Below the pieces are notes generated by a model. That model ran no database searches. It was not told the DNA's origin and saw nothing but the letters and a program-made list of their open reading frames with translations. Shown here one piece after another: positions 1-37,193 of a stretch of DNA of 37,193 nucleotides. Origin of the DNA: an uncultured Porphyromonadaceae bacterium (GTDB lineage: Bacteria > Bacteroidota > Bacteroidia > Bacteroidales > Muribaculaceae). The translations under genes and the position numbers were made by a program. Positions within the stretch are counted from its first letter, which is position 1. Each line of letters starts with the position of its first letter. The stretch spans positions 1-37,193 of the forward strand of contig CANRVB010000022.1 of the NCBI GenBank assembly GCA_947643165.1. The letters run 5' to 3'.

Positions 1-31
1 AGGTAGTGTGCCAGTTAACATATTACTTATT

Positions 32-3000
32 ATGAGAAAAACTTTTCTGAAAGTTGCACTCATCGGAGCTCTGGCAGTCGCCATGCCGTCGACCTTCACT
101 TCGTGTAAGGACTACGATGACGACATCACAGACGTTCAGGGCCAGACCGCCGAGCTGAGAAAACAACTTGAGAGCGTTAACACAGCTATCGCTGCTCTGC
201 CTACCAAGGCAGACGTGTCGGCCGCACAGGCAGCAGCAGTAGCTCAGGCCAAGACTGATCTGGAGGCTGTGAAGGTACAGCTTCAGGCTGCTATCGATGG
301 CAAGGCTGACCAGACCACCGTTGACGCTATCAACACAGAACTGAGCTCTATCAAGGGTCAGCTCGAGGCTATCGAGGCTCTGAAGGGTGATGTTGCCACA
401 GCTCTGGAATCAATCAACCAGTCGATCACCGATCTTAAGGCTGAGGCTGTGACCAAGGGTCAGATGGATGCCGCTCTTGCTGCTCAGAAAGAGGAGCTCC
501 AGCAGTATTCAGACGGTAAGGTTGCCGCACTTGTAAGCGAGGTGGAGGATCTCCAGAGCCTCGTTAACGATCCTAACAGCGGTGTTGCCGCTCTGCAGAA
601 GCAGATCGAAGAACTCGCTGAGAAGATCAACGGCGAAACCGATGGAGAAGGTGCTACTTCTCTCGAGGCTGTGATCCGTCTGCTCAACGGTATGATCACA
701 CACATTGAGATCGTAGGTGTAAACGCAAACGACACACACCGCGGTTATGACAAGGTTCTTAACCTCTACACCGTAAACGTAGCCCAGGATCTGGTATTCG
801 GTCAGGGTTATGCAGCCGACGGCAGCGGTCAGCTCGGTTATGACGCCAACACATTCACCGTACAGAACAAGGAAGTATTCAAGAAGGGTGAGGTAAAGAC
901 CTTCAATGACTCTATCCTCGTTCGCGTATCTCCCGCCAACGCTGTCGTTACAGCCGAGCAGATACAGCTCGTCAACAGCAAGGGTGAGGATCTTAGCAAG
1001 TTTGTCGACATCACAAGCGTCGAGGCTTACAAGGGTCTGCTGACCAACATGGGCAGCCGCTCGATCTCGAACAACGGTCTGCACGTTGTGAAGTTCGCTC
1101 TGAAGGAGTCGTTCAACGACGTAGAGGGCTTCGTAGCCGCTACCGATGCCAACAATGGCAAGAAGAACCAGAAGGCTCTGATCAACTTCGCAGTCGCTAT
1201 AGCCGACAGCGACAAGGATCTGGCCGAGGGTCGTGAAATCACCTCAGCATACGATCTGGTGGTTAACGCTACTCCCAACGCTCCCCAGTATGAACTGGAG
1301 TACAACGTTGTTCACAACGGCAACAAGGTGCCTGTAACCAACATCCGCAACCGTTTCCGCTTTGCTAACGATAACAACAACGATAACTCGTCGCTGATGT
1401 TCCCGACCTTCAAGGATTTCGAGACCAACATGAGCGAGGTATATGCAAAGCGCGTATCTCAGAATAATTATACCAATGCTGCAAGCAACGGATTTACCGC
1501 TGTAGGTGACTTCGCATGGGTAGAGAACGCCAAGGAAGAACAGGTTGCAACATACGCAAACAGCGGCGCAATCTATGACGATCGTACCAGTCTCGGTTAC
1601 GAACTTCTCGAAGTGAAGCCCGGTGAGACATTCACTGTTGACATGTCAGGCTATAACATCGAGAATCAGAACGGTATCTACGGATTCTATGTAACTCTCG
1701 ATATGTGGCGCGCAACAGAGTCGAACGGCTCGGAGCGTGAGGCATGGAAGAGCATAGCTCCCTCTATCAGCGGTATCAACGCCGTTACTACTGACAACGA
1801 GATAGCTCTGTCGATCTCGAAGGATGCCAAGGTAGACGCCGGTGAAATACTCGGTTTCCGCGTATATGCTGTTAACTTCGACGGTACATTGGTCGATCCT
1901 GACGGACGTGCATTCTATGTAGTAGTCAACAAGCCTGTTGAAGCTACAGCTACAGCTACAGCTTCAATCAGCGCACCTGCTGCCAACAGCTATGCTTCGG
2001 CTGCTGTTTCTGAACTGGGCGCTTGGACTGCAACAACTCCTGCTGTTAACGTTCAGTTCTTCACCGACGGTTTTGCTCCTTATGGTCAGTACAGCACCAA
2101 GTATCTGAACAAGAATCCGCAGCTCCCCAATGAGATCTATGTTGTCCTGAAGAATGGCAATGGTGTTACGCTCAACAATGGTAGCTACACCCGCATAGAT
2201 AGAGGCAGCGATGGCTCAGGTTACGACGTGCTGAAGAATATCCGCGTGGCTCTTCCCAACTGGCAGTATGCCGATGGCGAAACCTACACCGGTACTCTGA
2301 CAATCACCGATGCTTCTACAGAACTCGTTCTGCAGACCATCAAGGTAGAGATCACCAAGACCGTAGCCAACAACGCTCCGACCGACTTCGGTATCAACAC
2401 AGCCAATGGCTTCCCCGCTGAGGGCGATCTGACAGCTGTTATCACCAACACAGCCGGTACTTACAACATCAACACTGTATTCAACTGGGGTAAGTGGAAC
2501 AACGCTAACCTGACCAGCTCTGACTACACCGAGGTTGTAACATTCCAGCCGAAGAACGATAAATGGAATGCCAAAACTACTGAGGCTGTAAACGGCGTGT
2601 TCAATCTGAGCACTGTAGAGCTTGACAACCGTAACGAGGTTCAGAACTTCAACAACAAGGTTATCAACAATGGTAAGTACCCGATGACTGTTGCCTACGA
2701 GTACACAACTCAGTTCTCATACGTTCCTCAGACTAAGGCTGACGGTACACTTGCTGACAAGGGTGTATGGTCTGTAAATGGTCAGGAAATCGAGTACCAG
2801 CCGTATGTAATGAAGTCGACTACTTACAGCATGTCGCGTAACATCAGCTTCGTTACTATCGCAAGCCAGCTGACATTCGCTTGGAAGCCCGCAAGCGGCA
2901 GCGGTGCAACTGCAGTACCTGCTTACGCTCCTGCTCTGACTTATGACACTGATGGCACTATCGATCTGACCAAGGTTATGGCCAACCAGACCATCACCGA

Positions 3001-3262
3001 GGCAACTCCCTGGAAGAACGCAACAATCGCTTCTCTTATAGCTGCCGGTAAGATCAACAACGCTACCGTTAAGCTGCCCGTCGGTCTCGATACATATTTC
3101 ACTGCCGCTATCAATGGCACTGAGATCACCTTCACTCCGAAGCCTAACACCGAGACTCCGATGAGCAATATCAGCGGTCAGGTACAGATCACATTCAATG
3201 ACGATGTAGCCGGCTCTTCAGCTATCACCCTGAGCCTGCCGACAATCACAATGAACAAGTAA
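32..3262 (+). CDS. Large surface lipoprotein with N-terminal coiled coil, function unknown
   Basis: A 1076-residue protein. I chose the ATG at 32 rather than the in-frame ATG at 8 because it places a normal lipoprotein signal at the N-terminus: a basic start, a hydrophobic stretch at residues 8-18, and a lipobox F-T-S-C with the lipidated Cys at 25. Lys-Asp-Tyr-Asp-Asp-Asp follows, a common Bacteroidales start after the Cys. Residues about 33-210 are rich in Ala, Gln, Glu, Lys and Leu in a heptad-like pattern and are probably a coiled coil; the rest is Asn/Thr/Val-rich and looks like beta domains. A short Ala-Thr run near residue 640 is encoded by three GCTACA hexamers (1943-1960) and looks like a linker. 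Codons are strongly biased to AAC, AAG, GAC and CTG, unlike the neighbours, which suggests high expression. I infer an abundant cell-surface protein, possibly S-layer-like. No enzyme motif was recognised. Confidence 0.85.
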   Translation: MRKTFLKVALIGALAVAMPSTFTSCKDYDDDITDVQGQTAELRKQLESVNTAIAALPTKADVSAAQAAAVAQAKTDLEAVKVQLQAAIDGKADQTTVDAINTELSSIKGQLEAIEALKGDVATALESINQSITDLKAEAVTKGQMDAALAAQKEELQQYSDGKVAALVSEVEDLQSLVNDPNSGVAALQKQIEELAEKINGETDGEGATSLEAVIRLLNGMITHIEIVGVNANDTHRGYDKVLNLYTVNVAQDLVFGQGYAADGSGQLGYDANTFTVQNKEVFKKGEVKTFNDSILVRVSPANAVVTAEQIQLVNSKGEDLSKFVDITSVEAYKGLLTNMGSRSISNNGLHVVKFALKESFNDVEGFVAATDANNGKKNQKALINFAVAIADSDKDLAEGREITSAYDLVVNATPNAPQYELEYNVVHNGNKVPVTNIRNRFRFANDNNNDNSSLMFPTFKDFETNMSEVYAKRVSQNNYTNAASNGFTAVGDFAWVENAKEEQVATYANSGAIYDDRTSLGYELLEVKPGETFTVDMSGYNIENQNGIYGFYVTLDMWRATESNGSEREAWKSIAPSISGINAVTTDNEIALSISKDAKVDAGEILGFRVYAVNFDGTLVDPDGRAFYVVVNKPVEATATATASISAPAANSYASAAVSELGAWTATTPAVNVQFFTDGFAPYGQYSTKYLNKNPQLPNEIYVVLKNGNGVTLNNGSYTRIDRGSDGSGYDVLKNIRVALPNWQYADGETYTGTLTITDASTELVLQTIKVEITKTVANNAPTDFGINTANGFPAEGDLTAVITNTAGTYNINTVFNWGKWNNANLTSSDYTEVVTFQPKNDKWNAKTTEAVNGVFNLSTVELDNRNEVQNFNNKVINNGKYPMTVAYEYTTQFSYVPQTKADGTLADKGVWSVNGQEIEYQPYVMKSTTYSMSRNISFVTIASQLTFAWKPASGSGATAVPAYAPALTYDTDGTIDLTKVMANQTITEATPWKNATIASLIAAGKINNATVKLPVGLDTYFTAAINGTEITFTPKPNTETPMSNISGQVQITFNDDVAGSSAITLSLPTITMNK

Positions 3263-3297
3263 TCGAACATCCTGATAAGACAACTAAATAAGTGAAG

Positions 3298-3330
3298 GAG
3301 AGGCTCCGCGCGAGGCGGCGCCTCTCTTTT
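3298..3330 (+). terminator. Intrinsic terminator after the surface lipoprotein gene
   Basis: GAGAGGC (3298-3304) and GCCTCTC (3320-3326) form a perfect 7-bp stem followed by TTTT. It lies 35 bases after the stop codon of the lipoprotein gene. Confidence 0.75.
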
Positions 3331-3332
3331 GT

Positions 3333-3366
3333 TTGCCCGGTGGCGATGGCTGCCGGGCAATTTTTT
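3333..3366 (+). terminator. Second tandem intrinsic terminator
   Basis: TTGCCCGG (3333-3340) and CCGGGCAA (3353-3360) form a perfect 8-bp stem followed by six T. It starts 2 bases after the first terminator, so the highly expressed gene upstream is closed twice. Confidence 0.85.
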
Positions 3367-3427
3367 GTGGTAAGGGGATATTTCGCAAATAAACCGTGGC
3401 GGTGTGTTGTAATTTTGCATCACGTAG

Positions 3428-3493
3428 AAGTTACTCACGTTCGGCAATGCTCAAAAATAAATTTTTTGCATTGCGCTCACTAATTCGTAACTT
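3428..3493. repeat. Palindromic intergenic repeat, unit 1
   Basis: A 66-bp unit bounded by AAGTTAC and GTAACTT. Inside is a second stem GCAATGC/GCATTGC, then AAAAAT-AA-ATTTTT at the tip. It differs from unit 3 at a single base (A at 3482, T at the equivalent 3634). The arms between outer and inner stems do not pair. It includes most of a consensus promoter, listed separately. Confidence 0.9.
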
Positions 3494-3495
3494 TG
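3465..3495 (+). promoter_or_regulatory. Bacteroidota-type promoter inside repeat unit 1
   Basis: TTTG (3465-3468), 19 bases, TAACTTTG (3488-3495): a full match to the known Bacteroidota consensus TTTG-N19-21-TAnnTTTG. It points toward the alkaline phosphatase gene, but units 2 and 3 lie between. Activity is inferred. Confidence 0.5.
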
Positions 3496-3504
3496 ACTGA
3501 CGTC

Positions 3505-3569
3505 CAAGTTACTCACGCTCGGCAAAACTCAAATAAATTTGGTTTTGCTCTCGCTTAATCGTAACGTTG
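3505..3569. repeat. Palindromic intergenic repeat, unit 2 (diverged)
   Basis: A diverged copy bounded by CAAGTTAC and GTAACGTTG. Its inner stem is GCAAAAC/GTTTTGC and its tip CAAAT-AA-ATTTG, so both arms have changed together relative to units 1 and 3. Its promoter is broken: the -7 element is TAACGTTG and the nearest TTTG is only 14 bases away. Confidence 0.85.
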
Positions 3570-3579
3570 GCTTACGCCG

Positions 3580-3645
3580 AAGTTACTCACGTTCGGCAAT
3601 GCTCAAAAATAAATTTTTTGCATTGCGCTCACTTATTCGTAACTT
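3580..3645. repeat. Palindromic intergenic repeat, unit 3
   Basis: A 66-bp unit identical to unit 1 except for one base. It is bounded by AAGTTAC (3580-3586) and GTAACTT (3639-3645), with the inner stem GCAATGC/GCATTGC. It ends 27 bases before the alkaline phosphatase start codon. Confidence 0.9.
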
Positions 3646-3647
3646 TG
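3617..3647 (+). promoter_or_regulatory. Probable promoter of the alkaline phosphatase gene, inside repeat unit 3
   Basis: TTTG (3617-3620), 19 bases, TAACTTTG (3640-3647), matching the Bacteroidota consensus fully. The -7 element overlaps the right outer arm of the palindrome. Transcription would start near 3651-3654, leaving a leader of about 20 nt before the ATG at 3673. Confidence 0.7.
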
Positions 3648-3672
3648 GCTCATAAACAAAAAATCTTATATC

Positions 3673-5058
3673 ATGAATTTGCGAAAGTTAGTATCTGTAT
3701 TTGCGATCGGGGCGGCGATGACGGTATCGGCGTCACCTCGGTATATTTTTTATTTCATAGGCGACGGCATGGGTATGGGCCAGGTGATGTCGGCCCAGAC
3801 GTACAACAGGCTTGCGCTGAAGCAGACGGCGCCGTTGCTGATGATGCAGTTTCCGTATGCGGGAATGCTTGAGACTTATTCGGCGTCGAGTACGGTGACG
3901 GATTCGGCTGCGGCTGGTACGGCGCTTGCTACGGGCCGGAAGACCAATAACGGTATGCTGGGTGTGACGCCGGACTCGGTGTCGGTGACTTCGATTGCGG
4001 AGACGCTGTTTGGCAATGGCTGGGGTGTGGGTCTGGTGACTTCGGTGGCTCCTGATGATGCTACTCCGGGTGCTTTTTACGCGCATGTGCCGGCACGCAG
4101 CATGACGTATGAGATAGGGCGTCAGGCTGCCGAGAGCGGGTATCAGTTTATCGCGGGGTCGACGTGGCGCGGGTTCAAGGGCCGCGACGGCAAGGAGACT
4201 GATCTGAGGGATTATATGGAGTCGAAGGGCGTGGATCTGGTGACTTCGACAGACGAGGCTCGGAGCAGCAAGAGCGACAGGGTGTTTCTGTATAGTGCGG
4301 AGCCGTTCAACAGCGGTAATGTGGGTTACACGATCGACTCGATAGCCGGCGCTCTGAGGTTGCCCGATATGACAGCTGCGGCGATAGAGCATATGGAGCG
4401 GGTATCGCCGGATAGGTTTTTCATGATGGTCGAGGGCGGCAATATAGATCATGTGGGCCACGGCAATGACGGCGGCACAGTGGCGGTTGAGGTTGTGAAC
4501 TTCAATGAGGCTCTGGCGGAGGCATACAAGTTTTATGAGCGGCATCCGGATGAGACTGTGATAATCGTGACGGCCGATCATGAGACGGGCGGCATGAGTC
4601 TTGGAAACGGTAATGTGGGGTATACTTCGTATATGGAGTATGTTCCGGCGCAGCGTATGAGCAAGGATATGTTCTCCAACCGTATGAAGGAGATGCTTGC
4701 GGGCGGAAATGTGCCGACATGGGATGAAGTGAAGGAGTTTGCACGGGCCAATACGGGGCTGTGGGGCGTAGTGCCGGTGAAGGAGCGTCAGGAGAAGATG
4801 CTGAAGGATCTGTATGAGAAGTCGGTGTCGCATGACGGCAGCAATGGTGACGAGAAGTCGCTCTATGCGTCGTATGACGCTCTGGCGGCTGCGATATACC
4901 GTGTGCTCAATGACAATCAGGGCTTCGGCTGGACCTCGGGCAGCCATACGGGCAATCCTGTGCCTGTGTATGCGATAGGCGACGGTATGGAGGTGTTCGG
5001 CACGTTGCTGGACAATACGGAGATAGCGCCGATGCTGCTGAAAATAGCCGGGAAGTGA
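3673..5058 (+). CDS. Alkaline phosphatase (PhoA family, PF00245)
   Basis: A 461-residue phosphomonoesterase expected in the periplasm, where it releases inorganic phosphate from organic esters. A signal peptide covers about residues 1-21, probably cleaved after Ala-Ser-Ala. Family motifs are intact: G-D-G-M-G-M-G with metal ligand Asp31, the T-D-S-A-A-A-G-T-A nucleophile motif with Ser78 followed by A-T-G-R-K-T, the metal-binding E-G-G-N-I-D-H-V-G-H-G, and T-A-D-H-E-T-G-G. A C-terminal S-G-S-H-T-G-N-P-V-P motif supplies another His ligand. The length is normal. The gene is monocistronic and convergent with a phosphate-selective-type porin, which supports a role in phosphate gain. Its promoter lies in a palindromic repeat; I saw no clear Pho box. 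Codons are rich in GCG, ACG and TCG, unlike the lipoprotein gene before it. Confidence 0.95.
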   Translation: MNLRKLVSVFAIGAAMTVSASPRYIFYFIGDGMGMGQVMSAQTYNRLALKQTAPLLMMQFPYAGMLETYSASSTVTDSAAAGTALATGRKTNNGMLGVTPDSVSVTSIAETLFGNGWGVGLVTSVAPDDATPGAFYAHVPARSMTYEIGRQAAESGYQFIAGSTWRGFKGRDGKETDLRDYMESKGVDLVTSTDEARSSKSDRVFLYSAEPFNSGNVGYTIDSIAGALRLPDMTAAAIEHMERVSPDRFFMMVEGGNIDHVGHGNDGGTVAVEVVNFNEALAEAYKFYERHPDETVIIVTADHETGGMSLGNGNVGYTSYMEYVPAQRMSKDMFSNRMKEMLAGGNVPTWDEVKEFARANTGLWGVVPVKERQEKMLKDLYEKSVSHDGSNGDEKSLYASYDALAAAIYRVLNDNQGFGWTSGSHTGNPVPVYAIGDGMEVFGTLLDNTEIAPMLLKIAGK

Positions 5059-5080
5059 GCCGCAGGTAAATGATAAGAAC

Positions 5081-5114
5081 ATGGCCGCAATCCCGAGCGA
5101 GGGGTCGCGGCCAT
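5081..5114. terminator. Hairpin between convergent genes
   Basis: ATGGCCGC (5081-5088) and GCGGCCAT (5107-5114) form a perfect 8-bp stem between the alkaline phosphatase and porin stop codons. Neither side has a strong T run, so it may be a weak two-way terminator or only block 3' exonucleases. Confidence 0.5.
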
Positions 5115-5156
5115 GCCTTTGTGCAGATGTTTATTATAAAAAAGCAGTATGTTCTG

Positions 5157-6185
5157 TCAGAACCGGACAACCATTTCGGCAACTATTTTGTCGCCTTCGC
5201 CGCGTGGGGCTGTGATGTCGTGGTGGTAGAAGGCTTTCTCGTAGTCGAGGCGCAGGTCGAGATGGCGAGCGCCTTTGATGTAGCTGAGAGTGCCTCCGAG
5301 GGTAATACGGTTGCGCGCGGCATCGTTGGTGACGAGCGAGCCTAAGGCGTTTCGAACGCCAGAGCTGTGGTCGGTCATGCCGTCGAACCGTGCCTGCAGC
5401 GACCAGCGGTTGAATATGGATCCGGTCATGGGATGGCTGTAGTCGGCAAAGATGTTGTAGGCATGGCAGGTGGAGTGGCTGCTGTTGGTGTAGTGCTTGT
5501 TCATGTATTCGCCTTCAACAGTCCAGCCGGCGCATTTCCAGGTGACGGCGGCGTCGATGATGTTGGTCCGCACGCTATCGGGGATAAGGCTCATCAATCC
5601 GGTGGCGAGGGTGAGATTGCCAACGCCGTAGGTAATCTTGCCGGCGTAGGCCATCGCGTGGTTCCACTCGTCGTGGTCGGCGATACCTCCGGGGTTGAAG
5701 GCGGAGAGGGCGATCTTGAGCGGGGCGGAAGGTAAGGTATAGGCTATTTCGGCTCCGACGCCGCGGACGTTGCAGACTTGTTTGCCGATATAGGATCGGT
5801 TGGCGAAGAAGTATTGATCGGGACCGCGGAAGGGGTCAATTCCGAAGGGCATGCGGAACTGACCGGCACGGAGGTTGAGTCCGTCGGCGGGGGTGATGCG
5901 TCCCCAGGCGTCGAGTATTTTCATCTTGCCCCGGTCGCAGAGATCGGTATTGATGAAGTAGTCGGCCCAGGGGGCTACCTTGCCGGCAACGGAGAGACGG
6001 GCGTTGCGTACCTGAAAGCGGCTTACACCTCCGTCGGTCTCCATTTCCCAGCGTGCGCGTACTGTGCCGTGAAACACGGGCATGTAATCGACCTGCTGCC
6101 CGGAAGGCTCAGCGGCATCGGCGCCGGGAGCTATGGTCGCGAAGCCAGAAGCTATGAGGAGCGAGGCTTTGAGAAGGAATTTCAT
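5157..6185 (-). CDS. Phosphate-selective porin O/P family outer-membrane protein
   Basis: A 342-residue outer-membrane beta-barrel. The ATG at 6185 is preferred over an upstream in-frame one at 6257 because a signal peptide (basic start, hydrophobic core, Ala-Asp-Ala before Ala-Glu-Pro) begins there and a promoter lies between the two. The mature part has the porin O/P pattern (PF07396): an early F-H-G-T-V-R-A-R-W strand, R-N-A-R-L-S-V-A-G-K, an L-N-L-R-A-G-Q-F-R-M-P-F-G-I plug-like segment, alternating aromatic strands, and a C-terminal Phe (V-V-R-F) typical of BAM substrates. OprP and OprO take up phosphate and polyphosphate; the substrate here is inferred from family and from the convergent alkaline phosphatase gene. 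Other anions remain possible. Confidence 0.85.
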   Translation of the reverse strand: MKFLLKASLLIASGFATIAPGADAAEPSGQQVDYMPVFHGTVRARWEMETDGGVSRFQVRNARLSVAGKVAPWADYFINTDLCDRGKMKILDAWGRITPADGLNLRAGQFRMPFGIDPFRGPDQYFFANRSYIGKQVCNVRGVGAEIAYTLPSAPLKIALSAFNPGGIADHDEWNHAMAYAGKITYGVGNLTLATGLMSLIPDSVRTNIIDAAVTWKCAGWTVEGEYMNKHYTNSSHSTCHAYNIFADYSHPMTGSIFNRWSLQARFDGMTDHSSGVRNALGSLVTNDAARNRITLGGTLSYIKGARHLDLRLDYEKAFYHHDITAPRGEGDKIVAEMVVRF

Positions 6186-6226
6186 GACGGTATGATAGAG
6201 TGTTGTTGTTTTTTGAAACGCGGGTG

Positions 6227-6258
6227 CAAAATTACAAATAAGTGACCGCAAAGGCAAA
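6227..6258 (-). promoter_or_regulatory. Promoter of the porin gene
   Basis: Read on the minus strand: TTTG (6258-6255), 20 bases, TAATTTTG (6234-6227). Full consensus. It gives a leader of about 35 nt to the ATG at 6185 and supports that start. Confidence 0.75.
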
Positions 6259-6332
6259 CTTTGGCGAGGCTTTGAGGGCCGGGATGAAGCCTGGATGTCA
6301 TGAAACAGGTCGGGCGGACAGAGATGGGGCGG

Positions 6333-7568
6333 TCAGAGGTCGGCGATTGCCGGAGCCGAAGATATAGCGCCGAATCGCCATCCGAGTCCAATCATGAGAT
6401 TGCGGGGATGGGCGAAGTTGCGCAGGCTGTAGCCTACGTTGATGAAGGCCCGTCGGGTGATCATGGTTTTGAGTGCGAGCGACTGATAGAACACGCGCTG
6501 ATCGGGTGCGGGGGCGTAGATGTTGCGTCCGATGCCGACATTTATGGCAAAATAAGGTAGGACAATCTCGCCATGTATCGAGGCTCCGATGCCTATCTGT
6601 CGCCAGAACGGCGGGCGATGGTAGACGGGATGATCGCCCGGCATATCGTCGATGACATAGCGTTCGAGGTCGGCGCCTTCGTCCCACTGCATGTCGAGGG
6701 AGACGCCTGCGCGCAGTGCTCCGGAGGCAAAGTGGCGCATGGGTGCGAATGTGGCGCCTGCGACGGCAAAGCAACCGGGGAGTGGGATAGCTTCGTCGTT
6801 CTCGTTGCGGAAAAAGCGCTTGTGGGCGGCTCCGTAGATCAGGAGGTCGTAGGACCATAGACCGTTTGTGCCGGCTTCGAAGGGCTTATGAAAGGGTGTG
6901 CGGTATAGGGATCGGTCGCGATCGGATGTGAGCCGGTAGCTTAGGCCGAGCCGCAGGGCGGCAGTGTTTGTTCCGGCGTTGGGGAATCGGGTATTGCCGT
7001 TGCTGAAGTGTGTCAGATCGATACCTGTGATCAGAGTGACGGCGCTGTTGAGCTGATAGCGCAGGAGGAGGTTGAGGCCGAGGCGTGCCGTGGTGGCCGA
7101 ACCGTTTATTCCGGAGGGGTCGAGAAGGGTGCGCTGGGTATGCCAACCGAATGCGGCGCCGAATTCCCACTCAGCGAAGAGAGCCATCCGGTCGGTGAGC
7201 GTTGCTACAGGAAATCCTTGGTAGATGTAGACAGAGAGGGGATTGCCAATGAGTTGACGTTGGAAAAAGGTGGAGTAGCCAACGGCCAGACCTTGGTAGG
7301 TGGAAAGATAGCGCGAGGGTATGCAGCCGGAATCATGGGAGAATGAGAATTCGGTCTTAAGATCGGCCGACAGCGAAGCGAATGGATGGCGCCCGAGAGG
7401 ATTGTGTCCGCGGAAGTAGGCAGAGGTGGGGAGCAGAGCCGCAGGGCGCACATCGGCACCGATGCTCCAGATGTACCGGCCGGTGGAATCGGGGTCGGTA
7501 TGGGCGGCACGTGCGCCAAACGACCATACCAGAAGAATGATCAGGAGTGAACAGGCGCGATTATTCAT
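6333..7568 (-). CDS. Acyloxyacyl hydrolase / PagL-like lipid A deacylase family protein
   Basis: A 411-residue predicted outer-membrane protein. The start at 7568 gives a signal peptide (hydrophobic residues 8-16, Ala-Arg-Ala before Ala-His) and overlaps the stop of the upstream gene by 8 bases. The core has the PagL-type motif: L-T-H187-F-S189-N190-G followed by F-P-N-A-G, ending in a G-L-S-Y-R-L strand. In PagL, His126 and Ser128 are catalytic and Glu140 completes the triad; here the residue 14 after the His is Asn201, so the acidic residue is missing or placed elsewhere. The family removes an acyl chain from lipid A. Residues about 230-411 form a second strand-rich half absent from short PagL proteins. 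The family call is fairly firm; activity is uncertain. Confidence 0.75.
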   Translation of the reverse strand: MNNRACSLLIILLVWSFGARAAHTDPDSTGRYIWSIGADVRPAALLPTSAYFRGHNPLGRHPFASLSADLKTEFSFSHDSGCIPSRYLSTYQGLAVGYSTFFQRQLIGNPLSVYIYQGFPVATLTDRMALFAEWEFGAAFGWHTQRTLLDPSGINGSATTARLGLNLLLRYQLNSAVTLITGIDLTHFSNGNTRFPNAGTNTAALRLGLSYRLTSDRDRSLYRTPFHKPFEAGTNGLWSYDLLIYGAAHKRFFRNENDEAIPLPGCFAVAGATFAPMRHFASGALRAGVSLDMQWDEGADLERYVIDDMPGDHPVYHRPPFWRQIGIGASIHGEIVLPYFAINVGIGRNIYAPAPDQRVFYQSLALKTMITRRAFINVGYSLRNFAHPRNLMIGLGWRFGAISSAPAIADL

Positions 7569-8589
7569 CGGTGATATTGATTGAGTAGTGTACAGGATTA
7601 TATACGTAAAGATAGCCGTGGATATGGTACTGCTTACCGTAGCCGTCGGCAGGACGAGCCGTAGCGGTGTATTCGGCCACACACTGAGCCATCCAGACCT
7701 CGACGGTAACGCGAACGGTGGATTGGGCCGGGACGGTGACGCGGTGGTTGACCTCGGGGACCGGCATATCGATGAGTTGTGTGACTCCCGGGGCGTAGCG
7801 GAACACGTTGCTGACAAGCTCTATGCGCATGGGATCGTAGATGGTTGATGCAAGAGCAGGCACGGGTATCGTGACAGTCGGAGCGTCGACAGAGTCGAGC
7901 GGCAGACGGGTGTTGTCGGGATAGGGATTGACTTCCACGCGTGGGTGGGTATTGTGGTAGGGGTTGACCAGTACAGTCGCAGGGGAGTCGCCGGTGTTTG
8001 ATATGCGGAAAGACTCTTCCTCGACATGGAAACCGGTGCTTACCGAAGCACCGTTGGGGTAGGCCATAGAAAAGACCTGATAGAAAGATGATGGCTGTAT
8101 GGTGAGAGGAATGTCGATCTGGCCGAAATTGTAGATGTAGGAAACGTAGGCCTCAATAGGGTAGGGCGACAGCGATTCGCGCACCTTGATCCAGGTGCCT
8201 TTTTTCTCGGCTCTGACGAGAAGGTCGAGATTCCACGAACGTGATTCGGACCAGGATGGAGCGTTGGTGAAGTCGTAGACATCGCGGTCGATGATAAGCT
8301 GGTAGGGTATCTTGCTCCGCACGCCGTCAGACTCAAAGCTGCTTATGGTGTCGACGGACCCGTCGTTGTTGGTGCGTATGAATGATGCCAGTCCCGGTCC
8401 TATTTCAGAAATCAGAGTCTCGATGGCTCCTGAGGTCGGCATAGGGATGAAAATAGAGTCGCCCGGCGCTACCACAGTAGCCTCTGGATCGGGCAATTGT
8501 TCCTCGTAGTCCGGAACAAACACCTGATCGTTACAGGAGGCGAGAATTAGGATAAGTACAAATGTGATAAGATGACAGGTATATTTCAT
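7561..8589 (-). CDS. Uncharacterised lipoprotein encoded with the PagL-like protein
   Basis: A 342-residue protein of unknown function. The ATG at 8589 is preferred over one at 8604 that would lie inside a terminator stem. The N-terminus is a lipoprotein signal: hydrophobic residues 8-16, lipobox L-A-S-C with Cys19, then Asn-Asp (not Lys/Glu-rich). The mature part is Pro/Val/Tyr-rich with alternating polar and hydrophobic residues, suggesting beta-sandwich domains; the section from about residue 190 (F-R-I-S-N-T-G-D) looks Ig-like. I recognise no catalytic motif. Its last 8 bases overlap the start of the PagL-like gene, so the two are probably translated together and may work together at the outer membrane. 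No promoter element is visible directly upstream. Confidence 0.75.
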   Translation of the reverse strand: MKYTCHLITFVLILILASCNDQVFVPDYEEQLPDPEATVVAPGDSIFIPMPTSGAIETLISEIGPGLASFIRTNNDGSVDTISSFESDGVRSKIPYQLIIDRDVYDFTNAPSWSESRSWNLDLLVRAEKKGTWIKVRESLSPYPIEAYVSYIYNFGQIDIPLTIQPSSFYQVFSMAYPNGASVSTGFHVEEESFRISNTGDSPATVLVNPYHNTHPRVEVNPYPDNTRLPLDSVDAPTVTIPVPALASTIYDPMRIELVSNVFRYAPGVTQLIDMPVPEVNHRVTVPAQSTVRVTVEVWMAQCVAEYTATARPADGYGKQYHIHGYLYVYNPVHYSINITDE

Positions 8590-8595
8590 GGAATG

Positions 8596-8638
8596 AAAAA
8601 ACATGACGGCCCGCCTGCGGTTGTGCGGCGAGCCGTCA
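8596..8638 (-). terminator. Intrinsic terminator of gpmI
   Basis: On the minus strand TGACGGC (8638-8632) and GCCGTCA (8610-8604) form a 7-bp stem, then TG and six T (8601-8596). It begins 27 bases after the gpmI stop. The T run ends only 6 bases before the ATG of the lipoprotein gene at 8589. Confidence 0.75.
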
Positions 8639-8664
8639 CATATATGTAACCGTTTGTATTACTA

Positions 8665-10179
8665 TCAGTTGATGAGCGGAGTGCCGGTCATTTCCGAGGG
8701 CTGCTCAAGACCCATAATCTTAAGGATGGTCGGGGCAACATCAGCAAGACGGCCTGGAGCTACAGTGGCATCCTTGCGCTCGGTGACGTAGATGCAAGGA
8801 ACCGGGTTGAGCGAGTGGGCGGTGTTGGGGGTGCCGTCGGGGTTGATGGCATTGTCGGCATTACCGTGGTCGGCAATGATGATAACCTCGTAGTCGGCTT
8901 CGCGGGCAGCTTCGACGGTGTCCTTGACGCATTCATCAACAGCCTTGACGGCCTTTTCGATGGCTTCGTAGACGCCGGTATGTCCGACCATGTCGCCGTT
9001 GGCGTAGTTAACCACGATGAAGTCGAATTCCTTGGAGCGTATGGCCTCGACGAGTTTGTCCTTAACCTCGTAGGCGCTCATCTCGGGCTTGAGGTCGTAG
9101 GTAGCCACTTTGGGTGATGCCACGAGGATGCGCTCTTCGCCTTCGTAGGGCTCTTCACGGCCACCGTTGAAGAAGAAAGTCACATGTGCATATTTCTCGG
9201 TCTCGGCAATGTGGAGCTGGTGCTTGTCGAGCTTAGAGAGGTATTCGCCAAGGGTGTTGCTTACGTTCTCCTTGTCGAAGATGATGTGAACGCCGGTAAA
9301 TGAAGCATCGTAGGGGGTCATGCAGTAATACTGCAGTCCGGGAATAGTGTGCATTCCGGCTTCGGGCATATCGTGCTGGGTGAGCACGGTGGTGAGTTCC
9401 TTGGCGCGGTCGTTGCGGTAGTTGAAGAAGATAACGGCATCACCGTCCTTGATAGTTCCGTCGACGTTGGCGTTGTTGATGGGCTTGATGAACTCGTCGG
9501 TAACTTCTTCGGCGTAGCTTTCGTCGATAGCTTTCACAAGATCGGTGGCCTGTTTGCCTTCGCCGTTAACGAGGAGGTCGTATGCCACCTTGACGCGCTC
9601 CCAGCGCTTGTCGCGGTCCATAGCGTAGTAGCGTCCGATGATCGATGCTATTTTGCCGGCGCTCTTGTCGCAGTGGGCCTGGAGCTCTTCGATAAAACCT
9701 TTGCCAGAACGTGGATCGGTGTCGCGGCCGTCCATGAAGCAGTGGATGTAAACTTTCTCCAGACCATACTTTGCGGCGATGTCGCAAAGGGCGAAGAGGT
9801 GGTCGAGCGAAGAGTGGACGCCACCGTTGCTGGTCAGGCCCATGAAGTGGATGGCCTTGCCAGTCTCCTTGGCATAGCCGAATGCACTCTTGATCTCAGG
9901 ATTTTCGGTGATCGATCCTTCGCGTATAGCCTTGTTGATTTTCACCAGATCCTGGTAGACAACGCGTCCGGCGCCGATGTTGAGGTGACCTACCTCTGAA
10001 TTTCCCATCTGACCGTCGGGGAGACCTACGTTCTCGCCGCTTGCCTGAAGCTGCGAATGGGGATATGTCGCCATCAGATGGTCCCAATAAGGAGTGGGAG
10101 TCTGGAAAATTACATCACCTTTGGAGTGGTTGCCTATGCCCCACCCGTCAAGAATCATTAAGAGAGCTTTCTTAGCCAT
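8665..10179 (-). CDS. gpmI: 2,3-bisphosphoglycerate-independent phosphoglycerate mutase
   Basis: A 504-residue cytosolic glycolytic enzyme that interconverts 3- and 2-phosphoglycerate using Mn2+. The start at 10179 gives the standard [15 protein letters not shown]-terminus; the longer in-frame start at 10239 runs back through the promoter. Visible motifs are Asp11 (metal), G-N-S61[11 protein letters not shown] with the phosphoserine nucleophile, [36 protein letters not shown] and A-D-H-G-N-A-D. Length and motif order are normal. It shares the alkaline-phosphatase superfamily fold with the gene at 3673 but they are otherwise unrelated. It lies downstream of the barrel-protein gene in the same direction, but has its own -7 element and a terminator. 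Confidence 0.98.
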
Positions 10180-10236
10180 TTGAGTTATTTTGTGATTTTT
10201 GATGTCAGTTAGATTCGACAGTATATAATACGCTTG

Positions 10237-10244
10237 CAAAGTTA
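10237..10244 (-). promoter_or_regulatory. Candidate -7 element for gpmI
   Basis: TAACTTTG on the minus strand, 57 bases upstream of the gpmI ATG. I see no clear TTTG at the expected distance, so this is a partial match. Confidence 0.45.
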
Positions 10245-10267
10245 CTCATTTCGCACGATTAATCCTA

Positions 10268-13258
10268 TCAATTTCGTTGTGATTTGGGCTTCATGTCGAA
10301 TCGGTACGCACATGAGAGCATCACGTAGCGAGGAAGTGAGTTCTGCCATATTTCCTGACGACCCTGAGCGTTGACAACAGTCCGGATCTGTTTGACCGAC
10401 TGGAGAATGTCGGTGGCGGTTAGTTTCAGGGTCATGGATCCTTTCATGAGGCTCTTTGTGAGGGTGGCGTTCCACAGCCACTCGTCGGTATTCATGGAGG
10501 CGTCATCAAATCCGCGCCGCATGGTGAGAGTGAGGCGCGATATGAGCTCGAAACCGGCCGGGAGCTTAAGCGAGCCGCCAAGCGACGGGTTATAGTTCCA
10601 ATATGTCCGGTTGACATCGGCGGTGCGCTGTCCGGCCTGATGTGTACCAGTGGCACTGAAACCGGCCGTTATGATTGATCCGGATCTGAATTTGTATTCG
10701 CCCGATAGGATCGGTGTGATTATGATGTTGAGCACGGAGTTGCGCTCGGGGTCGGTTTCAAGGGTAAGATAGTCTACCGAATTAGTGAGATTGCCTCTCA
10801 GCGATGCTGAGAAACTCCATTCCTGGCGGGTGCCTAAAGAACGGTTGTAATTTACGTTGGAGTTAAGATTCCAGTTGCCTGAAATGTTGGCAGGACGATA
10901 GGTTGTTACTCCGGTCATGGGGTTGTAGGTCATGGTATTCGCGATTGAATTGCGTGTGACGTCCCATCCTACCGATGCGTTGAGATTAGTATAACGCGAG
11001 CCGAGAGTGTAACGGTAGAAACCGAGATTGATGCTGTGAGTCAGACTGTTGGCAAGCGCACCGTCGGCCGGTATATATACATGGAGGGGCGAATTGACGC
11101 TGGCGCGGTCGGCAAGGTAGTAATTGAGGTCGGGAGCAGAGTGGCGCAGCGAATAGTCGAAGCTGAATATGATCTGCCGTTGCTTGTTGGCGGACTGGAT
11201 GAATGTGTATATGCGGGGCTGTAGGAAATCGGAGTTGCGGGTGAGCAGCTGTCTTGTGACGTCAGGCTTGCTGTAGTCAAGACGGTCATGGCGGTGGGAG
11301 TATTCGATGGTGGCCATGACGCTGAACGACAGGTTAATGCCTGAGTCGGACGGGGCTGTGGGCTCATGCTGGAAATCAACGGCACCTCTCACGTTGAGGG
11401 TATTGTTGGCTGTGGCTGAATAGAATGTGTTGGCGAGATCGGCGACAGCGGCCTCAGGACATGTGAGTGACGGCGCTACGGCGAGCGGCGGTATGGAGTC
11501 GGTGGAGAACATACCGGTGTTTCCGGTTGCATCGGAGTGGGCTATGTAGACCAGGCTCTGGAAATTGAGTGTGTTGGTTTTACGTTCGCCGAAGTGCCTG
11601 TTGCTGCGGTTGTAAGATACCTGTGAAGAAATGCTGCGGGAGGTATTTCTTACCTTCGAGAACCGATCGGTTTTTTCGGGAATGGCAGACGATGTGTTTG
11701 CCTGTCCGAAATTCTGATCGAATATGGCGCGTGAGTCGTAGTTGTTGGCTACGTAATAGCCGGAGGCCAACATATTTATACGCCCTTTCCATGACTTGGG
11801 ACTGAAAGTGGCGTTGGCGTAAACAGAAGCGTTGAGGTTTTCGGGATCGGAAACCGACATGTTGAGCATTCGTGTAAGCAGATTGCGTGTGTACGCCTGT
11901 GAAGCGAGAGCCGGGTTGACAGTGAACAGTGAATCGAGCGCTTGAGCACGATAGCTTTCATTTGGCAATGCATTGAATGTGGCCGAACGCGACATGGTAG
12001 AGATGTCCTGGCGTTGCCAGTCGACCGATGGAGAGATGTACAGATAGAGATTTTCTGCTGAGATGTTCAGCATGTGGTTGGTGGTGAGATGGTTCGCACG
12101 TGTGGTGCTTGTTGAGGCGTTGCGGCGGTACAGATTTTTGTCCGGGTAGAAGTCGGTGGCCGAGGTGACAGTACGGGTGTCCTTGTCTTCATGTGTCAGT
12201 GTGAGGTTGCCTTCGAGCCTTACCTTGTCCGAATTGTTGTAGCTGTAGTCTATTCCTCCCATTTTCATGTTCAGAAGCCCGTTCTGCAGCCATCCTCCGC
12301 TCCATTCGCCTGAGGTGTTGGCGTTGTTGGTATTGCCGATATTGTTGAGATTGAAAAATCCGGCTATGCGCAGCCGATCGGTGTAGCCCAATAGAAAAGC
12401 ACGCCCGAGATACCGGTCGCGAGTACCGTAGCCGGCTTCGGCATTTGCCATCCATCCCGTCATATACTCCTTCTTAAGCTGGACGTCGAGCACAAGGTTT
12501 TTGCTTAGTTCATCGTCGGACAATCTGGCTTTGGCGTGGGTGAGATACTCATCATCCGCCGACTTGTCGTAGATCTTGAGGTTTTTGACGGTGTAAGATG
12601 GCAGATTCTGCAGAGCAACCTTAGGGTTGCCCTTGAAGAAATCTTTACCGTTGACGAGCAGTTCGTTGATCTTTCGTCCATTATAGGTTATCACTCCTTC
12701 CGGCGACAGAACAGCCCCAGGCAGCTGACGCACAAGTTCCTCAAGCATTGAGCCTTCGGCAAGATTGAATGCGCCGGCGTCGAATACGACCGTATCACCT
12801 TTCATCACCATCTTTATTCGTGTGGCCGTGACTGTTACCTCATCGAGCTCACGGAAACGTTCTTTCTTGAGCTGCAGGGTGTTGAGATAAATGAGATCCT
12901 GACTACGGGAGGCCACCTTAAAGTTGCGCACCAAGGGCTCGAACCTTTCCTTGTCAATTATAAGCGTGTAGTCGGAGCCTACATTCGCGTTGAACAGGAA
13001 CCGCAACTCATTGCCGGTGAGCATGGTGCTGTCGGCATGAGCTGAAAGAAGCCGGAAACTCACATTGACAGAGTCGCCCTGCGATAAGCTGATGTTTGCC
13101 GAGTCGACCGAATTGTACTCTTCATCATAGATATATCCCCTTACCATGACTTTCTGCTCCTTGGAATCTTGTTTTCCATTGTTGACAGATGCGGAAGTGG
13201 TGAATGCGCATACACTCATTAGCAGCGAGACTATTGAGCAAAACAGCAAGCGAGTCAT
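10268..13258 (-). CDS. TonB-receptor-like outer-membrane beta-barrel protein (PF14905 type)
   Basis: A 996-residue outer-membrane protein. Residues 1-24 are a signal peptide. Residues about 38-115 form a carboxypeptidase-regulatory-like beta domain (V-R-G-Y-I-Y-D-E-E-Y). A plug-like domain follows at about 135-235: L-D-E-V-T-V-T-A-T, G-D-T-V-V-F-D-A, L-E-E-L-V-R-Q-L-P-G-A and the N-G-R-K-I-N-E-L-L-V-N-G-K-D-F-F block. The rest is a long beta-barrel. This pattern belongs to the Bacteroidota barrel family related to TonB-dependent transporters. I see no SusD partner on either side, so a polysaccharide role is not supported, and the substrate is unknown. It sits alone between dnaG and gpmI; no promoter matching the consensus was found just upstream. 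Confidence 0.85.
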   Translation of the reverse strand: MTRLLFCSIVSLLMSVCAFTTSASVNNGKQDSKEQKVMVRGYIYDEEYNSVDSANISLSQGDSVNVSFRLLSAHADSTMLTGNELRFLFNANVGSDYTLIIDKERFEPLVRNFKVASRSQDLIYLNTLQLKKERFRELDEVTVTATRIKMVMKGDTVVFDAGAFNLAEGSMLEELVRQLPGAVLSPEGVITYNGRKINELLVNGKDFFKGNPKVALQNLPSYTVKNLKIYDKSADDEYLTHAKARLSDDELSKNLVLDVQLKKEYMTGWMANAEAGYGTRDRYLGRAFLLGYTDRLRIAGFFNLNNIGNTNNANTSGEWSGGWLQNGLLNMKMGGIDYSYNNSDKVRLEGNLTLTHEDKDTRTVTSATDFYPDKNLYRRNASTSTTRANHLTTNHMLNISAENLYLYISPSVDWQRQDISTMSRSATFNALPNESYRAQALDSLFTVNPALASQAYTRNLLTRMLNMSVSDPENLNASVYANATFSPKSWKGRINMLASGYYVANNYDSRAIFDQNFGQANTSSAIPEKTDRFSKVRNTSRSISSQVSYNRSNRHFGERKTNTLNFQSLVYIAHSDATGNTGMFSTDSIPPLAVAPSLTCPEAAVADLANTFYSATANNTLNVRGAVDFQHEPTAPSDSGINLSFSVMATIEYSHRHDRLDYSKPDVTRQLLTRNSDFLQPRIYTFIQSANKQRQIIFSFDYSLRHSAPDLNYYLADRASVNSPLHVYIPADGALANSLTHSINLGFYRYTLGSRYTNLNASVGWDVTRNSIANTMTYNPMTGVTTYRPANISGNWNLNSNVNYNRSLGTRQEWSFSASLRGNLTNSVDYLTLETDPERNSVLNIIITPILSGEYKFRSGSIITAGFSATGTHQAGQRTADVNRTYWNYNPSLGGSLKLPAGFELISRLTLTMRRGFDDASMNTDEWLWNATLTKSLMKGSMTLKLTATDILQSVKQIRTVVNAQGRQEIWQNSLPRYVMLSCAYRFDMKPKSQRN

Positions 13259-13349
13259 GATGATGGTGATGATCGGTTGATTATGTGAAAAAGATTGCGT
13301 TATACAACCAACTACGGTCGATAGCGCCCATCTGTTACAAATGATGAAG

Positions 13350-13385
13350 AAAAAGACTATCGCATCATTATGATTTAACGATAGT
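13350..13385 (-). terminator. Intrinsic terminator of dnaG
   Basis: On the minus strand ACTATCG (13385-13379) and CGATAGT (13362-13356) form a 7-bp stem, with an inner ATCAT-A-ATGAT stem, followed by CTTTTT. It begins 17 bases after the dnaG stop. Confidence 0.75.
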
Positions 13386-13402
13386 GGGGGAGAAGGGTGG
13401 CC

Positions 13403-15631
13403 CTACTTTTTGGGTGACAATATCCGTTCGCCCAAAAATCTGGCAAGTTCCATCTTGATAGCGTTGAGTTCCTGCATCTGGCGCATCACGTCGATGATGG
13501 CGTCAGAGTCGTTCTGTTGTTGTGCGTCGAGGAGAGCCTTGCGTTGGCGGTGCAGTCGTAATTCTACTGTGGCATACTTGAGGTCGGCGATGGCGCGTGG
13601 CACAAGTACTGGCAATCGTTCGCGTTCGGTCTCGACGTGCGAGAACTTGGTGTGTATCTTGCTGAGCTGATGCTTCTCGCTTACAAGTTCTGTTGTGACA
13701 CGTCGTATATTGTCGTCAGGATCGCTTATGAGAATGCGTTCGATATAGTTGCAGGCATATTCGTCAATGGCGCGAGCACTGTCGGTGGCAATCTGTTGAT
13801 GCAGCGCATCCTCGGCCCGCTTTATTGATGACATATCTATGGCCGACCGGGTGATCTGTTCAATTCCAAGTCTGAACGCTTCCGCATCATCGGCCTGCTG
13901 ACGGGCCATTCTGCCATCGCGGTCTTCATCCCAACGGGTGCGCAGCAGGTTCAAAGCCGCGTCATATGCCGAGGCAAGAGCTAAATTGGTTATCCTGATG
14001 TCGTCTTCGGCCAGCATTGCGTCGATATAATCGAGAACAGTCACCGGAATGGTATTTCCATCTGACGTTTCTGTGTCGGCCAAAGTTGCAGCTCCATATT
14101 TGAGCGCGTACCTCATCAGTTCGTGCTCGGCTTGAAGTAGAAAATGCCGGTTCTCGCGTTCCTCTTCGGAGAGAGGGCGTGTTTTCAGGGGTGGGGCCGG
14201 TTGCTGTGTGGTTGGCGCAGGAGTTACTGCTTGACCGGATAAGTTGTCCGCGGCTGGTGCCGGTGAGGCAATGGATTGTGCCGCACGTGCACGGCCGGCA
14301 TCTTCTGCCGCCCTATGTGCGCGTTCAGCCCGCTCTTTGGCTACCTGAAGTGTCAATACGCTCTCCTCAATCGCCATCATGCGGCTGCACTCGCCTATGT
14401 AGACAGTACGCGTTATCTCGTCAGGTATGAGGGCTATTGTCCGTACTATCTCGCTTATGACTTTGGATCGACGCAGGGGATCGTCACCGGCATCTTTCAG
14501 GAGAATGTCGGTCATGAACCGAATGAAATCAGTCTCGTGTTCCTTGAAGTAAGCCGCTACTTCCGATGAACTGTGATGCTGAGAGAAGCTGTCGGGATCT
14601 TCGCCTTCAGGTAGCAGAAGCACCTTTATGTTCAGGCCTTCCGATAACAGCATTCCTATGCCACGCAGCGAAGCTTTAATGCCCGCGGCGTCCGAATCAT
14701 AGACCAGTGTCACATTTTCGGTGAAACGGTGTATGAGCCGGATCTGGCCTTCGGTGAGTGCTGTGCCCGATGATGCCACTACATTCTCTATGCCGCTCTG
14801 ATGAAGGGAGATCACATCCATATAGCCTTCAACAAGATAGCATCTGTCGGCAGCAGCTATAGCACGCTTGGCCTGAAAAAGTCCGTAGAGTTCACGGCTC
14901 TTGCTGTATATCACACTTTCCGGAGAGTTGACATACTTGGCTATCTCCTTGTCCTTGCGCAATGTGCGGCCTCCGAATGCTACTATCTTTCCGGAGACAG
15001 AGAATATAGGATAGATTACTCGGCCTCTGAAACGGTCGCGGAGTTCACCGTGCTCGCGTGTATAGCATAATCCTGCCTTGACGAGATAGTCAGGCGAATA
15101 GCCTTTGGCAACCGCTTCCTTTGCCAGGGCGTCTCTTGATTCCGGTGAATATCCGAGTTTGAAGCGCTCGATCATGGTATCGCTGATGCCACGTTCGCGG
15201 AAATATGCAAGTCCGATATTGCGTCCGTCGGGAGTGGAGTTGAGCGAATTACGGAAGAACTCAAGCGCAAATTCATTAACAGCGAGCATGCTCTCGCGCT
15301 CACCTTCCGCTTTGCGCTCTTCTTCGGTCATTTCCCGTTCCTTAACTTCGATACCATACTTTTTGGCCAGATACATGAGTGCCTCATAGTATGACATCTG
15401 CTCATGAAGCATGATGAAGTTTACAGGACTTCCACCCTGGCCGCAGCTGAAGCATTTGCAGATATTTTTTGATTTGCTGACCGAAAACGATGGCGTGCGC
15501 TCATTGTGGAACGGGCACAATCCTATATAGCCTGAACCACGGCGTTTCAGGCTTACGAAATCGCTCACGACATCTACAATATCGGCTGTGTCGAGAATGC
15601 GCTGTACAGTTGGCTGGTCAATGCGTCTCAT
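13403..15631 (-). CDS. dnaG: DNA primase
   Basis: A 742-residue primase that makes RNA primers at the replication fork with the replicative helicase. The ATG at 15631 (M-R-R-I-D-Q-P-T-V) is preferred; an in-frame TTG lies 12 bases further up. The N-terminal CHC2 zinc-binding motif is intact: C39-P-F-H42, then C60-F-S-C63. The catalytic core includes F-R-G-R-V-I-Y-P-I and G-G-R-T-L, and the TOPRIM part has V-E-G-Y-M-D (Glu plus the metal-binding Asp) with Y-D-S-D-A-A-G. An Ala/Pro-rich linker near residue 450-480 joins the core to a C-terminal helicase-binding region. The length is larger than E. coli DnaG (581) but usual in Bacteroidota. It is not next to rpoD or rpsU here. It has its own promoter and terminator. 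Confidence 0.97.
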   Translation of the reverse strand: MRRIDQPTVQRILDTADIVDVVSDFVSLKRRGSGYIGLCPFHNERTPSFSVSKSKNICKCFSCGQGGSPVNFIMLHEQMSYYEALMYLAKKYGIEVKEREMTEEERKAEGERESMLAVNEFALEFFRNSLNSTPDGRNIGLAYFRERGISDTMIERFKLGYSPESRDALAKEAVAKGYSPDYLVKAGLCYTREHGELRDRFRGRVIYPIFSVSGKIVAFGGRTLRKDKEIAKYVNSPESVIYSKSRELYGLFQAKRAIAAADRCYLVEGYMDVISLHQSGIENVVASSGTALTEGQIRLIHRFTENVTLVYDSDAAGIKASLRGIGMLLSEGLNIKVLLLPEGEDPDSFSQHHSSSEVAAYFKEHETDFIRFMTDILLKDAGDDPLRRSKVISEIVRTIALIPDEITRTVYIGECSRMMAIEESVLTLQVAKERAERAHRAAEDAGRARAAQSIASPAPAADNLSGQAVTPAPTTQQPAPPLKTRPLSEEERENRHFLLQAEHELMRYALKYGAATLADTETSDGNTIPVTVLDYIDAMLAEDDIRITNLALASAYDAALNLLRTRWDEDRDGRMARQQADDAEAFRLGIEQITRSAIDMSSIKRAEDALHQQIATDSARAIDEYACNYIERILISDPDDNIRRVTTELVSEKHQLSKIHTKFSHVETERERLPVLVPRAIADLKYATVELRLHRQRKALLDAQQQNDSDAIIDVMRQMQELNAIKMELARFLGERILSPKK

Positions 15632-15640
15632 CTGTGTGTG

Positions 15641-15672
15641 CAAAGTTACGATAAGTAGAGAGTAGTGCCAAA
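15641..15672 (-). promoter_or_regulatory. Promoter of dnaG, almost touching the start codon
   Basis: On the minus strand TTTG (15672-15669), 20 bases, TAACTTTG (15648-15641). Only 9 bases separate the -7 element from the ATG at 15631, so the mRNA would have almost no leader. Confidence 0.7.
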
Positions 15673-15811
15673 TTTATTTGTGCGTTACCGAGTGGGAGTC
15701 ACATAGAGCCAGAGGTGGAAATTATCCGATATTCATAATAATATCTTGTTAAAAATTGACAAGTAATATTGTTTGACAAGAATCAATAGTGAGTGTAGCA
15801 CACAAATTCCT

Positions 15812-15819
15812 TAAATTTG
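15812..15819 (+). promoter_or_regulatory. Candidate -7 element for the beta-helix gene
   Basis: TAAATTTG, 36 bases before the ATG at 15856. The nearest clear TTTG upstream (15772-15775) is too far away, so only half of the promoter is supported. Confidence 0.4.
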
Positions 15820-15855
15820 TACATATTGTTAAAATCTGCATATAATGTGTTCATT

Positions 15856-18216
15856 ATGATAATTAGAAATCTGATACTTCCAATTGTTCTAATCAGTGCA
15901 TTGGCTCTGACTGCAAATAATCACAGTTATGAACTGTATGTTTCGATCTCGGGTAATGATGCGAATCCCGGCACTATGGAACAGCCATTGTTGACTATTG
16001 CCCGGGCCTGGGAACTGGCACGTCCAATTGTTGGTCAAAAGGAGGTGAAGATCTATTGTCGGGAAGGAAAACACAGGATATCTGCGCCAATTGTTATCGA
16101 CGTATCGGCTACTGCTGACTGCCCTTTCACCATATGCCCATATCCCGGTGAGAATGCGGTGATTAGCTCCTCGGTGACGGTAGATAGCCGTTGGATACGT
16201 GGTGATGGCGGGATATGGCAGACACATATTGATCAAGGTGATGACATGGTATTTGATGTGATGTTTGCAGATGGTAAAAGACAGACCATGGCACGCTATC
16301 CGAACGAAAATCCGGATATAGCAATATTTCATGGCTATGCCGAAGATGCCATTTCACCCGAACGGGTAGGAAAATGGAAAAAACCTGTCGGGGGATATGT
16401 GCATGCCATGCATAGGTCAGAATGGGGCGGATATCAGTATATCATTACAGGAAAGGATGAGTCAGGCAACCTTCAGCTTGGCGCCGGCTTTCAGAACAAC
16501 CGCATGAATGGTATGCATCCACGATACCGTATGGTTGAGAACGTGTTTGAGGAGCTTGACACTGTGGGCGAGTGGTATTATGACCGCCCCGAGGGTGTCC
16601 TGTATTATTATGCTGCGCCAGGTGTGGATGTGAATGGTATGCATGTGGAGTTCCCTCAGACTGAAAGTCTGTTTAGAGTGCGCGGATCGGCCCAATCACC
16701 TGTAGAATATATCAATATAGTGGGACTTGATCTCACGGAGACAACACGTACCTTCCTGAAAACTCAGGAACCACTGTTGCGCAGCGACTGGAAAATTTAT
16801 CGAGGAGGAGCCGTTCTGATGGAAAATACCCGCAATTGCAGTGTGAAAGATTGCCATATCCATCATATAGGGGGAAATGCCATATTCTTCTCCGGTTATA
16901 ACAGAGAGGACAGTGTGACTCGCAACCACATAGAGAATATCGGAGCAAGCGCAGTGTGCTTTGTTGGTAAGCCTGAGGCTGTCAGGTCTCCTCTGTTTGA
17001 ATATGGGGAGTCGCAGCCATGGGATAGTATTGATAAGAATGCAGGCCCGAAGACAGATGATTACCCAGCCGATTGCTATGTCTCGGACAATCTGATTCAT
17101 GACATCGGCGAGGTTGAGAAACAGGGTGCTGGAATACAACTGTCAATGTCGATGAGCATAGTTGTCAGCCACAACAGTATCTACAATCTGCCGCGGGCCG
17201 GAATAAATGTTAGCGAGGGTACCTGGGGCGGTCATGTGATAGAGTGGAACGATGTTTTTGATACCGTAAAGGAAACCGGAGATCATGGATCCTTCAATTC
17301 CTGGGGACGTGATCGATTCTGGCATCCTGAACGAGGTACAATGGATGCTCTGGCCGCCAAGTATCCAGGTACACATCTGCTCGATGCTGTCAAGACGACG
17401 ATAATACGCAACAATCGATGGCGTTGCGATCATGGATGGGACATAGACTTGGATGACGGTTCCTCTAATTATCATATATACAATAATTTGTGTCTTAACG
17501 GGGGCCTGAAGCTGCGCGAAGGCTTTGACAGGACTGTTGAGAACAATATCATGGTAAACAACTGGTTCCATCCGCATGTATGGTTTGTCAACAGCAATGA
17601 TATATTCCGTCACAATATAGTCACCAAGTATTATCCCATCGGAATTAACAGCTGGGGAAAAGAGATTGACTACAACTTTTTTGTAGCCGATGCCGGCCTT
17701 CAGGCAGCGGTGTCTGCCGGAACCGATGTCCATTCGCTTAGTGGTGATCCGCTTTTTGTGGATGCTGATAAGGGTGATTACCGCGTGAGCCTCGGATCTA
17801 AAGTTCTCGATGTCGGATTCAAAAATTTTGATATGGATAAATTTGGAGTTATGTATAAGCCGCTACGCGATATAGCTTCACAGCCTGAGTTGCCTGTGTT
17901 CATACGTCCTGAAATATCCGGAGTAGAGGTTGACGAGCTATTTGCCTGGAACGGAGTTGTTTTCAAAACGGTCACAACCGAAGGTGAGCGCTCGGCCACA
18001 GGCATAGATGCAGTAAGCGGAGTATATGTAATCCGAAATGACAACAATTCTGTCGATCTTCGGGCCAATGATGTCTTGCTTGAGATAGAGGGTTGCAGGA
18101 TTACCGATATAAGGGCTCTTCGTGAGCTTCTCGGAGCAGCTGGCAAGGGTACTGTGTTGTCGGGCAAAAAGTTTCGTAATCAACAGGAGTCGGAAACAAG
18201 ACTCATCATAGAGTGA
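15856..18216 (+). CDS. Secreted right-handed beta-helix protein with C-terminal PDZ-like domain
   Basis: A 786-residue exported protein. The ATG at 15856 gives a signal peptide (I-I-R-N then a hydrophobic stretch, Ala-Leu-Thr-Ala); the ATG at 15817 would lie in the promoter. It begins with Y-V-S-I-S-G-N-D-A-N-P-G-T, the typical opening of carbohydrate-active beta-helix proteins. Rungs run from about residue 290 to 620, with N-T-R-N-C-S-V-K-D-C-H-I-H-H-I-G-G-N-A-I-F-F-S-G-Y-N and repeated Asn-rich turns. The last 90 residues, with V-D-L-R-A-N-D-V-L-L-E-I-E-G and R-A-L-R-E-L-L, look like a PDZ domain. The pattern resembles family GH141 (alpha-fucosidase or xylanase activity), but I recall this only from general similarity. 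The gene is alone, without a polysaccharide locus around it. Confidence 0.8.
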   Translation: MIIRNLILPIVLISALALTANNHSYELYVSISGNDANPGTMEQPLLTIARAWELARPIVGQKEVKIYCREGKHRISAPIVIDVSATADCPFTICPYPGENAVISSSVTVDSRWIRGDGGIWQTHIDQGDDMVFDVMFADGKRQTMARYPNENPDIAIFHGYAEDAISPERVGKWKKPVGGYVHAMHRSEWGGYQYIITGKDESGNLQLGAGFQNNRMNGMHPRYRMVENVFEELDTVGEWYYDRPEGVLYYYAAPGVDVNGMHVEFPQTESLFRVRGSAQSPVEYINIVGLDLTETTRTFLKTQEPLLRSDWKIYRGGAVLMENTRNCSVKDCHIHHIGGNAIFFSGYNREDSVTRNHIENIGASAVCFVGKPEAVRSPLFEYGESQPWDSIDKNAGPKTDDYPADCYVSDNLIHDIGEVEKQGAGIQLSMSMSIVVSHNSIYNLPRAGINVSEGTWGGHVIEWNDVFDTVKETGDHGSFNSWGRDRFWHPERGTMDALAAKYPGTHLLDAVKTTIIRNNRWRCDHGWDIDLDDGSSNYHIYNNLCLNGGLKLREGFDRTVENNIMVNNWFHPHVWFVNSNDIFRHNIVTKYYPIGINSWGKEIDYNFFVADAGLQAAVSAGTDVHSLSGDPLFVDADKGDYRVSLGSKVLDVGFKNFDMDKFGVMYKPLRDIASQPELPVFIRPEISGVEVDELFAWNGVVFKTVTTEGERSATGIDAVSGVYVIRNDNNSVDLRANDVLLEIEGCRITDIRALRELLGAAGKGTVLSGKKFRNQQESETRLIIE

Positions 18217-18220
18217 TAAG

Positions 18221-18262
18221 TATAAAAAATAAACAAAGGAGAGCCTCACGGCGGTCCTTTGT
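18221..18262 (-). terminator. Minus-strand intrinsic terminator
   Basis: On the minus strand ACAAAGGA (18262-18255) and TCCTTTGT (18240-18233) form a perfect 8-bp stem followed by TTATTTTTT. On the plus strand no T run follows, so it does not fit the beta-helix gene. No protein gene on the minus strand lies upstream of it, which points to a minus-strand RNA gene. Confidence 0.65.
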
Positions 18263-18394
18263 CACTTACACATAGTACTTAACGTCAGTGGATTGTTTAT
18301 CAAAAAAAGTCTAATCTTATTACACTATTCTGTCATGTCTCATTGAAAGCAACGGTTCCGGACTCTCGGTCCGGTTTCATCTCTATGTTTCGGT
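18225..18394 (-). ncRNA. Candidate small RNA, about 90-170 nt
   Basis: A minus-strand promoter at 18431-18399 and a minus-strand terminator at 18262-18221 enclose a stretch with no open reading frame worth calling. The RNA would carry a strong hairpin near its 5' part, CCGGAC (18374-18369) and GTCCGG (18363-18358) with a 5-base loop. A weaker stem followed by seven T (18308-18302) could end it earlier, at about 90 nt. ACATAG near the 5' end could also pair with CTATGT near 18275-18270. I do not recognise an RNA family; 6S RNA and SRP RNA were considered and not matched. Ends are estimates. Confidence 0.35.
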
Positions 18395-18398
18395 ACAG

Positions 18399-18431
18399 CA
18401 AAGTTAATAAATCAGAATGCTAACTTCCAAA
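18399..18431 (-). promoter_or_regulatory. Promoter of the candidate small RNA
   Basis: On the minus strand TTTG (18431-18428), 21 bases, TAACTTTG (18406-18399). It points away from the ABC transporter gene into a spacer without a protein gene. Confidence 0.5.
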
Positions 18432-18624
18432 TTGTAAGTGTGACCAAAACGGCGTCTAAATGTGCTGAAAAATGGCGGAAGTTGGGTGTTTTGCGAGCAA
18501 ATTTCCAAAATTAACGAGATTTTTTTTAGGAATTTGCTATCAAAAAACCGAGAAAAAGTGTTCAATTTGAATCTATCTCAAAAAATGTTAAATAATAAAA
18601 CCTGCAACAGTCCGGCAACATAAG
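18422..18624. other. AT-rich spacer with inverted repeats upstream of the ABC transporter
   Basis: Together with the candidate RNA this fills the 446-bp gap between the beta-helix and ABC genes. It holds AACTTCC (18422-18428) facing GGAAGTT (18476-18482), and a long hairpin AGCAAATT (18496-18503) with AATTTGCT (18531-18538). Neither is followed by a convincing T run. No coding sequence is supported. The hairpins may be regulatory or chance features of AT-rich DNA. Confidence 0.35.
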
Positions 18625-18655
18625 TTTGCGGAGCGTGGATTAATCACTAACTTTG
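18625..18655 (+). promoter_or_regulatory. Promoter of the ABC exporter gene, almost touching the start codon
   Basis: TTTG (18625-18628), 19 bases, TAACTTTG (18648-18655): full consensus. Only 7 bases separate the -7 element from the ATG at 18663. The upstream TAAGTTTG (18621-18628) also fits a -7 element and could start a second transcript with a longer leader. Confidence 0.7.
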
Positions 18656-18662
18656 CGTCATT

Positions 18663-20498
18663 ATGGGAGATTTTTTCAATTTGCTCAAGCGGTTTGTACC
18701 GCCTTATAAGAAGTATCTCGCGCTCAACATTCTGTTCAACATACTTGCGGCAGTGTTGACGCTGTTCTCGTTTGCAGTGGTGATTCCTATCCTTGAAATG
18801 CTGTTTCAGATCAAGGAAGATACGTATGTCTACATGACTATGGCCGACGGTTCGCTGAAGACTGTAGTCATAAACAATTTTTATTACTATACGCAGGAGG
18901 CTATCGCCAAGTTCGGCCCCTCCACCACTCTTGCTTTGCTTTCTGCCGCTCTGGTGTTCATGACAGCTTTGAAAACCGGAGCTACATACTTGAGCTCACA
19001 TTTTCTGGTGCCCATACGCAACGGAGTTGTCCGCGATTTGCGCAATACGTTGTATGAAAAGATACTCACTCTGCCGATAGGATTCTTCACGCAGGAGAGC
19101 AAGGGCGACGTGATGGCACGTATGAGTAGCGATGTAAGCGAAATAGAAACTTCTATCATGGCATCGCTCGATATGCTTTTCAAGAATCCGGTGATGATAA
19201 TCGTGTGTCTTGGCATGATGATCGCATTGAGCTGGCAACTGACGCTGTTTGTGTTGATTCTTCTACCTATTGCCGGAATGGCGATGGGTAAGATAGGCAA
19301 ACGCCTCAAGCGTACGTCGCTCGAAGGTCAGCAGCAATGGGGAGCTATTATGGCCAATATCGAGGAAACGCTTGGAGGTCTGCGTATCATCAAAGCGTTC
19401 AATGCTGAGGACAAGATGACAAGGAAGTTTGAAGGTGCCACCCAGCGGTTTTACCGTATAAGCAACCGTGTGGCCCGCCGACAGGCGCTCGCACACCCCA
19501 TGAGCGAGTTTCTGGGTACTCTCACCATCGCCATTGTGCTATGGTTCGGTGGTTCGCTCATAATAACCGGGGAATCGGGTATAAATGCCGGTTCGTTCAT
19601 CTACTACATGATTATATTCTACAATATCATCAATCCGGCCAAAGAGCTGTCGAAAGCGGTATATTCTATCCAGAAGGGTATGGCTTCGCTTGAGCGTGTT
19701 GACCGTATTCTTTCGGCCAGAAATCCAATAGCCGATCCCCAGGCTCCCACTGTGATCGGGCGGTTGCATGGTCAGGTAGCATATAGGAACGTGACTTTCG
19801 GTTATGACAAGGCGTCACCTGTCGTACAGGATATCAATATAGTTATAGAACCGGGTGAGACTGTCGCTCTTGTCGGAGCGAGCGGTAGCGGAAAGTCGAC
19901 GTTGGCCGATCTGTTGCCACGCTTCTATGATGTCGACAAAGGGTCTATAACTATCGATGGTATAGATGTCCGCGATTTGCGTGTCAAAGATCTCAGGGCC
20001 ATGATGGGCAATGTTAACCAGGAGGCCATATTGTTCAATGACACGATATACAACAATATTACCTTCGGAGTGACCGGTGCGACCAAAGAACAGGTGGAGG
20101 CGGCTGCAAGGATCGCCAATGCGCATGACTTCATCATGGCTACTGAAAATGGCTATAATACCAGTATCGGTGACCGCGGATGCCGGTTGTCCGGCGGACA
20201 GCGGCAGCGTCTTTCGATTGCGCGTGCCATTCTAAAGAACCCACCGCTTCTTATACTTGATGAAGCCACATCGGCGCTCGATTCCGAGAGCGAGAAACTC
20301 GTACAGGAGGCTCTTGACCGCCTTATGGCCGATCGTACGACGCTTGTTATCGCCCATCGTCTGTCGACAGTCAAAAATGCGACCCGCATATGTGTCATTC
20401 ACGAGGGCCGGATGGTAGAACAGGGTACCCACGATGAATTGCTTGCCCTAAACGGTTACTATACACGTCTGGTGGCCATGCAATCGATAGGTAGCTGA
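18663..20498 (+). CDS. MsbA-type ABC exporter, fused permease and ATPase
   Basis: A 611-residue half-transporter that would work as a homodimer in the inner membrane. The membrane domain (about 1-340) has six predicted helices, with the first loop enlarged. The ATPase domain (about 365-611) is complete: Walker A G-A-S-G-S-G-K-S at 405-412, Q-loop Gln453, signature L-S-G-G-Q at 509-513, Walker B L-L-I-L-D-E at 529-534, and the switch His in I-A-H-R-L-S-T-V. The family includes MsbA (lipid A flippase) and many multidrug or lipid exporters; the substrate cannot be read from the sequence. A 27-base gap to the next gene suggests an operon with the secreted hydrolase. The start is set by the close promoter and the normal amphipathic N-terminus. 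Confidence 0.92.
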   Translation: MGDFFNLLKRFVPPYKKYLALNILFNILAAVLTLFSFAVVIPILEMLFQIKEDTYVYMTMADGSLKTVVINNFYYYTQEAIAKFGPSTTLALLSAALVFMTALKTGATYLSSHFLVPIRNGVVRDLRNTLYEKILTLPIGFFTQESKGDVMARMSSDVSEIETSIMASLDMLFKNPVMIIVCLGMMIALSWQLTLFVLILLPIAGMAMGKIGKRLKRTSLEGQQQWGAIMANIEETLGGLRIIKAFNAEDKMTRKFEGATQRFYRISNRVARRQALAHPMSEFLGTLTIAIVLWFGGSLIITGESGINAGSFIYYMIIFYNIINPAKELSKAVYSIQKGMASLERVDRILSARNPIADPQAPTVIGRLHGQVAYRNVTFGYDKASPVVQDINIVIEPGETVALVGASGSGKSTLADLLPRFYDVDKGSITIDGIDVRDLRVKDLRAMMGNVNQEAILFNDTIYNNITFGVTGATKEQVEAAARIANAHDFIMATENGYNTSIGDRGCRLSGGQRQRLSIARAILKNPPLLILDEATSALDSESEKLVQEALDRLMADRTTLVIAHRLSTVKNATRICVIHEGRMVEQGTHDELLALNGYYTRLVAMQSIGS

Positions 20499-20525
20499 TT
20501 CCACATGCGAACAAATCATTATATC

Positions 20526-21728
20526 ATGAATTACATATCAAAAATTTTAGTGGCGGCAATAGGCCTCACCTGCCTGTATGCCGATGCGCAGGAACCATCA
20601 GGCGCTACATCGAGCCGCAGTGTGGCTACATCGCTTATGCGTCCGGTTCCAAAATATGAGTATAATCCGGCAGCCCGGCCGGCCGATATGCAGGCATGGC
20701 GCGAAGGTGTCGGGCAGGCTATGCACAGTCTGATGACGCATCCGGCTGCTCGCGTACAGGCTCCGGCGCGCCTTGTGGCCAAGGCCAAACGCGATGGCTA
20801 TACACTGGAGCGTTGGGAAAGCTATCCTCTTGAAGGTGCTGTGGTGCCATACCTCGTTCTTGTGCCCGACAGCATGGCTTATGGATCTCCCTCGCCAGCA
20901 GTGCTGTGCATACCGGGTTTCGGCCAGACCAAGGAGCTTATGGCGGGAGAGCCTGCCGGCAACTACGATCTGTCGAAGCCGGCGGTTGAAAATCCTGTGC
21001 CAGAGCGCTCGCAAGCCCTGCAATATGTCAAAAAAGGCCTGATAGCAGTGGCTGTCGACAATCCCTCAAGTGGAGAACTGTCCGACAATGGTGTGTTTGA
21101 TTACGTTGTTACTTCCCGGTTTCTGCTTGAGCAGGGATGGAACTATCTGGGACTGTCAGCATGGCAGGACGAGGTGATTCTCGATGAGATAATGAAGCGG
21201 CCTGATGTGCGCAAGGACAGAGTGATAGTGAGTGGCTTCTCACTTGGCACGGAGCCGCTTATGGCCCTTGGCGTACAGCGGCCCGATATATTCGCTTTTG
21301 TCTATAATGATTTTCTGTGCCGCACAAGAGAGCGCGCTCTCACGATGGACAAGCCCGACAGCAACGGCTTACGCCCGTTCCCGAACAATATAGAGCATCT
21401 GATACCTAATTTCCTCACATACTTCGATTTCCCTGATATTGTGGCCGCGCTCTCGCCGCGTCCTGTCATCTGTACGGAGGGTGGTATGGACCGCGATTTT
21501 GCGGCAGTGGCCGATGCTTATGAGGCATCTGGTGCCCCCGAGGCATTCAGTGCTCATCACTACCCTAAATATGCGGATCCGGCCAACCGTGTGGTGCTCG
21601 ACAAAATGCCCCAGGGTGTCGACCGTGATGAGTTTTTCCGTCTCGCCAATGTCGATCCCCCCAGTCATGGTTTCAAGCATGGACTGATTCTGCCTTGGGT
21701 GGATAAACTGTTGCGTTCCAACCCGTGA
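20526..21728 (+). CDS. Secreted alpha/beta hydrolase, esterase-like
   Basis: A 400-residue predicted periplasmic or secreted hydrolase. The ATG at 20526 gives a signal peptide with likely cleavage after Ala-Asp-Ala (residue 21); an ATG at 20505 would add seven residues. A complete alpha/beta-hydrolase set is visible: the oxyanion-side I-P-G-F-G-Q near 129-134, nucleophile elbow G-F-S239-L-G, acid Asp322 in E-G-G-M-D, and a C-terminal His (H381 or H385 in S-H-G-F-K-H-G). The layout resembles acetyl-xylan-esterase or dienelactone-hydrolase-like proteins of Bacteroidota (PF12715 type), though the exact family is a guess and the substrate is unknown. It lies 27 bases after the ABC exporter gene and is followed by a terminator. 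Confidence 0.8.
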   Translation: MNYISKILVAAIGLTCLYADAQEPSGATSSRSVATSLMRPVPKYEYNPAARPADMQAWREGVGQAMHSLMTHPAARVQAPARLVAKAKRDGYTLERWESYPLEGAVVPYLVLVPDSMAYGSPSPAVLCIPGFGQTKELMAGEPAGNYDLSKPAVENPVPERSQALQYVKKGLIAVAVDNPSSGELSDNGVFDYVVTSRFLLEQGWNYLGLSAWQDEVILDEIMKRPDVRKDRVIVSGFSLGTEPLMALGVQRPDIFAFVYNDFLCRTRERALTMDKPDSNGLRPFPNNIEHLIPNFLTYFDFPDIVAALSPRPVICTEGGMDRDFAAVADAYEASGAPEAFSAHHYPKYADPANRVVLDKMPQGVDRDEFFRLANVDPPSHGFKHGLILPWVDKLLRSNP

Positions 21729-21788
21729 CAAACTTACGGTAAGAATTACGCAGTCGTATGTAAACATATCGGAGATTGCAATTGTTAT

Positions 21789-21825
21789 ATAGTCGAAGCC
21801 ACTTATCAGGACTTCGACTATTTTT
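21789..21825 (+). terminator. Intrinsic terminator of the exporter-hydrolase operon
   Basis: ATAGTCGAAG (21789-21798) and CTTCGACTAT (21812-21821) form a 10-bp stem followed by TTTT. It overlaps the -7 element of the thioredoxin gene. Confidence 0.8.
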
Positions 21826-21826
21826 G
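21819..21826 (+). promoter_or_regulatory. Candidate -7 element for the thioredoxin gene
   Basis: TATTTTTG lies in the right arm and T run of the preceding terminator, 23 bases before the ATG at 21850. No TTTG is present at the expected distance, so the match is partial. Confidence 0.4.
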
Positions 21827-21849
21827 TTGAATAATAAAACTGAATATAT

Positions 21850-22146
21850 ATGAGCGAGTTTAATGACATGATCAATGACACCAAGCCTACTTTGGTGGAT
21901 TTCTTTGCAACATGGTGTGGCCCTTGCAAAATGCAGTCGCCTATCCTCGAACAGGTAAAGGCAAGCATGGGTGACAAAGTCAATATAATCAAGATAGATG
22001 TGGACCGTAATCCCGAACTGGCAGAGCGCTATTCTATCCGTTCGGTGCCGACACTTATCGTGTTCAAGGGCGGTGAAGCTCTGTGGCGCGGTTATGGTGT
22101 GCATCAGGCCGACCAGATCGAAGCGAAACTTACTGAACATCTCTGA
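21850..22146 (+). CDS. trxA: Thioredoxin
   Basis: A 98-residue cytosolic disulfide reductase that passes electrons from thioredoxin reductase to target proteins. The active site W22-C-G-P-C26 and the cis-proline S-V-P67-T are intact. It has no signal peptide. It is slightly shorter than E. coli thioredoxin (109), mainly at the N-terminus, which is still compatible with the full fold. Terminators on both sides make it a single-gene unit. Several thioredoxins are usual in Bacteroidota, so the main housekeeping role is probable but not certain. Confidence 0.93.
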   Translation: MSEFNDMINDTKPTLVDFFATWCGPCKMQSPILEQVKASMGDKVNIIKIDVDRNPELAERYSIRSVPTLIVFKGGEALWRGYGVHQADQIEAKLTEHL

Positions 22147-22186
22147 TAGATCTTTAAGATTGAATATATAGCAGGCTTGAACAGCA

Positions 22187-22234
22187 ACGCACCCCGCAGC
22201 TACCGCGCTATTGCGCCGCCGCGGGGTGCGTTTT
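22187..22234 (+). terminator. Intrinsic terminator of the thioredoxin gene
   Basis: ACGCACCCCGC (22187-22197) and GCGGGGTGCGT (22221-22231) form a perfect 11-bp stem followed by TTTT (22231-22234). Confidence 0.9.
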
Positions 22235-22250
22235 ATGTGCCATATACTAT

Positions 22251-22290
22251 AAAAACAGAGACGTCCCGATCGGAGCGTCTCTCTGTTTTT
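22251..22290 (-). terminator. Terminator of the AspT-like transporter gene
   Basis: AAAAACAGAG-ACG (22251-22263) faces CGTCTCTCTGTTTTT (22276-22290) with a 2-base bulge. The stem is flanked by A on one side and T on the other, so it can work in both directions; it lies 22 bases after the minus-strand stop codon. Confidence 0.75.
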
Positions 22291-22312
22291 ATCATGTTGG
22301 TGATTAAACCAA

Positions 22313-23968
22313 CTATCCCATGAATGCGAGTATGAGGCCTTGCGCCGATACCACTCGCAGGAACATCGTTAGAGGATAAACGGTTGAATATGCCACTGCA
22401 GGAGCATCGTGGGCTGTCGAGCCGGTTGAGTAGGCGAGTGCCGGGGGATCGGTGTAGCCACCCGCGAACAGACCCATTATCGACAGGAAATTGATTTTAT
22501 AGACACCACGGGCTATGCAGCCTACAACTACAAGTGGCAGGAATGTGATCATGAAGCCCCAGATAACCCACCACATACCTGTGGAGTTGAACACGGTTTC
22601 TGCAAATCCCGCACCCGAGCCTATGCCTACTGATGCAAGGAACAGACAGATGCCAAGCTCACGCAGCATCATCGAAGCCGACGTAGAGGTATAGGTGACA
22701 AGCTTGAACTTGTAGCCGAAACGGCTCAGAAGGATAGCCACAACGAGAGGACCACCAGCCAGACCAAGTTTCATGCCGAATCCTATGTTGATGGAACCGA
22801 GAATGATACCGAACATTATGCCGATAAAGATAGTGATGATGTTCGGGTGATTGAGGCGTTTCATCGAGTTGCCGAGACGCGAGGCCAGACGGTCAATGTC
22901 GTTGATATCGCCTACTACTGTGAGGCGGTCGCCCATCTGCAGACGCAGACCTGGGGCAGCGAGAAGATCGACGCCGGCGCGGTTCACACGTGTGGCGTTG
23001 AGCTTGTATGCGGTGTGGAGACGCAGCGATTCGAGAGTAGCGCCATCATATTCTGTCTTGGTGATGACAATACGGCGGCTGACAACATTGTTGGGAGTCA
23101 CAAGTTCCCATTCCATCTCGACTTCCGGACCAACCACCGACTCAAAACGTTCTACATCGTCCGATGCGATCACAACCATCAGCTTGTCGCCTACTCTTAC
23201 CTGAGTCTGGCTTGTCGGGATGATGATCTGGCCGGTCTCGCCTACAAGGCGTGAGATGATGAACTCACACTGTATTATATTGTGGAGTTGAATGATCGAT
23301 TTGCCGGAAATGAGAGGATTGGTCACCTCGATCGTGATGATGTTGGGCTTGTGTCCGGCATCATCCGACAAGGCTTCCATAGCTTTGATCTCATTGTCGG
23401 TCTTTATACGGAAAACAGCTTTGATCAGGAACATTGCACCGATGATACCGAGCACACCGAGAGGATAGGCTGCGGCATAACCCATGGCCATCAGGTTGAT
23501 ATCATCAGGATTGTTGACAGCCTGCTGGGCGGCGGCAAGACCGGGGGTGTTGGTTACGGCTCCGCTCATCACACCTACAAGTGCGCTGATCGATGTATTG
23601 CCGTCAATGTAGTAGATGGCAAGTACGATCACCACATTGAGCACAATTCCAAGTACGGCCAGAGCGTTGAGTGTCACTCCGCCCTTCTTGAACGAGGCAA
23701 AAAAACCGGGACCTACCTGGAGGCCGATTGAGAAAATAAATAAAATAAGGCCGAATTCGCGAATGAATTTGAGTACCTCGGGGTTGACAATGTAACCGAA
23801 GTGACCCATCAGGATTCCGACGAACAGAACAAATGTGACACCGAGCGATACTCCACCGATCTTAAGCTTGCCGAGAAACACACCTGCTGCTATTACAAAC
23901 GAATAGAGCACGATAGTCGACGCAAGCTCGGTGTGGCCCGGGCCGATGAGGTCGATTAGCCAGTCCAT
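22313..23968 (-). CDS. AspT/YidE-type membrane transporter with two RCK_C domains
   Basis: A 551-residue inner-membrane protein. Two membrane halves (about 1-185 and 375-551, each the AspT/YidE/YbjL duplication domain) flank two cytosolic RCK_C (TrkA-C) domains at about 205-290 and 300-370. The first has I-I-P-T-S-Q-T-Q-V-R-V-G-D-K-L-M-V-V, the second L-R-L-Q-M-G-D-R-L-T-V-V-G; both match the RCK_C end pattern. The second half contains G-G-Y-T-D-P-P-A-L-A-Y near residue 505, a conserved family loop. The founding member AspT exchanges aspartate for alanine; for YidE-like proteins the substrate is unknown. The gene is monocistronic. RCK_C domains often sense ligands, including c-di-AMP in some channels and transporters; that such binding occurs here is inference. 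Confidence 0.88.
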   Translation of the reverse strand: MDWLIDLIGPGHTELASTIVLYSFVIAAGVFLGKLKIGGVSLGVTFVLFVGILMGHFGYIVNPEVLKFIREFGLILFIFSIGLQVGPGFFASFKKGGVTLNALAVLGIVLNVVIVLAIYYIDGNTSISALVGVMSGAVTNTPGLAAAQQAVNNPDDINLMAMGYAAAYPLGVLGIIGAMFLIKAVFRIKTDNEIKAMEALSDDAGHKPNIITIEVTNPLISGKSIIQLHNIIQCEFIISRLVGETGQIIIPTSQTQVRVGDKLMVVIASDDVERFESVVGPEVEMEWELVTPNNVVSRRIVITKTEYDGATLESLRLHTAYKLNATRVNRAGVDLLAAPGLRLQMGDRLTVVGDINDIDRLASRLGNSMKRLNHPNIITIFIGIMFGIILGSINIGFGMKLGLAGGPLVVAILLSRFGYKFKLVTYTSTSASMMLRELGICLFLASVGIGSGAGFAETVFNSTGMWWVIWGFMITFLPLVVVGCIARGVYKINFLSIMGLFAGGYTDPPALAYSTGSTAHDAPAVAYSTVYPLTMFLRVVSAQGLILAFMG

Positions 23969-24043
23969 AGCTGTTGATAGAAATGAGTGTTTTTAAATGA
24001 TAAAATTATGCGCGGTTATGACGGGGCCGCTCATTTGCGGGTG

Positions 24044-24074
24044 CAAAGTTAATCATTTGCCGCGAAATATCATA
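24044..24074 (-). promoter_or_regulatory. Candidate promoter of the AspT-like transporter gene
   Basis: On the minus strand TATG (24074-24071, one mismatch to TTTG), 19 bases, TAACTTTG (24051-24044). The leader to the ATG at 23968 would be about 70 nt. Confidence 0.55.
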
Positions 24075-24119
24075 ATTCTTGTTAATTCAGCTCATGCAGA
24101 CTGCTATACTGGCCTATGC

Positions 24120-24839
24120 CTATTCGGCCGGATGCTTGCGCCAGTATTCCTCGAGATTGGTCTGGATATTGAAATAGAAGCCTCCGAGCGAGTTACCTTC
24201 GGGATCGGTGACGGTTATATATTCGAAACACGGCTCTATGAACAGATGGTTTTTGACTGTGAGGCCCAGCGCTCCGAGAAGTATGTACTCATGCGAATTT
24301 TCTATCACATACCATGCGTTTTCCTCATCGGCTCCGGTTCCGGTCGATATTATCGCCATCAGTATCATGCGGAGTTTATAGTTCCATATATCCGCAAGAG
24401 CGGCGTTGCCACGAAGGCGCAGCGCTCCCGACATATTATACATCTCCACGAGATTGAAAGGATTGTCGGCCAGTGCGCGCGAGGCATATTTTATGATGGT
24501 GTCACATTCCGCGCCCGTCAGATTCGGACTTATCAGTAACGGCTGCTTTTGCTTGTCGCGGTAGGCCGACGGACGATATGCATCGTAGTCCTCCTGAAGC
24601 ATTGCCCCAAGATACAGACGGCGGTATTTATCAAGCGTCATGGTTGTGTCGTTTCTCTCAAACTCTTCCATGAGCCTCGGATAATAGTAGGGCGACGTGC
24701 GGTCGGTTATCTCGGCCTGTATCGAGTCAAGATCGGGCGCCTGGCGTTTTATCTGATCGAAAGATATCTGGGCGTGCGTCATCACGCTGGCTTGCATTGC
24801 CAGGGCTATGGTGAATATGGTGAGAAGAATACGTGTCAT
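24120..24839 (-). CDS. DUF4919 family exported protein
   Basis: A 239-residue protein with a signal peptide (hydrophobic residues 5-16, Thr-His-Ala before Gln-Ile-Ser). The mature part has the pattern of DUF4919 (PF16266): Y-Y-Y-P-R-L-M-E-E-F, D-T-T-M-T-L-D-K-Y-R-R-L-Y-L-G, a helical middle resembling tetratricopeptide-type helices (A-L-A-D-N-P-F-N-L-V-E-M-Y-N-M-S-G-A-L), and a C-terminal F-Y-F-N-I. The family function is unknown. Its ATG overlaps the stop of the upstream HD-domain gene by four bases (ATGA), so translation is probably coupled and the protein may serve the same process at the cell envelope. Confidence 0.85.
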   Translation of the reverse strand: MTRILLTIFTIALAMQASVMTHAQISFDQIKRQAPDLDSIQAEITDRTSPYYYPRLMEEFERNDTTMTLDKYRRLYLGAMLQEDYDAYRPSAYRDKQKQPLLISPNLTGAECDTIIKYASRALADNPFNLVEMYNMSGALRLRGNAALADIWNYKLRMILMAIISTGTGADEENAWYVIENSHEYILLGALGLTVKNHLFIEPCFEYITVTDPEGNSLGGFYFNIQTNLEEYWRKHPAE

Positions 24840-27007
24840 GATGATTGTCGTGGATCGTTAAGAGCGTTGAAATTTGACGATTCCGCGCTTCGTTTAGGCT
24901 CTGGCTCGGCTGTGGGAGCAGGAGCGGATTGCGAAGCCGGCTGTTTTTTCATTTCCGGATAAGGAATGCGTCCGTGGAACATGGTGCGCAGTCTTGCGGC
25001 AAATGTGTCTTTTATGTCGCGTACATCGCGGAACGATATCGGCGATTCGTTATGCAGGCCGTCAGATATCTGGCTGTCAATTATTTTGTTGACAAGATTG
25101 TTGATCGCTTCCGGCGAATGATCGGTGAGCGAGCGCGATGCGGCCTCCACCGCATCGGCCATCATCAGTATTGAGGTCTCGCGCGTCTGCGGATTCGGGC
25201 CCGGATAGGTGAATGCCGTAGCATCGGGTTCTTCCCCTGGATGGCTGTTACACCAGGTGGTGTAGAAGTATTTGGCTTTACCTCGGCCATGATGTTCGGA
25301 TATGAACGACCGGAGCACTGTTGGCAGCTTTGCTTTTTCAGCCCGTTTCAGCCCTTCGGTTACGTGGCCTATTACTATGCGTGCGCTCTGCAGCGGATTG
25401 AGCGCATCGTGCGGGTTCACACCATGCTGATTCTCAGTGAAGAACGCTGGATTGGCTATCTTGCCTATATCGTGGTATAGGGCGCCGGCCCTTACGAGCT
25501 GTACGTTTGCTCCGATCCTGTTGGCTGCCGCTGTAGCCAGATTGCTTACGGCCATGGAGTGCTGGAATGTACCCGGGCATTCCTCCGATAGCTCTCGCAG
25601 GAGTGGATGGTTGATATCCGACAGCTCCACAAGTGTTACCCTCGATGTGAACCCGAATAGTTTCTCGAGCAGGAACACGAGGATATAGGCGAATGAGATG
25701 AAGACAGCGTTGATCGCGAAATATCCCATGACGCGCATGAAATGATGCGATATGTCAGACCCTTGTATCAACTCGATTGCAACATACGCCAGAACATAGC
25801 TGAGAAACACGAGTACAGCCGTGCGGATCAATTCCGACCGCTTGGTCAGGCTCTTTATGGAGTTGATGGCCATAACGCCTGCGAGCCACTGTATGAATAT
25901 GAATTCAAGCGGAAAGGCAGCCACGATCGAGCAGCATAGGATTGTGACTATGTGGGTGAAAAACGCTGTGCGCGAGTCAAGAAATACAAGTAGTATTATT
26001 GGAACCATCGTAAACGGCACCAGGAACAGTCCCGACGAGAAAGCCGCACCCATTCCGAACGCGAACAGTACAAATCCCACCGACATGAGCATTATGAACG
26101 CCATTGCCCGCGGCGAATCGAAGTAGTCGCGCCTGAAAAAGAACAGGAATGCATATAGTGCCCCGAACAGCAGTAGCAGAAACAGTACTTTGCCGAGTAT
26201 CGGATAGTAGTTCTCGGTTGTTGATCCTTGGCCGCGTTCAGCGAGAAGCGCCTCGAAGTTCTGGAGCACGGTGAACGTCTCGGGTGTTATGATCTCACCC
26301 CGGTCCACTATTCGTTGTCCCTGCTGTATCATACCTTTGGCCGCCGTTGCCTTCTGATAGCTCTCGTTCAGCATTCGTTGGGTTGTGGCGGTATCGAGTA
26401 GCACATTGGGCGTGAGAAGTTCGGGCAGGCGTATGGCGGCGATAGCAGTGCGGTAGCGCTGGTCGGCCAGCACACTGTCGAGGTGCGCGTATGCGGCGCG
26501 CGCCGACAGATAGTTCGACGTGGGTATCGACACTGCGGTGTTGTCGTGTATCATCCTAACGCTGTTCAGTTTGCCCGATGTGATGTCACGGTAGGTATCG
26601 GCCGATACTATGCCCCGGTCGTATATCTTGCGTATCTCGTTGATCAGTCGGTTGCACTCGCCCGGCGACAGATTCACGTTCGGGTTGTGCTGTATCTGCG
26701 ACGCAACAGTGTTGACTGTGTTCTTGTCAGTCAGTATATTGCGGGTGTAGACAGGCTCGAAGCGGCTGTCTATGCTGTCGCGTGCATGCTGGGCGCTTAT
26801 GGAGTCAAGGGTGATTGGTATATCGAATGGGGCCGTCAGCAGAGAGTAGTTCCATGGACGGTTTACCTCATAAAGGAAATGGCTGCGGCTCTCTCGGGGC
26901 ATGCAGTAGGCCACGAGAACTATGGATATGGCCAGAATGGCCCATTTCAGCCAACTGTATGCCGAAGTGGGTATTCCGGTAGGTGATGTGCGCAGATGCT
27001 TGCTCAT
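24836..27007 (-). CDS. PgpH-like 7TM HD-domain phosphodiesterase (likely c-di-AMP)
   Basis: A 723-residue membrane protein. After one N-terminal helix (about 18-36) comes an extracytoplasmic 7TMR-HDED domain (about 45-265), then a run of membrane helices (about 270-450) and a cytosolic HD domain (about 470-650). The catalytic set is complete: Q-H483-S, H512-D513-I-G, G-H548-V, E-H572-H, and the distal Asp in M-M-A-D-A-V-E. In Listeria, PgpH with this layout breaks down c-di-AMP, so this is the likely substrate. The C-terminus is Pro/Ala-rich. It follows rel by 18 bases and overlaps the DUF4919 gene, forming a three-gene operon. The gene symbol is left empty because the substrate is inferred. 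Confidence 0.9.
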   Translation of the reverse strand: MSKHLRTSPTGIPTSAYSWLKWAILAISIVLVAYCMPRESRSHFLYEVNRPWNYSLLTAPFDIPITLDSISAQHARDSIDSRFEPVYTRNILTDKNTVNTVASQIQHNPNVNLSPGECNRLINEIRKIYDRGIVSADTYRDITSGKLNSVRMIHDNTAVSIPTSNYLSARAAYAHLDSVLADQRYRTAIAAIRLPELLTPNVLLDTATTQRMLNESYQKATAAKGMIQQGQRIVDRGEIITPETFTVLQNFEALLAERGQGSTTENYYPILGKVLFLLLLFGALYAFLFFFRRDYFDSPRAMAFIMLMSVGFVLFAFGMGAAFSSGLFLVPFTMVPIILLVFLDSRTAFFTHIVTILCCSIVAAFPLEFIFIQWLAGVMAINSIKSLTKRSELIRTAVLVFLSYVLAYVAIELIQGSDISHHFMRVMGYFAINAVFISFAYILVFLLEKLFGFTSRVTLVELSDINHPLLRELSEECPGTFQHSMAVSNLATAAANRIGANVQLVRAGALYHDIGKIANPAFFTENQHGVNPHDALNPLQSARIVIGHVTEGLKRAEKAKLPTVLRSFISEHHGRGKAKYFYTTWCNSHPGEEPDATAFTYPGPNPQTRETSILMMADAVEAASRSLTDHSPEAINNLVNKIIDSQISDGLHNESPISFRDVRDIKDTFAARLRTMFHGRIPYPEMKKQPASQSAPAPTAEPEPKRSAESSNFNALNDPRQSS

Positions 27008-27025
27008 ATTGATATCATGATTGAA

Positions 27026-29278
27026 TTATGATACACGCACGGCGTTCTTCACGCCTTTTATTTTCTTGACTTTATTGCAGAGGTCGGTCACGGTCGATGT
27101 GTCGCGTACAAGTACGGTAAGCCGACATTCAAACACCTCATGCTCTGCGGTTATGTCAAGCGAACGTATATTTATGTTGAGGTTGGTCGAGATGAGTTGG
27201 CACAGTTCCTGGAGTATGCCGTGCCGGTCTATTCCCTCTATGTGGAGTTCGGCGCGGAAGTCCTGCTGTATTACTTCCCATTTGGTGGCTATTATGCGGC
27301 CGCCGTAGCCGGCCTTCAGCACCTGGGCCTTCGGACATGACAGAGAATGCACCTCCACTTGGCCGATGTCGTTCACAAATCCCATCACGTCGTCACCCGG
27401 AATAGGTCGGCAACAGCTGGGAAATACGAAGTTCTGATCTTTTTCACCGCAATGCAGCATGTAGGTCTCCTTCATGTTGATGGATCCCGGAGCCGGTGCG
27501 GATGGCTGATCCTGGCTCTTCTTTATGCCTGGAATGCGGAATATCTTCGACAATAGGCTCTTGTCCGCCTTGGGCGATTCCTTGAGTATATAGCCATCGA
27601 GCGATATGGATCCGTCGCCGAGCCGCAGATACAGTTGTTCGCGGGTCGACACATGATAGAACGCCATCATTTTGGTTATGATCTCGTTGGTGGCGTTTAC
27701 CTGCTTGTCGGCCATGAACTCCTCAAATATCTGCTTGCCTTTGTCTATGAGAGGCTGTTGCAGACGGCGCAGGGCGGCGCGTAGACGTGTGCGGGCCTTG
27801 GCTGTGGCGAGAAACGCCATCCATTCCGGCTTGGGCGTCTGCGATTGGCTTGTGAGCACCTCCACCTGGTCGCCGCTGGCAAGACGCTGGCTCAGTGGCA
27901 CCAGCTTGTGGTTCACCTTGCCCGCTATACACTTGTTGCCCAGATGGCTGTGGAGAGCATACGCCATGTCGAGCACTGTTGACCCTGCCGGCAGTGTGAT
28001 CAGCTCTCCGGTTGGTGTGAATACCACTATCTCCGAAGCAAACAGATTGAGCTTTAGCGTGTCCAGAAAGTCTATCGCGCTTGGGTTCGGATCTTCAAGT
28101 ATATCCTTTATAGTGCGGAGCCACACGTTCAGCTCCGACTCTTCGTCGCTCTCTCCGCCGATTTTGTAGCGCCAGTGGGCGGCAAATCCTTTTTCGGCTA
28201 TCTCATCCATTCGTCTTGAACGGATCTGTACCTCTATCCAGTTGCCGTCGGGACCCATCACCGTGAGGTGAAGAGCCTGGTAGCCATTGGCTTTGGGAAC
28301 GCTGATCCAGTCGCGGGTGCGGTCCGGATGCAGCCTGTACAGGTCGGTTATCGCTGAATATATCTGCCAGCATAAGGCTTTTTCGGCTGACTGGTCCTCG
28401 CAGTCGAAAATTATCCTCATCGCATACAGGTCGTATACCTCCTCAAACGGTACATGCTTGGTCTCCATCTTGCGCCAGATGCTGTATACCGATTTGAGGC
28501 GTGCTTTGGCCTCATATTTGAAGCCCATCTTGTCAAGACTCTCCTTTATGGGCTGTGAGAAGTCGTTATACACAGCGTCGCGTCGTTCCTCGCTCTGCCG
28601 TATCAGGTCGGATATACGGGCGTATTCCGTGGGGTGCTCATACTTGAAACTGAGATCCTCCAGCTCAGTCTTGATGCTGAATAGACCCAGACGGTGAGCC
28701 AGTGGGGCATATATGTAGAGAGTCTCTCCGGCAATCTTATACTGCTTGTTTGGAGCCATCGATCCGAGCGTGCGCATATTGTGCAGCCTGTCAGCCATTT
28801 TGATCAGTACTACACGTATGTCATCGCTCATGGTCAGGAGCAGTTTGCGGAAGTTCTCAGCCTGCACTGAGGCTTTGTCACCGAATATGCCGCCTGAAAT
28901 TTTGGTCAGACCATCTACTATCTGAGCTATTTTCTTACCAAACAGTCTCTCGATATCTTCGACTGTATACTCGGTATCCTCCACTACATCATGCAGCAGC
29001 GCAGCGCATATCGAGGTGGATCCCAGACCAATCTCGCGGCTCACAATCTTGGCCACGGCTATTGGATGAAGGATATATGGCTCGCCGGAACGGCGACGTA
29101 TGCCGTCGTGCGCTTTCTTGGCAAATCTGTAGGCGCGCTCTATTATCTCTACCTTTTTGCGGTGGTTGCTGTTGAGATAGCCGTTCACAAGATCGTGAAA
29201 TTCATTCTCGATCAGGCGGTCTTCGTCGGCGGTCGAAAAGGCGCAGGCGGACACAGGTATTTGGTCAGGTTTACTCAT
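27026..29278 (-). CDS. Bifunctional (p)ppGpp synthetase/hydrolase, Rel/SpoT family
   Basis: A 750-residue cytosolic stringent-response enzyme. Domains in order: HD hydrolase with R-R-R-S-G-E-P-Y-I-L-H-P and the H96-D-V-V-E-D101 motif, synthetase with R-I-I-F-D and S-V-P-K-A-N-G-Y-Q-A-L-H plus E-V-Q-I-R-S, TGS near 395-455 (V-F-T-P-T-G-E-L-I-T-L-P), and a C-terminal ACT domain (L-H-I-E-G-I-D-R-H-G-I-L-Q-E-L). Both catalytic sites look intact, so it should make and break (p)ppGpp. ATGs at 29281 and 29278 are both possible; the earlier one at 29311 lies upstream of the -7 element. It is the first gene of an operon with the PgpH-like protein and DUF4919. Confidence 0.95.
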   Translation of the reverse strand: MSKPDQIPVSACAFSTADEDRLIENEFHDLVNGYLNSNHRKKVEIIERAYRFAKKAHDGIRRRSGEPYILHPIAVAKIVSREIGLGSTSICAALLHDVVEDTEYTVEDIERLFGKKIAQIVDGLTKISGGIFGDKASVQAENFRKLLLTMSDDIRVVLIKMADRLHNMRTLGSMAPNKQYKIAGETLYIYAPLAHRLGLFSIKTELEDLSFKYEHPTEYARISDLIRQSEERRDAVYNDFSQPIKESLDKMGFKYEAKARLKSVYSIWRKMETKHVPFEEVYDLYAMRIIFDCEDQSAEKALCWQIYSAITDLYRLHPDRTRDWISVPKANGYQALHLTVMGPDGNWIEVQIRSRRMDEIAEKGFAAHWRYKIGGESDEESELNVWLRTIKDILEDPNPSAIDFLDTLKLNLFASEIVVFTPTGELITLPAGSTVLDMAYALHSHLGNKCIAGKVNHKLVPLSQRLASGDQVEVLTSQSQTPKPEWMAFLATAKARTRLRAALRRLQQPLIDKGKQIFEEFMADKQVNATNEIITKMMAFYHVSTREQLYLRLGDGSISLDGYILKESPKADKSLLSKIFRIPGIKKSQDQPSAPAPGSINMKETYMLHCGEKDQNFVFPSCCRPIPGDDVMGFVNDIGQVEVHSLSCPKAQVLKAGYGGRIIATKWEVIQQDFRAELHIEGIDRHGILQELCQLISTNLNINIRSLDITAEHEVFECRLTVLVRDTSTVTDLCNKVKKIKGVKNAVRVS

Positions 29279-29284
29279 CATGCA

Positions 29285-29292
29285 CAAAATTA
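29285..29292 (-). promoter_or_regulatory. Candidate -7 element of the rel operon
   Basis: TAATTTTG on the minus strand ends 3-6 bases before the two possible start codons (29281, 29278). TTTG-like sequences lie 16 or 23 bases upstream, outside the usual 19-21, so the match is partial. If real, the mRNA is leaderless. Confidence 0.4.
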
Positions 29293-29333
29293 CATAAAAA
29301 CGACTATACAAAATGCAAAAAACACGAAAAGGA

Positions 29334-29365
29334 TCTGTGAATGTGGTGAAAATTATCTAAATTTG
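29334..29365 (+). promoter_or_regulatory. Candidate promoter of the aminotransferase operon
   Basis: TCTG (29334-29337, one mismatch), 20 bases, TAAATTTG (29358-29365). The ATG is at 29396, giving a leader of about 25 nt. Confidence 0.55.
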
Positions 29366-29395
29366 TGTGCGGATAAAGTCCAGTTGCCCTTACCT

Positions 29396-30589
29396 ATGAA
29401 ACAATATAATTTTGACGTATGCGCCGATCGCTCTACATCGGGCTCAATGAAGTATGACGGTCTGAAAGATTTGTTCGGACGTAGTGATTTGACTCCGTTG
29501 TGGATAGCGGATATGGATTTTGAGTGTTGTCCGGAAATCCTTGACGCTCTGAAGCGGAGGCTTGAACATCCTGTGCTGGGATATAGCATGGTGCCCGACG
29601 ACCTCAGGAATTCCATAGCTGCCTGGCTTGACCACCGTCATGGATTGTCGGTCGAACCTGCTCATCTTGCATTTGTGCCGGGTATAGTGCGCGGTATAGG
29701 TTTTGCTGTGAACTACTTCACAAGTCCCGGTGACAAGATTCTTATCCAGCCGCCCGTATATCATCCGTTCCGTCTTGTGACGGAAGGAAACGGCCGTACA
29801 GTTATCAACAATCCTCTGCTGCTTGACGATAACGGTGACTACCGCATGAATTTCGAGGAACTGGAGAGTCTCATGGCTACTGAGAAGCCCCGGATGATGA
29901 TACTGTGCAACCCTCACAATCCCGGAGGTATCCAGTGGGATGAGGATACATTGAAGCGTGTGGCTTCATTGGCCAAAAAATATGGGGTGATCGTGGTATC
30001 CGATGAGATCCACGGCGATCTGATGCTGTTCGGCAAGAAGCACATCCCGTTTGCGTCGGTGAGCGATGAGGCGGCCGAAGTGTCCGTGTCATTCGGCGCA
30101 CCCTCCAAGACCTTCAATATTGCCGGTCTGGCGTCATCGTGGATGTATGTGCCAAACCCCTCACTCCGCCGTGGCTTCTACCAATGGATGGAGGTCAATG
30201 AATTCTCCACACCCGCTTTCCCGGCGGTTATTGCTACCATAGCGGCCTACAGGCATGCGGAGCCGTGGCTCGACCAGATGTTGGCCTATGTGGAAAACAA
30301 TATTATGGAAGTGGAAGACTGGTTCGCGGCCAACCTGCCCGTGATCAAGCCGCAGCGTCCCGATTCTTCCTTCCTGATATGGCTCGACTGCCGTGCTCTC
30401 GGACTTGCTCAGAAAGATCTTGTAAAACTTTTTGTTGACGGTGCGCATCTCGCGCTCAACGACGGTACTATGTTCGGTGCTGAAGGCGAAGGCTTCATGC
30501 GTCTGAATGTAGGACACCCCAAAGCCCAGTTGATCGAGGCTCTTGAGTCTCTGAAACTGGCTGTCGAGGCTGCCGGGCTGAAGCAGTGA
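29396..30589 (+). CDS. MalY/PatB family PLP-dependent aminotransferase, likely C-S lyase
   Basis: A 397-residue PLP enzyme of fold type I. The ATG at 29396 gives the usual N-terminus (K-Q-Y-N-F-D, then P-L-W-I-A-D-M-D-F). Other motifs are C-N-P-H-N-P-G-G, V-S-D203-E-I-H-G-D-L and the PLP lysine K238 in A-P-S-K-T-F-N-I-A-G. MalY/PatB proteins cleave cystathionine or cysteine to give homocysteine or sulfide; some act as aminotransferases, so the exact reaction is not settled by sequence. It is the first gene of an operon with a glucosaminidase gene 22 bases downstream and then queF. No signal peptide. Confidence 0.9.
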   Translation: MKQYNFDVCADRSTSGSMKYDGLKDLFGRSDLTPLWIADMDFECCPEILDALKRRLEHPVLGYSMVPDDLRNSIAAWLDHRHGLSVEPAHLAFVPGIVRGIGFAVNYFTSPGDKILIQPPVYHPFRLVTEGNGRTVINNPLLLDDNGDYRMNFEELESLMATEKPRMMILCNPHNPGGIQWDEDTLKRVASLAKKYGVIVVSDEIHGDLMLFGKKHIPFASVSDEAAEVSVSFGAPSKTFNIAGLASSWMYVPNPSLRRGFYQWMEVNEFSTPAFPAVIATIAAYRHAEPWLDQMLAYVENNIMEVEDWFAANLPVIKPQRPDSSFLIWLDCRALGLAQKDLVKLFVDGAHLALNDGTMFGAEGEGFMRLNVGHPKAQLIEALESLKLAVEAAGLKQ

Positions 30590-30611
30590 GGTCTGGAATA
30601 GATAAGGATAT

Positions 30612-31283
30612 ATGACACGGTTCGCGTGGGTTATTGCACTGCTGCTTACGGTGGCGTTGTGTGTGCCGGAAAGCGTATCGGCACGTCGCAAACGTAAGAA
30701 GGCTGAGAAGGCCAAAGTTGAGACTGTGGTTCCCTCGGGATCTGCGACTCCTATACTTGGAGAGCCGCAGGTGTCGGCAGAGCGCATGTGGGAGTTTGTG
30801 ACGGCTGTCAACTCCGATTTCCCAATCGAGATTGCCCGGGCATACTATGACATAGGGCTCCGCTATGGTGTGAGGGGCGACATTGCCTTGTGCCAGTCTA
30901 TCGTGGAGACCGGTTGGTTCCGGTTTTCAGGAGGCACGGCGGTTACACCCGATCAACATAACTATTGCGGGCTTGGGGTTACCAAGCTTGGTATGAAAGG
31001 ACATAGTTTTGAGTCTGTGGAACAGGGTGTCACAGCCCAGATCCAGCATCTGTATGCCTATGCCTGTCGCGGAGCGCTCCCGGCTGGTGAGCGGTTGGTC
31101 GATCCGCGTTTCGATCTGGTGAAACGTGGAGTCGCCCCTTCATGGGAGGATCTCAACCGCAAGTGGGCCGCAAACGACCGTTACGGACAGTCTATACTGG
31201 CTCTTTTCGAACAGATGGTGAGCGGTATCCTCAAGGTAGAGGAAATAGGAATTGAAATTCCTGAAGAATATCTGAATCAATAA
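30612..31283 (+). CDS. Exported glucosaminidase (mannosyl-glycoprotein endo-beta-N-acetylglucosaminidase domain)
   Basis: A 223-residue peptidoglycan hydrolase. Residues 1-24 are a signal peptide ending Val-Ser-Ala, followed by a basic Arg/Lys-rich stretch. The glucosaminidase domain (PF01832) covers about 72-210: A-L-C-Q-S-I-V-E99-T-G-W-F with the catalytic Glu, N-Y-C-G-L-G-V and a run of helices up to D-R-Y-G-Q-S-I-L-A. It has no LysM or SH3 cell-wall binding domain, so the basic stretch or the short C-terminus may do the anchoring. It lies between the aminotransferase and queF genes with gaps of 22 and 13 bases. Confidence 0.88.
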   Translation: MTRFAWVIALLLTVALCVPESVSARRKRKKAEKAKVETVVPSGSATPILGEPQVSAERMWEFVTAVNSDFPIEIARAYYDIGLRYGVRGDIALCQSIVETGWFRFSGGTAVTPDQHNYCGLGVTKLGMKGHSFESVEQGVTAQIQHLYAYACRGALPAGERLVDPRFDLVKRGVAPSWEDLNRKWAANDRYGQSILALFEQMVSGILKVEEIGIEIPEEYLNQ

Positions 31284-31296
31284 ACAATAACAGTAT

Positions 31297-31767
31297 ATGC
31301 GAAACGAAGAAGAACTGGATGGCGTGAGTCTTCTGGGACGGTCAAAGACAGATTACCCCGACGATTATGCGCCTGAGGTGCTTGAGACATTCCCCAATAA
31401 ACATACCGGCAATGAATATCTTGTGACATTCCATTGTCCCGAGTTCACATCGCTGTGTCCTAAGACGGGTCAGCCGGATTTTGCCAAGATAATCATCAAC
31501 TATATACCCCGTCAGCGTATGGTTGAGAGCAAGTCGCTTAAGCTCTATCTGTTCAGCTTCCGCAATCATGGCGACTTTCATGAGGATTGTGTCAATATCA
31601 TCATGAAAGATCTTGTTAAGTTGATGGATCCTAAATATCTTGAAGTGACAGGTATCTTTACTCCACGCGGAGGTATAGCCATCCATCCGTTTGCCAATTA
31701 TGGCGACGCGGATCATCAGGATATGGTGAGACAGCGTTTGCTGGCTGCCTTTCCCGCATCCGTTTAG
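31297..31767 (+). CDS. queF: NADPH-dependent preQ0 reductase (7-cyano-7-deazaguanine reductase)
   Basis: A 156-residue cytosolic enzyme that reduces preQ0 to preQ1 in queuosine synthesis for tRNA. It is type I (short) QueF: T-S-L-C54-P-K-T-G-Q-P-D61 with the nucleophilic Cys and proton-donor Asp, the E77-S-K-S NADPH-binding motif, and F-H95-E96. The length fits this type. It is the last gene of its operon; other queuosine genes are not in the window. Confidence 0.96.
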
Positions 31768-31804
31768 ACTGTGTTTAATAAGAAATGTTAAGTGAGTAAA
31801 TTTG

Positions 31805-31837
31805 GCAAGTGGCTGGTGTCAACCACTTTGCTGATTT
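31805..31837 (+). terminator. Terminator after queF
   Basis: GCAAGTGG (31805-31812) faces CCACTTTGC (31823-31831) with a one-base bulge, followed by TGATTTT. It lies between the convergent queF and mfd genes; the T run is weak. Confidence 0.55.
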
Positions 31838-31876
31838 TACGAACGATTCTTTTTAAGTTTTGTTATTAAAACCTTC

Positions 31877-34800
31877 TTAGACTGATGGAAGCTCCCTGAT
31901 GGAATTAAGTATGTCTACAGCTGTATTTACGGTCGGCACATTTGCGATGGCAAAACTGCGCCGGCCGTCTTTTTCGCGTATCTTGATGCGCCGTGGATTG
32001 TCTGTGAGATACTTGAGTATGCGTCCGAATGCAGTGCTGCGGTAATATGCCTTGTTGCTTTCGTCTACAAAGTGTATGAACATAGTGTTCTGCTTCAGTA
32101 CCACCTTCTCTATTCCGAGAGAACGGGCCAGGCGGCGCAGACGTGGTATTCGCAATAGTTCGGCAGTGACCTCGGGTATTTTGCCGAAACGGTCTGTAAG
32201 ACGGTCGGCGAATGCTTTTAGATCAGCTTCGCGTTCTATGGAGTCAAGCTCCCTGTACAACGATATGCGCTCGCTTGCCTGAGGCACATATTCGGGCGGT
32301 AGAAGCAGTTCCATATCGCTCTCTATGGTGCAGTCGGCCACAAATTCTTCCTCTCCGTCGGCCGATGCCGCCACATTGCCCTGTTCTGCGAGATCTGCAA
32401 ATTCTTCGTTGCGGAGTTCGGTCACGGCTTCCTTCAGGATCTTCTGGTATGTCTCGAAGCCGAGATCCGCTATAAATCCGCTCTGTTCGGCACCGAGCAG
32501 GTTGCCCGCACCGCGTATGTCGAGATCCTGCATAGCTATGTGTATGCCGCTTCCGAGTTCGCTGAAGCTCTCTATGGCCTGAAGCCTGCGGCGTGCGGTA
32601 GGACTCAGTGGAAGTCCGGGTGGCACAAGAAGGTAGCAGAACGCCTTGCGGTCGCTTCGCCCCACACGTCCGCGGAGCTGATGAAGCTCGCTGAGACCGA
32701 AGTTCTGGGCGTTGTTGACAATTATGGTATTGACATTCGGCATATCGATGCCGCTCTCTATTATGGTGGTTGAGAGCAGTATGTCGTAATCGTGATGTGC
32801 GAAATCTACAATTGTCTTCTCGAGGGTTTCCGGAGGCATCTGTCCGTGTCCGACGATGGTTCTGGCATCGGGAACAAGACGTTTTACACGTGCCTCCAGA
32901 TCGTGCAGACCCTCTATGCGTGGATTTACTATGAACACTTGCCCGCCTCTGGCCATCTCGAAGTTGATAGCCTCGAGCAGCACATCATCGCTCAGATTGC
33001 TGACCGATGTGAGTATGGGGTGACGGTTTGGTGGCGGTGTGTTTATGGAGCTGAGATCGCGGGCCCCCATAAGCGAGAACTGCAGGGTTCGGGGTATGGG
33101 CGTGGCGCTCATAGTGAGGGTGTCGACATTTGTGCGGATCTGTTTGAGGCGCTCCTTTACGGCAACTCCGAATTTCTGTTCTTCATCGACGATGAGCAGT
33201 CCCAGATCCTTGAATGTCACGCTTTTCCCTATGAGTTTGTGAGTGCCGATAAGTATGTCGATCTTTCCATCGGCAAGATCGGCCAGAATCTGGCGGGTTT
33301 CTTTGGCTGTGCGTGCCCTGGAGAGATAGTCCACACGTACCGGGAAATCAGCGAGTCGCTTGCTGAATGTCTGGTAGTGCTGGAAAGCGAGTACGGTTGT
33401 TGGCACGAGTACAGCGGTCTGCTTGCCGTCGGTGGCGGCTTTGAATGCGGCACGGATGGCAATCTCCGTTTTGCCGAAGCCTACGTCACCGCATATCAGT
33501 CGGTCCATAGGTCTGTCACTCTCCATGTCTGCCTTGACTGCCTGTGTCGCGGTGAGCTGATCGGGAGTGTCCTCATATATGAATGATGCCTCGAGTTCGT
33601 GCTGGAGATAACTGTCGGGTGGGAACGGATGGCCCTTCTGCTCACGTCGGGCTGCATACAGCATTATGAGATCGCGGGCTATATCTTTGAGCTTGGCCTT
33701 GGTGCGGTCTTTCACTTTCTGCCACGCTCCCGTACCGAGCTTGTTGATCTTTGGCGGTACCCCCTCTTTGCCACGGTATTTGGCGAGCTTATGGAGGGAG
33801 TGTATGGAGACAAAGATCATGTCATCGTTGGCATAGAGAAGCTTGATCATCTCCTGGGTACGTCCGTTGACCTGTGTGCGGTAGAGCCCGGCAAACCGTC
33901 CTACGCCGTGGTCGGAGTGGACTATGAAGTCGCCTGGCTCTATGGCTGCAAGTTCCTTGAGCGACATGGCGAGTTTGCCGCTTCGAGTGCGGTCGCTTTT
34001 GAAATTGTACTTGTGGAAACGGTCAAATATCTGATGGTCAGTGAATACGCAGATCTTTTTGCCGGGATCTGCAAAACCCTCATGCAGAGTCGCTATGACC
34101 GGAGTGAATGTGATGTTGTCACCACGGTCAGCGAAAATGGTCCGTAGGCGTTGTTCCTGACTCTCGCTGTCGCTTAATATGTAGATTTTGCAGCCTTCAT
34201 CAAGTTGCGACTTGAAAGAAGATGCTATGAGGTCGAAATTCTTGTGATAGATAGCTTGCGGCGTGCAGGCGAAGTCGATGACCGGAGCGGACGGACGCTT
34301 CACCGGAGGTCTGGCTGCCGAGAAGTGGATATGTCGTCGCTGATGCCAGTCTGAGTCGAAACTGTCCGCGTCAACGACATTTTGCATTGCCTGTGGGTCT
34401 CCCTCCTCAGCTATGAGCGAGCTTTCTGAAAACGTCTCGGCTGCTACTGCACGTATGCGTGATAGTGTGAAGTCATCATCGCGTGAGGCGATTAGGGATG
34501 CCGGCGGAAGAAATTTGAGCAAGCTGTTGCCATCCTTGCTGTTGGATACATTGGCGCTCACCGAAATCTCGTTGAGGCGCGACTCCGACAACTGTGTCTC
34601 TATATCGAAAGTACGTATTGAATCTATCTCATCGCCGAAAAAGTCGAGTCTCACCGGCAGCTCGAGACTGTAACCGAAAATATCGAGTATCGATCCGCGT
34701 ACTGCAAAATGGCCCGGTTCGTATACGTAGTCCTCTTCCTTGAAGCCCATTTCACGCAGCCGGTGTATGGTTTCTGTCATGTTGCACTGTTTGCCGGCAA

Positions 34801-35266
34801 CAAGACGGAGCATGGAATTCTCGACCATATCGGGTGCGGCCACCTTTTCGGCAAGCGCCTCCGGATATGATACTATGAACCGCAGTGCCGGATCGGCCGA
34901 AGCTATGCGGGCAAGTGTTTCTGTACGCAGAATCTGTTGCGGCGGATCAGGTTGTCCATACTTGATGTCACGCTTGTAGCCGCTCGGCATTATAGCGACT
35001 GCATTATCGCCGGCTATGCGCGATAGATCATGAAACAGATATCCGGCATCGTCGAGACTGTCGCCTACAACGAGCAGCGGAGCGCCATCCGGACACTTGA
35101 TTGCCGACAGTGCCATTGCGGCCGATGATCCGGCCAAACCGTAAAGATATATGTTCGCGTCGGAACTATCGGCTACTGCCGATGAGATAGCTTTGCCACG
35201 TGCTCCCTTGACAAAAGATTGAGCAAGAGAGCCTAAAGTGACTTCTGAAACATCTTTTGCTGCCAT
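31877..35266 (-). CDS. mfd: Transcription-repair coupling factor
   Basis: An 1129-residue DNA translocase that frees stalled RNA polymerase and recruits UvrA. Domains in order: UvrB-like domains (about 35-300; G-S-I-L-D-I-F marks the UvrB homology), a spacer, the RNA-polymerase-interacting CarD-like domain (about 443-500; [16 protein letters not shown]), the helicase core with Walker A G-D-V-G-F-G-K-T at 593-600 and D-E-E-Q at 694-697, [15 protein letters not shown], and the C-terminal TRCF domain. The length is usual. It starts 18 bases after the ctpA-type gene stop and is probably co-transcribed with it. Confidence 0.97.
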
Positions 35267-35284
35267 AATCAGCCGGGATGAGGG

Positions 35285-36958
35285 TTATTGTGCGGGGGTG
35301 AGCAGAGCCTTGTAGCGGGTGGGGTCGTTGATGACTGCGGCGGCACTGTCCAAGCCTGGATCCTGTCGCAGTGAGTTGGCGACCTCGCCTTTTGTGTAAT
35401 AGTACAGGCCCACTATCTCGCGGGCGAGATACGGCTCTATTGAACTGCGGTGAGTGTCAAGATCCTTGGCGAGTGATCGCTTGAGCAGCCCTTCGAGCTT
35501 TGTGAACTCTGCATTGACCGAGTCGTTGTCATAGCCCTCGTTCTTGGCCGCCTCGCGGAGATTTGAGAGCATCTGCTCGCACACCTTGTCGTATTCAAAC
35601 TTGTCGGGATCGATAAATGCCTTGAAATCCTCGTATATGTCATCGGTGATGACAAAACTGTCGGCTGGGGCTATCGTGGGGTGTGTGGCTGCATATTTGA
35701 TGGCGAAATCAGCGGCCCAATTATCGCGTACTATATTGTAGGTGATACGGTTGATCTCGGGATAAGTGACGTTTACATCGGGTATTATGCCTCCGCCATC
35801 GCGGACCTTACGGCCGTTGGCGGTAGTGAATTCGTGTGTCAGGCTGTCGGGTATGCGTCCTACCGAGCCGTCGGGATTGCGGTGGGAGTAGTCTATTGCC
35901 TGTATGAGTCGTCCGCTCGGTATGTAATACTTTGCGGTGGTCACCTTCAGCATACCGTCGTATGGCATCTGTAATGTGGTTTGTACTAAGCCTTTACCGA
36001 ACGACCGGGATCCTATTATAACGGCCCTGTCAAGATCTTGCAACGCACCGGCTGTTATCTCGGAAGAGCTTGCCGAACCGCCGTCGATCAGCACTACAAG
36101 AGGCATATCGGGGCTGACTATGGGGCGGGAGGTGGTTTTGTAGATTTTTTCGTTCAGGACACCCTTGCCGCGTGTGCGGAGCACCTCAGTGCCCTTTGGG
36201 ACGAAGTATCCTACGATCTTTATGGCATCTTCGAGCAGGCCTCCGGTATTTCCGCGCAGGTCAAGAACCAATCCGCGCAGGTTCTTGTCGGCAGTAAGGT
36301 CGAGCAGAGCGGCTTTAACCTCATCGGCCGACTTCTCAGTGAACTGAGTAAGAGCGATATAGCCTATGTTGTTGTCGCGCATGCCATAGTAAGGAACGGC
36401 GGGGAGGGCGATCTTCTTGCGTTCGAGTTCGAAATCGAGTATCGAATCCTGAACGTAAGGGCGTATGACAGAGAGATTTAGCTTTGATCCTGGTGTGCCT
36501 TTCAGGCGCTCGCTGACCTTATCGCTGGAGAGATTGGTGACAGAGTCGCCATCAATCGTGACGATCAGGTCGCCGGCACGTAGGCCTGCGATAGCGGCCG
36601 GTGTGCCTTCCTGAGGCCCGGCTATGATAGTGCCACGTGGGGTTTTGCGGATGAAAGATCCGATGCCGCCATACTCGCCGCTTGTCATGGAACGGAAGCT
36701 TTCCTGCTCTTGCCGAGGCATATACTCGGTGTAAGGATCGAGTTCGTTGAGCATGGCTGCGATGGCCGTGTTGATGGCTTTCTCAATGTCGATCGAATCT
36801 ACATAGTTGATCTGCATCTGCTTGACGACCTCGTTGAAGATCTCAAGGTTGCGGGAGACGTCAACTTTTCTGGAGCGGGTGGCTCCATCGCCGGGCAAAG
36901 CGGCGGAAGCTGCCAGCAAAGCAGTCACAGCGTATATAAAAAATCTTTTCATCTGCAT
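35285..36958 (-). CDS. S41 family C-terminal processing peptidase
   Basis: A 557-residue periplasmic serine protease of the CtpA/Prc type. Residues 1-26 are a signal peptide (ATGs at 36958 and 36952 are both possible). A PDZ domain lies at about 95-170 (Y-G-G-I-G, L-R-A-G-D-L-I-V-T-I-D-G). The S41 core follows: L-D-L-R-G-N-T-G-G, G-G-S-A-S-S-S-E at 293-300 holding the catalytic Ser, and S-F-G-K322-G-L-V-Q with the catalytic Lys. The last 150 residues form a helical extension typical of Bacteroidota members. It is the first gene of a pair with mfd. Confidence 0.94.
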   Translation of the reverse strand: MQMKRFFIYAVTALLAASAALPGDGATRSRKVDVSRNLEIFNEVVKQMQINYVDSIDIEKAINTAIAAMLNELDPYTEYMPRQEQESFRSMTSGEYGGIGSFIRKTPRGTIIAGPQEGTPAAIAGLRAGDLIVTIDGDSVTNLSSDKVSERLKGTPGSKLNLSVIRPYVQDSILDFELERKKIALPAVPYYGMRDNNIGYIALTQFTEKSADEVKAALLDLTADKNLRGLVLDLRGNTGGLLEDAIKIVGYFVPKGTEVLRTRGKGVLNEKIYKTTSRPIVSPDMPLVVLIDGGSASSSEITAGALQDLDRAVIIGSRSFGKGLVQTTLQMPYDGMLKVTTAKYYIPSGRLIQAIDYSHRNPDGSVGRIPDSLTHEFTTANGRKVRDGGGIIPDVNVTYPEINRITYNIVRDNWAADFAIKYAATHPTIAPADSFVITDDIYEDFKAFIDPDKFEYDKVCEQMLSNLREAAKNEGYDNDSVNAEFTKLEGLLKRSLAKDLDTHRSSIEPYLAREIVGLYYYTKGEVANSLRQDPGLDSAAAVINDPTRYKALLTPAQ

Positions 36959-36974
36959 TAAAAGACAAACATTT

Positions 36975-36996
36975 AGGCTAAGAAAATAATTAGCCT
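36975..36996. repeat. Inverted repeat in the leader of the ctpA-type gene
   Basis: AGGCTAA (36975-36981) and TTAGCCT (36990-36996) form a perfect 7-bp inverted repeat with an 8-base A-rich loop, 17 bases upstream of the start codon. It could be an RNA hairpin in the leader or a protein-binding operator. Confidence 0.5.
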
Positions 36997-37075
36997 GCTA
37001 AATTACATATTTATATAACACCAAACCCACAATAAATGTCAAAAATAAAATGAATAAAAATTTTTGCGGAAAAAT

Positions 37076-37107
37076 TTTGCACAATTCAAAATAATGGTGT
37101 ATCTTTG
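37076..37107 (+). promoter_or_regulatory. Promoter of the tRNA-Asn gene
   Basis: TTTG (37076-37079), 20 bases, TATCTTTG (37100-37107): full consensus. A leader of about 30 nt precedes the tRNA. Confidence 0.75.
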
Positions 37108-37143
37108 CACCGCAAATCTCCGAGAGAGGGGGTTGAGAAATCT

Positions 37144-37193
37144 GCTTCAGTAGCTCAGTTGGTTAGAGCACCTGACTGTTAATCAGGGGGTCG
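37144..37193 (+). tRNA. tRNA-Asn(GTT), cut by the window end
   Basis: The first 50 bases are present. The acceptor arm is GCTTCAG, the D arm GCTC...GAGC with GG in the loop, and the anticodon arm CCTGA-CTGTTAA-TCAGG, giving anticodon GTT for asparagine. The T arm and 3' acceptor strand lie beyond the window. Confidence 0.93.

Follow-up and report, generated by a model that had tools for sequence, protein, structure and literature searches.

Palindromic interspersed repeats in Muribaculaceae and other Bacteroidales that probably act as one-directional promoters

The Correia element (CREE) of Neisseria is an interspersed repeat with inverted ends that is found in over 100 copies, many of them 5' of genes, and its shortest type is 69-73 bp (PMC2649163). 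Its gene-side promoters are made up of the repeat plus the insertion site; in the Black promoter, the element contributes the -35 and part of the -10. Strain FA1090 has 18 potential Black promoters and 15 potential Snyder promoters (PMC2649163). The BrickBuilt MITE of Porphyromonas gingivalis consists of 23-nt repeats with a leader and a tail, and it showed lacZ promoter activity in both directions in E. coli (PMC4596501). REP sequences are tagged elements of 20-50 nt that are linked to TnpA-REP (PMC8266576), and CGTC repeats are known from Bacteroidetes too (PMC3733652). The invertible promoters of Bacteroidales use TTTG and TANNTTTGY boxes and lie between inverted repeats (PMC8748976). Promoters of the sigma-ABfr type have TTTG around -33 and TAnnTTTG at -7 (PMC7366714).

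Here we describe a palindromic repeat, which we will call the unit, that forms a tandem array just 5' of an alkaline phosphatase gene in an uncultured member of the Muribaculaceae. The array lies in a window of 37,193 nt, which is the whole stretch of DNA that we analyzed. The Correia element is the nearest functional likeness of the unit: both are interspersed, both have inverted ends, and both appear to provide a gene-side promoter. But the phylum and the sigma factor are different, the likeness is one of description, and we do not claim kinship. Also, in contrast to the counts for FA1090, the gene-proximal box of the unit is intact in 153 of 159 arrays (see below), and tandem arrays with broken inner boxes are not mentioned for CREE in the available part of PMC2649163. 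Within the order, BrickBuilt is the nearest likeness, as it is also intergenic and tandemly repeated, although the unit is a hairpin of about 64-78 nt that points in one direction. This comparison is again by description rather than sequence and implies no kinship. The unit shares TTTG and TAnnTTTG boxes and inverted repeats with the invertible promoters, but its promoter would be in the repeat itself instead of between the repeats.

The array in the window

The three units of the array are direct copies (Table 1). With a 20-nt probe, allowing at most 3 mismatches, just these three units were found in the window and nothing in 100 shuffles. A repeat finder reported no inverted pair of at least 12 nt within 3200-3800, and a scan of the whole window reported none of at least 14 nt at the array; this is because the stem of the palindrome is interrupted. 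Folding as single-stranded DNA gave z-scores of -2.97 for unit 1, -3.75 for unit 2, and -2.12 for unit 3. The full hairpin is the centroid of unit 3 but not its minimum-energy fold.

Table 1. Features of the window around the array and around the fourth unit.
Feature	Position	Strand	Remark
Upstream element GGATATTTCGCAAA of the ordinary promoter that precedes the array	3376..3389	+	19 exact places in the genome
-7 box TAATTTTG of this ordinary promoter, N20 past GGATATTTCGCAAA	3410..3417	+	Array begins directly 3' of the box
10-nt spacer, 5' of unit 1	3418..3427	+	
Unit 1: hairpin, TTTG at 3465-3468, N19, box TAACTTTG at 3488-3495	3428..3495	+	
Spacer ACTGACGTCC between units 1 and 2, palindromic if the preceding base is included	3496..3505	+	
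Unit 2: hairpin, broken box TAACGTTG at 3562-3569	3506..3569	+	
Spacer GCTTACGCCG between units 2 and 3, palindromic if the preceding base is included	3570..3579	+	
Unit 3, gene-proximal: TTTG at 3617-3620, N19, box TAACTTTG at 3640-3647; predicted phosphatase promoter	3580..3647	+	
25-nt stretch from box to ATG	3648..3672	+	
Alkaline phosphatase gene, PF00245, ATG at 3673	3673..5058	+	
Fourth copy of the unit, 49.8 bits, box TAACTTTG at 15641-15648, degenerate left arm	15641..15704	-	Model match
dnaG (DNA primase), ATG 9 nt past the fourth unit	13403..15631	-	

An earlier reading of this DNA, made from the sequence only, had proposed that units 1 and 3 each hold an exact TTTG-N19-TAACTTTG promoter, with the right arm as the -7 box and the T run at the hairpin tip as the -33 element, and that the last copy sits directly 5' of the phosphatase ATG. 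Counting positions bears out the spacing, both units have the proposed arm and tip, and the last box is followed after 25 nt by the ATG of the PF00245 gene. The proposed size of 66 bp needs a small correction, as units 1 and 3 are 68 nt by the coordinates of our model. The left arm was said to give TAACTTCG on the other strand; this holds for unit 3 but not for unit 1, which has TAACTTCT. The broken box of unit 2, the ordinary promoter at 3376-3417, and the fourth copy next to dnaG had been passed over in that reading. Unit 3 is likely the promoter of the alkaline phosphatase gene.

When the upstream element GGATATTTCGCAAA was read backward, as a control, it had 0 exact places in the genome. 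TAnnTTTG follows all 19 of its sites, at N20 in 17 of them and at N19 and N21 in one each. A unit array lies directly behind six of these 19 promoters; at L031 and L041, which are two of these six, part of the first unit is deleted. A seventh candidate site, L038, was rejected: what follows GGATATTTCGCAAA there is a chance AAATTACC and not a unit. GGATATTTCGCAAA seems to mark either a promoter class of its own or a site for a factor that overlaps the -33.

The upstream flanks of the phoA array (around 3350-3430 of the window) and of the argS array (around 3978-4060 of contig G000:C15) are alike, with GCCGGGCAATTTTTT, the promoter, and the spacer in each (L016 and L041). This is what the duplication of a larger cassette would look like.

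Architecture and dispersal of the unit

The outer stem of the unit is about 7 bp and is formed by the arms AAGTTAC and GTAACTT. Between the arms are two conserved internal-loop strands, typically TCACGCTCGG and CTC(G)RCTTAWTCG, and an inner hairpin that is frequently centred on AAATAAATTT. The order along the unit is the left arm, TCACGCTCGG, the inner hairpin, CTC(G)RCTTAWTCG, and the box, which together span about 64-78 nt (64 positions in the model). Because, in the family of the window, the right arm is a -7 box and the tip provides a -33 TTTG at N19-21, each intact unit would be a complete one-directional promoter of the sigma-ABfr type. Tandem copies are joined by 9-16 nt at 77 of 86 joints, and many of the joints are palindromic (GGCTGACGCC, GACTGACGTC, GGGCTTTTGCCC).

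Across 149 copies from five genomes, 93.0% of the cells in the alignment pair, and 17 of the 18 pairs are changed on both sides. The covariation score of these copies is 0.372, versus 0.109 if shuffled and at most 0.055 if slid, in an alignment that was fitted to the model and is biased towards the structure. Both stems covary. At its free bases, the box can have AC, AT, TC, TA, TT, or CC, and the left arm changes in step with them. The hairpins from other families also covary (0.532 versus 0.182 shuffled, 47 copies), and their arms often hold no promoter: the TAnnTTTG end is present in 0 of 12 copies from G531 and G616 and in 12 of 12 copies from G509. The hairpin seems to be the wider phenomenon, with the box-bearing arm as one version of it. 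At L419-L428, L443, and L444, which are boxless copies from two genomes of other Bacteroidales families, the next open frame is on the opposite strand for 10 of the 12 copies.

There are also subtypes of the unit. At L182, L186, L190, L191, and part of L324-L340, the strands TCACG and TTATTCG are replaced by AAATTAGGC...GCACTAATTTTG; the inner hairpin and the box are kept, and the closing pair changes from C-G to G-C. A long-core subtype has an A/T-rich insert in the hairpin (L169-L171, L175, L177, L179, L185, L188, L189, L192, and L193). In several loci, long-core and short-core units share one array.

To find more copies, we searched the 2.64 Mb genome with the DNA of unit 1, which gave 32 places at E<=10. 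We also built a covariance model from 12 copies in this genome (G000), and among the 150 of 1583 candidates that were scored, it gave 35 matches at E<=0.1, including the one next to dnaG. The sequence-only reading would have been undermined by a lack of other copies, and these matches speak against that. In the genus, 5 of 34 genomes have matches at E<=0.01: G000 (33 places), G033 (13), G029 (4), G002 (1), and G008 (1). Related genomes of the family also match: with at most 13 candidates scored per genome, 147 of 397 genomes have the unit, and these represent 22 of 30 genera. Across the order, again with at most 13 candidates scored per genome, matches were found in 42 of 393 genomes, three of which are from the window's own family, and in 29 of 207 genera. 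This limit caps the copy numbers in both searches. Five more genomes that were searched more fully had 17, 71, 33, 49, and 43 places, so the copy number reaches about 70 per genome in some Bacteroidales. Since the model scores the box and was built from 12 copies of G000, copies without TAnnTTTG are under-found. The units that the model missed include a further unit in L317 and an interrupted unit 5' of pyrG in G358. In all of these counts and those below, copies and arrays share ancestry and are not independent.

A contig labelled Pseudomonadota (L123) contains the left part of a unit only, which is either a chance match or from a mislabelled contig.

Box integrity, orientation, and turnover

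We analyzed the boxes of 254 model matches in loci that were fetched from seven genomes (G000, G033, G087, G123, G136, G244, and G372). Nine of the 254 rows looked coding or non-promoter and were left out (six of L180, the + row of L181, L213, and L161). Leaving out L161 favours the promoter reading, because it matches the model strongly (57.7 bits) and its box is broken. In the remaining rows, TAnnTTTG is intact in the gene-proximal copy of 153 of 159 arrays and in 31 of 86 inner copies; if no row is left out, the corresponding numbers are 153/168 and 31/86. As a control, we considered the -33 TTTG at N18-22, which is present in 151/168 last copies and 74/86 inner copies, so it does not differ between them. 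With the same nine rows left out, TTTG is found at N19-21 in 147 of the 159 gene-proximal copies. In box and spacing, these copies are like sigma-ABfr promoters, but unlike an ordinary promoter of this type, the unit is a repeat.

Most arrays (92 of 159) consist of one detected unit. Among the 67 multi-copy arrays, 43 have an intact last box and at least one broken inner box, one has the reverse, and 23 have neither. The inner boxes are all broken in 40 of these arrays, all intact in 23, and mixed in 4. The commonest change in inner boxes is from TTTG to GTTG (34 cases in which TA is kept). The contrast between last and inner boxes is strong in three genomes of one genus, with inner boxes intact in 2/21 copies of G123, 2/18 of G136, and 1/15 of G372. 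It is weaker in the window's own genome, G000 (10/15, and unit 1 of the window is also intact), and it is not seen in G033 (3/3), G087 (6/7), or G244 (7/7).

The units have a clear orientation. Of 159 arrays, 141 have an ATG that opens a reading frame no more than 100 nt downstream, at a median distance of 26 nt, and 35 have one in the mirrored upstream position. (Gene starts were defined as an ATG followed by at least 80 open codons, or 30 at the end of a locus, without a gene caller.) TAnnTTTG is present on the other strand in just 5 of 245 copies, and we dismissed a bidirectional promoter for this reason. The proposal that near-promoters point both ways, which had been based on the arms in the window, is not supported for the family. 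The broader proposal, of small elements from which genes receive promoters, is supported by the position, orientation, and spacing of the units and by the integrity of last versus inner boxes.

In G000, 18 of 20 arrays have a gene within 260 nt downstream. We scanned 16 of these 18 genes and found mixed functions: phoA, dxr, rlmN, purB, argS, a CHU_C protein, a chromate transporter, GH2, ybeY, an M64 peptidase, ruvX, an L-PSP protein, a protein with a response-regulator domain, dnaG, GH20, and an RNA methyltransferase. The five genes that we scanned in G136 encode CTP synthase, an FtsY-type SRP GTPase, D-Ala-D-Ala ligase, an RNA methyltransferase, and a chromate transporter. Ordinary and essential genes are among them, namely dnaG, dxr, purB, argS, and those for CTP synthase, the SRP GTPase, and the ligase. 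Units are found at the chromate transporter in both genomes (L005 in G000 and L306 in G136), as well as at the RNA methyltransferase (L027 in G000, where the unit is degenerate, and L312 in G136). As the two genomes are from different genera, some of these places may be shared, or they may have been hit more than once.

To see how arrays change, we compared 17 orthologous array sites between G136 and G372, which belong to one genus. At 15 of the 17 sites, the 200 nt downstream are 0.81-1.00 identical; of the other two sites, one is at the end of a contig (0.21), and one has an extra unit in between (0.53). The number of detected units differs at 10 of the 17 sites, a count that includes L273, which is cut by a contig end, and that is affected by degenerate units, which can be missed. 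At 16 of the 17 sites, both genomes have TAnnTTTG as the last box. The exception is L317, where the unit that the model missed lies downstream and has an intact box. In three pairs that we read (L307/L327, L308/L329, and L320/L334), the extra unit is gene-proximal. These differences in copy number need not mean gain: direct repeats could have recombined, so that units were lost instead. Several pairs have conserved flanks but strongly different hairpin cores, and in L275/L280 both copies changed together.

We also examined orthologous loci that lack units. For rlmN, we fetched the loci of 29 of the 33 other genomes of the genus with a match, and none of the 29 contains a unit. TAnnTTTG is present 7-32 nt before the ATG in 12 of the 29, as compared to a background of 2.3%; in the other 17, no box was found within 70 nt. 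For phoA, the unit is found in 0 of 24 ortholog loci in the genus (24 of 28, with four cut loci left out), and most of the phoA orthologs that we displayed have no box. (The model was also run on 27 further ortholog loci.) At pyrG, there are two units in G136, one in G372, and, reading by eye, an interrupted unit in G358. Of the 10 orthologs besides the one in G136, 7 have a plain box without a unit, and 1 is cut by the end of its contig. Similarly, a plain TACCTTTG precedes ftsY in 4 of the 6 foreign orthologs that we displayed. Units lie where relatives frequently have an ordinary -7 box, which suggests that the gene-proximal box stands in for the native box.

Some arrays also have a box in front. 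An octamer that resembles the box (with TTTG or GTTG) lies 7-18 nt 5' of the first unit in 39 of 153 arrays, versus a background of 1.6%, and its free bases are those of the unit itself in 31 of the 39. Some of these octamers may be what is left of older units.

The pyrG locus of G358 (L344) also has two tandem units at 885-1020 on the minus strand, TAACGTTG then TAACTTTG, that face away from pyrG. These model matches are about 480-615 nt upstream of pyrG, on the other strand.

Interpretation and alternatives

We propose that the units are palindromic interspersed elements that are located at -7 boxes and act as one-directional promoters. We put the probability of this at roughly 0.7. RNA polymerase would start a few nucleotides past the gene-proximal box. 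The inner boxes, which in several genomes are mostly changed from TTTG to GTTG, would be inactive, and the box beside the ATG would be the working one.

The strong covariation of both stems might instead reflect RNA structure, with the hairpins acting in 5' leaders as attenuators, stabilisers, or riboregulators. Transcription that begins farther upstream, for example at the promoter at 3376-3417, would indeed traverse the array. But 92 of the 159 arrays have a single detected unit, and the part that is kept beside the gene is the box. The gene-proximal hairpin is upstream of its own box, so it would be absent from its own transcript. Nor is a T run found after the stem, so the unit is unlike an intrinsic terminator. 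In 10 unit loci, Rfam had no match over the units at the gathering score; its one hit was to the FopS sRNA in L096, over 1 kb from the unit. Allowing E<=10 within 3250-3750 gave five weak matches that are far below gathering: four are over the flank at 3278-3366, and the fifth is snR87, on the minus strand over unit 3 (16.1 bits and E 6.1, with a gathering score of 37). We consider a transcribed RNA element to be improbable. A regulator could also explain a palindrome: the unit might be the operator of a dimeric protein, with the downstream genes as its regulon, and the internal-loop strands, which recur in other families of the order, could be bound by protein. However, the sequences of the stems change in step so that pairing is kept, and a sequence-specific dimer needs no such thing. 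The downstream genes are also functionally mixed, and the 29 rlmN and 24 phoA ortholog loci lack model matches, so we think an operator is slightly less probable again than an RNA element. Being palindromic, intergenic, present in tens of copies, and clustered in tandem, the units resemble REP elements and BIMEs, which raises the question of whether they are moved by a Y1 (RAYT or TnpA-REP) transposase. This is very unlikely. The Y1 family, PF01797, has no match in four of 10 unit-bearing genomes (G000, which is 88.5% complete, G033, G244, and G203), and it is present in 7 of 10 other genomes, of which nine have no unit match and one (G002) has a single weak match. Given no association between PF01797 and the units across these 20 genomes, we disfavour it as the mobilising enzyme. 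Also, the units are not tagged as REP or other GTAG or CGTC palindromes are: of 244 copies, 3 have GTAG within 8 nt before the left arm, and 18 have CGTC near it. At 64 model positions and with an internal loop, the unit differs from the 20-50 nt given for REP (PMC8266576). We give the least credence to an invertible promoter. Although the unit shares the boxes of these promoters and its arms are inverted repeats, the box is part of the arm and extends beyond it; inversion would therefore leave the box in place instead of taking it away. TAnnTTTG is on the other strand in only the 5 of 245 copies mentioned above, and the arrays are direct tandem copies.

Template switching, which corrects quasipalindromes, and conversion between copies are both sources of symmetry. 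Pairing in the units might be kept by such mutational biases and not by selection on structure. This would fit the orthologous sites whose hairpin cores are strongly different within conserved flanks, as well as the concerted change of both copies at L275/L280. It is possible but doubtful as an alternative to promoter-bearing elements, as it accounts for the symmetry but not for the orientation, the position before the ATG, or the integrity of last versus inner boxes.

If the units do act as promoters, then an interspersed repeat can supply the predicted promoters of ordinary and essential genes such as dnaG, dxr, purB, and argS and, in a relative, those of CTP synthase, the FtsY-type SRP GTPase, and D-Ala-D-Ala ligase. 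Promoter turnover may run through the gain and swap of units at a fixed place. In the one genus where the last box is intact and the inner boxes are mostly dead, selection on promoters would be readable from sequence alone. The boxless hairpin that is found across the order provides a comparison for how repeats come to carry promoters. We searched the open-access literature, which leaves most subscription papers outside its scope, and found no description of the unit; a search of open-access text with six strings of 11-13 nt from the unit gave, among the matches listed, papers that are unrelated by title.

How the units spread is more speculative. They have features of MITEs: they are non-coding and short, with many copies and inverted arms. 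The octamers in front of 39 of 153 first units might be target site duplications, or they might belong to older units. A tentative idea is that the unit is a non-autonomous mobile element that targets the -7 box. A new unit would split or duplicate the gene-proximal box and rebuild the promoter with its own -33 and arm, and the older unit behind it would keep a dead GTTG box at the junction. The promoters of essential genes would be replaced repeatedly, as by a ratchet, and the gene would never be without a box. The covariation of arm and box would then be a trace of the insertion chemistry. Insertion at -7 boxes would explain why extra units are gene-proximal, why relatives have a plain box, why a box can lead the array, and why the junction boxes are dead. 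Recombination loss and conversion between copies also explain part of this evidence.

A search of phage and plasmid records with 3380-3680 of the window gave no match. In IMG/VR, five contigs (L449-L453) contain the unit. All of their boxes are intact, and an ATG lies downstream, within the stretch that we displayed, in four of the five.
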